Source: Bacteroidaceae bacterium
GTDB lineage: Bacteria; Bacteroidota; Bacteroidia; Bacteroidales; Bacteroidaceae
Direction: 5' to 3'
Assembly: GCA_017517605.1 (NCBI GenBank)
Contig: JAFWYQ010000030.1
Coordinates: 26,015-90,014, forward strand
DNA length: 64,000 bases
Part shown: positions 1 through 64,000 of the stretch, one piece after another
Numbering within the stretch: the stretch's first letter is position 1
Layout of the letters: each line of letters opens with the position of its first letter
Notes under the pieces: generated by a model
Seen by the model: only the letters and a program-made list of their open reading frames with translations
Database searches by the model: none
What the model was told of the DNA's origin: nothing
Position numbers and translations under genes: made by a program

Positions 1-1
1 C

Positions 2-373
2 ATCCGAATGAAGGAGCCTAACCGCGAACCGGCCCTCGGACAAGGAGCCTTGCACACCATCGAACACCTGGCCGCCACCTTCCTGCGCAACCACCCCACT
101 TGGGCCGACAAAATCATCTATTGGGGTCCCATGGGCTGCCTCACGGGTAACTATCTGCTGGTAAAAGGCGACCTCCGTTCGCACGACATCCTGCCACTGA
201 TGATTGAAACCTTCCGCTTTATCGCTGACTACGAAGGCGAGATTCCCGGTGCTGCCCCCAAAGATTGCGGCAACTATCTGTTGCAAGACCTTCCCATGGC
301 CCGCTGGGAAGCCCGCAAATATCTGACCGAAGTGTTGGAAGTGGCAACGGAAGAGAATTTGGTTTATCCTTGA
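2..373 (+). CDS. luxS: S-ribosylhomocysteine lyase LuxS (5' end outside window)
   Basis: This is the C-terminal three quarters of LuxS, which splits S-ribosylhomocysteine into homocysteine and the autoinducer-2 precursor DPD in the activated methyl cycle. The reading frame is open to the left edge, so the start codon lies outside; the first ATG at position 8 is internal. The zinc motif HTIEH (family HTxEH), the catalytic-cysteine segment GPMGCLTG and the later zinc-cysteine segment KDCGNYL are all present. The family is about 160 aa and roughly 124 codons are visible. A hairpin terminator follows, so the gene ends its transcription unit here. The identification rests on the conserved motifs and is firm. 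Confidence 0.95.
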   Translation: MRMKEPNREPALGQGALHTIEHLAATFLRNHPTWADKIIYWGPMGCLTGNYLLVKGDLRSHDILPLMIETFRFIADYEGEIPGAAPKDCGNYLLQDLPMARWEARKYLTEVLEVATEENLVYP

Positions 374-447
374 GCCTTTAGATATAATAAAAGAGGGATG
401 ATGCCTCATTTCTATAAAGGCATCAGATGGGAGCCTTTATTATATAA

Positions 448-483
448 ATAGGAGCAAGCCGATTGGTTTGCTCCTATATTTTA
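448..483 (+). terminator. Rho-independent terminator after luxS
   Basis: A 10-bp perfect stem (448-457 with 468-477) with a 10-nt loop is followed by a T/A-rich tail. A second, weaker A/T-rich hairpin lies just upstream at about 381-442. Because luxS and the next gene converge, the site probably works in both directions. Confidence 0.7.
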
Positions 484-510
484 TGCAATTACGTTACAAG
501 TATGTCTATT

Positions 511-2109
511 CTACAAGACCTTTTTCAACAAAGTTTCAACCTCTTCTGCTGAAGGATTAATGGCAAGAATCTTTCCTTCTTTATCAACCATAAAGATGGC
601 ACCTCCACCATTGCCTACGCCATACTTATCCCAAATCTTTCCGGCATCGTTCAACTCTAACAAGCAAAGCCATGGATAGCCGTCCTTCTCTACGGCTATT
701 TCCATATCCTTTTGACGATGTTCGCGAGCTACACCAACGATGGTAAATCCCTTATCCTTATAACTTTCGTAGAGAGGTATCATGCTCATCGACTTCCTAC
801 GACAAGGGCCACACCACGATGCCCAAAGGTCTATCAAGGCTACTTTTCCTTTTATCTCTTCGGAAAGTGTATGCATCTCGCCCTTTGCGTCCGGTGCGCT
901 GAAATCCATAAAGCTGTCACCTACCTTGACATTTTGACTTAACACCCAATTTTGCATATAGCTATCGATAGCATCATCGGGAAATCTATTGGCATACACC
1001 TTATTATACACATCTATAATATCCTTAGTGGTAAGTTTTTTGCTCATCCTCATTCGCATGGTCAATTCTTTCAATTGGGCCAACCCTATTAAGGTAGGAT
1101 TCGATTCGGCATACGCCATAATATACGCAACATGGTCTTCCGTCACCTTGGCTGCTCTTTCTTGAAAAGCCAAATACTCATCGGTATATTCTTTTCCTTC
1201 TTCACTTAGCTTTTCAGCCTTTGCAAGAATGGCATTTATTTCTTCGCGCGTTGTTGCCGCATCGTATTGATTTTTTAACTCCGCCATTTCGGGGGTATAG
1301 ACTTTTCCTGCTGCTTCCAACGCTGCTTCTTCTTGCCGCATAGGAGCAATATACTTTTCATTAGCTTCTTGCTTGAAACGTTTGTATTCTTGGTTAAGAG
1401 CGATGTCCGAATCCCATTCTGCCGGTTTATCCAAATGATAAAGTGTAAAATTCACCGAACCCTTATCAGCAAAGAAGGTTACAGGCATCCAAGCCCCACT
1501 CATTTGATCTGTCCATGAATACAATTCATAATATGCAGGTTTCTCTACGTACAAATCGTAAAAGAACTTGCCATCGCGCACCGGTATAGAAATCCAATCG
1601 TTCACGCGAGTATCAGTTCCTTCGGGTACCAAAACCAATCGGCTATACACAGGATTGTCCACCACTTCGCCTTCGATACGACAAAGCATTCCCTTCGGCT
1701 TCTTTTCTTCTAACGAGATGCCATCTACTCTCCATCCGCCCGGTTCGATGAAGTCAACAAGTTTATCTTTCGCATCGACCGCCTCGAACTGAAGCGAAAA
1801 TGGTTGAGTGTAGGTTTCGGGCATGAATACCTCTTTATCCAACTCTATTCCCTCGGCACGTACCAAGCGATAAGTGTTTCCTGTGGCACGGCCTTGCAGG
1901 AAAACAGAAGATGCCATTTTCACCCAATAGCCGGGGCTGTTATACACATTACCACGAAGAATCAAAGCCGTGTCCGACATTTCCACTTGATAAAACTCTA
2001 ACGCGTCCGAGCTACGTTGCTCAATGGCGGGATAATCAATCACCTTGGTTTGCGAGCAACTCATTAACAAACATACCAAAAGGGTAATTATTACAAATGA
2101 TTTTTTCAT
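511..2109 (-). CDS. TlpA-like thioredoxin-family lipoprotein
   Basis: A 532-aa envelope thiol-disulfide oxidoreductase of the TlpA/ResA type common in Bacteroidetes. The N terminus is a lipoprotein signal with cysteine in LLMSCSQ. Residues of about 30-230 form a beta-rich region like the DUF4369 domain often found before TlpA modules. A charged helical stretch follows at about 240-320. The C-terminal thioredoxin fold begins near residue 395 and carries the redox motif WCGPC. It is monocistronic with its own well-formed promoter. Members act in the periplasm on disulfides of unknown client proteins; the substrate here cannot be told. The gene converges on luxS. Confidence 0.85.
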   Translation of the reverse strand: MKKSFVIITLLVCLLMSCSQTKVIDYPAIEQRSSDALEFYQVEMSDTALILRGNVYNSPGYWVKMASSVFLQGRATGNTYRLVRAEGIELDKEVFMPETYTQPFSLQFEAVDAKDKLVDFIEPGGWRVDGISLEEKKPKGMLCRIEGEVVDNPVYSRLVLVPEGTDTRVNDWISIPVRDGKFFYDLYVEKPAYYELYSWTDQMSGAWMPVTFFADKGSVNFTLYHLDKPAEWDSDIALNQEYKRFKQEANEKYIAPMRQEEAALEAAGKVYTPEMAELKNQYDAATTREEINAILAKAEKLSEEGKEYTDEYLAFQERAAKVTEDHVAYIMAYAESNPTLIGLAQLKELTMRMRMSKKLTTKDIIDVYNKVYANRFPDDAIDSYMQNWVLSQNVKVGDSFMDFSAPDAKGEMHTLSEEIKGKVALIDLWASWCGPCRRKSMSMIPLYESYKDKGFTIVGVAREHRQKDMEIAVEKDGYPWLCLLELNDAGKIWDKYGVGNGGGAIFMVDKEGKILAINPSAEEVETLLKKVL

Positions 2110-2150
2110 ACGTTAATAATACAGTTGTAGTAGTTTGAAATTATCTTTCA

Positions 2151-2182
2151 CAAAAGTAAACGGAATAGTTTTCACGAACAAA
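2151..2182 (-). promoter_or_regulatory. Bacteroidetes-type promoter for the TlpA-like gene
   Basis: Read on the minus strand this is TTTG (2182-2179), a 20-nt spacer, then TACTTTTG (2158-2151), which matches the Bacteroidetes -33/-7 consensus fully. It gives a leader of about 35 nt before the ATG at 2109. Confidence 0.75.
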
Positions 2183-2378
2183 TATTTTAATAGTAGATGC
2201 TGTATTTTTAAGATTTTTTTAAAGTATTACAAATACGAACGGAGGGACAGTATTCACAGGCAATTGCCACCAAGCGTTAACTTCCATACTATACAGCTTT
2301 CGTCTCCGTACTATACTCGTTACGGCCTTATACTATATTCGTTAAGCCCTTATACTTATTCGTTAAACCTCCGCGCAA

Positions 2379-2510
2379 CGTAGGGGCAGACCTATGTGTC
2401 TGCCCAGATATATGCCGCACGCTACATTCGGGCATCCCCTTGTGAGGGTCCACACACGCGACGCATCGCAAACTGCTATCAGGCAACCACAAGGGATTGC
2501 CCCTACGGTG
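2379..2510. repeat. Intergenic palindromic element, family A, copy 1 (mosaic)
   Basis: This is the only ordered structure seen in the 514-bp gene-free stretch 2183-2696. The left arm is a self-complementary hairpin, GGGCAGAC with GTCTGCCC, around a CTATGT loop. The right arm is a different self-complementary word (GGCAA with TTGCC) ending in the shared CCCCTACGG edge. Related copies lie at 15135, 23214 and 31117. The rest of the spacer has short TATACT/CGTTA words and no credible ORF. Confidence 0.7.
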
Positions 2511-2696
2511 GACGTATTCAGATTTTTCGCTTTGCTCAAAATGGCAAAATACACTTGAACCTTAAACTTTGAACCTTGAACCAAAAATGCCATTCTTTTG
2601 GCAAAAACAAGATGCGGATGTTAAGCATGAAAGAACCGTATCTTCAACGCTTAACGTACGTATCTTTTGAACGTTTCATACTATAGACTTTCTCAC

Positions 2697-2960
2697 TTAC
2701 TTCACCTCCTCAAATTCGACATATTCGCCTTCGTCGTCGTCGATGACTTTCTTTTTGGGAGAGGGTTGGGAGGAAGAGGAGGTACGGCTTTGTGTCTGCT
2801 GTTGTGTTCCGTAACCCGTACGGCGAGAATAAGCAGAACTTTTTGAACGGCCAAAGCCTAAGAATTGGCGGATGCGATGCACCAATGTCACACCTATACC
2901 TAATATTATAAAGAATATAATAAGCGGCAACACGATAAAAAACAATCCAAATATACCCAC
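2697..2960 (-). CDS. DUF4834-type small membrane protein
   Basis: An 87-aa protein with one strongly hydrophobic N-terminal helix (about residues 2-27), then a basic Ser/Gln/Thr-rich linker and an acidic tail ending in EYVEFEEVK. The layout and position fit the DUF4834 family, which in Bacteroidales sits next to the phosphatidylserine synthesis genes. It is transcribed after pssA with a 117-bp gap. Function is unknown; a small membrane adaptor is the most that can be inferred. The family assignment comes from recall of the sequence pattern and neighbours. Confidence 0.7.
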   Translation of the reverse strand: MGIFGLFFIVLPLIIFFIILGIGVTLVHRIRQFLGFGRSKSSAYSRRTGYGTQQQTQSRTSSSSQPSPKKKVIDDDEGEYVEFEEVK

Positions 2961-3077
2961 AATTACAAGTTGTTTTTAGTTTATAAGTTTATGAGTTTTC
3001 CACACTCCAAAAGTCTACACCCATAATAAACAAAAAATGTGCCAATCTGCCTTTTTGACACATTTCTTTAAGTATGA

Positions 3078-3785
3078 TTAAGATTTACGCTGTGTAATCA
3101 AAGAGAGCAAGGCGTACCAAATGATGACGGCTGCCAATCCTGCCACTTGCAAAAAAAGTATCAAGGGCACACAACCCAACAGGAAGATGAACTGAACTTT
3201 GTTGTCGCGCCAAGAAAGATTCTTGAACTTGAGGGAGAACATTGGAATCTCGGCCACCAACAACCACGAGGTAAGCAGCACCAAGGCCAGCAGACAAAGG
3301 GCATTGAAACTGTCTGACACCAAGAAATCATGCGCACCCACTACCAACGATCCCCAAAAGAGGGCATTGGCCGGCGTAGGCACACCAATGAAAGAGGAGG
3401 TCTGACGGGTGTCGATATTGAACTTGGCCAAGCGCAGCGCTGAAAACACAGCAATCAAAAATGCCGCGTACGGAAAAAAATCTTCCCACGTGGAGAAAAA
3501 ATCGGGCACACGCACTTCCTTAAAAAGGGAGAACACAATCATGGCCGGAGCGACACCAAAGGTGACATCGTCGGCCAAAGAGTCCAGCTCTTTGCCCAAA
3601 GGAGAATAGGCTTGTAGGGCACGAGCCAACATCCCATCAAAGAAGTCAAAGACAGCGCCCAACACAATAAAGCCAAGGGCTGCTGTGTAGTCGCCACGAT
3701 AAGCCATCACCACCGCGATGCAGCCTGAAAAGAGGTTACAACAGGTGACCGTGTTGGGGATGTGGCGAGTTATGAAATTGGCCAT
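3078..3785 (-). CDS. pssA: CDP-diacylglycerol-serine O-phosphatidyltransferase
   Basis: A 235-aa integral membrane enzyme that makes phosphatidylserine from CDP-diacylglycerol and L-serine, the first step to phosphatidylethanolamine. The CDP-alcohol phosphatidyltransferase signature D-G-x2-A-R-x8-G-x3-D-x3-D is visible at about residues 50-72 (start DGMLAR, end LDSLAD). Several hydrophobic segments follow. The start is 6 bp after the psd stop, so the two enzymes of the pathway are translated from one message. It is the subclass II (membrane-embedded) type, as expected outside the Enterobacteria. Confidence 0.93.
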   Translation of the reverse strand: MANFITRHIPNTVTCCNLFSGCIAVVMAYRGDYTAALGFIVLGAVFDFFDGMLARALQAYSPLGKELDSLADDVTFGVAPAMIVFSLFKEVRVPDFFSTWEDFFPYAAFLIAVFSALRLAKFNIDTRQTSSFIGVPTPANALFWGSLVVGAHDFLVSDSFNALCLLALVLLTSWLLVAEIPMFSLKFKNLSWRDNKVQFIFLLGCVPLILFLQVAGLAAVIIWYALLSLITQRKS

Positions 3786-3791
3786 ATCAGA

Positions 3792-4478
3792 TTATTTTAA
3801 TTTGGCAATCACCGTTTCGTTACCTACGGTCTTTTCGTCCAACGAAACAAGCACTTCGGTTCCCAAAGGCAGATACACGTCCACACGGCTTCCGAATTTG
3901 ATGAATCCCATGTGTTCGTCGATGTAACAATCTTCACCCGCTTCGGCATAAGTGACAATACGGCGGGCCATAGCACCTGCTATCTGACGCGCCATCACTT
4001 CGACACCCTCAGGTGTTTCAATCACCACCATCGAACGCTCATTCTCGGTGCTGGATTTAGGCAACCAGGCAGCTTGGAAACGTCCGTTCTGATGGGCAAC
4101 TTTCTTAACCAAGCCATCAACGGGATACCAATTGGCATGTACATTGAACACGCTCATAAAGATGGATACCAACAGACGGCGGTCATGGAAATATTCATTC
4201 TCATCCACCTCCTCAATGCAGACAATCTTTCCATCGGCCGGTGCTACTACAATCTGCTTGGTTTCGCCTTTGAAAAGCCGGATAGGACAGCGGAAGAAGT
4301 TCAGCAAAAGCAGCCAAACGACTATAGAAATAGGGGCTATCACATAAAATGGCCACTTGGAATCTATATAATGGTAAAGGGCTGAATTGATAGCCAACAA
4401 CAGAATTGCACTAATTACAAGGGTATCGGTCCCCTCGTGATGTATTCTGATTCTTTTAAGTTTTTTCAATCGTTTCAT
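3792..4478 (-). CDS. psd: Phosphatidylserine decarboxylase proenzyme
   Basis: A 228-aa enzyme that decarboxylates phosphatidylserine to phosphatidylethanolamine at the inner membrane. It is the short form of the family. Two hydrophobic segments occupy about residues 20-60. The self-cleavage site that creates the pyruvoyl group is the Gly-Ser in KFGSRVD near residue 196. It is first in the operon psd-pssA-DUF4834 and has a consensus promoter in the spacer divergent to dnaE. Confidence 0.93.
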
Positions 4479-4504
4479 AGCCTCACACAGTATCTTTTAT
4501 CGCG

Positions 4505-4536
4505 CAAAGATAAAAGAATCTTTTAAAATTAACAAA
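4505..4536 (-). promoter_or_regulatory. Promoter of the psd-pssA operon
   Basis: On the minus strand TTTG (4536-4533), a 20-nt spacer, then TATCTTTG (4512-4505) match the Bacteroidetes consensus exactly. The -7 box is 26 nt from the psd ATG. Confidence 0.8.
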
Positions 4537-4614
4537 GAAAAAAAGCTATAAATGTCATTGAACCCTTAAATATTACAAAAAAACAAGAGAAACAAGAAGT
4601 TTTTGCACCCAAAG

Positions 4615-4645
4615 TTTGAGAATCGGCAAAAGCGAACTATCTTTA
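4615..4645 (+). promoter_or_regulatory. Promoter of dnaE
   Basis: TTTG (4615-4618), a 19-nt spacer, then TATCTTTA (4638-4645), one base off the -7 consensus. It lies downstream of the first in-frame ATG at 4603, so transcription from here requires the later start at 4678. Confidence 0.65.
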
Positions 4646-4677
4646 TGCCATTTTTCAAGAAAACACCTTTTTTGACG

Positions 4678-7600
4678 ATGCAAGATTTTGTTCATTTACA
4701 CGTCCACACCCACTATTCTATCCTTGACGGGCAAGCAAGCATTGCCCGTCTGGTAGACAAAGCCATAGCCAACGGTATGCGAGGAATGGCCATCACCGAC
4801 CATGGCAACATGTTCGGCATCAAGGAGTTCTTCAACTACGTCAACAAGAAGAACGGTGGTACCAACGGCGACATCAAGAAGCTGAAAAAGCGCATCAAGG
4901 AACTGGAAGCCGGTGCTGAAGCCGGTGAAGAATGGAACGGCGATGCACAAGCCGAACTCAACGATTGCCGAACCCGCCTGCCGGAATTGCAAAAGAAGTT
5001 GTTCAAACCCATCATCGGATGCGAAATGTACGTAGCCCGCCGGCGCCTGTTCAACAAAGATGGCAAAGAGGACCAGGGAGGCTATCACTTGGTTGTTCTT
5101 GCAAAGAACGAGAAAGGGTATCACAACTTGATTAAATTGGTTTCAAAAGCATGGACAGAGGGGTACTACAACCGTCCACGTACTGACCGGGTGGAGTTGG
5201 AGAAATACCGCGAGGGACTCATCGTTTGCAGCGCCTGCCTGGGTGGCGAAGTCCCCCGAAAGATACTGAACGGACGATTGGACGATGCAGAAGAGGCCGT
5301 ACAGTGGTACAAAAACACATTCGGCGACGATTACTATCTGGAACTCCAGTTGCACAAAGCCACTGTACCACGCGCCAACCACGAAACGTATGGCCTGCAA
5401 GTGCAGGCAAATGAGAAGCTGATTGAGCTAAGCAAGAAATACGGCATTAAACTAATCTGTAGCAACGACGTACATTTTGTAGAAGAGGAAAATGCCGAAG
5501 CACACGACCGCCTGATATGCTTAAGCACAAGCAAAGAGCTGGACGACCCGAAACGAATGCTCTATAGCAAGCAGGAGTGGTTCAAGACTAAGGAAGAGAT
5601 GAACGCCCTGTTTGCCGACATCCCCGAAGCCCTGAGCAACACATGCGACATTTGCGACCAAGTGGAGTTTTACAGTATCGACCATGCCCCCATTATGCCC
5701 AACTTCGCCATTCCCGAAGAGTTTGGCACCGAAGAGGGCTACCGTCAGACATACACAGAAGAAGACCTCTTCAACGAATTCACCCGCGACGAAAATGGCA
5801 ACGTGGTACTGAGCGAAGAGGATGCTCATGCCAAAATCAAGCGGTTGGGCGGATACGACAAACTGTACCGCATCAAACTGGAGGCCGACTACCTGAAGGA
5901 GTTGACCATGATTGGTGCCAAGAAGCTCTATGGCGACCCACTGAGCGAAGAGGTACAGGAACGTCTGAACTTCGAGCTGTACATCATGAAGACCATGGGT
6001 TTCCCCGGCTACTTCCTCATCGTACAGGACTTTATTGGTGCTGCCCGTCGTGAATTAGGTGTATCAGTAGGCCCCGGTCGTGGGTCAGCTGCCGGTTCGG
6101 CCGTAGCCTATTGCTTGGGCATTACCAAGATTGACCCCATCGCCTACGACCTGCTGTTCGAACGATTCCTGAACCCCGACCGTATCTCTCTGCCCGATAT
6201 CGATGTCGATTTCGACGACGACGGACGAGGCGAAGTTCTCCGTTGGGTAACAGAGAAATATGGAGCCGAAAAGGTGGCCCATATCATCACCTACGGCACC
6301 ATGGCCACCAAGATGGCCATCAAGGATGTGGCACGCGTTCAGAAACTTCCATTGGACGAATCAAACCGTTTGTGTAAACTGGTACCCGACAAGATTCCTG
6401 ACAAGAAACTGAATCTGCCGAACGCCATCGCATACGTCCCCGAACTACAAGAGGCCGAGGCCTCAACCAACCCCACCCTGCGCGACACCATCAAATATGC
6501 CAAGATGCTGGAAGGCAACGTGCGCGGAACAGGTGTTCATGCCTGTGGAACCATCATTTGCCGCGATGACATTACCGACTGGGTTCCTGTAAGTACCGCC
6601 GAGGACAAGGAAACAGGCGAAAAGATGCTGGTGACACAATACGAAGGAAGTGTCATCGAGGATACGGGTCTCATCAAGATGGACTTTTTGGGACTAAAGA
6701 CGCTCTCCATCATTAAGGAGGCGGTCGAGAACGTGCGCCAAAGTTTGGGTATTGAAATCGACATCGACTCCATCGACATCAAGGACCCTGCCACCTATAA
6801 ACTCTATTGCGAAGGAAAGACCATCGGAACATTCCAGTTCGAATCGGCCGGTATGCAGAAGTACTTGCGCGAATTGCAACCTTCAACCTTCGAGGACCTC
6901 ATCGCCATGAATGCCCTCTACCGTCCGGGGCCGATGGACTACATCCCCGACTTCATCGACCGAAAACATGGCCGTAAGCCCATCGAATACGATATTCCCA
7001 TCATGGAGAAGTATCTGAAGGACACCTACGGAATCACCGTTTATCAAGAGCAGGTGATGCTCCTGTCGCGTCTGTTGGCCGACTTTACCCGTGGTGAGAG
7101 TGATGCCTTGCGTAAGGCCATGGGTAAGAAACTGCGCGACAAACTGGATCAGATGAAGCCCAAGTTCATCCAAGGTGGACAAAAGAACGGACACGACCCG
7201 AAGGTGCTGGAGAAAATCTGGACCGACTGGGAAAAGTTTGCATCGTATGCCTTCAACAAGAGCCATGCGACCTGCTATTCGTGGGTGGCCTACCAAACGG
7301 CTTACCTCAAGGCAAACTATCCCAGCCAATACATGGCAGCCACCATGAGCCGCAACATCAGCAACATCACCGAAATCACCAAACTGATGGACGAATGCAA
7401 ATCGATGGGAATACAGACTCTCGGTCCGGACGTGAACGAAAGTAATCTGAAATTCTCCGTCAATGCAGCCGGAGACATCCGCTTCGGTATGGGTGCAGTC
7501 AAAGGGGTGGGCGAAAATGCCGTGGCCTGCATCATCAAGGAGCGGAAAGAGAATGGTCCCTACAAGGGAATCTTTGACTTCGTGCAACGTGTCAACTTGT

Positions 7601-8493
7601 CAGCCTGCAACCGAAAGAACATTGAATGTCTGGCTCTGTCAGGTGCTTTTGACGGGTTCAAAGAAATCAAACGCGAACAATTCTTTGCCATCAATGCCAA
7701 GGGCGAAGCATTCTGCGACCAACTGGTGCGCTATGGCAACCTTTACCAGAATGCCAAGGCCGAAGAGGCCAACAGCCTGTTCGGCGGGTTCGGTTCTGTA
7801 GAGATTGCCACTCCCGAAATTCCCGCGGCCGAATCGTGGAGCGACTTGGAACGCCTCGACAAGGAGCGCGAATTGGTAGGAATCTACCTTTCTGCCCATC
7901 CGTTGGACGAATATGCCGTTATTCTGGAACACGTCTGCACCACCCATTTGGACGAACTGAACGAGCAACTGACCTCATTGGCCAACCGGGACATCACGTT
8001 AGGCGGAATCGTTACCGGTCTGCGCGAAGGCTACACCAAAAAAGGAAATCCTTTCGGCATTGCCAAAATCGAAGACTACTCAGGAGCGACAGAGTTGCCC
8101 CTCTTCGGACAGGACTGGATAGACTGGGGACGATACATGCAACAAGGATGCTTCCTGTTCATCCACGCAAAGGTACAGCCCAAGCAATGGCGGCAAGACG
8201 AGCTGGAGGTAAAAATCAACAAGATAGAGCTGCTTCCCGATGTCAAGGACAAACTGATAGAAAGAATCACCATCAGCACCACCCTGGATGCCTTGGACGA
8301 AACCATGCTGACCGAGATGAGTACCCTCGTTAACGGACATCCGGGAAATGCAGAACTCCATTTCCATATAAAGGACATCGAGAGCCAGATGCAAGCGAAC
8401 CTGATGTCCAAGACAATCAAGATCACAGTTGGAAAGGAGTTGATTCAGTACCTCAAGAACAATCCTGCACTGGAGTTCAGCATCAATTCGTAA
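4678..8493 (+). CDS. dnaE: DNA polymerase III subunit alpha
   Basis: The 1271-aa replicative polymerase catalytic subunit. The N-terminal PHP domain opens with HVHTHYSILDG. The polymerase core includes PDIDVDF near residue 506 (the paired catalytic aspartates) and the GPGRGSAAGS segment before it. A helix-hairpin-helix and an OB-fold region (from about ITLGGIVTG) follow. I chose ATG 4678 (MQDFVHLH) over the in-frame ATG at 4603 because family proteins start just before HVHT and because the promoter lies between the two. The gene diverges from psd. It is a full-length, intact core gene. Confidence 0.96.
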   Translation: MQDFVHLHVHTHYSILDGQASIARLVDKAIANGMRGMAITDHGNMFGIKEFFNYVNKKNGGTNGDIKKLKKRIKELEAGAEAGEEWNGDAQAELNDCRTRLPELQKKLFKPIIGCEMYVARRRLFNKDGKEDQGGYHLVVLAKNEKGYHNLIKLVSKAWTEGYYNRPRTDRVELEKYREGLIVCSACLGGEVPRKILNGRLDDAEEAVQWYKNTFGDDYYLELQLHKATVPRANHETYGLQVQANEKLIELSKKYGIKLICSNDVHFVEEENAEAHDRLICLSTSKELDDPKRMLYSKQEWFKTKEEMNALFADIPEALSNTCDICDQVEFYSIDHAPIMPNFAIPEEFGTEEGYRQTYTEEDLFNEFTRDENGNVVLSEEDAHAKIKRLGGYDKLYRIKLEADYLKELTMIGAKKLYGDPLSEEVQERLNFELYIMKTMGFPGYFLIVQDFIGAARRELGVSVGPGRGSAAGSAVAYCLGITKIDPIAYDLLFERFLNPDRISLPDIDVDFDDDGRGEVLRWVTEKYGAEKVAHIITYGTMATKMAIKDVARVQKLPLDESNRLCKLVPDKIPDKKLNLPNAIAYVPELQEAEASTNPTLRDTIKYAKMLEGNVRGTGVHACGTIICRDDITDWVPVSTAEDKETGEKMLVTQYEGSVIEDTGLIKMDFLGLKTLSIIKEAVENVRQSLGIEIDIDSIDIKDPATYKLYCEGKTIGTFQFESAGMQKYLRELQPSTFEDLIAMNALYRPGPMDYIPDFIDRKHGRKPIEYDIPIMEKYLKDTYGITVYQEQVMLLSRLLADFTRGESDALRKAMGKKLRDKLDQMKPKFIQGGQKNGHDPKVLEKIWTDWEKFASYAFNKSHATCYSWVAYQTAYLKANYPSQYMAATMSRNISNITEITKLMDECKSMGIQTLGPDVNESNLKFSVNAAGDIRFGMGAVKGVGENAVACIIKERKENGPYKGIFDFVQRVNLSACNRKNIECLALSGAFDGFKEIKREQFFAINAKGEAFCDQLVRYGNLYQNAKAEEANSLFGGFGSVEIATPEIPAAESWSDLERLDKERELVGIYLSAHPLDEYAVILEHVCTTHLDELNEQLTSLANRDITLGGIVTGLREGYTKKGNPFGIAKIEDYSGATELPLFGQDWIDWGRYMQQGCFLFIHAKVQPKQWRQDELEVKINKIELLPDVKDKLIERITISTTLDALDETMLTEMSTLVNGHPGNAELHFHIKDIESQMQANLMSKTIKITVGKELIQYLKNNPALEFSINS

Positions 8494-8581
8494 ATAGGCA
8501 CGAAGAATAAGGTTTGCACACTTTGATTTCAAGGAAATCCAAGATAGGCGGCACTTCGGAATAAAAAAAGATTAAAATCTT

Positions 8582-8612
8582 TTTGTTCTTCTCTCAGTTT
8601 GCACTATCTTTG
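8582..8612 (+). promoter_or_regulatory. Promoter of trxA
   Basis: TTTG (8582-8585), a 19-nt spacer, then TATCTTTG (8605-8612), a full consensus match, 43 nt before the trxA ATG. A weak A/T hairpin overlaps the -33 box and could terminate dnaE transcription. Confidence 0.8.
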
Positions 8613-8655
8613 TCGACAGAAATATTTAGTACAAACTTTTAAAGCATATAGAACT

Positions 8656-8970
8656 ATGGCATTAGAAATCACAGACAGCAACTACGAAGAACTGGTTGCA
8701 CAAGGAAAACCTATCGTATTGGACTTTTGGGCTACATGGTGCGGCCCTTGCAAGAAGATTGCACCGGATATCGAAGCTCTGGCCGAAGAGTTTGAAGGAC
8801 AAGTAATTGTAGGCAAGTGTGATGTTGACGACAACGACGACCTCACTTCTCGTTTCGGTGTACGCAACATCCCTACTGTACTGTTCATCAAGAACGGTGA
8901 GGTAGTAGACAAGCAAGTAGGCGCTGCTCCCAAAGCTACCTTCGTAGAGAAGACAAAAGCTCTGCTCTAA
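8656..8970 (+). CDS. trxA: Thioredoxin
   Basis: A 104-aa cytoplasmic thioredoxin, a general protein disulfide reductase. The redox site WCGPC has its cysteines at residues 29 and 32, and the cis-proline segment RNIPTVLFIKNG is conserved. There is no signal peptide. The start ATG 8656 (MALEIT) is preferred over the longer frame because the promoter ends at 8612 and the family length is about 105 aa. It has its own promoter between dnaE and the acidic hypothetical gene. Confidence 0.95.
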   Translation: MALEITDSNYEELVAQGKPIVLDFWATWCGPCKKIAPDIEALAEEFEGQVIVGKCDVDDNDDLTSRFGVRNIPTVLFIKNGEVVDKQVGAAPKATFVEKTKALL

Positions 8971-8997
8971 CAAATCCAAAATTAGCGCAATAAATCA

Positions 8998-9088
8998 TTT
9001 GTCATGCTGAGCGAAGCCGAAGTATCTATCAATCGAACATTTTCAGAATGTATACTTGTAGATGTTTCGACTACGCTCAACATGACAA
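8998..9088. repeat. Imperfect inverted repeat in the spacer after trxA
   Basis: The two arms start with GTCATGCTGAGCGAAG and end with its near complement CGCTCAACATGAC, about 30 nt each with a 30-nt centre. It is unlike families A-C in this window. It lies just after trxA and could act as a transcript end or be a dispersed repeat; the sequence does not decide. Confidence 0.65.
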
Positions 9089-9092
9089 AAAA

Positions 9093-9142
9093 CAATCAAA
9101 AGTCCCTCAGTTGCGAAATAAGACAGATGAGGGTTTTGATTG
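9093..9142 (+). terminator. Hairpin before the acidic hypothetical gene
   Basis: Left arm 9093-9109 pairs with right arm 9128-9142 (CAATCAAAA...CCCTCA with TGAGGGTTTTGATTG). It ends 34 nt before the next ATG, so it may be either a trxA terminator or part of the next gene's leader. Confidence 0.5.
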
Positions 9143-9176
9143 AAACTTAGTTCATTAACTTTTAAATAACACAACT

Positions 9177-9518
9177 ATGAGTTCAGAAGACGATTTTTTG
9201 TTGGATGATGCCGCGGAAGACGCAAGAACTGTCGCATTCATCAGAAACTACCTGCCGCAAGAGTTGAAGGCACGATTCTCTGACGAAGACTTGTATTACT
9301 TTCTGGATCTCATCATCGAGTACTACGCCACAAGCGGATGCTTGGATGCCGAGCCGGATGAAGAGGGATACATCAACATCGATCAGGATGAAATTGTAGA
9401 ATTCCTTATTTCTGAGGCTGAAAAGGACGGCATAAGCGGATTCACTGCCGAAGAATTGCTATTTGTTGTTCAAGGTGAAATGGAATACGGGAACAGCATT
9501 ACCGACGAGGCAGACTAA
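9177..9518 (+). CDS. Acidic conserved-type hypothetical protein
   Basis: A 113-aa soluble protein, very acidic, with about 30 Asp/Glu. There is no signal peptide or membrane segment. A hydrophobic/aromatic core (YFLDLIIEYYA) is followed by acidic loops and a second helical pair ending in FVVQGEMEYG. I do not recognise a named domain. Good codon use and its own leader argue that it is real. A cytoplasmic role is likely from composition, but no function can be assigned. Confidence 0.75.
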   Translation: MSSEDDFLLDDAAEDARTVAFIRNYLPQELKARFSDEDLYYFLDLIIEYYATSGCLDAEPDEEGYINIDQDEIVEFLISEAEKDGISGFTAEELLFVVQGEMEYGNSITDEAD

Positions 9519-9554
9519 CCCATCCTAAGACATTTTTCAGCGTAACGATTCATT

Positions 9555-9680
9555 TTAGCACACAGAGGCACAGAGACACAGAGTTTTCTCTTTTAGAGAG
9601 GGATTCTTATCTCTGTGCCTTTGTGTCTTTGTGTACAAACAAAAAGAGTAACGGGATTTTCGGGCTGTCCTACACCCCTT
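9555..9680. repeat. Family B element, one-ended copy downstream of tRNA-Gly
   Basis: An inverted pair of CACAGAGACACAGAG-type words (9558-9581 with 9611-9635), followed on the tRNA side by GGGATTTTCGGGCTGTCC. Read away from the tRNA this has the same order as the better-preserved element at 32296-32580. The outer terminal repeat is present only on the tRNA-proximal side. Confidence 0.6.
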
Positions 9681-9697
9681 TACCTTTGGAAGAAACA

Positions 9698-9728
9698 AAA
9701 AAAGGAACTCGCAATGAGTTCCTTTTTT
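9698..9728 (-). terminator. Terminator of the tRNA-Tyr/tRNA-Gly unit
   Basis: A perfect 13-bp stem (9698-9710 with 9716-9728) with a 5-nt loop. Both ends are A/T tracts, so it ends in T6 on the minus strand immediately after tRNA-Gly. Confidence 0.85.
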
Positions 9729-9732
9729 CGTA

Positions 9733-9808
9733 TGGAGCGGAAGACGGGGCTCAAACCCGCGACCCTCAGCTTGGAAGGCTAATGCTCTATCAACTGAGCT
9801 ACTTCCGC
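9733..9808 (-). tRNA. tRNA-Gly (TCC)
   Basis: A full cloverleaf on the minus strand. The acceptor GCGGAAG pairs with CTTCCGC, the discriminator is T, and the 3' CCA is encoded. The anticodon loop CTTCCAA gives TCC, and the T-arm GGGTTTGAGCCCC is intact. It is 76 nt and follows tRNA-Tyr by 10 nt. Confidence 0.95.
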
Positions 9809-9818
9809 AACTTGAATG

Positions 9819-9901
9819 TGGGCAAAGATGGATTCGAACCACCGAAGGCGTAAGCCAGCAGATTTACAGTCTGCCCCATTTGGCCACTCTGGTATTTGCC
9901 C
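9819..9901 (-). tRNA. tRNA-Tyr (GTA)
   Basis: An 83-nt class II tRNA. The acceptor GGGCAAA pairs with TTTGCCC, the anticodon loop CTGTAAA gives GTA, and a long variable arm is present. CCA is not encoded, unlike in the neighbouring tRNA-Gly. It is transcribed first of the pair. Confidence 0.95.
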
Positions 9902-9952
9902 AAGAGCAATTGAGCAGGACACCCTATCCCAATTGCGCTGCAAAGGTACGAC

Positions 9953-10447
9953 TTATTTTTTTAACTTGCAAGCAAAATCAATCATTTTTATCGCGGTGAT
10001 AGCACATTCGTCGCCTTTGTTGCCCAAAGTGCCACCACAACGGTCTTCGGCCTGCTGCATGTTGTTGGTTGTTATCAAACCATAGATCACCGGTATGTCC
10101 GACACGGCATTCAGTTGGCTGATACCGTTGGTTGCTCCCATGCAGACATAGTCGAAGTGAGGGGTATCGCCACGAACTACGCATCCGATGGCAATCACTG
10201 CATCCACTTTACCGCTCTTGACCATCTGAGCCGAACCGTATGTAAGTTCAAAACTTCCGGGCACGGTCTGCACCAGGATGTTTTCGTCCTTGGCACCATG
10301 TTTCTTCAGTGTATTCACCGCCCCTTCGAGCAATGCACCTGTAATGTTACTGTTCCACTCTGAGACAACGACACCGAATCGCATCTCCGACGCGTCAGGA
10401 ACACTCTCCGCGTCGTAATCCGACAAATTGTGAAAGGCTGTAGCCAT
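9953..10447 (-). CDS. ribH: 6,7-dimethyl-8-ribityllumazine synthase
   Basis: A 164-aa enzyme that condenses 5-amino-6-ribitylaminouracil with 3,4-dihydroxy-2-butanone 4-phosphate, the penultimate step of riboflavin synthesis. The N-terminal substrate loop ([10 protein letters not shown]), PGSFELTY and the catalytic-histidine segment [10 protein letters not shown] are visible. The length is normal for the family. It lies downstream of the TPR gene on the same strand with a 237-bp gap, and ends close to tRNA-Tyr. Confidence 0.95.
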
Positions 10448-10600
10448 AATTCTGTATTTAAATTTAGGGGAGTTCAGGAGTTACAGGAGTTCAGACAACA
10501 CCATTGCTTCCATAAACCCTAAACAACCCAAGAATAGTATTTAAGTTCTTATACCTTATTATATATATAGGAGTATCATCCCTGCACTCCTTCTTCATAA

Positions 10601-10648
10601 GAAAAGGCCACACCTTTCCACTTCTGCTTGGAAAAGGTCTGACCTCTC
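10601..10648 (-). terminator. Hairpin after the TPR gene
   Basis: An imperfect stem of about 15 bp on the minus strand (AGGTCAGACCTTTTCC with GGAAAGGTGTGGCCT), then TTTTCTT. It probably ends the TPR transcript before ribH. Confidence 0.55.
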
Positions 10649-10684
10649 TCTTTATCATTCATTCTATATCCACAATGGACGGGA

Positions 10685-11365
10685 TTACTTCATGCTTGCA
10701 CGCTCGATATACTTGTCGATATCGTAAGCCTGTGTAGAGTTGAAGTACTTGTTCTTGATTTGCTTGTAAGCCTCCACAGCCTTAGCGTTCTGACCCAACT
10801 CTTCGTAGAGCTGACCAGCCTGCAACAAGTAGATGGGGCTGAGTGAATGGCTGTCAGACAAAGCAGCGGCTTCCATCAAAGTAGAGGCGGCTTTCTCGTT
10901 CTGGCCCAACTGAGCGTAGCAGTTGCCCAATGTACCCATAGCAGCAGGGGCAATCATTGCATCGTCAGCACTGAAATCATTGAGGTACTTAACAGCCTCT
11001 TCATACTTCTTCAACTGTGCCAAGGCCATACCGGCGTATGCATTGGCCAAGTTGCCGGCCTCTGTACCACCGAACTCATCAGCTACGGCTACAAAACCCA
11101 TAGCGCCCAGGTCATCGCCATTGAGAGCCTGCTCGAACTCACCATTACGGAAATACTGTTCTGCCTGATACAGAGCCTCAGAAGCCTTCAACTCTTTGGG
11201 AGCCTTCACATAGTTGTTGTAACAAAATACAGCAGCGATAATAACTACTACTGCCACAATGCCACCTACGATGGCGTTCTTGTTCTTTGTCAGGAATGCT
11301 TCAGACTTGCTTACCACTTCTGCCACATTCACCAATTCTTCCTGTTTTTTTGTTTCTTTTGCCAT
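10685..11365 (-). CDS. Membrane-anchored tetratricopeptide-repeat protein
   Basis: A 226-aa protein with a charged cytoplasmic N terminus, one transmembrane helix at about residues 33-50, and then TPR units over about 80-220. Typical TPR helix pairs are visible, such as ANAYAGMALAQLKKYEEAVKYL and the LGQNEKAA and LGQNAKAVEAY turns. The layout is like YfgM-type ancillary translocon or periplasmic chaperone proteins, but that link is inference. It is divergent from recF with a shared 175-bp spacer. Confidence 0.8.
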   Translation of the reverse strand: MAKETKKQEELVNVAEVVSKSEAFLTKNKNAIVGGIVAVVVIIAAVFCYNNYVKAPKELKASEALYQAEQYFRNGEFEQALNGDDLGAMGFVAVADEFGGTEAGNLANAYAGMALAQLKKYEEAVKYLNDFSADDAMIAPAAMGTLGNCYAQLGQNEKAASTLMEAAALSDSHSLSPIYLLQAGQLYEELGQNAKAVEAYKQIKNKYFNSTQAYDIDKYIERASMK

Positions 11366-11417
11366 TTTATTATGTTCTTTTTTATTGTTTTCAATCAGAG
11401 TTTTCAGATTCAGCGGG

Positions 11418-11425
11418 CAAATTTA
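11418..11425 (-). promoter_or_regulatory. -7 element for the TPR gene
   Basis: Minus-strand TAAATTTG matches TAnnTTTG, 53 nt before the ATG. The -33 box is not clear (a TTTC about 20-21 nt upstream). Confidence 0.5.
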
Positions 11426-11511
11426 GCCTTTTTCCATAGATTGACGAAATTTGCAGGGCACTTTTTTACATTTATTCAGTCAATTAGGGGTGTTTAATGA
11501 AGAATTATGGC

Positions 11512-11519
11512 TATTTTTG
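11512..11519 (+). promoter_or_regulatory. -7 element for recF
   Basis: TATTTTTG matches the -7 consensus and ends 21 nt before the recF ATG at 11541. No good -33 box is seen. It lies inside the longer open frame and supports the later start. Confidence 0.5.
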
Positions 11520-11540
11520 CGTGCAAATTCAAGAATTGGC

Positions 11541-12641
11541 ATGATACTGAAGCGACTTTCCATTTTAAACTACAAGAATATCCGACAGGCGGAACTGGAG
11601 TTTTCGCCCAAGCTGAACTGTTTCATCGGACACAACGGCATGGGCAAGACCAACCTGTTGGACACGGTCTATTACCTCTCGTTCTGCAAGAGCAGCACCA
11701 ACCCCATCGACTCGCAGATAATCAGCCACGGTGAAGAGTTTTTTGTGGTGCAAGGATTCTACGAGCAGGAGGACGGCACACCCGAAGAGATATACTGCGG
11801 CATGAAGCGCGGCCGCAAGAAACAGTTCAAGCGTAACAAGAAGGAGTACCCGCGCCTGGCCGACCACATCGGATTCATCCCGCTGGTCATCGTGTCGCCA
11901 GCCGACTCGGACTTGATTGCTGGAGGCAGCGAGGAGCGCCGCCGATTCATGGATGTAGTCATCTCGCAGTACGACCGCACTTACCTCGATGCCCTCGTGC
12001 GCTACAACAAGGCCCTGCAACAGCGCAACACCCTGCTGAAGCCCGAAGAGGACCCCGACCCCGAACTGCTCAGCGTGTGGGAGGAGATGATGGCCGCCAC
12101 AGGCGAACTCATCCACCAACGACGCAAAGAGTTCATCGACGAATTCATTCCCACGTTCCGCCGCTTCTACTCCTTCATCTCGCAGGACAACGAAGAGGTG
12201 AGTCTCAGCTACACCTCGCACGCCCAGCGCGGCCCGCTGCTCGACATCATCCGCCAGAGCCGTGCCAAAGACCGCATTGTGGGTTACTCGCTCCACGGCA
12301 TCCACAAGGACGAATTGGAGATGAAACTCAGCGACTTCCCCATCAAGCGTGAAGGTTCACAGGGACAGAACAAGACCTACCTCATTGCCCTGAAGCTGGC
12401 CCAGTTCGACTTCTTGCGCCGCACGGGCAGTCGTACCACACCTATATTATTATTGGATGACATCTTCGACAAGCTCGATGCATCGCGCGTGGAACAGATA
12501 GTCAAATTGGTGGCAGGCGACAGCTTCGGGCAGATATTCATCACCGACCCCAACCGCGACCACCTCGACAGCATCCTCCGCACCATCGACCAACCCTACA
12601 CGCTGTTTGTGGTGGAGGACGGGGAAGTGAAAAGTAACTAA
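11541..12641 (+). CDS. recF: DNA replication and repair protein RecF
   Basis: A 366-aa SMC-like ATPase that loads RecA at single-strand gaps with RecO and RecR. The Walker A motif GHNGMGKT is at residues 30-37. The ABC signature region lies around KREGSQGQNKTY, and the Walker B is LLLDDIFDKLD in the C-terminal part. ATG 11541 (MILKRL) is chosen because RecF proteins begin just before the first beta-strand LxIxNYKNI and the promoter box lies at 11512. The DciA-like gene follows by 26 bp, probably in one operon. Confidence 0.95.
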   Translation: MILKRLSILNYKNIRQAELEFSPKLNCFIGHNGMGKTNLLDTVYYLSFCKSSTNPIDSQIISHGEEFFVVQGFYEQEDGTPEEIYCGMKRGRKKQFKRNKKEYPRLADHIGFIPLVIVSPADSDLIAGGSEERRRFMDVVISQYDRTYLDALVRYNKALQQRNTLLKPEEDPDPELLSVWEEMMAATGELIHQRRKEFIDEFIPTFRRFYSFISQDNEEVSLSYTSHAQRGPLLDIIRQSRAKDRIVGYSLHGIHKDELEMKLSDFPIKREGSQGQNKTYLIALKLAQFDFLRRTGSRTTPILLLDDIFDKLDASRVEQIVKLVAGDSFGQIFITDPNRDHLDSILRTIDQPYTLFVVEDGEVKSN

Positions 12642-12667
12642 TAAATAGGAGAGAACTCCTTAAAAGC

Positions 12668-12958
12668 ATGAAACGCCAAAACGCCCAACCCATCAGCAAC
12701 ATCCTGCAACGATACCTCCGCGAAGAGGGACTGGAATCGCCGCTGAACGAATACCGCCTCATCCAGTCGTGGGAGGCTGTGCTCGGACAAGGCATTGCCC
12801 GCTACACAGGCCGTATGTTCATCAAGAACCAGACACTGCACGTACACCTCACCTCACCCGCCCTGCGACAGGATCTCCAGATGGCACGAAAAAGTCTGGT
12901 TCATCGCCTCAACGAAGCCGTGGGGGCACAGGTGATTGCAGACATCGTGTTTTATTAG
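12668..12958 (+). CDS. DciA-like protein (DUF721)
   Basis: A 96-aa protein with the DUF721/DciA core: an N-terminal helix pair (LQRYLREEGLE), the W in IQSWEAVLG, a beta-strand segment (TLHVHLTSPALRQDL) and a closing helix. DciA proteins help load the replicative helicase in bacteria lacking DnaC, and the pairing with recF is common. Whether this short form acts in helicase loading is inferred from the family. It probably shares a message with recF, and a strong terminator follows. Confidence 0.82.
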   Translation: MKRQNAQPISNILQRYLREEGLESPLNEYRLIQSWEAVLGQGIARYTGRMFIKNQTLHVHLTSPALRQDLQMARKSLVHRLNEAVGAQVIADIVFY

Positions 12959-13096
12959 TTGTAAATCATTCGTGCCCGACAAGCATCTAAATACCCAACC
13001 CTTAACTAAAGAGAGTTTCTATAAATTAGTTTCTACGTTTATTCAGGGTAGCTTCTCTGCTTGTGATGATTTATAGAACCTCCCTAAAAACTCATC

Positions 13097-13140
13097 ACGC
13101 TGTACACAAAAATTAAAATGTGTGCAGCGTTTTTTGTTTT
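13097..13140 (+). terminator. Terminator of the recF-dciA unit
   Basis: A 12-bp stem with one G-U pair (13097-13108 with 13119-13130), then TTTTTGTTTT. Confidence 0.85.
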
Positions 13141-13149
13141 CTCTAATCA

Positions 13150-13215
13150 GAATTCTCTAATCATCGTCGTTGATTACATGATTAACGACGTTGATTATAT
13201 GATTAACGTCGATGA
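13150..13215. repeat. Palindrome built of ATGATTAACG words
   Basis: Outer arms AATCATCGTCGTT and AACGTCGATGATT pair with one mismatch, and GATTAACG repeats inside. It lies in the 630-bp gene-free stretch 12959-13588, which otherwise holds the dciA terminator, A/T-rich DNA and the blaI promoter and leader. Confidence 0.65.
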
Positions 13216-13428
13216 TTAAACTTTTTGCTTAGCATAGTTTATTTTTTGCTACGGCCAAACTGATTTTTCTGTGCAGTATATAGGGTTTTTCCCTTAAGAT
13301 TTATCCAATAGCCCCATAAAGCATTCTGGCAAAGCCTATTATCTTTATAGAAACTATAGTTCCTATAGAATCTATAGCGCCATAGATTCTTAACGAATCT
13401 TAAAAATATTTCATCTACTATTAAAATA

Positions 13429-13460
13429 GTTGCAGAATATTTGGGCATCATTTACCTTTG
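13429..13460 (+). promoter_or_regulatory. Promoter of the blaI locus
   Basis: GTTG (13429-13432), a 20-nt spacer, then TACCTTTG (13453-13460). Transcription from here gives a leader of about 120 nt made largely of repeat words. Confidence 0.7.
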
Positions 13461-13483
13461 CCGCAGAATCAGTGAAGAACTAC

Positions 13484-13580
13484 AAGTGACGAGTGACGAG
13501 CTACGAGCTACAAGCTACGAGTGGAATGTTCGATACCGCATCCTTCCTTGTCAACTTGTCAACTCGTCAACTTAAAAACT
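13484..13580 (+). repeat. Repeat-word leader of blaI (family D)
   Basis: Direct words GTGACGAG, CTACGAG and CTACAAG (13484-13520), then GTCAACTTGTCAACTCGTCAACTT. It lies between the promoter and the blaI ATG. The same words recur at 32382-32430 and 46150-46232, and once inside the M56 gene near 16288. Confidence 0.6.
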
Positions 13581-13588
13581 CAAAAAAC

Positions 13589-13975
13589 ATGGATTTAGAA
13601 ACCAAACATCGAAGCCTCACCAAGTCGGAACTGCACTTGATGAACCTCCTTTGGGACAAGGGAGAGGCCACTGTAAACGACCTGTTGGCCATGATGCCCG
13701 AACCACGCCCCGCCTACACCACCACCCTGACGGTGATGCGTGTGCTGGCCAGCAAAGGCATCGTCGAAGCCAAGCTGGGTAGTGGCAAGGCACACATCTA
13801 CGTCCCCATCATGACCCGCGAGGAATACACGCAAGGATTCATGGAAGAGACTCGCAACACCCTGTTCAAAGGCTCTTTCTCGGCCCTGCTCTCCTTCTTT
13901 GCCGAGCGCGAGCGACTTGCTGCCGACGAGGTGGAGCGCATCATCGCCCTGCTGAAGAAGAACCAGAAGGAGTGA
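13589..13975 (+). CDS. blaI: BlaI/MecI/CopY-family transcriptional repressor
   Basis: A 128-aa winged-helix repressor. The N-terminal HTH (LTKSELHLMNLLWDKG, then VNDLLAMM and TTTLTVMRVLASKG) and the C-terminal dimerisation helices are typical of BlaI. Partner M56 proteases trigger cleavage of such repressors. ATG 13589 (MDLETK) fits the family; the longer frame starts inside repeat DNA. The next two genes follow on the same strand, the second being an M56 protease, so this is a BlaI/BlaR1-type regulatory locus. No beta-lactamase or other obvious target gene is beside it. Confidence 0.92.
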   Translation: MDLETKHRSLTKSELHLMNLLWDKGEATVNDLLAMMPEPRPAYTTTLTVMRVLASKGIVEAKLGSGKAHIYVPIMTREEYTQGFMEETRNTLFKGSFSALLSFFAERERLAADEVERIIALLKKNQKE

Positions 13976-14054
13976 AAGAGAGTGAAGAACGAAGAGTGAA
14001 GAACGAAGAGTGAAGAATCATATAGGAAATAAACCACCTAAACATATCAGAAAC

Positions 14055-15041
14055 ATGAAGACGATGAAAGACTTTAGACGCGCCATGCTATTTATGGCCC
14101 TCTGCGTCACTTGCTTGCTCGGAGCAAAGGCAGCAAACATTACTAATGACAACAACGAGGAGGACGACCCCTACAAGGAGTTTGTCTCGCCCCAATGGGG
14201 AATGAAGTGCCCCGAAGGATACATCCGACTGACCGAATACAAGAAACTGGCCGAAACGGATGCCACTGCCAGCAAACAGTACGAAAAGTTGGTGAATACC
14301 ATGAGCAAGGCTAAGGCCAAACGACAGAAACTGATGAAGAAGCAGTTGAAGAAGGTGACCACCCGCACGATAAATGTGGAAACCAAGGCAGAGAAGTACG
14401 CCAACCGCCTGTTCAAGCGTGCCAAGATAGAGATGATGGATTTGGGAGCCTACCGCCTGCCCGACGGTACCATCGTCATCGAGGATGACAAGAGCGAGAA
14501 ATCCTACGTGAAGATTCCCGTCCAGTGGCAGAAGGGCACCGACTCAGAAGCTGGACGCCCCTACAACCAGGCTCCCATCTTGGAGCGCGACATGTCGCCC
14601 AACTACAGTGCCCACAACGAGCAGACTTGGCCCGTATATACCGACGTGCAGACCGTCAGCTGGGGGAAGTACGGAGATCAGCCTGAGGTGTTCCGTGGCA
14701 AGGATTGCACCTATGTGGTTGTGTACAACGGTGGACTACATTACCATCACTGGTTCCACCCATGTTCGGACAGCAAACTGGTTGATCCTGAAACAGGCAC
14801 CCAATATATGGTGCGCCAATTGGAGCATTTTCCCTTGGACAAATATTTCTGGGTGCACAATGTGACTAACCAATGTATCAAGCGTGTCTTTATCTACCCT
14901 CTCCTGCCCGAGCACGTGAAGACTGTGGATTACATCCCTGGCAAAATCCCTGCCGAGGAGAAGTTGGGTAACGCTTCTCCCTACGAGGAGTACCATGGTC
15001 TGGAGGTAAAGACTCTACCAATGGGAAAAGTGATTTATTGA
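14055..15041 (+). CDS. Secreted protein sharing the C-terminal domain of the M56 protease
   Basis: A 328-aa protein with a signal peptide (basic start, then AMLFMALCVTCLLGAKAA). The mature part aligns end to end with the last 290 residues of the M56 protease downstream. Shared landmarks in the same order are SPQWG, RLT-YKKLAETDATA, GAYRLPDGTIV, SPNYS..NEQTWPVYT, VFRGKDCTYVV and a final KV-Y. I do not recognise the domain. A basic helical stretch (about 85-120) separates two beta-rich parts. It sits between blaI and the protease, 79 bp from blaI. A ligand or decoy for the protease sensor is one inference. ATG 14055 gives the signal peptide directly. Confidence 0.75.
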   Translation: MKTMKDFRRAMLFMALCVTCLLGAKAANITNDNNEEDDPYKEFVSPQWGMKCPEGYIRLTEYKKLAETDATASKQYEKLVNTMSKAKAKRQKLMKKQLKKVTTRTINVETKAEKYANRLFKRAKIEMMDLGAYRLPDGTIVIEDDKSEKSYVKIPVQWQKGTDSEAGRPYNQAPILERDMSPNYSAHNEQTWPVYTDVQTVSWGKYGDQPEVFRGKDCTYVVVYNGGLHYHHWFHPCSDSKLVDPETGTQYMVRQLEHFPLDKYFWVHNVTNQCIKRVFIYPLLPEHVKTVDYIPGKIPAEEKLGNASPYEEYHGLEVKTLPMGKVIY

Positions 15042-15134
15042 TTAACCAGAATTTGGAATAAAGAGTTTCGTGTGGAAAAGTAACTAAAAATCTCCCTCTA
15101 AGTTAACAAACCTTTGTACACAAGTTCATCATTG

Positions 15135-15213
15135 CCGTAGGGGCGGACCTATGTGTCCGCCCAAAGATGCAGAGCATTGATATTCGGGCAGACACATAGG
15201 TCTGCCCCTACGG
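15135..15213. repeat. Palindromic element, family A, copy 2
   Basis: Two back-to-back hairpins: the left arm is GGGCGGAC/GTCCGCCC and the right arm is GGGCAGAC/GTCTGCCC, with complementary loops CTATGT and ACATAG. It lies 39 bp before the M56 gene, so it is probably transcribed in its leader. Confidence 0.8.
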
Positions 15214-15251
15214 TGGACGATAACACAAAAACAACTCAACATCATCAATTT

Positions 15252-18200
15252 ATGGAAGCCTTATATTCAATTCTCCCCATAGCAGGGCGTTTCGTACTGG
15301 CATCGGCCCTGCTGATGGCCCTCTACTGGGTCGTGTGGCGCAAGCAAGCCACCTATCGCGCCAAGCGCATGTATCTGCTCACCATGCCCACTGTAGCAAT
15401 CATCATATCCCTGCTGCAAGTGGAGGTGTACAAGCCCGAGCCAATCGTTGTAGAAGTTACAAGCAACGAACTGCAGGCTGCGAGTGAATCCCTCACTTAC
15501 AGTCCCCTCCACGACCTTTTCCCAAGGGAAGGAGTGAATAGTGCCGAACCGCTCACCGCTTCGTCAGAAGCCAAAACCATGCATACGGAAAGTGCCACAT
15601 ACGCAGCCGGTTCAGACACTTCACTCCCTTCCCACGAGGAGGACACGGAATGGGGCCTCACCCTCACAGGTATCGCCTATACCTTAATTATATTGGCACT
15701 GTTCACCCCCTTTGCCTTCAGTCTGTACCAAGTGCGCCGTCTGCGCAGGGAGGTGAGCGTGCGCAAGGACGACAACGAGCACGACATCCACGTCCTGATG
15801 GGTAGCGTGGTGAAGGCCCCCTTCTCGTTCTACCGCACCATCTTCATGCCGTTGGCCCTGACCGAGGCGCAACGCCGCATGATTATGGAACACGAACGGG
15901 CACACATCCTGCACCGCCACTACATCGACGTGTGGGTGAGCGAGACGGTGACCCGCCTCCTGTGGTGGAACCCCTTCCTGTGGTGGGCACGCGCGGAATT
16001 GCGCAACGTGCACGAGTTTGAGGCCGACAGCGAAGTGCTGGCCACGGGCGAGGATGTATTGGCCTACCAGACCATCCTTATCGAAGAGGTGCTGCACGGC
16101 GATGTCATCATAGCCAACGGCTTCAACCACTCCTTCATCCGCCGCCGCTTTGTGGAGATGCTGCAAACCTCCAACCGCCGCATGACCACCTGGGCCAAGG
16201 CCGGCACGACGGCATGGTTACTCCTCACCGCCGCCCTGATGTGCTGCACCGTGGGCGAAGCGGAGACAGTATATAAAGTGAAGAGTGACGAGCTACAAGT
16301 GACTATTGACGGAGCTTTCAACACGGGAGAAAAGGTTGTCCGCTTTAATCACCGATATGTAGTTGAAAAAGATTTGGACAAGAGAGACTCACTCATGTGG
16401 GCACACGCTTATTCCATCCCGGCTGACTTTAATATAAGCATCGGCATGAAGTCGAAAGAAGAACAGAAATTGTTTGAGAGATTCATGATGATCTGGAGTA
16501 TCATTGTTGACCACAATGGACTGTTGGAAAGAGGCGAGATTCCCACACACGAAAGTCTGACAGAAGAGGAGGAGAGAAACGGTATAGTAAAGGCTAAAGA
16601 ACTTTATCGTGAAAAGTTAATGCAAACGCTTTCTCAAATAGATGCTCCTCTGCACGATACATTAAACCTGTTCTTAGAAAAGTTCGGACTGGACTTTGTA
16701 CTGCCAAAAGGAAAAGATTTCCGTGTACGATACAAAACTCACAATGGAGAACCTGCATTCTTTACAAAATCCGAGCAAAAGAAAGAAACAGTTCCTGCAG
16801 ACAGCGGCCAATGGCATCAAGCAAAAGTCATAAATCCAAGAGACTACTTACCCGAAGTGCTCTCCCAAATAGACAATTTGAATGCGGATGCAGTGGTACA
16901 ATTACTGAGCACCGCGGCTTCTGTGCAGGAATTGACTCCCGAACAATACGAAGAATTGAAGAAAACAATGCCCAACAAGAACCTTCCTTCTTTGGACAGT
17001 ATCAACAGCAACGCACGTGAAATAAAGAAGGCTATAGAAACAATAATGCTTGAAGGAATGACAGGAATGCAAACGGCCATCGCCAACTCCATTCGAGAAG
17101 CAGCTCTAAAGCCCGGTGAGGTGGTGGATGTTCCAATGACAACCTTTGAAGAGTCATTTGACACCACATTTACCGTTACCGTGGAAGCGCCATGGACCGA
17201 GGAGGTTGTCATTGACAATTCCTTCGAAGCACAAAACAAGGCGCTGCTGCGTTTCATAGCCAACTGGTTCGAGTTGAGCGAAAACGGTGTATTCCTTCCG
17301 AAGTCAGAGTATGAAAAAAAGAACATAGACATGGAGGAATACCCCTCCTACGAAGAGTATAGCAAGAATTGGAATACAAATATAGTTTTGGAGACACAGT
17401 TATTGTCACGTTATCTCAATAAGCTGAACAGCGAACTCCGCCCCCAAGTGGAAGCACTGCTCAAAGAACATGGTTGGATTATTCCGCGTGAGAAAGACCT
17501 CTACATAACCATCAGGTCCGACGCTTTCAACAAGACATGGACGTTCAAGAAGAGGCCCAGAAGCTCGGGCATAACGGTCGGTCCTCTCACGGAACAAGAG
17601 ATTTTACGGATGAAGGAGGATGCTGCATCAAAAATAAATAAGCAACTCTTCATGTGTTTCATATCATGGGGACTCTACTACTCTCCCAATATATCAGGGG
17701 TTAGCGATGACGAGTACAAAATCGCCAAGAAAATTCAACCAGACCTGCCAAAAGCATCTGAGGTAAATCAAAGCAAAGAACTCACGTGGACGGTGAAGCA
17801 ACTCTACATCGAACACCTTTTGAAGGACGTAAACGAGGGAGTAGCCAATCAAGTAAGGAATGCCATCAAGAAATACAGTACTGATGACTACTTGGGAAAA
17901 GAACTGTACTTCACCATCGACCTTGGCACACATGAAATACATGTCAAAAAGGAAAAAGGAAAAGAGTTAACGAGCCAGTTTTTATGGGAAAAGGGGAAAC
18001 CGCTTCCCGAAGGGTTCCTGCCATCAGAGAAAGACAAGGCTGCAACCAACACCTCAGCAAACGAACCAGCCATCACCAACGACGCTTCGCTGAGAGAGCA
18101 GGACGAAGCATTGCAAGCGTTCTTCAGAGGTTGGTTCGACATGAACAAGAGCTCACAGGAGCCCATGTTGACAGAAGAAGAATTTCAGCAAGCAATCAAG

Positions 18201-19388
18201 ACCGAACCCATTCCTCCCGGTTTCGACCCCTCATACAAGGCATACAAAGAGAGAACAAAGAACTTTATAGCGGAAGCAAAGAAGAAAATGGAGGAGGGCC
18301 ATGCACGTCTGAACAAAGAAATCCGTCCCCAAGTGGAGGCCGTACTCAAACAGCACGGAATGAAGTTCCCACCTGAACGCCAACTGAAGATCATCATAAG
18401 GGCTGCCTACAAGAACGCCACCTGGGAGTTTGAGAACACTACCCACCCCAATGCTTACGGCTGTGCAGTAAACAAAAACTTCTTGATTGTCGATGACCCG
18501 TCGTCACCCGACTACAATGAGAAAAAGGACTTCATCTCTCCCCAATGGGGCTTGGAGCTTCCCGAAGGATACGTCCGCCTGACCGACTATAAGAAGTTGG
18601 CCGAAACGGATGCTACGGCCAAAGCACAGTACAACCAACTGATGAGTTGCTTCCGCAATGCCCAAGCCTTGCGCAAAGAAGCGCTGACAAATGCCTACAA
18701 AGAGAAGCATCCCCGCTATGTTTCGGTAGAAGAAGCCACCATGGCAGGAATCAAGAAACTGTTCCGCAATGCCGGCATCGAGATGTTGGAGAAGGGAGCC
18801 TACCGACTGCCCGATGGCACCATCGTGATGGAGGATGACCAGCACAATCTGGTCCCACAAAGCGTGGACTACCAACAGGGGACTACCGACAGAGACCCAC
18901 GCCTATGCAACAAGGCTCCCCGCATGGAGCGCGACAAGTCGCCCAACTACAGTCCCTTCAACGAACAGACGTGGCCCGTATATACCAACGTGCAGACTAT
19001 CGATTTGGAAACGTATAACAACCAGCCACAGGTGTTCCGCGGCAAGGACTGCACCTACGTGGTGGAACACTTCCCAATAACCTACGACCTCCATTGGTTC
19101 TACACCAGCACGCAAGACAAGTTGGTTGACACCAAAACGGGCGACCAGTACATGAAACGTTATACGGAGCACCTCCACATGAACAACTATATGTGGATTC
19201 ACGGCATGGAGGGAAAAGTCATCCGCTTGATTAGCATCTACCCTCCCCTACCCAAGAACGTCACCTCAGTGGATTTCATCCCCAGCCGCATTCCTGACGA
19301 AATACGCCTGAGCAATGCAGCACCCCTAAAAGAATACAAGAAACTGAAGGTGCAAGAACTTGAGCAAATGGAGAAGGTGGTGTATTGA
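15252..19388 (+). CDS. BlaR1-like M56 protease with giant repeated sensor region
   Basis: A 1378-aa membrane metalloprotease; BlaR1/MecR1 are about 600 aa. Transmembrane helices lie at about 8-27, 36-54, 136-160 and 316-336. The M56 zinc site is HERAH at 214-218 with HEFEAD at 254-259. After the last helix come at least four degenerate copies of a module of about 105 aa (about 402-503, 659-766, 792-901, 950-1063), marked by FxxxW, a (L/R)xQVxxxLKxHG-like helix and a final strand with W-F/W-E-F. A possible fifth lies at about 590-655. Residues 1091-1378 repeat the secreted protein encoded upstream. It probably senses an extracytoplasmic signal and releases BlaI; the signal is unknown. ATG 15252 starts just before the first helix. 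Confidence 0.85.
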   Translation: MEALYSILPIAGRFVLASALLMALYWVVWRKQATYRAKRMYLLTMPTVAIIISLLQVEVYKPEPIVVEVTSNELQAASESLTYSPLHDLFPREGVNSAEPLTASSEAKTMHTESATYAAGSDTSLPSHEEDTEWGLTLTGIAYTLIILALFTPFAFSLYQVRRLRREVSVRKDDNEHDIHVLMGSVVKAPFSFYRTIFMPLALTEAQRRMIMEHERAHILHRHYIDVWVSETVTRLLWWNPFLWWARAELRNVHEFEADSEVLATGEDVLAYQTILIEEVLHGDVIIANGFNHSFIRRRFVEMLQTSNRRMTTWAKAGTTAWLLLTAALMCCTVGEAETVYKVKSDELQVTIDGAFNTGEKVVRFNHRYVVEKDLDKRDSLMWAHAYSIPADFNISIGMKSKEEQKLFERFMMIWSIIVDHNGLLERGEIPTHESLTEEEERNGIVKAKELYREKLMQTLSQIDAPLHDTLNLFLEKFGLDFVLPKGKDFRVRYKTHNGEPAFFTKSEQKKETVPADSGQWHQAKVINPRDYLPEVLSQIDNLNADAVVQLLSTAASVQELTPEQYEELKKTMPNKNLPSLDSINSNAREIKKAIETIMLEGMTGMQTAIANSIREAALKPGEVVDVPMTTFEESFDTTFTVTVEAPWTEEVVIDNSFEAQNKALLRFIANWFELSENGVFLPKSEYEKKNIDMEEYPSYEEYSKNWNTNIVLETQLLSRYLNKLNSELRPQVEALLKEHGWIIPREKDLYITIRSDAFNKTWTFKKRPRSSGITVGPLTEQEILRMKEDAASKINKQLFMCFISWGLYYSPNISGVSDDEYKIAKKIQPDLPKASEVNQSKELTWTVKQLYIEHLLKDVNEGVANQVRNAIKKYSTDDYLGKELYFTIDLGTHEIHVKKEKGKELTSQFLWEKGKPLPEGFLPSEKDKAATNTSANEPAITNDASLREQDEALQAFFRGWFDMNKSSQEPMLTEEEFQQAIKTEPIPPGFDPSYKAYKERTKNFIAEAKKKMEEGHARLNKEIRPQVEAVLKQHGMKFPPERQLKIIIRAAYKNATWEFENTTHPNAYGCAVNKNFLIVDDPSSPDYNEKKDFISPQWGLELPEGYVRLTDYKKLAETDATAKAQYNQLMSCFRNAQALRKEALTNAYKEKHPRYVSVEEATMAGIKKLFRNAGIEMLEKGAYRLPDGTIVMEDDQHNLVPQSVDYQQGTTDRDPRLCNKAPRMERDKSPNYSPFNEQTWPVYTNVQTIDLETYNNQPQVFRGKDCTYVVEHFPITYDLHWFYTSTQDKLVDTKTGDQYMKRYTEHLHMNNYMWIHGMEGKVIRLISIYPPLPKNVTSVDFIPSRIPDEIRLSNAAPLKEYKKLKVQELEQMEKVVY

Positions 19389-19415
19389 ACCATGCCACAA
19401 CGACACTCATTTTGA

Positions 19416-19456
19416 CAAAAGGGCATAAGGACAAAATCTTATGCCCTTTTGTTTTT
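19416..19456 (+). terminator. Terminator of the blaI-M56 locus
   Basis: A perfect 14-bp stem (19416-19429 with 19438-19451), an 8-nt loop, then TTTTTAT. Confidence 0.9.
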
Positions 19457-19512
19457 ATATTCAGTTTGTCTTTTTTAACGACATTCTCCTACTCTTCTTC
19501 AAAGAAATACGC

Positions 19513-19520
19513 TATATTTG
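19513..19520 (+). promoter_or_regulatory. -7 element of the toxin-antitoxin operon
   Basis: TATATTTG matches the -7 consensus, 34 nt before the antitoxin ATG. The -33 box is not recognisable. Confidence 0.5.
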
Positions 19521-19554
19521 CAGCATTATAAGGAACGAATAACCGACAGCAACA

Positions 19555-19776
19555 ATGAAATCGCCCAAACCATACCAATTCGACCCAATGGATACACTGA
19601 TAGCCAGTGAACCAGCCCCCCCGATATACGGAGCAAAAAATAACACAAAAAGTAACCAGCATCCCCCCACTTCATACGAGATGGAAGTTCTAAGACGTTC
19701 GGAAGAAGACATAAAGGCTGGACGCGTTTATACGCAAGAAGAGGTTGATATAAAGGTTAAGCAATGGTTAGATTGA
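19555..19776 (+). CDS. Antitoxin of a ParE/RelE-type pair
   Basis: A 73-aa protein with a disordered Pro/Ser-rich N terminus and a C-terminal helical segment ending SEEDIKAGRVYTQEEVD...WLD. This tail is typical of antitoxins that precede RelE/ParE toxins in Bacteroidetes. The stop overlaps the toxin start by 13 bp, so the two are translationally coupled. There is no obvious HTH in this short protein. The assignment leans on the tail and the toxin beside it. Confidence 0.75.
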   Translation: MKSPKPYQFDPMDTLIASEPAPPIYGAKNNTKSNQHPPTSYEMEVLRRSEEDIKAGRVYTQEEVDIKVKQWLD

Positions 19777-20069
19777 AACTACGCTGGACTGAAACTGCTT
19801 TGGCCGAGTTCGGTAGAATGTTAACATATTACAACGTAAGAAACGGAAATAGCAAGTACAGTCGTACTATTGTGAGGATGGTCAACGATTCACTGAAATT
19901 GGTTACTAAATTTCCCCAAATGTACCGTTTAGTTGATGCAGAGGAAATACAAGACATCCGGATGTTCCACTGCGAATATTTCTCCATTTATTATCGTATC
20001 AAGGATTCAGAGATTCTTGTTGAAGCAGTCTTTGACACACGACGAAATCCAGAGGATTCTCCTTATTGA
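19764..20069 (+). CDS. ParE/RelE-family toxin
   Basis: A 101-aa basic protein of the RelE/ParE fold: an N-terminal strand (KLRWTETALAEFGRM), two helices, and C-terminal strands ending IRMFHCEYFSIYYRI...EAVFDTRRNPE, where the FDTRRNP tail is the family hallmark. RelE members cut mRNA on the ribosome and ParE members poison gyrase; the sequence does not settle which. The reading frame is intact. The 3' end overlaps the convergent 5-FCL gene by 7 bp. Confidence 0.85.
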   Translation: MVRLKLRWTETALAEFGRMLTYYNVRNGNSKYSRTIVRMVNDSLKLVTKFPQMYRLVDAEEIQDIRMFHCEYFSIYYRIKDSEILVEAVFDTRRNPEDSPY

Positions 20070-20614
20070 CCAATCACCTCATCCACTTTTTGGTCGTGCG
20101 GCTCGTGAGGAATCTCCTCATCGAGCAGTTGGAAGGGATAGCAGAGACCAAGTTTATAGGCACGAGTAAGGCGAGGAAGCAGACGGTCGTAGTAGCCTTT
20201 GCCACGTCCCAAGCGGTTGCCCAGCTGGTCGAAGGCCATGCCGGGGATGACGGCAAGGACGATGCGGTCGAAATCGGTAAACGGTTCACCCGAAGGTTCA
20301 AGAATACCGTAACTGCCAAGAGCCAAGCAATCGGGACCGGTATAGCGGTGAAGCACCAAATCGTCGCCCACGACGGTGGGGAGAAGAATCTCTTTCTGCC
20401 CACACCAACGATTGACAAAGGCATGAGTATCAACTTCATCGGGCAGGGAATGATAAAGCAACACTGTATGTGCCTCCACAAAACGCGGATGCTGTTCCAA
20501 CTGCTGAAGCAGGGATAAAGAAAGGGCTTCCAACTCCTCGCGGGAGTAGGAAGCCTTTATCGTTCGGATAGATTGGCGAAGGATGCGCTTCGCACTCAAT
20601 TCTTCACTCTTCAT
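20063..20614 (-). CDS. 5-formyltetrahydrofolate cyclo-ligase
   Basis: A 183-aa enzyme that converts 5-formyl-THF to 5,10-methenyl-THF with ATP, returning a storage folate to use. The family signature GRGKGYYDRLL is in the C-terminal half and a PxVxGDDLVLHRY-like strand precedes it. It is the last gene of the operon DUF4847 - dCMP deaminase - ctpA - 5-FCL, 10 bp after ctpA. Its first codons (MKSEEL) lie in a repeat of the word GTGAAGAATGAA that also covers the ctpA stop. It converges on and overlaps the toxin gene by 7 bp. Confidence 0.9.
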   Translation of the reverse strand: MKSEELSAKRILRQSIRTIKASYSREELEALSLSLLQQLEQHPRFVEAHTVLLYHSLPDEVDTHAFVNRWCGQKEILLPTVVGDDLVLHRYTGPDCLALGSYGILEPSGEPFTDFDRIVLAVIPGMAFDQLGNRLGRGKGYYDRLLPRLTRAYKLGLCYPFQLLDEEIPHEPHDQKVDEVIGQ

Positions 20615-20645
20615 TCTTCACTCTTCATTCTTCACTCTTCTCTAC
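20601..20645. repeat. Word repeat across the ctpA/5-FCL junction (family J)
   Basis: Tandem CTCTTCATTCTTCA words cover the ctpA stop, the junction and the first codons of the next gene. The complementary word GTGAAGAACGAAGA is tandem at 13976-14015, just after blaI. Confidence 0.6.
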
Positions 20646-22250
20646 CTTAGGCACACTCTCCCCCTTCTCCAGCACCTCCACGGCACGGAGGACAGCAGGG
20701 TCGGTCTCGTTGAGGAACTTGATATACTCCTCCATGCCCAGCATGTTGTAGATGATGTTCCCGTAGAGCGATTCTTCGAAAAGGGCACGCGACTTGTAAA
20801 GCATGTTGTTGCGGCGCTTCAACCCGCGCTCGTCGGCATAGCGGGCAAACTGTTCGAGCAATCCCTGACGCTTAAGGTATTTTTCCAACACCTCTACATC
20901 GGTATATTCCTTCAAATGGGGACGGTTACGGTCGGTATAGTCGAAGGCAAACTTCTGCAACATGCCGTTCATGGCTGCCATCTTATAATACGAAGTATAG
21001 TCGCTGGTGTCCTGCGGAACAAAGATATCGGGCATGATGCCGCCGCCACCATAGACAGGGCGACCGATGGAGGTGTAGAAGACAGAGCTTTCGTCCTGAT
21101 GGATGCTGTCCTGCGAGAAGAACTCACCGTGCTCGTAGCGGGTTACAAGATCCATATCATACTCCTTGTCCTGTCCCTTGGCATAGGGCTTCTGTATACA
21201 GCGTCCGGCAGGGGTGTAGTAACGTGCCACGGTAAGACGCATAGCCGACCCGTCGCGGAACTCGAAGGGTTGCTGCACCAATCCCTTACCAAAGGAGCGA
21301 CGACCAATAACTGTACCACGGTCGTTGTCCTGAATGGCTCCGGCAAAAATCTCGCTGGCACTGGCCGAAGTCTCGTCCACCATCACTACAATGGGAATCT
21401 GCTGCATGTTGCCACGTCCGTTGGAGTGGTAATCCTCGCGGGGACTGTTACGTCCCTCGGTATAGACAATCAGTCGGTTCTTGGGCAAGAACTCATTCAC
21501 CATCTGAACGGCCGCAGCCATATAGCCACCCGTGTTGCCGCGCAAGTCGACAATAATTCCTTGGCAACCCTGACGTTCAAAGGCAGCCAAGGCAATAAGC
21601 AGTTCGGGATAGGTGGTCTCACCAAATTTATTGACACGTACATACCCCCACTTGTCGGTAATCATATAGGCTGCATCCACACTCTTGACAGGAATATCGC
21701 CACGGACAATGGTAAAACTGAGAGGCTGTTTCTCGCCTTGGCGTTTGATACCCAACTTCACCTCAGTACCCTTGGGGCCTTTCAAACGGCGCATAGTCTC
21801 GTCGTTAGTAACCACTTTACCCACAAAAGCCGAATCGTCTACCGAAATGATGCGGTCACCCGCCATCAATCCTACCTTCTCGGACGGGCCTCCCTTGATG
21901 ACACTGTTGATGTGTACCGTATCCGATTGGATGGAGAACTGTACACCGATACCACTGAAGCTGCCCTTCAACTCGGCATTCGTCTCCTCCAAATCCTTGG
22001 CAGGGATGTACATCGAATGGGGGTCGAGTTCCTTCAACACCTGCGGCATCACCTCCTCCACCATATCATCCACATTCACGGAATCAACATACATCCTGTC
22101 GACAATGTGGAACAGGTCGCCCACCTTGTTGGTAGAGACATTGATGATATTCAAATAGGGGGTCAACAGCCGACGGGTAAAGAATGTACCTACGGCGATG
22201 CCGGTCACCAGACTGGCAATAATGATCAGGGCTATATAGCGGGATTTCAT
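20625..22250 (-). CDS. C-terminal processing protease (S41 family)
   Basis: A 541-aa CtpA/Tsp-type periplasmic serine protease anchored by an N-terminal helix (about residues 5-24). A PDZ domain lies at about 95-185 (VIKGGPSEKVGLMAGDRI). The catalytic domain includes VDLRGNTGG, then SASE with the likely nucleophile Ser297, and Lys322 in RSFGKG; the Ser-Lys spacing of 25 matches E. coli Tsp. The C terminus (about 480-540) has helical DUF-like repeats. Members trim or degrade envelope proteins from the C terminus. It starts 6 bp after the deaminase gene. Confidence 0.92.
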   Translation of the reverse strand: MKSRYIALIIIASLVTGIAVGTFFTRRLLTPYLNIINVSTNKVGDLFHIVDRMYVDSVNVDDMVEEVMPQVLKELDPHSMYIPAKDLEETNAELKGSFSGIGVQFSIQSDTVHINSVIKGGPSEKVGLMAGDRIISVDDSAFVGKVVTNDETMRRLKGPKGTEVKLGIKRQGEKQPLSFTIVRGDIPVKSVDAAYMITDKWGYVRVNKFGETTYPELLIALAAFERQGCQGIIVDLRGNTGGYMAAAVQMVNEFLPKNRLIVYTEGRNSPREDYHSNGRGNMQQIPIVVMVDETSASASEIFAGAIQDNDRGTVIGRRSFGKGLVQQPFEFRDGSAMRLTVARYYTPAGRCIQKPYAKGQDKEYDMDLVTRYEHGEFFSQDSIHQDESSVFYTSIGRPVYGGGGIMPDIFVPQDTSDYTSYYKMAAMNGMLQKFAFDYTDRNRPHLKEYTDVEVLEKYLKRQGLLEQFARYADERGLKRRNNMLYKSRALFEESLYGNIIYNMLGMEEYIKFLNETDPAVLRAVEVLEKGESVPKVEKSEE

Positions 22251-22256
22251 CGTTTC

Positions 22257-22691
22257 TTACTCTTTCATTTCCAAATAACACACTTCAATGCCTGCACGCT
22301 TCAGCAGGTTGATACCATCCTCCAAACGGTATTTCTCGGAATAGACTACCCTACGGACGCCCGACTGGATAATCAGCTTGGCACACTCGATGCAGGGCGA
22401 GGCTGTGACGTACATGGTAGCCCCCTCACTGCTGTTACCTGAACGGGCAATCTTGGTTATGGCATTGGCTTCGGCATGGAGCACATAGGGTTTGGTCACA
22501 TTGTTCTCGTCCTCGCATACATTCTCGAAGCCCGAGGGGGTGCCGTTGTAACCATCAGAGATAATCATGTTCCCCTTCACCACCAAACAACCCACCTTGC
22601 GGCGCTGGCAGTAGGAGTTCTCTGCCCAAATGCTGGCCATGCGGATATAACGTTTGTCCAAGTCCAATTGTTTCTTGTCTGTACTGTTCAT
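22257..22691 (-). CDS. dCMP deaminase / ComEB-type deaminase
   Basis: A 144-aa zinc enzyme of the cytidine/deoxycytidylate deaminase family that makes dUMP from dCMP for thymidylate synthesis. The catalytic HAEANAI and the zinc pair SPCIECA are present. ATG 22691 (MNSTDKK) is used because the longer frame reads back into the DUF4847 gene and its extra N terminus looks nothing like the family. It lies 13 bp after that gene in a tight operon. Confidence 0.9.
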   Translation of the reverse strand: MNSTDKKQLDLDKRYIRMASIWAENSYCQRRKVGCLVVKGNMIISDGYNGTPSGFENVCEDENNVTKPYVLHAEANAITKIARSGNSSEGATMYVTASPCIECAKLIIQSGVRRVVYSEKYRLEDGINLLKRAGIEVCYLEMKE

Positions 22692-22704
22692 TTTGTTGTG
22701 GAAA

Positions 22705-23157
22705 TCATTGTTTGTAGGGATGGAAAAGGATGTAAGCCTTATCCTTATCCACCAGATTAAGATAGTTATAGTCGCCTCTGTAAGAGACTGCATCCTTGAG
22801 GGACTTTATCAATTGCTTGCTGAATGCATCGGCAGTAGTAACCGTACCGTCAATACGGAGCGAGATAGTCCGTTTCTCCAAATCGACACTCCACGTGCCT
22901 CGAAAATCCTTATCCAACGTACGTCCGGTAAAAGTGGAAGAGTCCTCAAACTTGATAAAGAAACTATTCTCTCGTTCCAGCACTTTCAAATCCTCTACGT
23001 TGGAATAGACAGGACCCGCCGGGCCAAAGAAGTTACTCACCTTCCACGTGCGCCCTACGAAAATGTCAATATCATCCTCGTCGTTGCACGCACCGGCCAA
23101 CAGACCGATGCACACAACGAACAGGGGGACACATATCTTTTGCCAAATGGAGTTCAT
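22705..23157 (-). CDS. DUF4847-type lipoprotein
   Basis: A 150-aa lipoprotein: the signal ends in LLAGAC at about residue 24, then acidic DDEDD, then a beta-rich domain (GRTWKVSNFF, SSTFTGRTL, RGTWSVDLEKRTISLRI). It resembles small Bacteroidetes lipocalin-like envelope proteins grouped as DUF4847. It is the first gene of the four-gene operon with the dCMP deaminase, CtpA protease and 5-FCL. Function is unknown. Confidence 0.75.
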   Translation of the reverse strand: MNSIWQKICVPLFVVCIGLLAGACNDEDDIDIFVGRTWKVSNFFGPAGPVYSNVEDLKVLERENSFFIKFEDSSTFTGRTLDKDFRGTWSVDLEKRTISLRIDGTVTTADAFSKQLIKSLKDAVSYRGDYNYLNLVDKDKAYILFHPYKQ

Positions 23158-23213
23158 GCTTTTACTTTATCCTATTTTTAGGAGTGAAGGGGTTCAAAGT
23201 TGTATATCGCCCA

Positions 23214-23293
23214 CCGTAGGGGCAGACCCATGCGTCTGCCCAGATATGTATTGCATTGGATTCCGGGCAGACACATAGGTTCTGCCCCTACGG
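23214..23293. repeat. Palindromic element, family A, copy 3
   Basis: The left arm is GGGCAGAC/GTCTGCCC with loop CCATGC, and the right arm is GGGCAGAC/GTTCTGCCC with a 1-base insertion. It fills the spacer between the M3 peptidase stop and the DUF4847 lipoprotein. Confidence 0.75.
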
Positions 23294-23305
23294 CTCACCA
23301 ACTCA

Positions 23306-25459
23306 CTATCCCCTACGGCCTTTCACACTGTTATCAACCTTGATTCCGTTGCGACGGAGCAATGCATCAATAGAAGGCTCCTGACCACGGAAATCCTTAT
23401 ACAGAGTCATGGGATGTACGGTACCACCCTTTTCCAACACCTTGCGGCGGAACTCCTCACCGGCTTCGCGGCTGAAAAGGCCACGCTCTTTGAACACCGA
23501 GAATGCATCGGCATCCAGCACCTCGGCCCATTTATAGCCATAGTAACCGGCAGAATAACCTCCGTCCATAATGTGCGAGAACATCACACTCATACAAGTT
23601 CCCTGTACAGCAGGCAATACCTGCAACTTAGCCCATGTGGCTTTCTCGAACTTCTCCACATCGCCATTGAAATCCTCTGTCTGTGTATACCAAGCCATAT
23701 CGAGCATTCCGTAACGTACCTGACCGATACAACCGTTGGCTACATTGAAGTTCTGCGCTGCCTTCATGCGTTCAACCAATTCGTCGGGAATAAGTTCACC
23801 TGTCTGATAGTGACGGGCAAAGGTATGCAGGAATTCCTTCTCGCCTGCCCAATTCTCCATAATCTGTGAGGGAAGTTCCACAAAGTCGCGGTATACACTC
23901 GTTCCACTCATGGCGCGATATTTGGTATTGGCCATCAAACCATGGATGGCATGTCCGAACTCATGCAGGAAAGTTTCAACCTCGCTCATGGTCAACAAGG
24001 CAGGGCGTTCGGCTGTAGGCTTGGTAAAGTTCATGGTGATGGATACATGCGGACGGCTGTTCACACCTTTCTCATCTTTCCACTGTTCTTTGTAACCGGT
24101 CATCCAGGCACCGCTCTGCTTGCTGGCACGGGGATGATAGTCAGTATAGAGTACGGCCAAGAATGAGCCATCCTCATCCAACACTTCGTAAGCTTTTACA
24201 TCGGGGTGATATACGGGGATTTCACTGTTTTCCTTGAAGGTAATGCCATACAAGCGGGTAGCCAATCCGAAGATGCCCTCCTGCACCTTACTCAATTGGA
24301 AATAGGGGCGAAGCAATTCGGCATCCATATCGTACTTGGCCTTGCGCAACTTGTCGCTGTAATAGCTCCAATCCCATGACTGCAACTGGAAGTTTGCTCC
24401 CTCGCTCTTGCGGGCAAAGGCCTCCACTTCAGCAGCCTCCTTGCGAGCGACAGGCATATAGGCTTCAATCAACTGGTCAAACAGGTGATACACATTCTCG
24501 CTGTTCTCTGCCATGCGCTGTTCCAACACATAGTCGGCGTGTGTATTGTAACCCAACAGATTGGCCATCTGACGACGCAAGGCTACGATACGTTTCACCG
24601 TCTCTTTGTTGTCGAGTGAGTCGCCCTTACTGCACTGGGTGTTGTAGGCCATATACATCTGACGGCGCAATTCACGGTCAGCACAATAGGTCATGAAAGG
24701 CGAATAGCTGGGAGCAGCCAATGTGAACACCCATCCCTCTTTGCCACGCTCCTTGGCTGTTTCAGCGGCGGCATCCACGGCAGTAGGAGGAAGACCGGCC
24801 AATTGGGTACTGTCTGTGATGTGGAGTTCGTAGGCATTGTTCTCTTTCAACGCATTCTGGGCAAACTTCAGGCGAAGGGTACTCAACTCCTTACTATAGG
24901 CACGGTAAGTCTCCTTATCGGCCTCGGACAAGTTGGCACCGCTGCGCACAAAGCCTGTATAGACCTTCTGCAACAGTTCGCGGTCTTCTGCATCAAGGCT
25001 CTGATCGTCCTTCTGATTCTCGTATACGGTCTTCACGCGGTTGAAGAGTTCGGGATTCAAACTGATGTTGTTGCTATGCTCTGTCAACAGGGGCGACATT
25101 TCCTCTGCAATCTGTTGCAATGTGTCATTTGTCTCAGCCTCCATCAGGTTGTAGAATACATTCAGCACCTTACCCAACAATTCACCACTGTTGGCGTATG
25201 GCACAATGGTATTGGCAAAGGTCGGAGCTTCGGGGTTGTTCACAATAGCCTCAATTTCTTTGGCTTCGGCTGCCATACCTTCGCGCATGGCCGGTTCGTA
25301 ATGTTCTGCTTTAATCAAATGGAAAGGGGCTGTCCCATGCGGGGTGTCATACTCCTGCAAAAATGGATTTGAAGACTGTCCGTCGGTGTTCTTACAAGAC
25401 TGTATCATAATTGTCAAACACAATAATAAAACGGTAATAAGTAAACTGTTCTTTTTCAT
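23306..25459 (-). CDS. M3-family peptidyl-dipeptidase lipoprotein
   Basis: A 717-aa zinc peptidase of the Dcp/oligopeptidase A type. The signal ends in a lipobox (MIQSC), so it should sit in the envelope. The catalytic HEFGHAIHG lies at about residue 505 and the C-terminal substrate region (DGGYSAGYYGYKW) is conserved. It removes dipeptides from the C terminus of peptides. The next gene upstream on this strand is a Crp-like regulator, with a 14-bp palindrome between. The length is normal. Confidence 0.92.
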   Translation of the reverse strand: MKKNSLLITVLLLCLTIMIQSCKNTDGQSSNPFLQEYDTPHGTAPFHLIKAEHYEPAMREGMAAEAKEIEAIVNNPEAPTFANTIVPYANSGELLGKVLNVFYNLMEAETNDTLQQIAEEMSPLLTEHSNNISLNPELFNRVKTVYENQKDDQSLDAEDRELLQKVYTGFVRSGANLSEADKETYRAYSKELSTLRLKFAQNALKENNAYELHITDSTQLAGLPPTAVDAAAETAKERGKEGWVFTLAAPSYSPFMTYCADRELRRQMYMAYNTQCSKGDSLDNKETVKRIVALRRQMANLLGYNTHADYVLEQRMAENSENVYHLFDQLIEAYMPVARKEAAEVEAFARKSEGANFQLQSWDWSYYSDKLRKAKYDMDAELLRPYFQLSKVQEGIFGLATRLYGITFKENSEIPVYHPDVKAYEVLDEDGSFLAVLYTDYHPRASKQSGAWMTGYKEQWKDEKGVNSRPHVSITMNFTKPTAERPALLTMSEVETFLHEFGHAIHGLMANTKYRAMSGTSVYRDFVELPSQIMENWAGEKEFLHTFARHYQTGELIPDELVERMKAAQNFNVANGCIGQVRYGMLDMAWYTQTEDFNGDVEKFEKATWAKLQVLPAVQGTCMSVMFSHIMDGGYSAGYYGYKWAEVLDADAFSVFKERGLFSREAGEEFRRKVLEKGGTVHPMTLYKDFRGQEPSIDALLRRNGIKVDNSVKGRRG

Positions 25460-25565
25460 TAATCTATATTTTTTATTTATTAGCGCGTAAAATTACTTCA
25501 AAAAGCTGTAACGGAGCTTCTGTTGCACTCTATTTTAACAAAAGAGCAGGCAATGCATACGGATA

Positions 25566-25579
25566 TTAACACGTGTTAA
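25566..25579. promoter_or_regulatory. Perfect 14-bp palindrome upstream of the M3 peptidase
   Basis: TTAACACGTGTTAA is a perfect dyad 107 bp before the peptidase ATG and 14 bp after the Crp-like gene's stop. It could be an operator, but no second copy was noticed. Confidence 0.4.
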
Positions 25580-25592
25580 CACGCCGTTGGCC

Positions 25593-26258
25593 TCATAAAA
25601 GTTTTTCCAAAGCGGGAATCTCTATTTCCTTACGACGGAGATTCACCAATCCCTCGGCTTGTAATCCGTTCAACATACGGGATACATTGATGCGCCGGTC
25701 ATCCAACATCGTTGCCAAATCCTCCATCTTGACACGCAACAATTTGTATCCCGTCAAACGGCAACTGCGTTGCATAAGGAACTGTACAAAACGGGTACGC
25801 AGACTGCCTGTCATATCACTCCATATCCGCTGGTAAAGATAGTGTGCGCGGGTGCAAATGATGTTAGAGAAATTCAATCCGCAAGGAATGTAACAGTTCA
25901 ATTGTTCCAACAAATAGCGTTTCTCTATCACCAACACATTCACTGCTGTCACCGCCTTGTACGACGCATGAAAACATGGATAGATACCAAAAAGCGAATA
26001 GAGTTCCACCATGTGAGGCACAGGCAGCGTTTCACAAAAGACGTATGTCTTGTTACGCGAATCTGTTTCAGCCATTACCGTTCCGCTTAAGAAAAAGCCG
26101 ACTTCCGTACACACGTCACCCTGGCGGTATATATACTCGCCCGCTTCGAATTTCTTGAAATGGAACTTCACCTTAGCCAGAATCTCCGTAATGTCATTCT
26201 TTCCTAATCCTTGGAACAAAGGCAGCTGCAACAGCGTATCATACATTGTAAAATCCAT
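25593..26258 (-). CDS. Crp/Fnr-family transcriptional regulator
   Basis: A 221-aa regulator. The cyclic-nucleotide-binding-like beta-roll is at about 20-130 (FEAGEYIYRQGDVCTEVGFFLSG), a long dimer helix follows, and the C-terminal HTH is at about 165-215 (MEDLATMLDDRRINVSRMLNGL). There is no Fnr-type cysteine cluster, and the Arg/Ser residues that bind cAMP are not evident, so the ligand is unknown. Divergent from marC. Confidence 0.88.
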   Translation of the reverse strand: MDFTMYDTLLQLPLFQGLGKNDITEILAKVKFHFKKFEAGEYIYRQGDVCTEVGFFLSGTVMAETDSRNKTYVFCETLPVPHMVELYSLFGIYPCFHASYKAVTAVNVLVIEKRYLLEQLNCYIPCGLNFSNIICTRAHYLYQRIWSDMTGSLRTRFVQFLMQRSCRLTGYKLLRVKMEDLATMLDDRRINVSRMLNGLQAEGLVNLRRKEIEIPALEKLL

Positions 26259-26278
26259 AATACATACTTTTTACTCCA

Positions 26279-26286
26279 CAAATATA
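26279..26286 (-). promoter_or_regulatory. -7 element of the Crp-like gene
   Basis: Minus-strand TATATTTG, a consensus -7 box, 20 nt before the ATG. The -33 box is weak. Confidence 0.55.
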
Positions 26287-26368
26287 GGCATTTTCAACAC
26301 AGTTACACGAAAGAGACGCTCCTTTTTCATCTTTTTTTAGTTTTAAAGCAAACAAATGACTTTTTTAA

Positions 26369-26400
26369 GTTGTTTATTGTATAAAAAGTGAATACTTTTG
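26369..26400 (+). promoter_or_regulatory. Promoter of marC
   Basis: GTTG (26369-26372), a 20-nt spacer, then TACTTTTG (26393-26400). The ATG follows 22 nt later. Confidence 0.65.
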
Positions 26401-26422
26401 CAGAAAATTTCAAGTTACACGT

Positions 26423-27016
26423 ATGTTTTCATCCATCAACTTTCAGGAAATTGCCAGTGCGTTCATCGTACTGTTTGCCGTTATCGACATCATCGGTTCT
26501 ATCCCCATCATTATCAGCATCAAGCAAAAGGGACGTAATCTCAACACTTTTGCAGCTACCAGTATTGCCTTTTTGCTGATGGTCGGTTTCTTCTTTGCCG
26601 GAGAGATGCTGCTCAAACTTTTTCAGGTAGACATTGCCTCGTTTGCCGTAGCTGGTGCGTTCATTATCTTCCTGATGTCGTTGGAAATGATTCTGGACAT
26701 CGAAATATTCAAGAACCAAGGTCCTATCAAGGAGGCAACCCTCATACCCTTGGTCTTTCCCCTATTGGCAGGTCCCGGTTCCTTTACCACCCTACTCTCC
26801 TTGCGGGCTGAATTTTCCGCCATCAACATCATCATTGCCCTTGTCCTCAACATGGGTTGGGTATTCATCGTCCTTGCCATGACCGACCGCATTGAGCATC
26901 TTCTTGGCAAAGGCGGCATCTACATGCTCCGCAAATTCTTTGGAATCATTCTGTTGGCCATCTCTGTGCGCCTCTTCACAGCCAATATCTCACAGTTGAT
27001 GGAACAGTTGGGGTAA
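26423..27016 (+). CDS. MarC-family membrane protein
   Basis: A 197-aa protein with six hydrophobic segments and the family's P-x-AGPG motif (PLLAGPGSFTT) near residue 120. FAVIDIIGSIPI in the first helix is also typical. MarC proteins were once tied to antibiotic resistance, but the transported substrate is not established. It stands alone under its own promoter, divergent from the Crp-like gene. Confidence 0.9.
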   Translation: MFSSINFQEIASAFIVLFAVIDIIGSIPIIISIKQKGRNLNTFAATSIAFLLMVGFFFAGEMLLKLFQVDIASFAVAGAFIIFLMSLEMILDIEIFKNQGPIKEATLIPLVFPLLAGPGSFTTLLSLRAEFSAINIIIALVLNMGWVFIVLAMTDRIEHLLGKGGIYMLRKFFGIILLAISVRLFTANISQLMEQLG

Positions 27017-27047
27017 AATGAGTTGATGAGATACAAGTTTCCTTCCC

Positions 27048-28070
27048 CTATCTCATCCACTGCTCGAATCCGTCACTGTAACAGGTGGCAAACTCACCTT
27101 CTTCATCGGCGTAGATAAAGTAGCCCTGCAACTCGGGATGACGGTCACAAATGGCCATCGCCGAATCCAAACCGAGCACCATGAAAGAGGTGGCATACGC
27201 ATCAGCTGTAGCACAATCAGGAGCCAATACGGTAGCCGACAAGATAGAATGCTGCACAGGATAGCCGGTACGGGGGTCAATAGTATGAGCCACCTTCTTG
27301 CCGTCGCGATAGTAATAGTTTCGATAGTTGCCCGAAGTAGCCATAGCGATGTCGCTCACATGTACAACGGTCTGCAATTCAGAAGAGAGAGCTAAAGAAT
27401 CCTCCACCGGCTTGTTGATACCGATAGTCCAACGATTGCGCTTGGAATTGATTCCTTTCACTACAATTTCGCCACCTATCTCCACCATATAATTACGGAC
27501 TCCTTTCCTGTCAAACATGGCAGCTACCGCATCGCAACCGTATCCTTTGGCAATGGCACTGCAATCAAGCATTACACAGGAATCCGTTTTGATGATACGT
27601 TCACCATCAAAAAAGGCATTCTCCATACCGACATACTGACGCAAGGAGTCAATCGTGAGCGAATCCACTCCGTTGCTCTCCTCAAAACCGAACCCCCAGG
27701 CATTCACAAGTGGAGCTACGGTGATATCGAAAGCCCCATGTGTATTGGCAGAAACGGCGCGGGCCAATTGGAAAACATGTACAAACATGCTGTCGGGCAC
27801 AACCGTCGGGTCATTGCTATTGATACGGCTGATGATGGATTGTTTCTGGAACGGGGACAACGATCCGTTCACCTTATCCAATTCAGCCTTGATATCAGCT
27901 TGCAGGTCTTCAGCATATTGGTAAGTAATCTTGTAGACCGTACCAAAGACCATACCCTGATTGGTCCGGTAAGGCGAACGGTCCTGCTTGCTCAATATAA
28001 TAACAGTCCCCACTATCAATAGGGCAAGAAAAGGCAATTGCCAACGAAGTTTTTTTCTGTTATCGGTCAT
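27048..28070 (-). CDS. apbE: FAD:protein FMN transferase
   Basis: A 340-aa ApbE-type enzyme, anchored by an N-terminal helix (about 12-27), that attaches FMN from FAD to threonine in target flavoproteins. The family motifs GTVYKITYQ, CSAIAKGYGCDAV, ATSGNYRNYY and HTIDPRTGYP are all visible. Bacteroidetes use it for Rnf- or Nqr-type respiratory complexes, but no target lies in this window. The gene downstream across the convergent gap is marC. Confidence 0.93.
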   Translation of the reverse strand: MTDNRKKLRWQLPFLALLIVGTVIILSKQDRSPYRTNQGMVFGTVYKITYQYAEDLQADIKAELDKVNGSLSPFQKQSIISRINSNDPTVVPDSMFVHVFQLARAVSANTHGAFDITVAPLVNAWGFGFEESNGVDSLTIDSLRQYVGMENAFFDGERIIKTDSCVMLDCSAIAKGYGCDAVAAMFDRKGVRNYMVEIGGEIVVKGINSKRNRWTIGINKPVEDSLALSSELQTVVHVSDIAMATSGNYRNYYYRDGKKVAHTIDPRTGYPVQHSILSATVLAPDCATADAYATSFMVLGLDSAMAICDRHPELQGYFIYADEEGEFATCYSDGFEQWMR

Positions 28071-28118
28071 AATCTATTTAATTAAGTGTGTGCAAAAGGT
28101 AGGAACAATGCCAATCGT

Positions 28119-28691
28119 TTACAACATCAAATGCTCATACAATATCTTGCAACCAATGACAACCAATATCACTCCTCCCAATGGTTCTACAGGGATTTGA
28201 ATACGTTTGCCAAAAGCTACCCCCAATGCATAGCCCAACAGAGCCAACACACACGACACCAAGGTAATAATCAGAATGGGAGAACAAAGCTGTCCCCAAC
28301 TATTGATTCCTACACAAGCAAAAGATATACCTACAGCCAAGGCATCAATACTGACTGCTATCCCCAACAAAAGCACGGTCTTCAAATCCGAGGGATCGAA
28401 ATGGTGATTACTCTCCTCGCCCCTCAACCCTTCAAATATCATACGGCAACCCAAGAACATCAGCAAGCCAAAAGCTATCCAATGGTCAAATGATTCTATC
28501 ACGCCATGCAGATAGCGTGTACCCATCCAACCAAGTATAGGCATCAAGCCTTGGAACAAGCCGAAGGAAAGGGATACAGACAAGGCCGTACGGCCATGCC
28601 ACCGGCGTTGGATGATACCGCTGGTGATGGCTACCGTGAAGCAGTCCATGGCCAAGGCTAAGGCTAAAAGCCAGATTTCAACTGATGACAT
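28119..28691 (-). CDS. mntP: Manganese efflux pump MntP
   Basis: A 190-aa six-helix membrane protein. The duplicated MntP motifs are present: AMDCFTVAI in helix 1 and SIDALAVGISF in the second half, with acidic residues that bind Mn2+. It exports manganese. It is on the same strand as apbE, 48 bp before it. No yybP-ykoY riboswitch could be picked out upstream. Confidence 0.93.
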   Translation of the reverse strand: MSSVEIWLLALALAMDCFTVAITSGIIQRRWHGRTALSVSLSFGLFQGLMPILGWMGTRYLHGVIESFDHWIAFGLLMFLGCRMIFEGLRGEESNHHFDPSDLKTVLLLGIAVSIDALAVGISFACVGINSWGQLCSPILIITLVSCVLALLGYALGVAFGKRIQIPVEPLGGVILVVIGCKILYEHLML

Positions 28692-28773
28692 ATTCTTTGC
28701 TTTTTTACAATTATAGGTCTTATTAGACTAATTTGCCTTATTAGGCCAACTCGCCCAATTAAACTAATCTGTT

Positions 28774-29493
28774 TCACTTCCAAGGAATGCGGTAAACCAA
28801 GTCGTAGGTAGCTCCAAAGGTGGTATTGTCGCTGGCTCCAAATCCAGGGATGTACCACGGCGAGGCGTTGGGGGCATCCTTCACATTGAGGCGCACTTTG
28901 TAGCGGAAACTCCAACCCATGTGAAAGTTCTTGTAAATCTGTGCACGCACCCCCACCAACAGTTCGGTCCACAGGGCACTTCCTTTTATATCAGTAAAGT
29001 GAAAAGGCACTTCGCCTCCCCATACGGGGTCAATCATGGGCGGACCGTCCACATCGTAGGTAAAGGAGGTGTAACCAACGCGAAGACCGGCATAAATGTA
29101 TCCAGGAGACTTCTTCTTGTACTGCACGTTGTAGTTAAGTCCCACACGGAAATAGGGCGCGGTGGTTTTGTAATGCAAGTCGGTATCCTCGTTTATCGCA
29201 TCGGTCCGTCCATATCCCACCTCCACAATGGGGAAGAAACGGTTAAGCAAATTCACCTCCAAGGCGGCTTCGGTACTGAAGAAGTCACCACCCAAAGCAT
29301 ACCAGCCCGGCCCTACCAAGTCGGTAATCACACTCACACCCTGAAAGGTGGGAATGGAATCCGTCAAGTCGAGCCACTCTGCAATCCTGCTTCGCTGGGG
29401 TTCAACGGGTTGCCGCGTCTTTCTGGTTTGCGCCGATGCCGGTGCTACAGCGAGCAGCAGACTAATTGTTAACAGTATAATAGATCGTAACAT
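28774..29493 (-). CDS. Outer-membrane-type beta-barrel protein (DUF6048-like)
   Basis: A 239-aa exported protein: signal peptide (LLTISLLLAVAPASAQ), a basic linker, then a repeated amphipathic beta-strand pattern with aromatic ends (YFRVGLNYNVQYK, YIYAGLRVGYTSF, WSFRYKVRLNV) ending in YDLVYRIPWK. This fits a small outer-membrane barrel; the DUF6048 name is from memory of the gene order. The start overlaps the previous gene's end by 32 bp, which implies coupled translation. Function is unknown. Confidence 0.75.
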   Translation of the reverse strand: MLRSIILLTISLLLAVAPASAQTRKTRQPVEPQRSRIAEWLDLTDSIPTFQGVSVITDLVGPGWYALGGDFFSTEAALEVNLLNRFFPIVEVGYGRTDAINEDTDLHYKTTAPYFRVGLNYNVQYKKKSPGYIYAGLRVGYTSFTYDVDGPPMIDPVWGGEVPFHFTDIKGSALWTELLVGVRAQIYKNFHMGWSFRYKVRLNVKDAPNASPWYIPGFGASDNTTFGATYDLVYRIPWK

Positions 29494-30049
29494 TTTCTTT
29501 CAAAGTATTGGTTACCTCCGGATTAACAATCCGTACGGAATCTATCAAATGATGAGTGGACGACACAGATGTTATCCGATAGTGCATTACCGTACCACAA
29601 TCCATCGAGGAGAAATAGGGAAGATTCACATGGTCGACATATACCGTATCGGCCAATCGGGCGCTATAACGGAAGAAGAAGGTGTCACGCTCTGACGTAA
29701 ACGACAAAGGAATCTCCACCCCCTCTGCACCACTCTTACGGTTGAGGAGCACACCCTGCATCTGCTCAACGAGCAACGACAGTTCATACCCCTTTGCCAC
29801 TAACGAATCGATGGGCGACTGACTTACAACCGTATCTGTCGCACTTCGATAGATATATGTGGTGTCATACTCGTTCAGGTTGACCGACACAGTCAGTGTA
29901 TCGAGCAACTTCACGCTCTTGCCTTGCCCATCTACAAAGGAGATACTGCAATAGGACTCGCTGGAGAGCAGACAGTCACTACTCTCGCATCCTGCCATGC
30001 AAACACACAAGCCCCAAACCAGCATTATGACTTTCAGCAGTCTTCTCAT
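29462..30049 (-). CDS. Small lipoprotein (DUF6452-like)
   Basis: A 195-aa lipoprotein with the lipobox in CMAGC near residue 20. The mature part is beta-rich (SYCSISFVDGQGKSVKLL, ...LPLSFTSERDTFFF). It lies between a GT2 glycosyltransferase (4-bp ATGA overlap upstream) and a predicted barrel protein (32-bp overlap downstream), so all three are probably one operon. The name DUF6452 is from memory. No function known. Confidence 0.72.
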   Translation of the reverse strand: MRRLLKVIMLVWGLCVCMAGCESSDCLLSSESYCSISFVDGQGKSVKLLDTLTVSVNLNEYDTTYIYRSATDTVVSQSPIDSLVAKGYELSLLVEQMQGVLLNRKSGAEGVEIPLSFTSERDTFFFRYSARLADTVYVDHVNLPYFSSMDCGTVMHYRITSVSSTHHLIDSVRIVNPEVTNTLKENVTIYYTVNN

Positions 30050-31041
30050 ATTTCCTTTTCTATCTGATACTTATTGCGTTCAGGCGAATTACGGGTCACC
30101 AATTCGGCAACAAAGCCGGTCAGGAACAACTGGGTTCCCAATATCATACCCACCAAAGACAAATAGAAATAGGGGGAATCGGTTACCAGACGGGCAGGTT
30201 CGCCTACCGAGAGGGCATAAAGTTTAGTTCCTCCCACCACACACACGGCAATAAAGCCCAACATGAACATCAGTGTACCCAACAAACCGAAGATGTGCAT
30301 GGGCTTCACGCCAAAACGGGAAAGGAACCACAGGGAAAGCAGGTCGAGATACCCGTTCACAAAGCGGTCGAGGCCAAACTTGGTGACACCGTACTTGCGT
30401 GCCTGATGCTGCACCACCTTCTCGCCAATGCGTTTGAAACCTGCATTCTTGGCCAAATAAGGAATGTAGCGGTGCATCTCGCCATACACCTCGATGTTCT
30501 TCACCACTTCGCTACGGTAAGCCTTGAGACCACAGTTGAAGTCGTGCAGATTATGAATGCCCGACACCTTGCGGGCCGTAGCATTGAACAACTTCGTGGG
30601 AATGGTCTTCGACAACGGGTCGTAACGCTTCTGTTTCCACCCAGACACAAGGTCGTAACCCTCCTCGGTAATCATACGATAGAGTTCGGGGATTTCGTCG
30701 GGACTATCCTGCAAATCGGCATCCATGGTAATGACAACACGTCCCTGTGCACGTTCGAACCCACAAAAGAGGGCAGGCGACTTACCGTAGTTGCGACGGA
30801 ACTTGATACCCTTTACATAAGGGGACTTTTCCTGCAACTCCTCAATCACTTCCCACGAACGGTCAGTACTTCCATCGTTCACAAATATCACTTCGAAACT
30901 GAATCCGTTGGCCTTCATCACCCGCTCAATCCAAGCGTACAATTCGGGCAACGACTCGTCTTCGTTATACAAAGGTACTACCACCGAAATATCAAGTGAT
31001 GGTGCCTTCTCCAAATCCTTTTCCTTTATTTCCATAAACAC
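30046..31041 (-). CDS. GT2 glycosyltransferase with C-terminal membrane helices
   Basis: A 331-aa DPM/ArnC-like enzyme. The GT-A domain starts SVVVPLYNEDESLPELY, has NDGSTDRSW, and the metal-binding DADLQDSPDE. Two helices near residues 235-260 and 275-305 place it at the inner membrane. Such enzymes transfer a sugar to undecaprenyl phosphate; the sugar is unknown. ATG 31041 or 31035 is equally possible. It is the first gene of the operon with the two small envelope proteins. Confidence 0.87.
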   Translation of the reverse strand: MFMEIKEKDLEKAPSLDISVVVPLYNEDESLPELYAWIERVMKANGFSFEVIFVNDGSTDRSWEVIEELQEKSPYVKGIKFRRNYGKSPALFCGFERAQGRVVITMDADLQDSPDEIPELYRMITEEGYDLVSGWKQKRYDPLSKTIPTKLFNATARKVSGIHNLHDFNCGLKAYRSEVVKNIEVYGEMHRYIPYLAKNAGFKRIGEKVVQHQARKYGVTKFGLDRFVNGYLDLLSLWFLSRFGVKPMHIFGLLGTLMFMLGFIAVCVVGGTKLYALSVGEPARLVTDSPYFYLSLVGMILGTQLFLTGFVAELVTRNSPERNKYQIEKEI

Positions 31042-31116
31042 ATTTATTTAAATTCCCTTGTAGACAAGAGGGATATATCGCTCCGCTCTTGGGGAGATAA
31101 ATACCAATACTCCTGC

Positions 31117-31195
31117 CCGTAGGGGCAGACCTATGTGTCTGCCCAAATGAACTCGTTTGATAATATCGGGCGAACACATAGGTTCGCCCCTACGG
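31117..31195. repeat. Palindromic element, family A, copy 4
   Basis: The left arm is GGGCAGAC/GTCTGCCC and the right arm is GGGCGAAC/GTTCGCCC. The changed pair in the right arm is matched within that arm, not with the left arm. It lies between the glycosyltransferase and DUF4199 genes. Confidence 0.8.
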
Positions 31196-31303
31196 AATGC
31201 ATGATGGCAAAACATTTGGCCTTTATCTCCTTCTATCTCCATAAATTCCACTTGCGACTGTGAAACTGATGAGGACTTATGTCCGAACTAAAGTTGAGTA
31301 TTC

Positions 31304-31846
31304 TCAGCTTTGATTTCCCCGCTTCAACGAAACAATGAACGCTGTGGGCAGGGAGAGCATCATTCCATAAAATATATTATTCAAAACCAACTGTATCGTC
31401 AATTCAATCGGAGACATCGCCGCAATCAGATCCACAGCTTGGCGATACTGTGTCACCATCTCACCCATTTCGGGAGTGGCGTTCTGCAATTCGTCCAACA
31501 TGCTGTTGTAGGTTGCCAACATGGTGCCACCATCGATGTAGCGGAAGAATACATAATGGGCCACCGACACCAACAATGCCGCAAAGGCATACATCAGCAA
31601 ACAGAACAGCCAAGCCTGCATGAAACCTATCTGCCCGTTCGGACAATAGCGGTTCCTATATTGCCGGACAAAGAAATAACCCAGGAAAGGAACGGCTGCT
31701 GTCAAGCCCAAAAACATCAAGGAAGTGAATGGAATGGTGAAAATCAAAGGCACAAGTGCGAACTTCAAAATCCAAAACACTCCCATCGCCGTACCATACA
31801 TCATGGCACCGTTCACAACCCGATTGGATGAATTATTTGCTTCCAT
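31304..31846 (-). CDS. DUF4199-type membrane protein
   Basis: A 180-aa protein with about four hydrophobic segments (about 12-30, 33-52, 65-88, 145-170) and a helical loop between the third and fourth. This matches the DUF4199 pattern of Bacteroidetes, often found beside a DPM-like glycosyltransferase as here. ATG 31846 (MEANNSS) is chosen because the -7 box at 31874 leaves no room for the longer frame. Function is unknown. Confidence 0.8.
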   Translation of the reverse strand: MEANNSSNRVVNGAMMYGTAMGVFWILKFALVPLIFTIPFTSLMFLGLTAAVPFLGYFFVRQYRNRYCPNGQIGFMQAWLFCLLMYAFAALLVSVAHYVFFRYIDGGTMLATYNSMLDELQNATPEMGEMVTQYRQAVDLIAAMSPIELTIQLVLNNIFYGMMLSLPTAFIVSLKRGNQS

Positions 31847-31873
31847 TATATTATAATAGGTATATACCGCTTG

Positions 31874-31881
31874 CAAAAGTA
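31874..31881 (-). promoter_or_regulatory. -7 element of the DUF4199 gene
   Basis: Minus-strand TACTTTTG, consensus, 27 nt before the ATG. No -33 match at the usual spacing. Confidence 0.55.
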
Positions 31882-31995
31882 CGACAATTCAAGCAAATAA
31901 CCGCGCAATTAACATAAGATAATATGTTTTTATTCCTTTGAATCAGGCAAAATAGGAGAAAAAGGGAATGAGACAGACAAAAAACCATCCATTTT

Positions 31996-32027
31996 CTTGC
32001 TCAAATGCACGAAAAGCAGTACCTTTG
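31996..32027 (+). promoter_or_regulatory. Promoter of the SRP RNA-tRNA-Thr unit
   Basis: CTTG (31996-31999), a 20-nt spacer, then TACCTTTG (32020-32027), 12 nt before the RNA's 5' end. Confidence 0.7.
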
Positions 32028-32039
32028 CAGCGCAAAAAC

Positions 32040-32135
32040 GGGTAAGTCCTATACGGTCAGCTCCTTTCGAATCCTCCAGGGCCTGACCGCAGCAAAGGTA
32101 GAAGGTTGTAGCGACGCGATATAGTCAGCTTGCCC
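32040..32135 (+). ncRNA. ffs: Small bacterial SRP RNA (4.5S-type)
   Basis: An RNA of about 96 nt that folds into one long hairpin: the 5' GGGTAAG pairs with the 3' CTTGCCC. The apical part has the SRP domain IV pattern CCAGG-CC-loop-CGCAGCAAAGGTAG, where the internal AGCA side is conserved. The tetraloop is TGAC (URRC class), in place of the more usual GGAA. It binds Ffh in the signal recognition particle. tRNA-Thr starts 5 nt after its end, so the two share a transcript. Confidence 0.85.
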
Positions 32136-32139
32136 ACCC

Positions 32140-32213
32140 GCCTCTTTAGCTCAGTTGGCCAGAGCACGTGATTTGTAATCTCGGGGTCGTTGGTTCGAAT
32201 CCGACAAGAGGCT
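32140..32213 (+). tRNA. tRNA-Thr (TGT)
   Basis: A 74-nt cloverleaf: acceptor GCCTCTT with AAGAGGC, D-arm, anticodon loop TTTGTAA giving TGT, and T-arm with TTCGAAT. There is one T-T mismatch in the anticodon stem. CCA is not encoded. Confidence 0.93.
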
Positions 32214-32226
32214 CAAAAGAAACGAT

Positions 32227-32261
32227 AAAGGATATGTCACACACGACATATCCTTTTTTTT
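32227..32261 (+). terminator. Terminator of the SRP RNA-tRNA-Thr unit
   Basis: A 12-bp stem (32227-32238 with 32245-32256) followed by a run of T. Confidence 0.9.
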
Positions 32262-32295
32262 ATTGGTATCCAAGCGTTTGTTTAAACACCGAACA

Positions 32296-32580
32296 GTTAC
32301 TCCGGGTCAGTCCGAAAACCTGATGGCGTTTTCTTTTTTTATTGGAACACAGAGACACGGAGACACAGAGATTATATATCAGTGACGAGTGACGAGCTAC
32401 AAGCTACGAGTACTGACTGACAACTTGTAGCTTGAATTTGTCTCCTGTAAAGTAAAAAAACTCTGTGTTTTTGTGTCTCTGTGTTCTAAATAAAAATCGT
32501 AGCTGATAACTTGTAGCTTGAGTGTCTCTATGTTCCAACGAAAAGAGGCACAACCGGGTTTTCGGACTGACCCGTTACTC
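32296..32580. repeat. MITE-like element with long terminal inverted repeats (family B)
   Basis: The ends share a 17-bp perfect inverted repeat, GGGTCAGTCCGAAAACC (32304-32320) with its complement (32557-32573). A second inner pair TTGGAACACAGAGACAC (342-358 side) matches 32522-32538 with one change. Inside are family D words and a second CACAGAGACAC pair. There is no ORF. It begins 35 nt after the tRNA-Thr terminator. It makes up most of the 694-bp gene-free stretch 32214-32907. Confidence 0.7.
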
Positions 32581-32609
32581 CTATAGCCAAAGGAACTACC
32601 TTACTATAC

Positions 32610-32835
32610 CCACGAAGCCGTCTTTTTATAGGCGCGAAGCCACATTTTTGTAGCGTTTCACCTTTGTGATACACGCGCATCACCCGTGTGATACACTCGT
32701 CTCACAAAGGTGATTCAAGCGTATCACCCTTGTGAGACGACACAAAAAGACGGCTTCGCGCCTATAAAAAGACGGTTGCGTGACCGTATAAAGACGGTTG
32801 CGCAGCTATAGGAAGACGGCTTCGCGACAAGTGGG
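32610..32835. repeat. Array of AAGACGG-TTCGCG and GTGATACAC words
   Basis: The word AAGACGG(C/T)T(T/G)CG occurs at least four times in one direction and at the left edge in the other. Between them, CACCTTTGTGATACAC-type words appear in both directions. The whole is a large imperfect inverted repeat with no ORF. Confidence 0.6.
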
Positions 32836-32907
32836 ATATAGGATTAGAAAGGATTAAGGATTAGCACGTAGGGATTAAAGGCGGTTTAATCCCTGAACTT
32901 GAGGATA

Positions 32908-33384
32908 TTACTCCGAACGAACAGTAATACCCACATCGGAAATACCCCTCAAGGAATCGCTCCTCATGCAAGGAATAATCTGCACCTGTGCCTGATGGCT
33001 GCCATCGGAAGGCAAGGAGGCGTAAGGCAAATCCAAGGAATAAAGGCCGAACAATCCTTTTCCTAATGACAGCCCTTCACTGCTGTATAAGGGACAACAA
33101 ATGGTATCGGTCTGCCAATGAGCAGAATCAGCGACATTATGACGAAGCAACAACCGCAGATTGCGGAGGGTGAATGTTTCGGTGTAACGGACTCCCACTT
33201 CGAAATGATACATGCGGCCAGCAGGCAACACAGGCAGTTCAAACTCCACCGTATCCTTCCATGTCCACACCTGCGGCACGGACGAGAAGTGACTATAAGA
33301 CATGTTCCCCCAACCACAAGAGGTTGCCACGGCAAGCCATACGCTTACCATAACAACCTCTTTTATTCGATGCATAAGATTCAT
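32908..33384 (-). CDS. gldH: Gliding-motility-type lipoprotein GldH
   Basis: A 158-aa lipoprotein: lipobox VATSC near residue 23, then a single beta-sandwich-like domain with FELPVLPAGRMYHFEVGVRY and YSLDLPYASLPSDG. This matches GldH, which is tied to gliding and type IX secretion in Flavobacteria and is also conserved in non-gliding Bacteroidales. It is downstream of ricT and holB on the same strand, a usual order in the group. Confidence 0.85.
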   Translation of the reverse strand: MNLMHRIKEVVMVSVWLAVATSCGWGNMSYSHFSSVPQVWTWKDTVEFELPVLPAGRMYHFEVGVRYTETFTLRNLRLLLRHNVADSAHWQTDTICCPLYSSEGLSLGKGLFGLYSLDLPYASLPSDGSHQAQVQIIPCMRSDSLRGISDVGITVRSE

Positions 33385-33533
33385 TGAGTTATGAGTGCTG
33401 AGTTATAAGTGCTAAGTTATGAGTGCTGAGTTATGAGTGCTGAGTTATATGTGCTGAGTTATGAGTGCTGAGTTATGAGTTTTAATACCGCATGGCCACT
33501 CAGAACTCATAACTCAAAACTCAGCACTCACAA
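33385..33533. repeat. GAGTGCTGAGTTAT word array between ricT and gldH
   Basis: The 14-bp word GAGTGCTGAGTTAT is repeated about seven times in tandem (33390-33480), then its complement (CAGAACTCATAACTC, CAGCACTCA) at 33500-33532. The spacer would fold back on itself. Confidence 0.7.
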
Positions 33534-34796
33534 CTATTTCGGTTGGGCAGGATTGGAATTGTTCGGATGGTTGTGGTGACGCTTCTTGTGTTTGCCTCCA
33601 TTACCTTCCTTGGGAGCATTGTTTCCATCGTTCTTGGGGGCTTCAGCCTGTTGATTGGCAGGCTTGGCACCCTGCCCTTGCTTGGAAGGCTGCTGACCTC
33701 CTCCGCCACCACCTTTGCTCTTTTTCTTTTTCTTCTTGGCTTTGTCAAAGCGGTTGATATTCTCCTGTTCAAGCAGGTCTACCGGTCGTTTCTCCTCTAC
33801 CTGTCCCTCTTCTGTAAGGCTCTCTGGCTTCTCCCCCCGACGATTCATATTGATGACTTCAAAAGCACGACGGGCTGTCAGTTCCACCAGATTGGCTGCC
33901 ACATGCTTGTCGCTCGAATAAGTGACCATCCCCTTCAGTATATCGCTCTTGAAGAAGTAGAACTCGCCATCCTTTGTCTCCAGCACAATCTCTTTCGACG
34001 GCAGACGTTTGAGAGCTTCTACGTATGAATCCACCTCATAGTTAAGACAACACTTGAGCTTGGCACACTGGCCGGCCAACTTCTGCGGATTGAGGGAGAT
34101 ATCCTGGAAGCGTGCAGCACTGGTAGCTACAGAGACAAAACTTGTCATCCATGTGGCGCAACACAGTTCGCGACCACAAGGGCCAATGCCGCCAATACGT
34201 CCGGCCTCTTGACGGGCTCCAATCTGACGCATCTCGATACGCACATGGAAAGCCTCGGCCAACACTTTGATGAGCTGGCGGAAATCGACACGTTCGTCAG
34301 CAATGTAGTAGAAGATTGCCTTATTACCATCACCCTGATACTCCACATCGCCAATCTTCATATTCATATTCAATTCGTTGGCGATCTGACGCGAGCGTAT
34401 CATGGTTTCATGCTCACGTTGCTTGGCTGCTTCGTATTTCTCCATATCCACGGGTTTGGCCTTGCGATAGATGCGCTTAATCTCAACATCCGGACGCATA
34501 TTCGCCTTCTTCATCTGCAAAGGCACCAGACGTCCCATCAGTGTCACCACGCCAATATCGTGTCCGGGCGAAGCTTCTACGGCAACAATATCACCTTTTT
34601 CCAACGGAATACGGTTACTGTTGCGATAATATCCTTTGCGGGTATTTTTGAATTGCACCTCCACCAGGTCGTTTTCCTCATCATTATCAGGAATATCGGC
34701 CAGGTAGTCGTAGGTATTCAGTTGCTTGTCCTGTCGTCCGCATCCGCGGCCACACAAGCCTCCGCTTCCCCATTTAAGTTTTATTTCATCTGACAT
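33534..34796 (-). CDS. ricT: RicT/PSP1-domain protein
   Basis: A 420-aa protein with the PSP1 (YaaT/RicT) core at about 40-290. Cysteine groups that bind an iron-sulfur cluster in the Bacillus Ric complex are present: GPCGRELCC near residue 205 and CAKLKCCLNYE near 240, plus an N-terminal GLCGRGCGRQ. The last 100 residues are a Lys/Gly/Gln/Asn-rich tail with no fold. In Bacillus the complex modulates RNA maturation; the role in Bacteroidales is not known. It sits between holB and gldH. Confidence 0.88.
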   Translation of the reverse strand: MSDEIKLKWGSGGLCGRGCGRQDKQLNTYDYLADIPDNDEENDLVEVQFKNTRKGYYRNSNRIPLEKGDIVAVEASPGHDIGVVTLMGRLVPLQMKKANMRPDVEIKRIYRKAKPVDMEKYEAAKQREHETMIRSRQIANELNMNMKIGDVEYQGDGNKAIFYYIADERVDFRQLIKVLAEAFHVRIEMRQIGARQEAGRIGGIGPCGRELCCATWMTSFVSVATSAARFQDISLNPQKLAGQCAKLKCCLNYEVDSYVEALKRLPSKEIVLETKDGEFYFFKSDILKGMVTYSSDKHVAANLVELTARRAFEVINMNRRGEKPESLTEEGQVEEKRPVDLLEQENINRFDKAKKKKKKSKGGGGGGQQPSKQGQGAKPANQQAEAPKNDGNNAPKEGNGGKHKKRHHNHPNNSNPAQPK

Positions 34797-34813
34797 AGTT
34801 TATATTAATTTAT

Positions 34814-34972
34814 GTAGTTAAAGGAGTTATCACTTCGTTAGGAGTTGTCAGCTCTACGAGCTTAGGAGTTAAAGCCAAATGATTTGCAATACTATTGGCA
34901 ATACTATTGGCTGGCAGACTATGTCTGCAGTAACTCCTTTAACTTCTTTAACTCCTCTAACTCCTCCTATAT
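34814..34972. repeat. Palindromic spacer, family C, copy 1
   Basis: AGTTAAAGGAGTTA near the left edge pairs with TAACTCCTTTAACT near 34932. Inner words CTCTACGAGC and ACTATTGGC recur in the copies at 55652 and 62800. It fills the holB-ricT spacer. Confidence 0.65.
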
Positions 34973-34973
34973 T

Positions 34974-36089
34974 TTAATTACTTTTCAATAACATAATCAT
35001 CTTCAGCGCAAAATCGAAGAACACCATCTTGGGATTCACGTTCTGCTCCACATGCTGTTGTGCAACGGCCAACTCCTCCATAATGCCTATCACGTTGCGC
35101 TCGTTGATAAACGGAGCAAAACGGGTGGAGAAAGCCTGTTCGTCGGGTGTCATATAGACCAACTCCGGGCGGTGGAAGTTGTAGACAAAGTTCTCCCGCA
35201 ACAACCGTTGGCAATATACCAACAGATTCTTCTGACGCTCACGTCCAAGGGCAGCCACCTGTTCGCTCCACAGCTTCATCTCACGTAACTTACGCTGGTA
35301 CGACAGGCGCATCAAACTGACAAACAGGTCGAAGAAGAGTTTGTTGTCCTCGCTGATATGTATCGTTTCCAATGCCTTCAACATACTGCCATCGGCCAAA
35401 TGGGCAATGTTGGCAGCATCAACCGGCTGCAGGCCATACTTCTCCTGCAAGGCTTGGGCTATGACCACCTCAGGCAGCTTACGCAACTCCATCCGTTGGG
35501 TACGGCTCTGTATCGTTGCCAACAACATGTCGGGTTGTTCGCTCACCAACAGGAATACGGTCTGCTTGGGAGGCTCCTCCAACAGTTTCAGCAGTTTGTT
35601 GGCACTTTGTACATTCATTTTTTCAGGCAACCAGATAATCATCACCTTGTAGCCTCCTGCACTGGACTTCAAAGTCAGTTTACGTGTTATCTCGTCGCTC
35701 TCCTTCACACCGATAAGCGGTTGTTGGTTCTCCACCCCCATCGCCTCCATCCATTGAGGAAATCCGAAGTAAGGTGTCTGTAACAGCACGCTACGCCATT
35801 CACGGATAAAGTCGTCGCTGACATTGGCAGATGCCTTCACCGGAAAGACAAAATGAACATCGGGATGCACCAATTTATTGAACTTCACACACGACGGACA
35901 CCGTCCGCAAGCATCTGCTCCCTGACGGTCGGTACAGCACAAGTAACGGGCATACGCCACCGCCAAAGGAAGTTTTCCACTTCCCTCAGGGCCACACAAC
36001 AACCGTGCATGAGCCACGCGGCCCTCGGCCACCTCCTGCACCAAGCGTTGCTTCGCCTCCTCTTGTCCGATGATGTCTTTGAAGTACAT
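34974..36089 (-). CDS. holB: DNA polymerase III delta' subunit
   Basis: A 371-aa clamp-loader subunit. The AAA+ domain has Walker A-like GPEGSGKLPLA at about 33-43, the zinc module CGRCPSC near residue 62, and the sensor-type SRTQRMELRKLPE. It opens and loads the sliding clamp with DnaX and HolA. It is transcribed toward ricT and gldH. The length is normal. Confidence 0.92.
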   Translation of the reverse strand: MYFKDIIGQEEAKQRLVQEVAEGRVAHARLLCGPEGSGKLPLAVAYARYLCCTDRQGADACGRCPSCVKFNKLVHPDVHFVFPVKASANVSDDFIREWRSVLLQTPYFGFPQWMEAMGVENQQPLIGVKESDEITRKLTLKSSAGGYKVMIIWLPEKMNVQSANKLLKLLEEPPKQTVFLLVSEQPDMLLATIQSRTQRMELRKLPEVVIAQALQEKYGLQPVDAANIAHLADGSMLKALETIHISEDNKLFFDLFVSLMRLSYQRKLREMKLWSEQVAALGRERQKNLLVYCQRLLRENFVYNFHRPELVYMTPDEQAFSTRFAPFINERNVIGIMEELAVAQQHVEQNVNPKMVFFDFALKMIMLLKSN

Positions 36090-36109
36090 GATCTATTATT
36101 TTTTTTTAG

Positions 36110-36200
36110 CTTTCTCTAGAGTCTCTAGACTGTCTAGATTATCTAGATTATCTAGATTGTCTAGAGTTTCTAGAGTTTCTAGATTATCTAGAACTTCCAG
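36110..36200. repeat. TCTAGA-word array between holB and metF
   Basis: About ten tandem variants of TCTAGATTA/TCTAGAGT fill the spacer. Each word is itself a TCTAGA palindrome, so any two can pair. Confidence 0.75.
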
Positions 36201-36219
36201 TTAATCTCGCTCTCCTATT

Positions 36220-37176
36220 TCAATAAATCTCCCTTGCTACCTGGCGGATGCTCTCTACTGCCGACACGGTATAGAAATGCAGGCTGGGCACACCGTGTGC
36301 CATCAACTCCTTGCACTGGGCCACACACCACTCCACACCCAAAGCCTGTGCCTCGGCATCAGTCTTGCACTTGGCTGCTTCGATGGCCAATGGCTGCGGT
36401 AAATCCACCTTGAAGGTTTTGGGAATGACCGTCAACTGCGACATTTTGGCAAACGGTTTGATACCTGGGATGATGGGAATGGTAATGCCTGCCTCACGGG
36501 CCATCTCCACAAAACGGAAATAGCGTTGGTTGTCATAGAAAAGTTGGGTAACGGCATATTCGGCCCCCATCTCCACTTTGCGCTTGAGCCATGCCAAATC
36601 ATTCTCCAAGTTGGGAGCTTCCTCATGCTTCTCTGGATAACATGCCACACCGTAGGAGAAAGGATGCCCCGGTGCCTTGATAGGCGAACCATCCATGAAG
36701 AAGCCTTTGTTGTAGCGGTTTACCTGTTCTATCAATTCGGTAGTATGCAGGTATCCACCCGGCACGGCCGTGAACGATGATTCGTGTTTGGCCTTATCAC
36801 CCCGCAGTAGCAACAGGTCGGTAATACCCAAAAATTGCAAATCGAGCAAAGCATACTCCAAATCGGTACTACTGGAGCCACTGCACACAAGGTGGGGCAC
36901 CACCGTCAGACCATACTTATGCTGTATGGCCGCGGCCACTGCCACCGTACCAGGTCTGCGACATACCAACTCGCGACGGAAAAGTCCCTCCCCCATATCC
37001 TTATAGGCATACTCGCCTCGATGGGTGGTAATATTCACATATTTGGGATCGAACTCGCGCAACGTGTCAATGGTACGGAACAAAGCCTCGGTGCCTGTCC
37101 CCTTCAGCGGCGGAAGCACTTCGAAAGAGAAGGCCGTACGCCCCCCATTATTCTTTATCAAGTCTATTACTTTCAT
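36220..37176 (-). CDS. metF: Methylenetetrahydrofolate reductase
   Basis: A 318-aa flavoenzyme that reduces 5,10-methylene-THF to 5-methyl-THF for methionine synthesis. Family landmarks are FSFEVLPPLKG at the N terminus (the catalytic Glu), VNITTHRGEYAY, LVCSGSSSTDLEYALLDLQFLGITD and TQLFYDNQRYFRF. It is a normal-length TIM barrel with its own promoter at 37244-37275, followed downstream by holB. Confidence 0.95.
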   Translation of the reverse strand: MKVIDLIKNNGGRTAFSFEVLPPLKGTGTEALFRTIDTLREFDPKYVNITTHRGEYAYKDMGEGLFRRELVCRRPGTVAVAAAIQHKYGLTVVPHLVCSGSSSTDLEYALLDLQFLGITDLLLLRGDKAKHESSFTAVPGGYLHTTELIEQVNRYNKGFFMDGSPIKAPGHPFSYGVACYPEKHEEAPNLENDLAWLKRKVEMGAEYAVTQLFYDNQRYFRFVEMAREAGITIPIIPGIKPFAKMSQLTVIPKTFKVDLPQPLAIEAAKCKTDAEAQALGVEWCVAQCKELMAHGVPSLHFYTVSAVESIRQVAREIY

Positions 37177-37243
37177 CTTAATTCTTTGTCCTCTCTACAA
37201 GGGACAAGCCATATACATTTATCCCAAGTTAGATAACAATCGA

Positions 37244-37275
37244 CAAAAGTAAGTAAAATAGATTACTTTCCCAAC
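37244..37275 (-). promoter_or_regulatory. Promoter of metF
   Basis: Minus-strand GTTG (37275-37272), a 20-nt spacer, then TACTTTTG (37251-37244). No S-box or similar leader fold was recognised. Confidence 0.65.
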
Positions 37276-37324
37276 GAAAAGAGGGAAAAATAAGGAATAT
37301 TTAAAGAAAAAGAGGCGAATCATC

Positions 37325-37420
37325 GCTACTGCCAAAGCGTTGGCAGACTACTGCCTCAATACAGGCAGTGAACTGCCAATACATTGGCAGAAGACTGCCA
37401 CCATATTGGCTGCAGGCAAA
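37325..37420. repeat. TTGGCAG/CTGCCA word array
   Basis: Words such as TTGGCAGACTACTGCC and TACATTGGCAGAAGACTGCCA occur in both orientations. They fill the 320-bp metF/654-aa-gene spacer together with the terminator at 37434. The related word ACTATTGGC is in the family C copies. Confidence 0.6.
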
Positions 37421-37433
37421 GCTATCAAAAAAG

Positions 37434-37466
37434 AAAAGGGGCGCACCGCCCATGCGGTACGCCCTT
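37434..37466 (-). terminator. Terminator after the 654-aa secreted protein
   Basis: A minus-strand hairpin with stem GGGCG/CGCCC plus ACCGC/GCGGT, followed by TTTTCTTTTTT. The core is the same as the terminator at 39587. Confidence 0.85.
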
Positions 37467-37496
37467 CGGTGATATAACTCTATTATTTACTTATAC

Positions 37497-39461
37497 TTAT
37501 TCCCCGTCAGCAATCAACTTGCGGGTATCTACTGTACCATCAGAATATACAGTACGCACAATGTTCACGCCCTTTCCTGCAACAGGCACGGCCATACCGT
37601 CAGCATTGTAGATTTGGCTGCTTACCACCTTGCGGTCGGCAGGCAGGATACCTTCGATGCTTTCTGCACCGGGACGGTTCACTGTCACAATCTCTTCCTT
37701 ATAACCGGGGCCATAGATAGAGATGATACCTCGGGCAAAGAACTTCTCACTAATCATTGCCTTACCTGCAGAGTCGGCACGTACACTGTCGTTACCATAC
37801 TGTTCGTAGATATCGAGGGGATACCAGCTGTAACCTTCGGGAAGTGCATCCCATGAAGTGCCATCCTCACGCTTGTTGGGTTTGAACTCCACTTTCTGGT
37901 TGATTTCCCAGCTGAGAGTATCAATCTTGGTAATGTTGCAGAAGAGTGTGTCGCGGTCTTTCTTTGAGGGGTTCTTGAAGTTCTCGAACATATATCCCCA
38001 CGCATTCTTCAACGAGTCGCGCTTCTCTACGGTATAAGTACCGGTTGTATCTGCTGCAATCAGTTCGTCGAGGAGGGCATCAGCACCTTCCCAATCGCGG
38101 AAACGAATACCTGTGGTATCAGTTTCATACACGGTGTTAGGCACAAACTCATCGGCTACCACCACCTGATAATCGCCAGCCTTAGGAGTAGCATGGAAAT
38201 CGTCCAACACATTGATGATAAGACGGGTTGTAGCACCTGAAATGTAGCACTTGGGAGCACGTGCACCTGACACCACTACACGGTCGTAATTACCATTGGC
38301 ACCAAAGTCAAGTTCAATACCATTGGCATTGTAGAGATATACGCTACCACCTACAGTCAAGTCACCAGGAGTATAGTAAGCCTCGCCGGGTACGATATTA
38401 CGGCCAGAGCCTTCCTTCATTGCAATACCGCAAGCCAAGATACCGTTACCACCAACGAAACCTCCGGAGTTACGTACAGACACCTCGTTGAGTGTACCGG
38501 TAAAGATAGAATCCTCGCCATTAATCCACAATCCGCAGTTACGGGGATAAACCCACTTGCCGATGTAAGCCATGTCGTCGTACAGTGTAGCATTACCACC
38601 TGCATAGAACTCCATATTACGGGCATCGCTACCACCGGTCACAGAACCGAAAGAATAGGTCCAGTCATAAGGCTGACGGAAGAAGATGTGGCCAGTACCG
38701 TTGTCAATGCTGATGTTCTTACCGGTCATTGCAGGATAAGACATAGGAGTATTTCTGTCATACACTCTCAACAGAATATTGTCGGGCAAGTTCAGGATGA
38801 AAGGAATACCATCCCAGCATACTGCGCTTGAAGCCTTGGTATAGTTGTTACCACACTTATGGCAAGTACCGGGGAATCCTTCGCCCAAATGAAGCACTTC
38901 GTTCTTAGCCTCATCGCGGTAGATGACGTTCACCTGACCAAAGAAACCATGGAAGTTGGCAGCCAACACAGTAGAGTCACCAATCACCAGGTTAAGCACG
39001 CTGGTGCTGTCACCATCCTCGGAAGTGATAGTACCACCGATACGGCACTTGCTGTCGCACACGATAGTAGCCTCGCCCATCACCTTGAATCTGTTGGTCA
39101 TCTCAGTCAACATGCTGCCATTTCCATCGTCAAATTCAGCGGCACCAAACACATTCAAAGAAGGGTCTTCGTCAGGATTAGGATACCATGTGTCGGGAGA
39201 ATCGAACATCACAATCTTGGCTCCGTTGTACAGGCGTACAGTGTCCACATGAAATGGGTGGAAGGCCACAGTGTTCATTCCCTCATTGGCGAACGTAACA
39301 GTAGCACCGGCAATAGTAACGTCTCTTGCTCCTTCAAAATGGGTTCCCCATGATGCAGGATCGGTCAACTCCAGGTCTTCAGAAATCACGACCTGAGCAT
39401 TCACAGTAGCAGCCATCATAAGAGCTGTAGCAGCAAAGTAAAGTTTTCTTTTCATACACAA
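37497..39461 (-). CDS. Secreted beta-strand-repeat protein with sorting-domain-like end (paralog 1)
   Basis: A 654-aa protein with a signal peptide (LYFAATALMMAATVNA). The body is mostly beta-strands. The stretch near 350-440 (DLTVGGSVYLYNANGIELDFG, then DRVVVSGA) resembles autotransporter-associated beta-strand repeats. A cysteine motif CHKC...CW is near residue 200. The end (YNADGMAV, GVNIVRTVYSDGTV) looks like a T9SS-type sorting domain. It is a paralog of the 665-aa protein at 46245, with a nearly identical N-terminal part. It has its own -7 box and terminator. Surface display or substrate binding is inferred from the lyase region upstream. Confidence 0.72.
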   Translation of the reverse strand: MCMKRKLYFAATALMMAATVNAQVVISEDLELTDPASWGTHFEGARDVTIAGATVTFANEGMNTVAFHPFHVDTVRLYNGAKIVMFDSPDTWYPNPDEDPSLNVFGAAEFDDGNGSMLTEMTNRFKVMGEATIVCDSKCRIGGTITSEDGDSTSVLNLVIGDSTVLAANFHGFFGQVNVIYRDEAKNEVLHLGEGFPGTCHKCGNNYTKASSAVCWDGIPFILNLPDNILLRVYDRNTPMSYPAMTGKNISIDNGTGHIFFRQPYDWTYSFGSVTGGSDARNMEFYAGGNATLYDDMAYIGKWVYPRNCGLWINGEDSIFTGTLNEVSVRNSGGFVGGNGILACGIAMKEGSGRNIVPGEAYYTPGDLTVGGSVYLYNANGIELDFGANGNYDRVVVSGARAPKCYISGATTRLIINVLDDFHATPKAGDYQVVVADEFVPNTVYETDTTGIRFRDWEGADALLDELIAADTTGTYTVEKRDSLKNAWGYMFENFKNPSKKDRDTLFCNITKIDTLSWEINQKVEFKPNKREDGTSWDALPEGYSWYPLDIYEQYGNDSVRADSAGKAMISEKFFARGIISIYGPGYKEEIVTVNRPGAESIEGILPADRKVVSSQIYNADGMAVPVAGKGVNIVRTVYSDGTVDTRKLIADGE

Positions 39462-39495
39462 AATGTTATTAGGTTAGTAATTCTGTTAGATGCTG

Positions 39496-39503
39496 CAAAA
39501 GTA
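39496..39503 (-). promoter_or_regulatory. -7 element of the 654-aa gene
   Basis: Minus-strand TACTTTTG, 35 nt before the ATG, after the terminator of the previous gene. Confidence 0.55.
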
Positions 39504-39586
39504 TACAAATATCCATCCTCTAACTATAAATATCGTCGCAAAGGATGCAAAAGATGTCGCAAACAGGCAAAATAGCAGTGAAAAGA

Positions 39587-39629
39587 AAGAAAAGGGGCGC
39601 ACCGCCCATGCGGTACGCCCCCTTTTTTC
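39587..39629 (-). terminator. Terminator after the 2112-aa protein
   Basis: The same GGGGCGCACCGC...GCGGTACGCCCC hairpin as at 37434, here with A and T tracts on both sides. It lies 29 bp after the stop. Confidence 0.88.
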
Positions 39630-39657
39630 AGAGTTTATAATTTACGAGATTCGTGAA

Positions 39658-42600
39658 TTACTTGCCAGCAACGCTAATGCTCTTAACAGTACCATCAGTG
39701 AAGATCATCTGTTGGATGTAAACACCGGCAGCAGGTTTCTCTACTTCAACACCACCTACAGTGAAGTACTTGATTTCCTTCACATCCTTGTCAGCAGCGA
39801 TTGACTCGATACCGGTTGACAAAGCGCTCAGTGAAGAAACTGTAGCACAGATGTCAGCAGAAGCCAAGATTACTGACTGGAACGGAGCAACAACGGCACC
39901 TGTCTCAACCAAATCGAATGCAGTACCCTCGGCGTTCAATACGTAAGCAGGAACGTCCAAAGTAGCCGCAGCGAATGTACGGTTAGTTACCACCTTGTAA
40001 CCAGCCTCAGGCTGAGCGTATGTGAAGTTACCCTTAGCAATGTTACCCTTTTCAGCAGAAACGAAGATAACCTCTTCACCAATCAAGTCGGCATTCAAGA
40101 AGTTAACCACGTAACCCTTAGCAGCAGTAGCAGCCATGTTGCCAGAGAGAACATCCTGGATCGGATTTTCGTTGGCAAGGATTTCGAAGATCACATAGTC
40201 AACACCACGCTCCAACTTGTTACCGGCAGCGTCGGTTACATAGCTGTTGTTGTTGAATACTGTAGGCAGAGATACGTTGATTGTATTAGCCTCAACCACG
40301 CGGTGGAAGTAAACGCGACCAGTGAAGGCAGTAGCACCCAACTGTTCAACATTCATATCCTCGCTGTAGTCGATTTCAATGTCACCAGCCTCAGCAGGAA
40401 CAGTTTCGAGAGCGGCATCAACAACCTCGTACTTCTCAGTGTAAGATTCACGAGCGTCGATGTAACGACGAGCAACCTTAGAATCTTCGTAACCGGCCAA
40501 CTTGGAAACGGCAGTCATCCAACCGTAAACGTCGTCGCTTACAGAGATAGTACCACCGTTGTACAAAGTCTCCTTACCACCAGGCAATGTGTAGTAAATC
40601 GGAGTTTCAGGAGCAGAGATTACGTTTTCGTTGTCTACAGAGATAGTGAATTGCTTCTGTCCTGCTACATTTTCACCAACATAAACAATCACAGGCTGAG
40701 CAATTTGAACGGTGAATCCAGCTTCAACCAACTGCTCACGAGCCTCAGATTCTACATCCTGGTACATTGCGTAGGCGCGAACGTATGAAGTCTGGTTCAA
40801 AGCAACAGGCTCAGTGTAGAGCTTAGTCTCACCATAAACAACAATTGTATCAATCTTGGTTTCATAAACAGGAGCTACACCACCAGTAGTATCGTTCACC
40901 AATACCTGAGATTCAGTGTATTCTTCATTACCGATAGCATAGTAGATGTCAGCACCCTTAGTGCCAGATGTCATTCCTACGTAATGAGTGTTACCATCCA
41001 CCTTCGTGATAGCAAAGTCAGGAATCTGAGTCAATGCAGAACTGATATATACACCCACCTTAGAGATATAGAAATAACGATTCATTGCAATAGTAGCATT
41101 ACCATCAGCTGTAACATTGTAGCAAATGTCATTACCGTTACTATTAACAAGATCCTGTTCAATAACTCCATCCATGAAAATAGCCTGAGATGCATCCTCG
41201 TAAGACACCTTTACAACTTGGTTCTTCTTCAAATTAGCAAAGCCAAAACCACGGTCACCAGACTGGTTATTAAACAATCCTATAACACCTTGACGGTAAC
41301 GGAGTTCCCAATCTTGACCATCATGAAGAACAAAGTTATTGTTCAATACAGAATCGCCAAATGATGCAGTTTTGAAATCTGCAGACATATTGGCACGGAA
41401 CTTTCCATTGAACACAAAGTCTCTGTAAGTTGCGTCCACAATCAAATCAGCAGAATCATTTGCAAGCCATTGTGCAGTTGCTATAGAAGTAAAATCTACT
41501 TCCCATACTGGAGTCAACTGTGCAGGAGCCTTCAACCAAATGTAAGCCTCAGCAGGAGCATAACCTGCAGCACTTGCCTTAGCAACCAACTTACCAAGCG
41601 GCAAAGCGAACAGAGTATCACCGGCCACATATTCTCCGCTCAATGAAGGCAATGCAGCGATGCGACCTGTTTCAGTGTTCAGCGGATAGAACTCATAAGT
41701 AATCTTGGCTGTGGGAGCACAGAGTACTGAAGACTGATCATTGTTAATCATGTAAGCACTCAAATTCTTTTCAGTGTATTCTACCTGAGTCAGAGAGTCA
41801 ACTACCGCCTTGGCAAATGTAGGAGCATTCAATGCCACACTTGTTCCGGCTGCAATCTTTTCCTTCATCATCACAGAAGTGAACTTCACACGGTCAGGAT
41901 TAGTATATACAGAGTAAGCCCATACATCTGTTGTGTCAGAAACGTATATAGGAGCAATGTACATCTTGTAGTCAACTGCTGTGGTGTCAGTGGTGTAGTA
42001 CAAACGAGTACCTTCCAAAGCACATGCCAACTCAACCACACGAGTAGTTCCCTGAACAGAAGTAACAGTTGCAGTAGGAACATCTACAGCACCAGCTATA
42101 ACTTCTTTCTCTACAAGTTTGGAAACAACCTTGCCATTTGTAGAATATGCAGTAATCAAAGAAACTGTATCAACTACAATAGGCTCTTCATAAAGCAACT
42201 CCTCACCACCATTGATAGAATAGTAGATAGAAGCATCCTTAGTCTCACAAGCCATAGAAACTGTTACAAAGTCATAATAGTTTCCTACAGTTTCGATTGT
42301 CGGAGCCTTGATGTCTGCCTGAACAGCAAGCACGTTGATTGAGAAGATTGAGTAGTAACGAGTCATGGTCAGTGCCAAAGTACCGTCACCAGTCATCGTA
42401 TAGACATAAGTAGTCTTACCGTCAACGGTTTCCTTTGAAGTTTCCTCGGCTACAGTAGCATCTGCCAAGCTCATACATTCGCCATCAGTAACAATTGTAA
42501 TGACAGAACCTGCTGTCATGTTCAATACACCTACCTTACGGCCACCACCGTTACCTTGGTACAAACCACCAGTCTTAGTACGGATAAAGAACTTGTTGGC

Positions 42601-45600
42601 ACCCTGCATTGCCAAACCTTCCCAAACACCGGTTCCGAGGTTAGAAGCTGTACCACCAACCTTAACAGTTTCGTCTGAGTAAGTCATGTACATGTCAGAT
42701 ACAGTCATTGTATCAGCCATGGCAGCGAAATCCCAGTTAGGAGCAGTTACATACTTAACCAAAGACTCTACCTTGATAGAGAAGATGCTGAAGTAACGGG
42801 TCATGGTCAATGCCAATGTTCCATCTTCTGTCATGGTATAAACGTAAGTAGTCTTACCATCTACAGTTTCCATTGAAGTCTGTTCAGCAACTGTAGCGTC
42901 AGCCAAAGACATACATTCTCCATCAGTAACAATAGTTACAACAGAAGCCTTCTTCAAATCCAATACACCAACCTTGCGGCCACCGCCATTACCTTGGTAC
43001 AAACCACCAGTCTTAGTACGGATAAAGAACTTGTTGGCACCCTGCATTGCCAAACCTTCCCAAACACCTGTACCGAGGTTAGAAGCTGTACCACCAACCT
43101 TAACAGTTTCGTCTGAGTAAGTCATGTACATGTCAGATACAGTCATTGTATCAGCCATGGCTGCGAAGTCCCAAAGAGCAGTCTGCAACATGGCAGCCTT
43201 CTGTTCTACTGTAATAGAGAAGATGTTGAAATAGCGAGTCATGGTCAATGCCAATGTACCCTCACCTGTCATGGTATAAACGTATGTAGTCTTACCATCA
43301 ACAGTCTCAACAGAAGTTTGTTCTGTAATATCTGTACTATTCAAAGTGAAGCACTCTGAATCTGTAACGATTGTAACCTTCTGGCCGGGAACCAAGTCAA
43401 GGATACCAACTTTACGGCCACCACCGTTACCTTGGTACAAACCGCCAGTCTTAGTGCGGATGAAGAACTTGTTAGCACCCTGCATAGCCAAACCTTCCCA
43501 AACACCTGTACCGAGGTTAGAAGCTGTACCACCTACATTTACAGTCTCGTCTGAGTAAGTCATGTACATGTCAGATACAGACATAGTATCAGCCATGGCA
43601 GCGAAGTCCCAGCTCTTAACTACGGCCATATCGCTCTTTGCATTCTCAGCAACGAATGCTTCCTGTGCAGTAGTCAAAGCTTCAACAGCAGCGTTAAGGT
43701 CAGCAACAGTGTATTCAGTATCCCACATGCCAAGCTCGCTCAAGATAGTATTCACCTTAGTGATGGCAGCAGCGAAACCTGCTTCATCTGAAGGATTCTT
43801 ATATGAATCGAACAATGTCTGAGCCTCAGCAGCAGCCTTAGTGGCAGCTGTCATAGCCTGATCCTTCTCAACCATAGGTTGGAATTGGGTCAACATCATT
43901 TCGATAGTTTGGTAATACTCCATCGCTACCTCGTATTTTGTAGCATCAACTTCAGCCAACACTTCAGCAGAAGTCATGTAAGAGAGGTTGTTCCAAACTT
44001 CCATTTGAACCATTGTACCAGTCTCTTCGCTGTGATCCAATGTGGCAGCATAATCGTCAGCCTTCTTAACTGCAGCATTTACAAGATTCTGGTTGTTTTC
44101 TGCCTGGAATGCAGGAACAGCAGCATTTACTGCGTCAATAGCAGCTTGAATCTGCTCAGCAGTCATACCTCTTGCGAAACGGGGCAGACTCTGCAAAGCA
44201 ACAATCAAACCAGCTTCGTCGGTACGAATCTCCTCGGGATAAAGATTTACAATAGAATCACCATAAGCACGAGTAACTTCTACCTGAGACATCAGCAAAT
44301 TGGCTTCGTACATACTTACAGTCTCTTCCAGCATCAAAACAGCCTCATCCACTTCAGCTTGAGAAGTGGCAGCATCTATTCCTTCCTTAGCAAAAGCAAT
44401 AGCTTCGTCAAGAGCTACAATAAGCTCTTCCTGCATCCAATCAGAAGGATCGAGTTTAGCCTTCAATGCATTAGCCTTAGCAACTGCTTCGTTGTAAGAA
44501 ACAAGGCTAAGTTCAATTTCAAATACTATATTGTCGAAGAAGAATTCAACATCATTTGCTTGATCTTTAGAAAGATTGAAGGCAATTGACTTGAAGCCAT
44601 TAGCACCTGCCATTTGAGAAGAAATGGTTCCGCTCTTTTCGTAATGTTGCCATTCTGTAGTAAATGAAAGAGCACCAATTGCATCATAATGCTGATATGA
44701 ACCGGGTTCACCATGAGCCTGTGTTGCAATCTGAACATTTGAACTTGCACGATAATCGAATGATACCTTAAACTTAGTTCCTGTAGATAATAAATTTGAA
44801 GCTACAATCCAGAATTGTGCATCCCACTCTTGAGTCGCACCCTTAACTGATGTAATTTTAATACCACGTGAGCCATCCTTACCAATACCGTCGGTTAAAG
44901 CAGGATTTACAAACGCACCGGCATTAGCACCACCATTTTCCTTGGCAACGAAAGAAACAGCTTCTGTACCCTCAAAGTCACCGTTAGCAATGGCACTTAC
45001 CCAAACACTTGTGGGAGGAGGAGTTACCTCAAGGTACATGCTGTTTACTTTAACTTCACCAGGTGCAGATGTGTTACTTCCTGAGAGGCAGATTTCAGTA
45101 CAATTCTTCAAGTAATCCATATCATCATCTCCCCAAGCCTTAGCCTCTTCCAAGAGATTAAACTCTGTAACACCTGATTTAGATACATACAAAGTTTTGT
45201 TTGAACTATCTTTATAGAACAAAATACGGAAGTTTTCACCCTTGACGAGTTCGCAATCAATCACCAACTTATCATATTTGGTAATGTCGCCTGTCGGCAA
45301 ACCGATGTTACGAATCTGATTCCAACTAGTCTGTTCCCAAACGAAAGAATTGGTTTCTGCATTCCAAGTCGCACTTGTGTTAGACGGAGCCTCAAAAGTT
45401 GCGTATGCTCTTTCTGCTTCAGGAGCCTTGGGGGCTTCAACCAGTTCGAATGTAACATTGTCGAAGAAGAACTCAACATCATTTGCCTTATCTGTAGAAA
45501 GGTTGAAAGCGATTGACTGGTAATCACCTGAAATGACTCCTTCCTTTTCAAAGTGTTGCCATTCTGTTGTGAACGAAGCATTACCAATAGCATCATTATG

Positions 45601-45996
45601 CAAATAGCTACCAGGTTCGCCATGAGCCTGTGTACCGACATTGACAGCAGCAGACGCACGATAGTCAAACGACACACGATACTTAGTTCCTGCAGGCAAA
45701 GTATTGGAAGCTGCAATCCAGAATTGCGCATCCCAATCGTTGGTTGCACCAGCATAAGAAGTCACTTTAATACCACGTGAACCATCCTTGCCAATGCCGT
45801 CGGCGAAAGCAGGAGCTACAAAAGCACCAGCATTAGCGCCACCATTTTCCTTCACAACGAAAGAAGCGGCTTCTGTTCCTTCAAAGTCACCATTGGCGAT
45901 AACGCTCACCCAAGTGTCAGCGAAAGCAACATTTGCACAGAACAACGATGCAGCAAGCACGAGCATCGTTTTCTTCATTTTGTTTAAAATTCGCAT
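39658..45996 (-). CDS. Giant modular secreted protein (2112 aa)
   Basis: Signal peptide (LVLAASLFCANVAFA). Two related beta-sandwich modules of CBM4/9 look at about 28-190 and 331-494 (each with ANGDFEGTE and FFFDN). An all-helical linker at about 495-790 has FIVAR-like pieces. Three nearly identical repeats of about 146 aa lie at about 793-1222, each starting WDFAAMADTM. Chitobiase-C-terminal-like domains (SIYYSINGGE) follow to about 1490, then a diverged fourth copy of the repeat at about 1499-1660, more such domains, and a sorting-domain-like tail (GVYIQQMIFTDGTV). No catalytic domain is recognised, so carbohydrate or surface binding is the likely role, by inference. Confidence 0.75.
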   Translation of the reverse strand: MRILNKMKKTMLVLAASLFCANVAFADTWVSVIANGDFEGTEAASFVVKENGGANAGAFVAPAFADGIGKDGSRGIKVTSYAGATNDWDAQFWIAASNTLPAGTKYRVSFDYRASAAVNVGTQAHGEPGSYLHNDAIGNASFTTEWQHFEKEGVISGDYQSIAFNLSTDKANDVEFFFDNVTFELVEAPKAPEAERAYATFEAPSNTSATWNAETNSFVWEQTSWNQIRNIGLPTGDITKYDKLVIDCELVKGENFRILFYKDSSNKTLYVSKSGVTEFNLLEEAKAWGDDDMDYLKNCTEICLSGSNTSAPGEVKVNSMYLEVTPPPTSVWVSAIANGDFEGTEAVSFVAKENGGANAGAFVNPALTDGIGKDGSRGIKITSVKGATQEWDAQFWIVASNLLSTGTKFKVSFDYRASSNVQIATQAHGEPGSYQHYDAIGALSFTTEWQHYEKSGTISSQMAGANGFKSIAFNLSKDQANDVEFFFDNIVFEIELSLVSYNEAVAKANALKAKLDPSDWMQEELIVALDEAIAFAKEGIDAATSQAEVDEAVLMLEETVSMYEANLLMSQVEVTRAYGDSIVNLYPEEIRTDEAGLIVALQSLPRFARGMTAEQIQAAIDAVNAAVPAFQAENNQNLVNAAVKKADDYAATLDHSEETGTMVQMEVWNNLSYMTSAEVLAEVDATKYEVAMEYYQTIEMMLTQFQPMVEKDQAMTAATKAAAEAQTLFDSYKNPSDEAGFAAAITKVNTILSELGMWDTEYTVADLNAAVEALTTAQEAFVAENAKSDMAVVKSWDFAAMADTMSVSDMYMTYSDETVNVGGTASNLGTGVWEGLAMQGANKFFIRTKTGGLYQGNGGGRKVGILDLVPGQKVTIVTDSECFTLNSTDITEQTSVETVDGKTTYVYTMTGEGTLALTMTRYFNIFSITVEQKAAMLQTALWDFAAMADTMTVSDMYMTYSDETVKVGGTASNLGTGVWEGLAMQGANKFFIRTKTGGLYQGNGGGRKVGVLDLKKASVVTIVTDGECMSLADATVAEQTSMETVDGKTTYVYTMTEDGTLALTMTRYFSIFSIKVESLVKYVTAPNWDFAAMADTMTVSDMYMTYSDETVKVGGTASNLGTGVWEGLAMQGANKFFIRTKTGGLYQGNGGGRKVGVLNMTAGSVITIVTDGECMSLADATVAEETSKETVDGKTTYVYTMTGDGTLALTMTRYYSIFSINVLAVQADIKAPTIETVGNYYDFVTVSMACETKDASIYYSINGGEELLYEEPIVVDTVSLITAYSTNGKVVSKLVEKEVIAGAVDVPTATVTSVQGTTRVVELACALEGTRLYYTTDTTAVDYKMYIAPIYVSDTTDVWAYSVYTNPDRVKFTSVMMKEKIAAGTSVALNAPTFAKAVVDSLTQVEYTEKNLSAYMINNDQSSVLCAPTAKITYEFYPLNTETGRIAALPSLSGEYVAGDTLFALPLGKLVAKASAAGYAPAEAYIWLKAPAQLTPVWEVDFTSIATAQWLANDSADLIVDATYRDFVFNGKFRANMSADFKTASFGDSVLNNNFVLHDGQDWELRYRQGVIGLFNNQSGDRGFGFANLKKNQVVKVSYEDASQAIFMDGVIEQDLVNSNGNDICYNVTADGNATIAMNRYFYISKVGVYISSALTQIPDFAITKVDGNTHYVGMTSGTKGADIYYAIGNEEYTESQVLVNDTTGGVAPVYETKIDTIVVYGETKLYTEPVALNQTSYVRAYAMYQDVESEAREQLVEAGFTVQIAQPVIVYVGENVAGQKQFTISVDNENVISAPETPIYYTLPGGKETLYNGGTISVSDDVYGWMTAVSKLAGYEDSKVARRYIDARESYTEKYEVVDAALETVPAEAGDIEIDYSEDMNVEQLGATAFTGRVYFHRVVEANTINVSLPTVFNNNSYVTDAAGNKLERGVDYVIFEILANENPIQDVLSGNMAATAAKGYVVNFLNADLIGEEVIFVSAEKGNIAKGNFTYAQPEAGYKVVTNRTFAAATLDVPAYVLNAEGTAFDLVETGAVVAPFQSVILASADICATVSSLSALSTGIESIAADKDVKEIKYFTVGGVEVEKPAAGVYIQQMIFTDGTVKSISVAGK
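42330..43620. repeat. Three tandem 437-bp repeats inside the 2112-aa gene
   Basis: Units start near 43617, 43180 and 42740 on the minus strand, with a period of about 437 bp. Blocks of about 200 bp around 42520-42720, 42960-43160 and 43400-43600 are nearly identical at DNA level. Confidence 0.85.
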
Positions 45997-46096
45997 AGTT
46001 AAAAAATTTAGTTAATAAATAAAGTTTAATTTGGTTTCTGTTTTAACACTCTTGTCACCCTGTCGGAAGCAACCTTTAGAGCAGCAAGCGTGTGAT

Positions 46097-46240
46097 AGGT
46101 CTTTAGCGCCCAAATGCGTAGGGCGGAAACACGGGGTTTCCACGCTACGCATGTAAGCTACGAGTGACAAGCTACGAGTTTACAGTTCCTTTTGCTACAA
46201 ATGTCCTATTACCCGTAGCTTGTAGCTCGTCACTAATTGC
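46097..46240. repeat. Family D palindrome between paralog 2 and the giant gene
   Basis: GCTACGAGTGACAAGCTACGAG (about 46148-46169) pairs with GTAGCTTGTAGCTCGTCAC (46210-46228). Beside it is a hairpin with GCGTAG/CTACGC and GGAAAC/GTTTCC (about 46105-46150). No promoter box was found in this 248-bp spacer. Confidence 0.6.
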
Positions 46241-46244
46241 TAAA

Positions 46245-48242
46245 TTAGTCTCCTTCAGAGTATACCTTTGTAGTAGTCACGGTACCGTCAGAGTAAACGG
46301 TGCGGAGGATATTAACCCCCTTCACGTAACCACCTACAGCCTTACCGTCTTCGGTATAAATCTGGCTTGATACAACTTTTCCGTGATTCTTATTTTCAAC
46401 CATCACTTCTTCGATAGCGGAAGCATCCATATTTACAAATTCGTTCTTACGGGCATCCACTTCGGTGAAGTCCTTGCTGTAGATAGTGATAACACCTCTC
46501 TCAAAGAACTGCTTATTAACAAGGCTATCTCTCAATACGGCGATAGTATCGGGAGTTGCAGCATACATCTCATCCCATTCAACAGGATACCAGCTATAAC
46601 CTTCAGGCAATGAGTCGCAAGCAGTACCATCTTCACGAGTGTTGGTCATCCACACTACATTCTGATTAACTTGAGCATCGAGTGTATCAATCTTAGTAAT
46701 GTTGTAGAACAAAGTATCACGATGCTTCTTGGTAGGATCCTGGAACTGCTCGAACATATAACCCCAAGCATTCTTCAAAGAGTCCTTCAACTCGTCAAAT
46801 GTCTTTGTTGAGTTGGGGAAAGTAAGAACAGAGTCAGTCAATACAGAGTCAACGATAGCATCTTGAATATCAGCAGCCAAATCGCGGAAACGAGTACCTG
46901 TAGTATCTGTAGTATAAACCGTATTTGGTACAAAGTTAGCAGCATTCACAATCTTGTAGTTACCAGCTTTCGGATTAGCATAAAATTCGTCGAGCATATT
47001 AATCCACAAGCGAGTATTTGTACCAGAAATGTAACAAGCACCTTCGGGGTTGGGCATCATCAAACGGTCAGAAGCTCCGTTACCACCAAAATCAACATCA
47101 ATAGCGTTGTTGTTGCCTAACGATACATTTCCCTGTACAGTGAGGTCACCAATAAGATTGTATCCTTCTCCCGGAATGATGTGGGTTGTAATACCATCCT
47201 TACAAGCAATACCACCACCGATATTACCAATACCACCAACAAAACCGTCGTTGTTACGAACTGAGATGCTACCAGATTGGTTTGCCAATGTTACCACTGA
47301 AGGATCAGAATTGATCCACACACCTACATACTTGTTACGAACATAGAAATCTTTACAAGTGAAATCGATAATACCAGTGAGTGTAGTGTTTGCACCTGCA
47401 AAAAGTTCCAAGTGAACATCACCACCACCAGAATAGGTATCGAAGTCGTAAGTGAAATCAGTCAAAGGACGGAGTGTCAAGGTACGAGGTGCATAAATGC
47501 TGTGTCTTCCACGGATTTCAGGGAAAGCAGTATGAGCATTGTCATGAACCTTCAACAAAGTTCCGTCAACAACCTCCATAGACCAAGGCATAGCACACCA
47601 GCACTTGGATGAAGAATTTGACCAAGCATATTGTTTACAGTTAGGACAAGTTCCAGGGAATGTACCACCGAACAATACAGTCTGGTTCTTAGCCTCTTCG
47701 CGATACTGCAACTTCAATGTACCGGTAAAGCCCATGAAGTCGATGTTGATCTTGGTAGAGTCGCCCACAACCAAAGTCAATGTGCTCTCAACACCATCTT
47801 CACTCATCACCTTACCACCGAGAGTACACTTGCTGTCACATACGATAGTAGCGTCACCCATAATCTTGAATCTGTATCCCACTTCGGTCAACATGCTGCC
47901 ATTTCCATCGTCAAATTCAGCGGCACCAAACACATCCAAAGAAGGGTCTTCGTCAGGATTAGGATACCATGTGTCGGGAGAATCGAACATCACAATCTTG
48001 GCTCCGTTGTACAGGCGTACAGTATCCACATAAAATGGGTGGAAGGCCACAGTGTTCATTCCCTCATTGGCGAACGTAACAGTAGCACCGGCAATAGTAA
48101 CGTCTCTTGCTCCTTCAAAATGGGTTCCCCATGATGCAGGATCGGTCACTTCCATGTCCTCAGAAATTACAATGTCCTGAGCATTCACAGTAGCAGCCAT
48201 TGAAAGCAAGGCTGCAGCAGCTAAGTAGAAATGTTTCTTCAT
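46245..48242 (-). CDS. Secreted beta-strand-repeat protein with sorting-domain-like end (paralog 2)
   Basis: A 665-aa paralog of the 654-aa protein with the same layout: signal peptide ending NAQ, an N-terminal domain of the same sequence (about residues 28-120), a cysteine-rich insert CPNC...CWCA near 210, beta-strand repeat region (DLTVQGNVSLGNNNAIDVDFG), a conserved C-terminal region (DSLKNAWGYMFEQF, LPEGYSWYPV) and a sorting-like tail (GVNILRTVYSDGTV). It follows the PL11-repeat gene by only 46 bp from that gene's second stop, so the two are probably cotranscribed. Function is unknown. Confidence 0.72.
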   Translation of the reverse strand: MKKHFYLAAAALLSMAATVNAQDIVISEDMEVTDPASWGTHFEGARDVTIAGATVTFANEGMNTVAFHPFYVDTVRLYNGAKIVMFDSPDTWYPNPDEDPSLDVFGAAEFDDGNGSMLTEVGYRFKIMGDATIVCDSKCTLGGKVMSEDGVESTLTLVVGDSTKINIDFMGFTGTLKLQYREEAKNQTVLFGGTFPGTCPNCKQYAWSNSSSKCWCAMPWSMEVVDGTLLKVHDNAHTAFPEIRGRHSIYAPRTLTLRPLTDFTYDFDTYSGGGDVHLELFAGANTTLTGIIDFTCKDFYVRNKYVGVWINSDPSVVTLANQSGSISVRNNDGFVGGIGNIGGGIACKDGITTHIIPGEGYNLIGDLTVQGNVSLGNNNAIDVDFGGNGASDRLMMPNPEGACYISGTNTRLWINMLDEFYANPKAGNYKIVNAANFVPNTVYTTDTTGTRFRDLAADIQDAIVDSVLTDSVLTFPNSTKTFDELKDSLKNAWGYMFEQFQDPTKKHRDTLFYNITKIDTLDAQVNQNVVWMTNTREDGTACDSLPEGYSWYPVEWDEMYAATPDTIAVLRDSLVNKQFFERGVITIYSKDFTEVDARKNEFVNMDASAIEEVMVENKNHGKVVSSQIYTEDGKAVGGYVKGVNILRTVYSDGTVTTTKVYSEGD

Positions 48243-48288
48243 ACTTTTTTAAAGTTTTAGTTAATAATAGAGTTATATATTTAAATTT

Positions 48289-48465
48289 TTATTCTTTTCT
48301 CATCTTCACCGCACCGCTACCGTTCAAGCCATCCAACTTGAGGATGTAGAGTCCGGCAGACAGAGTAGTCTGATTGAAGTTTTCCTTTACCTTATTATAT
48401 ATACAATCAAACGCATCCACCTGCATACCATCGAGGGTATATACGGTTGCCTTCACCGGTTCGTC
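48289..48465 (-). pseudogene. Severed C-terminal sorting domain of the PL11-repeat protein
   Basis: After the TGA at 48468-48466 the same frame stays open for 58 codons to TAA at 48291-48289. The translation has the marks of a T9SS-type sorting domain: VKATVYTLDGMQV, then LSAGLYILKLDGLNG and VKMRKE. Changing TGA to TGG would give one continuous protein. The region has no start codon of its own in a sensible place, so it is not a separate gene. Confidence 0.75.
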
Positions 48466-51400
48466 TCATGAAGTAAGGTGCAAACCTGTGGCATCAATCA
48501 CGCGCAAGGTTCCGGTAGTGGTCAACAGGTCGGTAGTATCCCATGCCAATCCTTCGGGCAACTCGGGCAATTCCAACGTAGGAGCACTGGCATCCTGTAC
48601 CTTCTTGCAGTTCCACAAACTGAAACTGTCGCCCAACTGTGGTGTATAACCGCTCTTCAAGGTCACACGGAGCGTTCCGTTCAAGGTCATGCTCTTTGCC
48701 TCTTCCAGGGTAATAGTCTTTCCGTTACCATCGAGACGCCATGCAATGACACCACCCTCGTCCAACGTAATGACCGAAGCCACCTTGAGGGTTCCTGTAT
48801 AATACAAGCCTGGGGTAAAGAGTGCACCCTCGCGGATGTACAGACGTGAATTTCCGATGTAACCACAACCGCTCAATTCGGTGCCCGACTTCAGTTCAAG
48901 GGCATTGCTTCCCGTAGCACTCTTGGTAGCACCGGTATTGGCAACGATTACCTTACCACCCTCTACGGTGAAGTATTCACTGAAGGTGCTTACGCCCGAG
49001 AGTTGCAACGTGTTGCTTCCCACCTTAGTCAACGAACCAAGGACTGAACCACCGAAGCGGTTCACCTCTCCGGAGTCGTTACCTATAGTCCATCCATGAC
49101 TGCCACCCAACGTTCCCGAACCTGTAGCAGCGGCAATGCGCATATTCTGGTTCTTGTTGTTGCGCACGGTGCATCCGCTGTTTACCTGCAGGGTAGCCAA
49201 TGGCAATCCGTAGGTATTGTCGAAGGTGAAGTCACCATCTTTTCCTTGCGAGCATACGATGATACCAGCAAACTTAGACCAATTACCTTGCAAATAGGTA
49301 CGCACGTAGGGGATATATACATTCAGTGTACCACTACCCGTAAGAGAACCGGTGTAGTTACAACGGCCATCCAGACGGATGGTTCCACTCTTGCCCTCGG
49401 GCACCACGATGTTCCATGAAGCACTGCTGTACGAATTCCAATTGTCAAGACATTGCACCGTACCGCCATTGATAACAAGGGTATCACCCAAAAGACCGTT
49501 AATAGGATGTTCAGAACCATATTCCTCAGCAATGTTCAGTGTACCACCGTTGAGGATGGTCTTCTTGTGAGAATTGGGACGGCCATAGATATGCAAGGTG
49601 CCGCTACCATTCTTGGTAAGGGTCGTACCCTTGATGACTCCCTTCAGATGCAAGTTGCCACCATCGACATTGAAGACACCACCGCCCTCGCCCATTGTCA
49701 TTGGGCTCTCTTGGAACATATCGCCTGTAGTATAAATTGTTGCGCCATTCTGCACCACAAAGTTATCGGCACTGTTACTGAGTGCACCCAACGAACCGGC
49801 ACTCTGCAAAGTGGCCAACGAGGCAGGTTTTACTGTTCCACCTGAAATAATAGTCTTGCCTGTGTAGGGATTTATATTACCGATAGCAAGTGTACCCTCT
49901 CCTTCTTTGGTAAAGGTTGCATCACCACCAATATGTCCGTCGCCCAAGAAGGTGTAGTTGGCATCGCCCTTCACTACTACAGAAGAGGGAACTACTTCTT
50001 CTCCAAGCGTCACGGTCTTGACCGTAGCTGATTCATCGAACACTACGGCATCGCCTGTTACGAATGTCTCAGTCTCTCCGGCCAAGAGGAAGTTTTCACT
50101 TTCAAACAAATCCCACACATTGCTTTGTGCACCACTCCACAAGATACTACCAGCCTCGCGCATAGCAGCAATAGAGAGATAAATCTTGCCTCCATCATGT
50201 CTCAACTCGCAAGCCACGCCCTGCAATCCTTCGATAACTACCTTGTTCAAATCACCAACGATTTCAAATGTCTCGGCAATCAGGTAATCACCGGCTACAG
50301 GAGTTGTTTCGCGTTCCTTGTTGTGCTGGACAAAGCGGAATATCGCACCATCAGCCAATGTCAACTTGTCGTTCACCACCAGCTTGTCGGCCGTAAGATT
50401 GTCGGAATAGATGTCCAACTCAACGACAGCGCCCTTCTTCAGATTAAGAGCAGAAGCAGTTACTGTTCCTTGGTTAGCGGCACCACCCACACGAAGGATG
50501 GCTCCGTACTCCATCTCTATACCCTTATTATATATAGCGCCGGTATTGAGTTCGGCAAAGCGGTTCACCCACACAGGACTCTGGAGCGAACCTTCAAAGT
50601 TGGTCACACCTTCCCACAATTCTGTCACACCCGTATAGGTGTGTTCGCCACTGAAGGTAAGGGCTGCCTGACCCTGCTTAATCAAGCGCATCTCTCCCGA
50701 GAATGCGGCACCAGTCAATGTCCAATCGTTCTTCAAACCGTTGACGGTAAGGATGTAGGGGGCAGCGCCCTCAGCCACTGTCACCTCACCGCCTGCTGCA
50801 TCGGTAACCAGCACATGCTTGTCGGTGTGGTCAGCCGTAATGGCAGCGGTCACTACAGTACGTCCATTGCTCATCACAGGAGGAGGAGGCACGGTGATAC
50901 CCTCGGCATTGCCCAAGAAATAGCTTACATGAGGCGGTTGGTTGTAGGCAATCATTTGCCAATATACCGCCTGACGGTATTGCTTGTCGTGCATCAGGGT
51001 ATAGTTGCGATGCTCGGTCACATCAGTAGTTGTCCAGATACGCAACTTCTTTTCGTCCGTAGTGCGGAGAACAATCTCTTCGCGCCAGTCACCGAAGAGG
51101 TCGGCCTGCAACGAAGGAGTACCCTTAGTACCGTTGTTGGTGGCACATCCTTTGGTTACAAAGATGGGAGAACTATTGCCGTATTTATACACAGCACCGT
51201 CGGTATTCTGTCCGTTTACGTAGTCGAACGACTCTTCCAATATGTCACCATCCCAATAGATGCGATAATTCATAGTTACACCCGGAGCCTTGTTGTCCAC
51301 AGTCTGATCAGCTCCACGACTAAGAGTCGCACTCCACAACTTTCCATCCGTGGTCCACAATTCTGCACCCGGCCAATTATCGGTAAAGTTTCCTGCCAAA

Positions 51401-52737
51401 CAACGACCGTTATCGTTACCACGCATCCAACGGAACAAGATTTCGTTAGTGGTAGCATCCACCAACACAGCACCAGGATTGTCCTCCAAGCAACGGAATC
51501 CCTCGAGGCCCTTACGATAAGGGTCAAGGTCACCATAATGCTGGGCATCGCCATGGCCAAGTCCGGTAGAACTGAGTTCCTTGCCGTACTCGTCAATCAC
51601 CATGTTACCGTGGCATATTTCGTCACGTCCATCCTCGTCCACATCCACAATGGAGAAGTTGTGATAACCCTGTCCGTAGAACTTGCTGGAGGGGTCGTCG
51701 CAAGCGTATGTCCAACGCACTTGCAATTTGTTGTTCACCAAGTCGAATGCGGCCATGTGGATGTTGGTGTAGCATCCACGGCCCACATAGATACTGGGCT
51801 TGCGGCCATCCAGATAGGGAGCACCGAAGTGAAACTTATTGGCACGGTGACCGTATGCTTTGCTATTGCCTTCCCACCAATAAGCGGCATTACGACGGGC
51901 CAGGTTGTTGGTTGTCTCGTCAAACTTCACGTTGTCAATCACAGCACCCGTCTCACCATTGAGCACATAGAGCCATTCGTCACCCTGTGTCTGATACACC
52001 GTATTCCCGTCAGAATAGCTGGCAGGACGATAGTTCACCGTAGCATTACCCACCACTGTGCCGTCAGGCAAGATACTGCCGTCAGTCAAACGGATAACCA
52101 CCTCGGCCTTACCATCCTGGTTGAAGTCGTATGCCATACAGTTGGTCTCTACATGACCGGAATTGATCAAGTTAGGTCCCACATTGATGGTCCACAGCAA
52201 TTTACCTTCCAGCGTGTAGGCTTGAAAAAGGGTATAAACCGTATTGGCCTTGGTGAAATCGGTATTCATGCGCTTGACAATCAGCTCATAATCGCCATCG
52301 CCATCCAAATCGGCCGCATTGGCATCGTTGAGGGTATATTTGCTACTGATGTCTGTACCCGCCGCATTCAAGACAGGTTGCATGGGGATATCGATATATT
52401 GATTAGCCCATGGGGTGACAGCGGCACAATCCTCCTGCTCCACACCACGCACCACAGCACGCACAGTGTAGCAGGAAGCGGTTGTTCCATTGGCATCAAA
52501 AAAATTGGAGGTAGTCAATGGCTCATCGTTCAAGCGAGTGCCGTCACGATAAACATTGTAGTTTACATCGTACCACTCCTGTCCCAACAAGCGCCAACCG
52601 AGGTACACACCATTGTCCTTCTTCACCGCAATCAAACCGCGGTCAAGATTCTCCATCATGCGCTGAGCATCAACAACGATCGTGCACGATAACGCTAAAA
52701 CAAGAAGTGATAAAATTCGTCTCAATGTCATTTTCAT
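48466..52737 (-). CDS. PL11 rhamnogalacturonan lyase fused to autotransporter-type beta-strand repeats
   Basis: A 1423-aa secreted enzyme. After a signal peptide (LSLLVLALSCTIVVDA), residues of about 25-615 form an Fn3-like strand region and the PL11 beta-propeller (GLIAVKKDNGVYLGWRLL, DLDGDGDYELIVKR, NWPGAELWTTDGKLW). It should cut the rhamnose-galacturonate backbone of rhamnogalacturonan I. From about 640 to the end are autotransporter-associated beta-strand repeats (EGTLAIGNINPYTGKTIISG, GSGTLHIYGR), with no beta-barrel. The C-terminal sorting domain is cut off by an in-frame TGA. It has its own -7 box and is probably the first gene of the unit. Confidence 0.85.
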   Translation of the reverse strand: MKMTLRRILSLLVLALSCTIVVDAQRMMENLDRGLIAVKKDNGVYLGWRLLGQEWYDVNYNVYRDGTRLNDEPLTTSNFFDANGTTASCYTVRAVVRGVEQEDCAAVTPWANQYIDIPMQPVLNAAGTDISSKYTLNDANAADLDGDGDYELIVKRMNTDFTKANTVYTLFQAYTLEGKLLWTINVGPNLINSGHVETNCMAYDFNQDGKAEVVIRLTDGSILPDGTVVGNATVNYRPASYSDGNTVYQTQGDEWLYVLNGETGAVIDNVKFDETTNNLARRNAAYWWEGNSKAYGHRANKFHFGAPYLDGRKPSIYVGRGCYTNIHMAAFDLVNNKLQVRWTYACDDPSSKFYGQGYHNFSIVDVDEDGRDEICHGNMVIDEYGKELSSTGLGHGDAQHYGDLDPYRKGLEGFRCLEDNPGAVLVDATTNEILFRWMRGNDNGRCLAGNFTDNWPGAELWTTDGKLWSATLSRGADQTVDNKAPGVTMNYRIYWDGDILEESFDYVNGQNTDGAVYKYGNSSPIFVTKGCATNNGTKGTPSLQADLFGDWREEIVLRTTDEKKLRIWTTTDVTEHRNYTLMHDKQYRQAVYWQMIAYNQPPHVSYFLGNAEGITVPPPPVMSNGRTVVTAAITADHTDKHVLVTDAAGGEVTVAEGAAPYILTVNGLKNDWTLTGAAFSGEMRLIKQGQAALTFSGEHTYTGVTELWEGVTNFEGSLQSPVWVNRFAELNTGAIYNKGIEMEYGAILRVGGAANQGTVTASALNLKKGAVVELDIYSDNLTADKLVVNDKLTLADGAIFRFVQHNKERETTPVAGDYLIAETFEIVGDLNKVVIEGLQGVACELRHDGGKIYLSIAAMREAGSILWSGAQSNVWDLFESENFLLAGETETFVTGDAVVFDESATVKTVTLGEEVVPSSVVVKGDANYTFLGDGHIGGDATFTKEGEGTLAIGNINPYTGKTIISGGTVKPASLATLQSAGSLGALSNSADNFVVQNGATIYTTGDMFQESPMTMGEGGGVFNVDGGNLHLKGVIKGTTLTKNGSGTLHIYGRPNSHKKTILNGGTLNIAEEYGSEHPINGLLGDTLVINGGTVQCLDNWNSYSSASWNIVVPEGKSGTIRLDGRCNYTGSLTGSGTLNVYIPYVRTYLQGNWSKFAGIIVCSQGKDGDFTFDNTYGLPLATLQVNSGCTVRNNKNQNMRIAAATGSGTLGGSHGWTIGNDSGEVNRFGGSVLGSLTKVGSNTLQLSGVSTFSEYFTVEGGKVIVANTGATKSATGSNALELKSGTELSGCGYIGNSRLYIREGALFTPGLYYTGTLKVASVITLDEGGVIAWRLDGNGKTITLEEAKSMTLNGTLRVTLKSGYTPQLGDSFSLWNCKKVQDASAPTLELPELPEGLAWDTTDLLTTTGTLRVIDATGLHLTS

Positions 52738-52792
52738 TAGTCTGTTTAGTTTGTTTTATCTCTAATTTGGCTTAATACTACGTATTACGGGG

Positions 52793-52800
52793 CAAATGTA
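52793..52800 (-). promoter_or_regulatory. -7 element of the PL11-repeat gene
   Basis: Minus-strand TACATTTG, 55 nt before the ATG, with TTTA 18 nt upstream as a poor -33 box. Confidence 0.55.
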
Positions 52801-52970
52801 CATCTTTTTTTGCTAATATAAACTATATTAAGTCAACTTTTTACAGATTTAACACATTATTTGCTGGATTTAGAACTAAACACAGTCTGTTTTCTACGAA
52901 AAATATCATAAAGTTTAACAGTTATCACACAACTCCCAACAGTTGCCCCCCCCCACTCTGAACCCTTAAA

Positions 52971-53070
52971 AAATAACGCTTAAGTCTAAAAAAATAACGC
53001 TTAAGAGTTATGCCGCTAACGCTTAAGCGTTACGACAATAACGCTTAAGAGATTTTTCAATAACGCTTAA
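52971..53070. repeat. TAACGCTTAAG word array
   Basis: Six copies of (A)TAACGCTTAAG(A/C) with short A/T spacers. Because CTTAAG is palindromic the copies can pair with one another. It lies in the 567-bp gene-free stretch 52738-53304, which also holds the promoter above and the hairpin below. Nothing else is seen there. Confidence 0.75.
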
Positions 53071-53228
53071 GCGTTTTTTATGCTTTATAACTTACTATAT
53101 ATCAAACGTATAATATTTTTATCAACCAAGCAAAAATGAGTTTATACATTTAAATAAGCAATCAAATATTTAAAAGAAAAATACAATATCACAATTTGAA
53201 TTGCATCAAAATATTACAACAAATAGAA

Positions 53229-53270
53229 GAGCGGATTATACGACTCTTTATAGTAACGTATAATCCGCTC
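53229..53270 (-). terminator. Hairpin after the first PL11 lyase
   Basis: A perfect 13-bp stem (53229-53241 with 53258-53270) with a 16-nt loop, 35 bp after the stop, followed by TTCTATTTG. It is probably the end of the SusCD-lyase unit. Confidence 0.65.
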
Positions 53271-53304
53271 AGTAAAGTAAAGATTAACTTTCTCTTATCA
53301 CCAA

Positions 53305-55620
53305 TTACCGCTTCACGACTTTGCGGGCAACAGTGGCACTGGCCGTAGTAATCTTCACCAAATACACACCATGTACCCACGTGGCGGCATCAAGTTGCAC
53401 ATTACCTCCATGGGTAGCGACAGAAGCTACAGACTGGCCATTCAAGCCATAAACTTCGACACGTGCCTGACAGTCGGCAGGAAGTTCCACATCAAGTGCC
53501 TGACTGATAACTGACGGCACACGAATTGCAGTCAAAGCTACTTGACCTACCGACGAAGGACGGTTCAAAGAGACGGTCTCTTTGAACTCATAACCACGGT
53601 AAGTGGCATAGAGGCAAACCTCGGCACTTTCCCCTTCGGGAATCAGTTCTGCAAGGACTTCTACCGTACGTCCACTACCTATCAACAGGCTGTCGCCCAA
53701 CATCCAACGATAGGCATCATACTCCATACCGGCATCCAATGTCCAGGCTTCGCCCGTCTCGCCTGTAGTCTTCATCATCTTCCCTAAATCGGCACCGAAA
53801 TAGAAGCCGGTGTGTGTAGGTTGATTGTATGCTACATTCTGATAGGCGACACTGCTACGATAAACAGGATCTTCAAGGAAGGTATGGAAACGATACTCCA
53901 CCGTATCGGCACTGATATAGAGACGAAGACTCTTGTTATCCGACGTGCGAACCAACAGCTCTTCACGCCAATCACCATACATATCGGCCACCAGACAGGG
54001 GTTACTCTTGGAACCATTGTTGGACGAACAACCATTGGCGGAAAGCAACGTGGTAGCACTGTTCTTCTTGTTGTAATCGTAACGGGTGATGGAGATGCCG
54101 TCCTGCAAATTGCGCAGCAGCGTGCCATCCCACCAACAGGCCATATTCATTGACACGCCACTGGTGGAGGTACTGGCAATACGTCCGTCGGTAGCCAAGA
54201 TTCCACCCGAACGACTCGACCACATCTCTACACCGGGATAGTTGGGGTCGATGTCGGCAGCCATACAACGACCTACGTCATCGCCACTCTTCACCTGATT
54301 GATAATCTTGCCCGTAGCGGCATCGCGGAAGGTAGAACCATCCTTCTTATTCTCGTGGCAAGCCCACACGGCCAAAGCACCTGAAGCGGGATTGAAGACG
54401 GTCATGTGAATGGCATCGCCATGGCCTAAGCGGGTGTTGTACTTGGCCTGTCCGTCGTGGTCAACAGTCATGGAGCCATAGACAATCTCGTCGCATCCGT
54501 CACCATCAATATCCCCCACACGGAGGTTGTGGTTTCCCTGTCCGACATACGCACTCAGTTTCATCGCCTTGGTATCGAATGTCCATTTGCTGGTCAACTC
54601 CTTGCCATCCCAATCGTAAGCGGCAATTACGGTACGGCCACCACTACTCTTACCACTATAATAGCCACGACACATTACCACACTGGGACGCTTGCCGTCA
54701 AGATAGGCAGTACAAGCCAAGAAGCGGTCCACGCGATTTCCGTATGTATCGCCCCAATCATTCAAGTTTCCACGCTGTGGGTTGTAGTTGATGGTCTGCA
54801 TAGCTGCACCTGTCTCGCCATTAAAAATAGTAAGGTACTCAGGGCCACTCAGGATGTAACCACTGGAGTTACGGTAATCCTTGGAGGCATCACCTATTAC
54901 TGTTCCCACGCCATCCACAGTACCATCTGCGGTTTTGCAAACCACTTCGGCCTTGTCGTCACCGTCAAGGTCATACACCATAAACTGGGTATAGTGAGCA
55001 CCGGCACGGATATTGCGTCCTAAATTGATGCGCCACAAATGGGTTCCATTCAATTTGTAGCAATCGAGGTAAACATTGCCTGTATAGCCTGAATTGGAAT
55101 TGTCCTGTGAGTTGGAAGGGTCCCACTTGAAGATGATTTCAAACTCTCCGTCGCCATCCACATCGCCCACACTGGCATCGTTGGGACTAAAAGTCACCGT
55201 AGATGATTGAATCACTGTATCAGGAATAGCCGTCAAAGGAATCTCGATGTATCCCGAAGGAGCATTGGCGGGTACAGTATACTCCTGCGCCATATCGGTC
55301 TGCTCTACGCCACCCACCACAGGCACCAAGCGGTAGGAACTCTCCGTAGCATAGTAATAATCGTTCAGGCGGACAGAGGTCTTGTAGGTGGCTGCGACCA
55401 GTTTCTCGCCTTGATACACATGAAACTTGGTGTCAATAGGATCCGAAGAGAGATAGCGCCAACTGAGGGCTACCAATCCACGATTGATACGCCATCCCAC
55501 AAGGCTGCGTCCCAGTTTCTCGCGTTGCATCTGCGAAAAGTCGTAGTTTGTTTGTGCCACAGACACAAACGACGGACCGGCAAAAACTGCCAGCAACAAA
55601 GAAAATAATAGTTTTTTCAT
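53305..55620 (-). CDS. PL11 rhamnogalacturonan lyase with sorting domain
   Basis: A 771-aa secreted lyase: signal peptide (LLLAVFAGPSFVSVA), then the PL11 region (GLVALSWRYLSSDP, DVDGDGEFEIIFKWDPSN, DLDGDDKAEVVCKTADG) to about 615. A linker with repeated strands follows, and an intact T9SS-type C-terminal domain (VEVYGLNGQSV, GVYLVKI, ARKVVKR). It should act on rhamnogalacturonan I at the cell surface. It lies downstream of susD with a 185-bp palindromic spacer. It is related to the longer lyase at 48466. Confidence 0.9.
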   Translation of the reverse strand: MKKLLFSLLLAVFAGPSFVSVAQTNYDFSQMQREKLGRSLVGWRINRGLVALSWRYLSSDPIDTKFHVYQGEKLVAATYKTSVRLNDYYYATESSYRLVPVVGGVEQTDMAQEYTVPANAPSGYIEIPLTAIPDTVIQSSTVTFSPNDASVGDVDGDGEFEIIFKWDPSNSQDNSNSGYTGNVYLDCYKLNGTHLWRINLGRNIRAGAHYTQFMVYDLDGDDKAEVVCKTADGTVDGVGTVIGDASKDYRNSSGYILSGPEYLTIFNGETGAAMQTINYNPQRGNLNDWGDTYGNRVDRFLACTAYLDGKRPSVVMCRGYYSGKSSGGRTVIAAYDWDGKELTSKWTFDTKAMKLSAYVGQGNHNLRVGDIDGDGCDEIVYGSMTVDHDGQAKYNTRLGHGDAIHMTVFNPASGALAVWACHENKKDGSTFRDAATGKIINQVKSGDDVGRCMAADIDPNYPGVEMWSSRSGGILATDGRIASTSTSGVSMNMACWWDGTLLRNLQDGISITRYDYNKKNSATTLLSANGCSSNNGSKSNPCLVADMYGDWREELLVRTSDNKSLRLYISADTVEYRFHTFLEDPVYRSSVAYQNVAYNQPTHTGFYFGADLGKMMKTTGETGEAWTLDAGMEYDAYRWMLGDSLLIGSGRTVEVLAELIPEGESAEVCLYATYRGYEFKETVSLNRPSSVGQVALTAIRVPSVISQALDVELPADCQARVEVYGLNGQSVASVATHGGNVQLDAATWVHGVYLVKITTASATVARKVVKR

Positions 55621-55651
55621 TTGGATTCAGTTAGATGTAGTTGTGTTTAAT

Positions 55652-55795
55652 AGTAGTTAAAGGAGTTAGAGGAGTTATCACTCGCTCTGCTCGTTAGGAG
55701 TTAAAGTCAATAGTATAACTTACGTAGATACCAAACTATTGGCTTTAACTCCCAGGCTCGTAGAGCCGATAACTCCTCTAACTCCTTTAACTACT
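55652..55795. repeat. Perfect 28-bp inverted repeat, family C, copy 2
   Basis: 55652-55679 is the exact complement of 55768-55795, with a second inner pair (about 55690-55710 with 55729-55750). The arms are built of GGAGTTA words. It lies between susD and the PL11 gene, so it may attenuate or process the operon message. Confidence 0.85.
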
Positions 55796-55805
55796 CAAAC
55801 AATAA

Positions 55806-57662
55806 TTATTCCTCAACGATAGGCATGAACCAAGAAGCCTCGTCAGTATAGGGATTGGTACGGCCATTAAGTTCGTACTTACCCTGCTGTACAGCCTGCA
55901 TGTAGGCATTACCTGAATTGGGAACCAAATCATTCATACGACGAGCTACACGCACCAAGTCGGGGAAACGGTTGCCTTCGTAAGCAGTTTCGAGAGCAGC
56001 CTCATCAAGGATAATCTTCTCAACCACTTCAATTGAATCCTGACGAGTAGCACACTCGGCCAAAGTCTTAGGATAAGCGGCCAAATCGGATGCCTCTTTG
56101 GAAACCAAGGCTACACGGCCACGGATACCACGGCTCGAACGCCACGGTTCACGACGATAGCCATATACAGAGTTGCTCTCAGTCCATGAAGCTGCAAAAT
56201 AATAAGGCTCACCAATCTCACCTTCTACAGAAGTTCCAATCAAGTTACCATTGGCATCTGTAGTGGTATTGTCACCCAAGATAAGGAATCCACCGGTCTT
56301 GCCATAAAGGCTACCGATACCCTGGTTAATCAACTCAAGAGCCAATTTAGGATGTCCGGCACGGTTCACAGCCTCAGCATAACGGAGGTGCAACAAACCG
56401 GCACGATAGAGGAAGAGGCGACCTTCAGTAGACACCTCAATAGCACTCGGATCATTCAACCCCAATCCAGGAACAGCCATATACTTATAAACGTGAGGCT
56501 CGCCATTCATGTAGATATACGAGGCCTTCTCACCACGTCCGTCAAAGGTAAATCCATTACGCATCACCTGCTCGTTCCACAATGAATCGATAGCGTATAT
56601 TGACGGTTTCAACTGATACTGACCACCCTCAACACCCAACGGAGCAAACAACTGATAGAAAGGATACTGAGGCTTGTACATAGCATCGTAAGCCGGAGAC
56701 CATGCCCACTCATACGGAGCACGACGGGCTGTCATCTCATCAGTAAACATGTTTATCCACTGGTTGTAGTAAGCATTGGCATCATCATCGTGATAACGGA
56801 GGAAGAACACCTGATAATACTCGTTAGAACCATAAGTAGAAGTATTCCATGTGTCCACACCGGCTACCTTCATCTTATACTGGTTAGTTGAGATATTCAC
56901 ATCATTATCCTCGTTCATCACGGTTTTATACTCCATAGCAGCCTTCTCATAATCGTTGTTCCACAAATAGAGGTCACCCAACAAGAAGTGCTTGTTGATG
57001 AAGAAGTACTTCAAATCGTAACCATCCAACATGTGCTGAACCAACGGTGACTCGGAATATTCATCCAAGATTACCTGCTTACCTGTTACTGTAGTAGAGG
57101 TCATGTCGGCAATCAAGGTATCAATCAACTGATCCAAATTCAATTTGGTGTACCCTTTCTGAGCATCTCCTACAGAAACTATAGGCTCAGTGATATAGGG
57201 AACTTCACCAAACTGTGCACCCAATTGCAGATAAACATAGCAACGCAAAGCCATCAAGTCAGAATAACGTTCCAAGAACTGAGCCTCGGTAAGGTTGTTG
57301 TTCTGGAACATCTTCTCGAAATTAGCCATTGCATCGTTACAGTTCAAAATAACATTGTAATAAGGGGTAGGATCGGCATAAACGTTTCCTTCTGAAGGTT
57401 TGTTCGCATCAATCTCCTGCAAGTCAACAGAAGAATTGTCTGTCAAATCCATCAAATCACCACGCAACTCATTAATCACTACCATTTGGCCCGCCATTCT
57501 CATGAAAGAGGAGTAGGCACCCAACACGGCGTTGTCAGCATCAGTTGTCGTCTTGTAATGCTCGTCATACTCCAATGCGTCGTCCAAGTCGGCATCCACA
57601 CAAGAAGCCAAACCAACCGTTCCGGCAAGCATCAAGTATGCTAAATATTTAATCTGTTTCAT
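55806..57662 (-). CDS. SusD/RagB-family nutrient-binding lipoprotein
   Basis: A 618-aa surface lipoprotein: lipobox LASC near residue 20, then the SusD TPR-like helical fold (LGAYSSFMRMAGQMVVINELRGDLMD, then CNDAMANFEKMF and MALRCYVYLQLGAQFGEVPYITEP). The C-terminal RLPDLVRVARR-like segment (RFPDLVRVARRM) is typical. It binds glycan and closes over its SusC partner, encoded 33 bp upstream. The context of two PL11 lyases suggests rhamnogalacturonan oligosaccharide as ligand. Confidence 0.93.
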   Translation of the reverse strand: MKQIKYLAYLMLAGTVGLASCVDADLDDALEYDEHYKTTTDADNAVLGAYSSFMRMAGQMVVINELRGDLMDLTDNSSVDLQEIDANKPSEGNVYADPTPYYNVILNCNDAMANFEKMFQNNNLTEAQFLERYSDLMALRCYVYLQLGAQFGEVPYITEPIVSVGDAQKGYTKLNLDQLIDTLIADMTSTTVTGKQVILDEYSESPLVQHMLDGYDLKYFFINKHFLLGDLYLWNNDYEKAAMEYKTVMNEDNDVNISTNQYKMKVAGVDTWNTSTYGSNEYYQVFFLRYHDDDANAYYNQWINMFTDEMTARRAPYEWAWSPAYDAMYKPQYPFYQLFAPLGVEGGQYQLKPSIYAIDSLWNEQVMRNGFTFDGRGEKASYIYMNGEPHVYKYMAVPGLGLNDPSAIEVSTEGRLFLYRAGLLHLRYAEAVNRAGHPKLALELINQGIGSLYGKTGGFLILGDNTTTDANGNLIGTSVEGEIGEPYYFAASWTESNSVYGYRREPWRSSRGIRGRVALVSKEASDLAAYPKTLAECATRQDSIEVVEKIILDEAALETAYEGNRFPDLVRVARRMNDLVPNSGNAYMQAVQQGKYELNGRTNPYTDEASWFMPIVEE

Positions 57663-57695
57663 AAAAATCTTAATTCTTAGTTTCTTAATACTTAA

Positions 57696-60600
57696 TTAGA
57701 GTCCTGCTTTCACACCTACATAGAAGGTTGTTGTATGAGGTGTTGAATAAGAGTCGATACCATAGTTCAACGGATTGGCCGCAGAAGAAATCACTTCAGG
57801 ATCATAGCCCTTGTAATCTGTGATAGTGAACAGGTTTTCTACTGCACCATACACTACAAGGTCGGTCAACACGTCGTTATGCATCGGCACGTTGTAAGAG
57901 AGAGTTACGTTCTTGAGTTTCAAGAATGAACCGTCCTCAATCCAACGGTCAGAGAAACGTGCGTTGCCACGCGGGTCGCCATACACCATCTTCGGCATAT
58001 TGGTAATGTCGCCCTCTACCTGCCAACGGTTACGAACAGCCTCGGTCTGGTTTTCCCAACCGCTCATAGTCTCCAAGTTGCGACGGGTGTAGTTGTACAC
58101 ATCGTTACCCAAAGAGTACTTGAACTGAGCCGAGAGATTGAAACGCTGAACCTTCAAATTAGTGAAAATTGAACCATAGAGATCGGGAGTAGGATCACCG
58201 ATTTCCTGCATATCCTTCTCGTCAATGAGACCATCTTCATGAGCATCTACAAAACGAACATCGCCGGCTTCAAACGGAGTGCGAACAGAACCGACCATAG
58301 TGTATAGACCATCAGCATCAGCGTCAGCTGTTGTGCTATATACACCATTTGTCTTGTAACCATAGAAAATACCCAACGGGCTACCTACCTGTGTACGGAT
58401 AGTACCTTCGGCCAACTCGGTATTGAATGCACCGGTCTTCAAGGCTGTCACCTCATTCTGGTTGTGAGAGGCAGTGATGCCCAAATCCCACTTCACATTC
58501 TTGGTATTGACCAAACGGGCAGTAGCCGTTACATCGATACCTACATTCTCCATCTCACCGCCGTTGTCGATATAGCTGTCAAGACCCGTATAGTACTTGG
58601 CCTTTGAGTATACCAACATGTCGGTAACGGTGTTCTTGTAGAAATCAGCACTCAAGGTAAAGGCTTCGTCAAAGAATGACATATCCAAGCCCACATTGAG
58701 TTTGGTAACACGTTCGGGCTTCAAGTCCTTGTTCATCAAATTGGCACGAACCAAACCGTAGTTGCCCAAGAAGTTCTGAGCCACGTAGTAACGCTTGGCG
58801 GCATAGTTTCCGATGTTGTCGTTACCGGCCTGAGTGTAACCTGCACGGAACTTCAACATATCCACAAAATCGGCACGGAACCACTTCTCAGAAGAGAGAA
58901 GCCATGCTGCTGTCACTGAAGGATAGTACTGCAAAGTACCTACATCCTCGCCATAGCGTGAAGAGGCATCGGCAGAGATGACAGCATCCACGAAATACTT
59001 GTTGTAAAGGTTGTAGTTTACATTCGCGTAAGCAGCCAACCAATTCCACTTACCCAACATACCACCCGTAGCGGCATACTCAATCAAACCGTTACCGATA
59101 GAGGTATAGGCATTATCAGGAGCATTGTATGTTTCACCGAAATCGTTCTCAGCACGGCTGGTCATATAACGGAAGCCAAGGGTGGCATCCAATTTGTGGT
59201 CGTGAGCAAAATCAAACGTATAAGTCAAGCGGTTCTCGTCGAACAACGTAAACAGACGCTCTACACGGTGTTGCGCATTTGAAGTAATCTCTACATTATT
59301 GTCAAAATGTCCATAAGGAATACCGCCCTTCGGATAGAACACCTCTTCGCGTTCCTTGTTGAAGTTTACACCAAAGTTGGTAGTGAACTTCAAGTTCTTG
59401 TTCAACTGGGCAAACAGGTCGATGTTACCCATGAAACGATAGAACGAATTCTCTGAATTCACGTTGTTTGTCACCACAGAGGGGTTAGCCATTCCAAAGT
59501 AATCCACATCCTCGTATTTGGGAGAAGACAAGCCCTGTTCATTCATTACATGAGCTGTAGTGAACGGAGTCTTTACCAAAGCTGAATAGATAGGATTTAC
59601 AAACGATGCTGTACCTTCGTTAGAAAGGTTCTTGCTACCGTAGATAAAGCTCATGTTGGTCTTTACACGGAGGTTCTGGGTAAACTTGATAGCAGTATTG
59701 ATACGGGCGTTGAAACGGTCGTAATCATTACCTACTACCACACCATCCTTTGACAAGAATCCCAAAGAAAGGCCGTATACAGCCACCTCATCACCACCGG
59801 ATACATCCAATGAATACTGCTGTTTGAATGCCTCCTGGAAGATTTCATCCTGCCAATCGGTATTCTGGTTGTAACGATAATAATCCACATTACCGCTGTA
59901 TCCCCAGTTGTTCAACACCGGTTTTTCGGCATTCACAAAGGGAAGTTGTTGGATTTGTGCAGAAGAAAGGCCTGCATTCTGAGCCATCTCGGCAAGATAA
60001 CGCTTAGAATCCATCACATTCAGCATAGGCAACGCCTGTGGTTGCATGGAGAGACCTGCCAATGCTTGTACATTGATATGGGTAGTAAGGTCAGTAACCT
60101 GCTTGGTCTGGATAAGGACAGCACCGTTGGCACCCTTCACACCATAAATGGCAGAAGCATCCTTCAACACGGTAATGCGGTCGATATCCTTCACATTGAT
60201 GGCACCCATCGGAGTAGAGATATAACCATCCATCAAAGATTCACCGAACTGCGCATTCTCCATCACCATACCATCAACAACCAACAAAGGCTGGTTGCCT
60301 GCATAGAGAGAGTTGAAACCACGCAAGAACATGTTGGCTCCCGAACCTTCCATACCGGAACGTTCAACCACATTCAAACCGGCAACAGTACCCAACAAGT
60401 TTTCGGGCATATCACCTACTTCTGTTTCGCGGCTCTTGTCCAGATATACAGCAGAAGCAGTCAAATGACTGTTGTTTACTTCACCCATAGGAGTAACCAC
60501 ATCTTTATAAACAGAAGCATCAAAACCTTCAGCCTGCATACGGATTTCAATCTCCTTGCGGCCTTTCAATGCCACACGTTTTGCCTGATAAAGCGGACCG

Positions 60601-60839
60601 CTCACGGTCAATTCCACGTCGTATGAGGGAACTTTCACCTTAAAAGTACCATCATCTCCGGTCATGCCTGCACTTACACCGGGAACAGAAACACTGATAC
60701 CGGGCAACGGTGAAGCATCTGCTGCAGAAAGCACACGACCTGTCAACTCCAGCGTAGCCTCCTGAGCCAGTGCCGGCATCCAACCCATGAATCCCAAGCA
60801 CAATACTAAGAATACTATTCTATTAAATTTCTGTATCAT
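57696..60839 (-). CDS. SusC/RagA-family TonB-linked outer membrane protein
   Basis: A 1047-aa TonB-dependent transporter. The signal peptide ends ALAQ, a carboxypeptidase-D-like domain follows (ELTGRVLSAADASPLPGISVSVPG), then the plug (RGFNSLYAGNQPLLVVDGMVM, DIDRITVLKDASAIYGVKGANGAV) and a 22-strand barrel ending TTFYVGVKAGL. It imports oligosaccharides as a complex with SusD. The gene lies 30 bp after the fasciclin gene and 33 bp before susD, so these are one operon. No sigma/anti-sigma or hybrid two-component regulator is in the window. Confidence 0.95.
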   Translation of the reverse strand: MIQKFNRIVFLVLCLGFMGWMPALAQEATLELTGRVLSAADASPLPGISVSVPGVSAGMTGDDGTFKVKVPSYDVELTVSGPLYQAKRVALKGRKEIEIRMQAEGFDASVYKDVVTPMGEVNNSHLTASAVYLDKSRETEVGDMPENLLGTVAGLNVVERSGMEGSGANMFLRGFNSLYAGNQPLLVVDGMVMENAQFGESLMDGYISTPMGAINVKDIDRITVLKDASAIYGVKGANGAVLIQTKQVTDLTTHINVQALAGLSMQPQALPMLNVMDSKRYLAEMAQNAGLSSAQIQQLPFVNAEKPVLNNWGYSGNVDYYRYNQNTDWQDEIFQEAFKQQYSLDVSGGDEVAVYGLSLGFLSKDGVVVGNDYDRFNARINTAIKFTQNLRVKTNMSFIYGSKNLSNEGTASFVNPIYSALVKTPFTTAHVMNEQGLSSPKYEDVDYFGMANPSVVTNNVNSENSFYRFMGNIDLFAQLNKNLKFTTNFGVNFNKEREEVFYPKGGIPYGHFDNNVEITSNAQHRVERLFTLFDENRLTYTFDFAHDHKLDATLGFRYMTSRAENDFGETYNAPDNAYTSIGNGLIEYAATGGMLGKWNWLAAYANVNYNLYNKYFVDAVISADASSRYGEDVGTLQYYPSVTAAWLLSSEKWFRADFVDMLKFRAGYTQAGNDNIGNYAAKRYYVAQNFLGNYGLVRANLMNKDLKPERVTKLNVGLDMSFFDEAFTLSADFYKNTVTDMLVYSKAKYYTGLDSYIDNGGEMENVGIDVTATARLVNTKNVKWDLGITASHNQNEVTALKTGAFNTELAEGTIRTQVGSPLGIFYGYKTNGVYSTTADADADGLYTMVGSVRTPFEAGDVRFVDAHEDGLIDEKDMQEIGDPTPDLYGSIFTNLKVQRFNLSAQFKYSLGNDVYNYTRRNLETMSGWENQTEAVRNRWQVEGDITNMPKMVYGDPRGNARFSDRWIEDGSFLKLKNVTLSYNVPMHNDVLTDLVVYGAVENLFTITDYKGYDPEVISSAANPLNYGIDSYSTPHTTTFYVGVKAGL

Positions 60840-60869
60840 AACTTTACATTTTGAAGTCGTTACTCTTTA

Positions 60870-62768
60870 TTATTCTTCGTCCTCAATTACCGGCTCGAAA
60901 CGGATGTAATCCAAGAATATCATACCGTTAGCCTTCACTTTGGAATCCGCCGTATTGGCCGAGTTGGTCACAAAGATGTCGATATCGCACTCGTTGGCAA
61001 TCGTCAAGAACTCACGGGCAGGACGATTAGGCACTGCAGGATCATAGGGGTTCAATGGATTCTTGCCTACTACCTGATCGTAGTCACCACCGGCAGCACA
61101 CCAGAAGAGGGGCTGTTCAGCAGCGAATATTTCCTTGTTGGCAATGGGGTCACCCGCATTCATACCCTGAGCAGGTTTCTTGAAATTAGGATGATTCTCA
61201 TCATTGGCTTCCACGGGGTCGTATCCCACCATACAACGGGCTGCACCGTTGTTCTTGTAGTTGCTGATGAATCCGTTACCGGCTACACCCTTGGTGTTCA
61301 CGCCCCATACAAGGCGCTTACCTTCCTGGCCGATATACAATTTCTGAACGAGACGGTTTACAGAGGTACAAGGCTTGTTCGGTTGGGCAGGATCCCAATC
61401 GAGGTCCAAGGTATCACCGGCATAGTGTGAAGGAATATCATCCACAGCCACCCAATATACACGGTATTTGCAAGAATACATGTGCGGACGATAAGCCACA
61501 TAGGCATTCAATTCGTTGTTAGACTGTCCAGGCTGCTTGCTGGTGATAGTGGCACTCTCGTACCAGAAATACTTGGTTGATGCAGGATAAGTATAGGTAC
61601 TGTCTGTTTCGCTATTCCACTTCTTCACAGGATTACCATCCGCATCCAACACCGTAAAGGTCTTGAGGTCCTTAGCAATCTCAGTATAACCAATCATCAT
61701 CATATCCTTTCCTCCACTGGCATAGTCGCGCATACGAACGTATGTATGATTCGCGCTGCGGGCACCCACATAGTCCTCACCTTCCACGATGATGTCCTTG
61801 ATCTTGTTGTTCTTGATGCGGATATTCACGCCATCAGCAAAAAGGACATTACCGTTAGAAGCAACATTCTCAGTAACGGTGGCCTGGCTCATATCCAACT
61901 TCACACCGGTAAAGGCTGCAATCAATTCCTGATCGCCAGCATTGGCAGACATACATACCAAGTCGTAAATCAAGCTATTGGCAGCAGCGGCATAGGTAAA
62001 TGTGCTGTCACCCTTCACACTTGAAGCAGCATCTTCCAACTGATACATGTATTTGGCATACTTCTTCTGGATAGCGTGGAAGTTCTCATTCTCCAGCATC
62101 ACCAAGGTGAAGTTTGCATCTTCGTTGTCAATATGCAACGAATCCAAGAAAGGATTCTGATACATCCATACGGTATCGTAGATAGCCTGACCTGTAGCAG
62201 GGTCAACACCTTTCTGAACGCTCTTGTCAGGGTCCATTACCGAGTCTCCGGCTGCGTAGATGATGGCAGCCATATCATAAAGGTCCTTATTGGCAGCAAC
62301 CTGTTCATACAGGTTCTTCAAAGGAAGTACCACCTTATCGGCCAAGCGCAACACACCGTTGCTACATACCACCTCTGTCTCTTGTATTTCGGCCTCAGCC
62401 ACTGCCAAACCCTTACCGTTGAGCATCAACAGGCGGTCAGTCGGTTGGATAGCCTTATAAGAGAGCGGTGCAATGTGGTTGCGCACGATAGCCAATGTAT
62501 CCCATGTGCTCAATTCTGCCAAAGCTGCATTGGTGGGAGCCAACACGGTATAGTTGTTGCTTCCCGAAAGCACCTTGTCGTATCCAGTCGCTTGCAGCAA
62601 ACCTTTGAAGGCCGAGAGGTCTTGCTCTGCCTCGATGGCTGCATATACGCTACCGGCTACAGAACCGGTAACGCTTGTGTGGTCGTCCCATTGGTTGTTA
62701 CAGCTTACCATAAAGGCACCGCTGGCAGCCAACAGAATGGACATTTGCATTATATTCTTTAGTTTCAT
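60870..62768 (-). CDS. Fasciclin-domain lipoprotein
   Basis: A 632-aa lipoprotein (lipobox MVSC near residue 23). A fasciclin-type domain begins at about 38 (SVYAAIEAEQDLSAFKGLLQATG, then YTVLAPTNAALAEL). A longer beta-rich region follows and the end, IFLDYIRFEPV, resembles a carbohydrate-binding-like beta-sandwich. It is cotranscribed with susC (30 bp). Proteins of this kind in SusCD operons are thought to be accessory surface glycan-binding proteins; the ligand is not known. Confidence 0.82.
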   Translation of the reverse strand: MKLKNIMQMSILLAASGAFMVSCNNQWDDHTSVTGSVAGSVYAAIEAEQDLSAFKGLLQATGYDKVLSGSNNYTVLAPTNAALAELSTWDTLAIVRNHIAPLSYKAIQPTDRLLMLNGKGLAVAEAEIQETEVVCSNGVLRLADKVVLPLKNLYEQVAANKDLYDMAAIIYAAGDSVMDPDKSVQKGVDPATGQAIYDTVWMYQNPFLDSLHIDNEDANFTLVMLENENFHAIQKKYAKYMYQLEDAASSVKGDSTFTYAAAANSLIYDLVCMSANAGDQELIAAFTGVKLDMSQATVTENVASNGNVLFADGVNIRIKNNKIKDIIVEGEDYVGARSANHTYVRMRDYASGGKDMMMIGYTEIAKDLKTFTVLDADGNPVKKWNSETDSTYTYPASTKYFWYESATITSKQPGQSNNELNAYVAYRPHMYSCKYRVYWVAVDDIPSHYAGDTLDLDWDPAQPNKPCTSVNRLVQKLYIGQEGKRLVWGVNTKGVAGNGFISNYKNNGAARCMVGYDPVEANDENHPNFKKPAQGMNAGDPIANKEIFAAEQPLFWCAAGGDYDQVVGKNPLNPYDPAVPNRPAREFLTIANECDIDIFVTNSANTADSKVKANGMIFLDYIRFEPVIEDEE

Positions 62769-62799
62769 AGACTATTCTTTTTTAATTATATCTTTCTTT

Positions 62800-62935
62800 C
62801 AGTAATTAAGGAGTAGAGGAGTTATCGGCTCTACGAGCCTGGGAATGATTAGCAAAACTATTGGCCAGCAGGCTGTGCCTGCGATAACTCCTTTAACTAC
62901 TTAGTGAAGCGGTAACTCCTTTAATTACTAAGTTC
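62800..62935. repeat. Palindromic spacer, family C, copy 3
   Basis: GGAGTAGAGGAGTTATC near 62809 pairs with GATAACTCCTTTAACTAC near 62882, with CTCTACGAGC and ACTATTGGC words inside. A second TAACTCCTTTAATTAC follows. It lies between the two fasciclin genes. Confidence 0.65.
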
Positions 62936-62942
62936 CATCTCT

Positions 62943-64000
62943 TTACTCTTCTGCCGCAGGGTCATGTACGGGACATCCAGGAACGATAGGATAACCGTTC
63001 ACACCACACTGATCGGGATAAATCTGACAATCGGGCGTACCCTTCTCAATCAAATCACCGTTCATGGCAATACGCGGCCATACCTGGTCATCATCCATCG
63101 GGATGTACTGAATCATATCCCAAGAGTTACCGTCACCCTTTGAACCACGGGTTGCCTCGAAAATCAAGGTATGAGCACCAGTAGTCTTCACCTCTACAGT
63201 ACCAAGTTTTTTACTACAGAATACGTTAATGTAAGATTTTGCATTATATTGTTTCCAACCATTGGCTAACAATTTCTCGACATCACTACCATCTTTTTCC
63301 ATATAATCCTCAAGGTTTACGTTAGAGGGCATAAACTGGTCTTCATACTCTGATTCCACATCCGCAGGGCCGTGGTGGAAAGTGGCATTGAAGGCACAGG
63401 GGTTGGCACGACGCCAGCACAACCAGATGTTGTACTTACCGGCCACCAACACTGGGGTAGTGATTTCCAAACGGGGAAGTACAGTTGAGCAGACACGCAT
63501 AATTAAGTGGTCACCATATACATACTGGTTCTTCTGGTCAATCGAACCTCCCACTTCCGGCAAGCCACCACAATAATATGTAATCTCGCGTGTACCTTCC
63601 CAACGCATCATCGAGAGGTCATCACCTCCGAAGTTCACGGCAGTACCTGCTTTACGGAATCCTGCCAACGCACGGATTTCGGGTTGGTCACCGAAGTCCC
63701 AATATACGCGGTAAGCAGCACGTTCAATAATCTGGATGGTGCTGCTTCCTTCGCTACCCTTCTCTACCGTTTGGATTACACCATCCTTGCAGGCATAGTC
63801 CACGAAGTCGCCCTGACGGGCCAAGAAGATACCATCCTCGTCGATACGGTCTGTCTTGAAACGGTTCAGGTAGATGCTGTCCTGTACCATAGTCACTGTG
63901 ATAACCTGTGCAGGCACGGCAGTTGTCAAGGCCGAAGCCTCCATGATGTCCTTCAAATACACACGTCCGTTCAAGCAGTGGTAACCAATCCAGTTGGTCA
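62943..64000 (-). CDS. Fasciclin-type surface protein, C-terminal part (start outside window)
   Basis: The frame is open to the right edge (the first visible residues read TNWIGYHCLNGRVYLKDI), so the N terminus lies beyond. The first part fits the end of a fasciclin domain (NGRVYLKDI and later CKDGVIQTVEK). The rest is a beta-rich domain ending HTLIFEATRG and WDMIQYIPMDD, similar to the end of the next gene. It is probably the first or second gene of the SusCD operon. The true start cannot be given. Confidence 0.75.
   Translation of the reverse strand, partial: TNWIGYHCLNGRVYLKDIMEASALTTAVPAQVITVTMVQDSIYLNRFKTDRIDEDGIFLARQGDFVDYACKDGVIQTVEKGSEGSSTIQIIERAAYRVYWDFGDQPEIRALAGFRKAGTAVNFGGDDLSMMRWEGTREITYYCGGLPEVGGSIDQKNQYVYGDHLIMRVCSTVLPRLEITTPVLVAGKYNIWLCWRRANPCAFNATFHHGPADVESEYEDQFMPSNVNLEDYMEKDGSDVEKLLANGWKQYNAKSYINVFCSKKLGTVEVKTTGAHTLIFEATRGSKGDGNSWDMIQYIPMDDDQVWPRIAMNGDLIEKGTPDCQIYPDQCGVNGYPIVPGCPVHDPAAEE

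Follow-up and report, generated by a model that had tools for sequence, protein, structure and literature searches.

Proteases of the BlaR1 type are known above all for sensing beta-lactams. The locus described here raises the question of what such a receptor might respond to when its predicted outside part is long, built of repeated modules and variable between sister species. It lies in a window, i.e., the whole analysed stretch of 64,000 nucleotides from a Bacteroidaceae bacterium, in which a BlaI/MecI-family repressor adjoins an M56 protease and a third gene encodes a secreted-looking partner (Table 1). The coordinates that a sequence-only reading had given for the protease gene, from ATG to stop codon, were borne out; the partner gene, its duplicate at the C-terminus of M56, the other module sets of sister species and the palindrome had gone unnoticed there.

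Table 1. Features of the locus, with positions in the window.
Feature	Position	Strand	Remarks
palindrome ACTATT-AA-AATAGT	13417..13430	.	candidate BlaI operator; conserved upstream of blaI
TACCTTTG	13453..13460	+	fits -7 promoter element; 6 of 7 aligned upstream regions
BlaI-family repressor gene	13589..13975	+	128 aa; PF03965
partner protein gene	14055..15041	+	328 aa; signal-peptide-like start (by eye), linker, b2 domain
palindromic interspersed repeat	15135..15213	.	between partner and M56 genes; 34-nt arms, 88% complementary
M56 protease/sensor gene	15252..19388	+	ATG at 15252, stop 19386-19388; 1378 aa; PF05569
M56 residues 1-335	15252..16256	+	four TM-like segments and zinc protease (motif, hydropathy)
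module r1 (copy 1)	16434..16766	+	residues 395-505; remote copy
module B (fifth copy)	16767..17126	+	residues 506-625; remote copy
module r2 (copy 2)	17214..17585	+	residues 655-778; clear copy
module r3 (copy 3)	17604..17966	+	residues 785-905; moderate copy
module r4 (copy 4)	18084..18461	+	residues 945-1070; clear copy; predicted four helices and hairpin
linker	18513..18866	+	residues 1088-1205; also present in partner protein
C-terminal b2-type domain of M56	18867..19385	+	b2 model match
terminator-like hairpin	19414..19453	+	3' of M56 gene; 17-pair stem and T run

The family assignments are clear from profile scores. Peptidase_M56 (PF05569) matched the large protein with 45.4 bits (cut-off 31), and Penicillinase_R (PF03965) matched the repressor, scanned with a longer upstream extension, with 95.1 bits (cut-off 22.6). 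The repressor is 84-89% identical in amino acids to five orthologues (orthologues occur at loci L020, L033-L036 and L032). The protease carries the zinc motif HERAH (214-218) with EFEAD (255-259) downstream. Hydropathy alone places TM-like segments at 10-28, 41-59, 138-156 and 317-335, which is compatible with a Nout-Cout topology and a C-terminal outside sensor. In these respects the pair resembles BlaR1-BlaI and MecR1-MecI of Staphylococcus and Bacillus licheniformis, where a BlaI-type repressor likewise adjoins an M56 protease with HExxH and ExxxD motifs and a C-terminal outside domain; the four TM-like segments would fit the Nout-Cout topology that PMC9834060 describes for BlaR1. That source gives residues 332-585, about 250 residues, as the outside domain of S. 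aureus BlaR1, whereas 1043 residues follow the last predicted TM segment here. Measured stop-to-stop (1415 aa), the frame is the longest among the M56 matches listed for 61 family genomes, the next being 1045 and 994 aa. Frames at the same locus in congeners have 904-1188 aa, except in G006, where the frame runs into the contig end.

Most of the additional length appears to consist of about five related modules. The sequence-only reading had counted four copies as clear and a fifth as possible; family membership is supported for all five to differing degrees, but only r2 and r4 are clear copies, r3 being moderate and r1 and B remote, as judged from alignment, hhalign and family-model scores. 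The r2-r4 pair scored 161, against a mean of 30.4 (SD 5.5, maximum 60) in 500 shuffles, whereas the other five pairs stayed under their shuffle maxima (given in parentheses): 49 (57) for copies 1-2, 46 (53) for 1-3, 33 (55) for 1-4, 53 (57) for 2-3 and 27 (56) for 3-4. With hhalign, probabilities were 99.2% for r2-r4, 73.1% for a G009 module with r3, 41.7% for r2-r3 and 10.5% for r1-r2; the pairs B9-r9 and r9-link were left out because they overlap in sequence. The weaker copies were examined with models of the module family from which the group under test had been left out, using 1625 segments of real proteins as controls, the best of which reached 5.3-8.0 bits. All 1625 were exceeded by the copy 3 group (15.0-22.0 bits, three sequences; window r3 16.5), the copy 1 group (8.8-9.3 bits, two sequences; window r1 8.8) and the group of the fifth segment, 506-630 (8.4-16.6 bits, four sequences; window B 16.6). 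Ranking against 300 shuffles per group agreed. A fifth-copy candidate in G009 (505-612) failed, with 1.7 bits against a shuffle maximum of 6.7.

The linker that follows is possibly a degenerate module. In the window's M56 protein it scored 7.4 bits against the module family, above all 1625 controls, while five related linkers scored 1.5-4.7 bits with 2-45 of the 1625 controls as high, so that one linker in six beats every control. It is predicted to form helices followed by a hairpin (pLDDT blocks 62-92), and r4 also gave usable blocks (64-85). These values are local: the first structure model (1034 aa, four alignment rows) had a mean pLDDT of 40.0 and a pTM of 0.23, and the second (454 aa, ten rows) reached 54.6 and 0.33 and is locally usable only, with blocks of 27-42 in the b domain; in the alignment behind it, A7, the two b2 rows have short terminal pieces misplaced in the module part. 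Copies 1, 3 and B gave no usable model. Foldseek returned 110 PDB matches at E ≤ 10 and none at E ≤ 0.001. Sequence searches of Pfam, NCBIfam, PADLOC and the PDB with the module and b domain families gave nothing above curated cut-offs or convincing, and the b domain matched no Pfam family above cut-off. Hits to BLM_N (E 0.0076), MAD (E 0.0072), AbiEi (E 0.0057) and Glyco_hydro_68 (best E 0.0022, two of nine members) were set aside as chance.

The part of the sensor that other genera have in common with this receptor is the b domain. Residues 1092-1378 of the M56 protein duplicate the product of the neighbouring partner gene with 49% identity. With b1 and b2 models that excluded the window's proteins (two same-genus sigma-operon proteins, LP3 and LP8, were included), both proteins carry b2: the M56 C-terminus scored 125.1 bits with b2 against 41.6 with b1, and the partner 115.6 against 31.6. 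In other genera the two types are divided between the proteins, leave-one-out scores favouring b1 in all seven scored M56-borne domains and b2 in all nine scored separate proteins. Since the window M56 carries b2 and not b1, that b1-b2 pairing is not kept literally. Among 55 loci examined, nine M56-b1 proteins were found, eight of them with a b2 neighbour. Three congeners (G002, G004, G007) carry b1 and b2 fused on the M56 protein, and a separate partner was not seen at their examined loci; this is fusion evidence for a partnership of M56 and b2, which would then also link the two proteins of the window. A b1-b2 secreted-looking protein is further encoded in ECF sigma/anti-sigma operons. The 55 loci were hand-picked, strongest matches first plus some weaker ones, and the ECF, anti-sigma, BlaI and M56 models were partly built from them; Pfam was used to check the sigma-70 domains in two loci. 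ORF picking drops shorter overlapping frames and missed at least two b2 frames (G094:C11:46607-47059 at L101; G080:C58:8607-9092 at L086).

The sequence-only reading had suggested a different, maybe multivalent, ligand; by comparison between species the modules rather seem to be a variable, swappable insert. Sister species carry other module sets at the same locus, and the modules of the window do not all share one nearest relative: r1 is 79% identical in amino acids to G004, r2 90% to G007, B 91% to G002 (95% at third positions) and r4 95% to G008, and r3 has 98% third-position identity with G007. Identity in these comparisons shifts near module edges. Single modules are near-identical to those of different species and the protease core is not, which argues for cassette-like exchange. 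Lenient global alignment gives a background of 58-75% in stretches that pair unlike modules, and for this reason high-identity stretches alone are informative; the Fisher tests used rounded percentages. PMC3482391 describes cassette recombination as a source of diversity in polymorphic toxin systems. The exchange seen here is similar, but the exchanged parts are predicted to lie in the middle of a receptor, and no toxin domain was found in the M56 protein.

Could the mosaic be an artefact, with metagenome-assembled genomes misjoined at repeated modules? The window's genome has 134 contigs at 80.5% completeness, and the two named relatives are titled MAGs. The clearest copies within one protein are, however, only about one-third identical, too little to confuse an assembler, and the closest module pairs from different genomes show 2-15% DNA divergence and so do not come from the same reads. 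The frame is open across 1378 codons and different module combinations occur in several genomes, which makes misassembly very improbable. Even less can be said for a true BlaR1-like beta-lactam sensor whose binding domain escapes recognition, a reading that the BlaI/M56 gene pair itself would invite. The sequence-only reading had proposed a BlaI/M56 system without a penicillin-binding sensor, and the scans support this: both Pfam families of the pair score above cut-off and no penicillin-binding or transpeptidase domain accompanies them. A known penicillin-binding domain, named beforehand as the result that would speak against that proposal, was not found in the Pfam scan. The NCBIfam model blaR1_generic reached 17.1 bits (cut-off 400) and covered residues 179-266 only. 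The part after the final helix has a single SxxK, at residue 507 close to where r1 meets B; its six SxN and one K[TS]G (at 1295) are no more than chance would give. The Pfam scan of five neighbouring products found no beta-lactamase. Beta-lactam sensing was rejected on domain content.

Two further readings accept the exchange and take its meaning differently. The modules might be a mere stalk or spacer, variable in length, that holds the b domain out across periplasm or peptidoglycan, with neutral sequence and exchange. Module number and kind do differ at one locus, and no known family is a convincing match to the r2/r4 profile, which occurs in five of 399 sampled family genomes, all of the window's genus. 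However, protein identity is still 90-96% in four of the five exchanged copies that match best, and the r2, r4 and G009 modules have 16 invariant columns in common, seemingly beyond the needs of a spacer; we regard the stalk as possible, with the chances clearly against it. Alternatively, the modules may vary to escape binding by phage, bacteriocin, predator or host, and the b domain alone would sense. Mosaic exchange with shifts at module edges would fit this, as would the predicted extracytoplasmic loop 60-137 between TM2 and TM3, which is hypervariable (21-34% identity to six orthologues), unlike residues 161-316 (62-78%). On the other hand, conservation is low in TM3 as well (138-160; 35-45%), which means that outside parts are not alone in changing fast. 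A receptor of the inner membrane would normally be out of reach of such agents, and no relatives were found in viral contigs or phage records, as far as shared sequence goes; a phage or viral origin was set aside on the same result. Escape from outside selection is unlikely. Against these stands the idea that the modules choose a variable ligand, such as a competitor protein, a glycan or an envelope component, in a sensor that evolves by trading modules between species, in the manner of polymorphic recognition systems, and is coupled to a b1/b2 sensing unit that Bacteroidaceae would plug into two unrelated transmembrane relays, M56/BlaI and ECF sigma/anti-sigma. We put this forward tentatively, as an idea that may well prove wrong.

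For the regulatory half of the system, the region upstream of blaI is informative. The palindrome at 13417 is the sole exact copy in the window's genome; it is kept in six of seven aligned blaI upstream regions and diverged in G006. It is probably the BlaI operator of the operon and overlaps the putative promoter. The Bacteroidetes -7 promoter element has the consensus TAnnTTTG, which we take TACCTTTG to fit; G006 has TACATTTG at this place. Outside the locus the operator argument is weak. The exact pattern gave eight matches in 15 congeneric genomes, six of them at the locus, versus ten for a reversed control, and with one mismatch 13 sites versus 14 control sites, i.e., no excess that would tell further operators from chance. 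The palindrome was not seen upstream of blaI in five inspected regions from other genera. The best reading is that the switch would govern mainly its own operon.

We consider it somewhat better than even that the three genes form one operon, presumably co-transcribed, encoding a BlaR1-type switch with interchangeable modules and a b domain. The BlaI-like repressor would probably occupy the 13417 palindrome and block its own promoter. With the zinc site of the protease presumably in the cytosol and the sensor in the periplasm, engagement of the sensor would lead the protease to cleave the repressor and turn on the operon, so that both the secreted b2 protein and the receptor would be made. The conserved extracytoplasmic element would be the b-type domain, acting with the b2 protein, which is a separate product in the window and part of the M56 protein in some relatives. 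The helical modules, about five in number, that lie between the membrane and this domain may form an exchangeable extension, determining what the receptor senses or at what distance.

Compared with BlaR1 and MecR1, such a receptor differs in having no penicillin-binding domain, five modules plus a b domain on about 1040 residues after the last TM segment (about 250 in BlaR1, according to PMC9834060), a secreted partner, a hypervariable TM2-TM3 loop and the palindrome ACTATTnnAATAGT. It also resembles operons of other Bacteroidaceae genera with BlaI, M56-b1 and b2, for which we found no published name: there, too, the M56 protein ends in a b domain, a b2 protein is encoded nearby and BlaI is mostly in front. 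Their nine M56 proteins are, however, only 497-635 aa long and carry b1, the partner is encoded after M56 rather than before it, and several b2 partners resemble lipoproteins by eye. An r2/r4-type module was not found outside the window's genus among the 399 sampled family genomes. The ECF sigma/anti-sigma operons have the same b1-b2 pair beside a sigma/anti-sigma pair; the cytosolic output of ECF systems would be release of a sigma factor, not cleavage of a repressor. The locus points to an M56 lineage of gut and rumen bacteria without a penicillin-binding domain. Its sensor varies and seems to be swapped between species piece by piece, and its conserved outside b domain also adjoins ECF sigma systems. 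The natural swaps offer a way of testing how an outside domain controls the protease across the membrane, and the free or fused b2 partner would be a first clue to the signals perceived by M56 receptors outside the BlaR1 group.

Relatives on plasmids (six records) match the protease part alone, with less than 60% identity. One terminator-like hairpin was found, versus 0.3 expected from shuffles. The interspersed repeat between the partner and M56 genes is probably a passenger: its core has no exact match in 14 congeners and 22 in the window's genome.

Sequence features point to the BlaI/M56 operon of the window (see table) being a genuine and unusual form of this type of switch. The zinc motif of its M56 protease is intact, and hydropathy gives four hydrophobic segments, the last of which stops at residue 335. 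The system is of interest for an interchangeable sensor and for a b domain that it shares with ECF systems, both of which were computed in this analysis. According to a BlaR1 report (PMC9834060), BlaR1 cleaves BlaI directly and forms a domain-swapped dimer with Nout-Cout topology. A search of open-access papers showed no description of the b domain or of M56 sensors with a modular or mosaic build, which is weak support for novelty.

Features of the operon and its surroundings in the window
Feature	Position	Remarks
BlaI-family repressor gene	13589-13975	5' of M56 gene, same strand
Partner protein gene	14055-15041	328 aa; 5' of M56 gene, same strand; signal-peptide-like start, judged by eye
M56 protease gene	15252-19388	product 1378 aa
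Terminator-like hairpin	19414-19453	3' of M56 gene
Gene beyond operon	20063-20614	next to dciA in empty-site congeners
SRP RNA, Bacteroidales type	32033-32139	

The sequence-only reading had proposed four clear copies of a module in the M56 ectodomain and a possible fifth. By direct alignment this was borne out for copies 2 and 4 (score 161, shuffle maximum 60), and the other five pairs remained below their own shuffle maxima. Module profiles were then built from orthologues, and each group was scored by models made from the other groups. Because copy 3, copy 1 and segment 506-630 each outscored all 1625 control segments with these family models, the ectodomain probably holds five modules that are related to one another and are each about 105-125 aa long, in the order r1-B-r2-r3-r4 (r1 to r4 being copies 1 to 4, and B the fifth segment). 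In the better structure model, copy 4 is predicted to have four helices (model residues 23-45, 51-60, 71-94 and 101-111) and two strands (122-127 and 132-137); its pLDDT blocks are 64-85. The linker after copy 4 was likewise predicted to have helices and then a hairpin, in a stretch without aligned relatives in the model, and was not counted as a module.

The module set at this locus differs among congeners: r2-r3-r4 in G007 and G008, B-r2-r4 in G002, r1-B in G004, B with one r module and one doubtful stretch in G009, and no modules up to the contig end in G006. The orthologous G008 frame (L007, L032) is interrupted by a stop within the match, and the ORF ends after r4. Of 399 genomes sampled from the family, 5 matched the r2/r4 profile, and each of these belongs to the window's genus. 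Relatives of the ectodomain include two MAGs titled Bacteroidaceae bacterium, one of sheep rectal and one of goat cecal origin; together with the SRP RNA they place the organism in the Bacteroidales.

At third codon positions, the M56 core of the window is 60-62% identical to that of G002, G004, G007 and G008 and 51% identical to that of G009; for BlaI the identity is 58-65%. Each module exceeds the core with a different or shared partner: r3 (98%, Fisher test against core p = 8.9e-19) and r2 (87%, p = 3.9e-08) with G007, B with G002 (95%, p = 4.1e-15), r4 with G008 (93%, p = 4.8e-13) and r1 with G004 (83%, p = 3.9e-05). The same modules reach 38-58% in four comparisons with other species, B being below core with G004 (p = 8.3e-06), and r4 is marginally above core at 71-73% with G007 (p = 0.022) and G002 (p = 0.040). 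Shifts in DNA identity occur close to module edges. Exchange or uneven divergence is not limited to the modules, since RecF likewise stands apart in a single pair (81% identity with G008, p = 1.1e-09). Within the protease, loop 60-137 evolves much faster (21-34% identity) than residues 161-316 (62-78%), and TM3 identity is low as well (35-45%).

M56 residues 1092-1378 share 49% identity with the secreted partner protein encoded 5' of M56. The core of this part is termed the b domain, and no Pfam or NCBIfam family exceeded the cut-off over it in the proteins scanned. Its profile matched 88 of 251 sampled family genomes in 15 of 30 genera (E <= 0.001), and 7 of 295 genomes in a sample drawn from the order (E <= 1e-8). 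Types b1 and b2 were assigned from gene position and then tested by leave-one-out scoring, which agreed in 30/30 domains (14 b1, 16 b2).

Gene contexts were surveyed at 55 loci of other genera, selected from b domain profile matches. Among 32 b1-b2 proteins (one b1-b2-b2), 28 have an ECF sigma or anti-sigma match at most four ORFs away on the same strand, and 4 do not. Eight of the nine M56 proteins bearing b1 adjoin a b2 protein; at the ninth locus a b2 frame is present in the profile matches and was missed by ORF annotation. The 22 b2-only proteins below 450 aa lie by M56/BlaI (8), by ECF/anti-sigma genes (6) or by neither (8). Both b1-only proteins without M56 adjoin ECF genes, and of three large b2-like proteins (663-713 aa; L097, L126, L136) one is near ECF genes and two are near neither system. 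The window's genus has three more b1-b2 proteins (L037, L038, L039), beside anti-sigma and ECF matches. Locus L110 unites both systems on one strand, with an M56 (338 aa), BlaI, a b1-b2 protein, an anti-sigma and an ECF sigma.

In G002, G004 and G007, the M56 C-terminus is b1-b2, and no separate partner was found in the examined stretch, including the space between the BlaI and M56 genes; in G007 this stretch stops soon after M56 with the contig. In the window and G009, the M56 C-terminus is b2, and the gene of a separate b2 protein lies in front; G006 also has the separate protein, and its M56 runs directly into the linker, where the contig ends. Because b1-b2 is fused to M56 without a partner in some congeners and a separate b2 protein occurs in others, we infer that the secreted protein and the protease would act together.

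A palindrome, ACTATTnnAATAGT, is kept 5' of blaI in 6 of 7 loci; none of five regions 5' of blaI from other genera shows it. With one extra T, the exact pattern matched 7 of 15 genomes of the genus. This extended form has a single match, placed at the locus, in each of the window's genome, G002, G004, G007 and G009; G008 has two matches, one of them at the locus, G006 has one, which lies on a different contig, and the remaining 8 genomes have none. As a reversed control gave 10 matches in 4 of these 15 genomes, lone off-locus matches carry little meaning, and conserved position alone counts. A same-strand gene 3' of M56 in G002 and G004 (L033:7833-10328, L035:4166-6679) matches the macroglobulin domain MG2, over the cut-off in G002 and below it in G004, and might be a further target. 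The window has no MG2 gene after M56.

Six congeners that lack a comparable M56 locus (G001, G010-G014; L197-L202) show an empty site, with dciA directly followed by the counterpart of the gene beyond the operon, so the operon seems to have been either inserted or lost at this position. We take that gene to be MTHFS and its neighbour S41. A different reading frame lies 3' of dciA in G005, and G003 gave no dciA match. Both arms of one palindromic repeat unit (15135-15213) with core GGGCnGACACATAGGTCnGCCC sit between the partner and M56 genes; the core has 22 exact matches in the window's genome and none in 14 congeners. Short direct-repeat tracts at 13471-13521 and 13981-14024 flank blaI. A ParE-family toxin gene lies 3' of the operon at 19764-20069 (PF05016, 37.7 bits), and a short frame just 5' of it, judged by eye, may encode its antitoxin.
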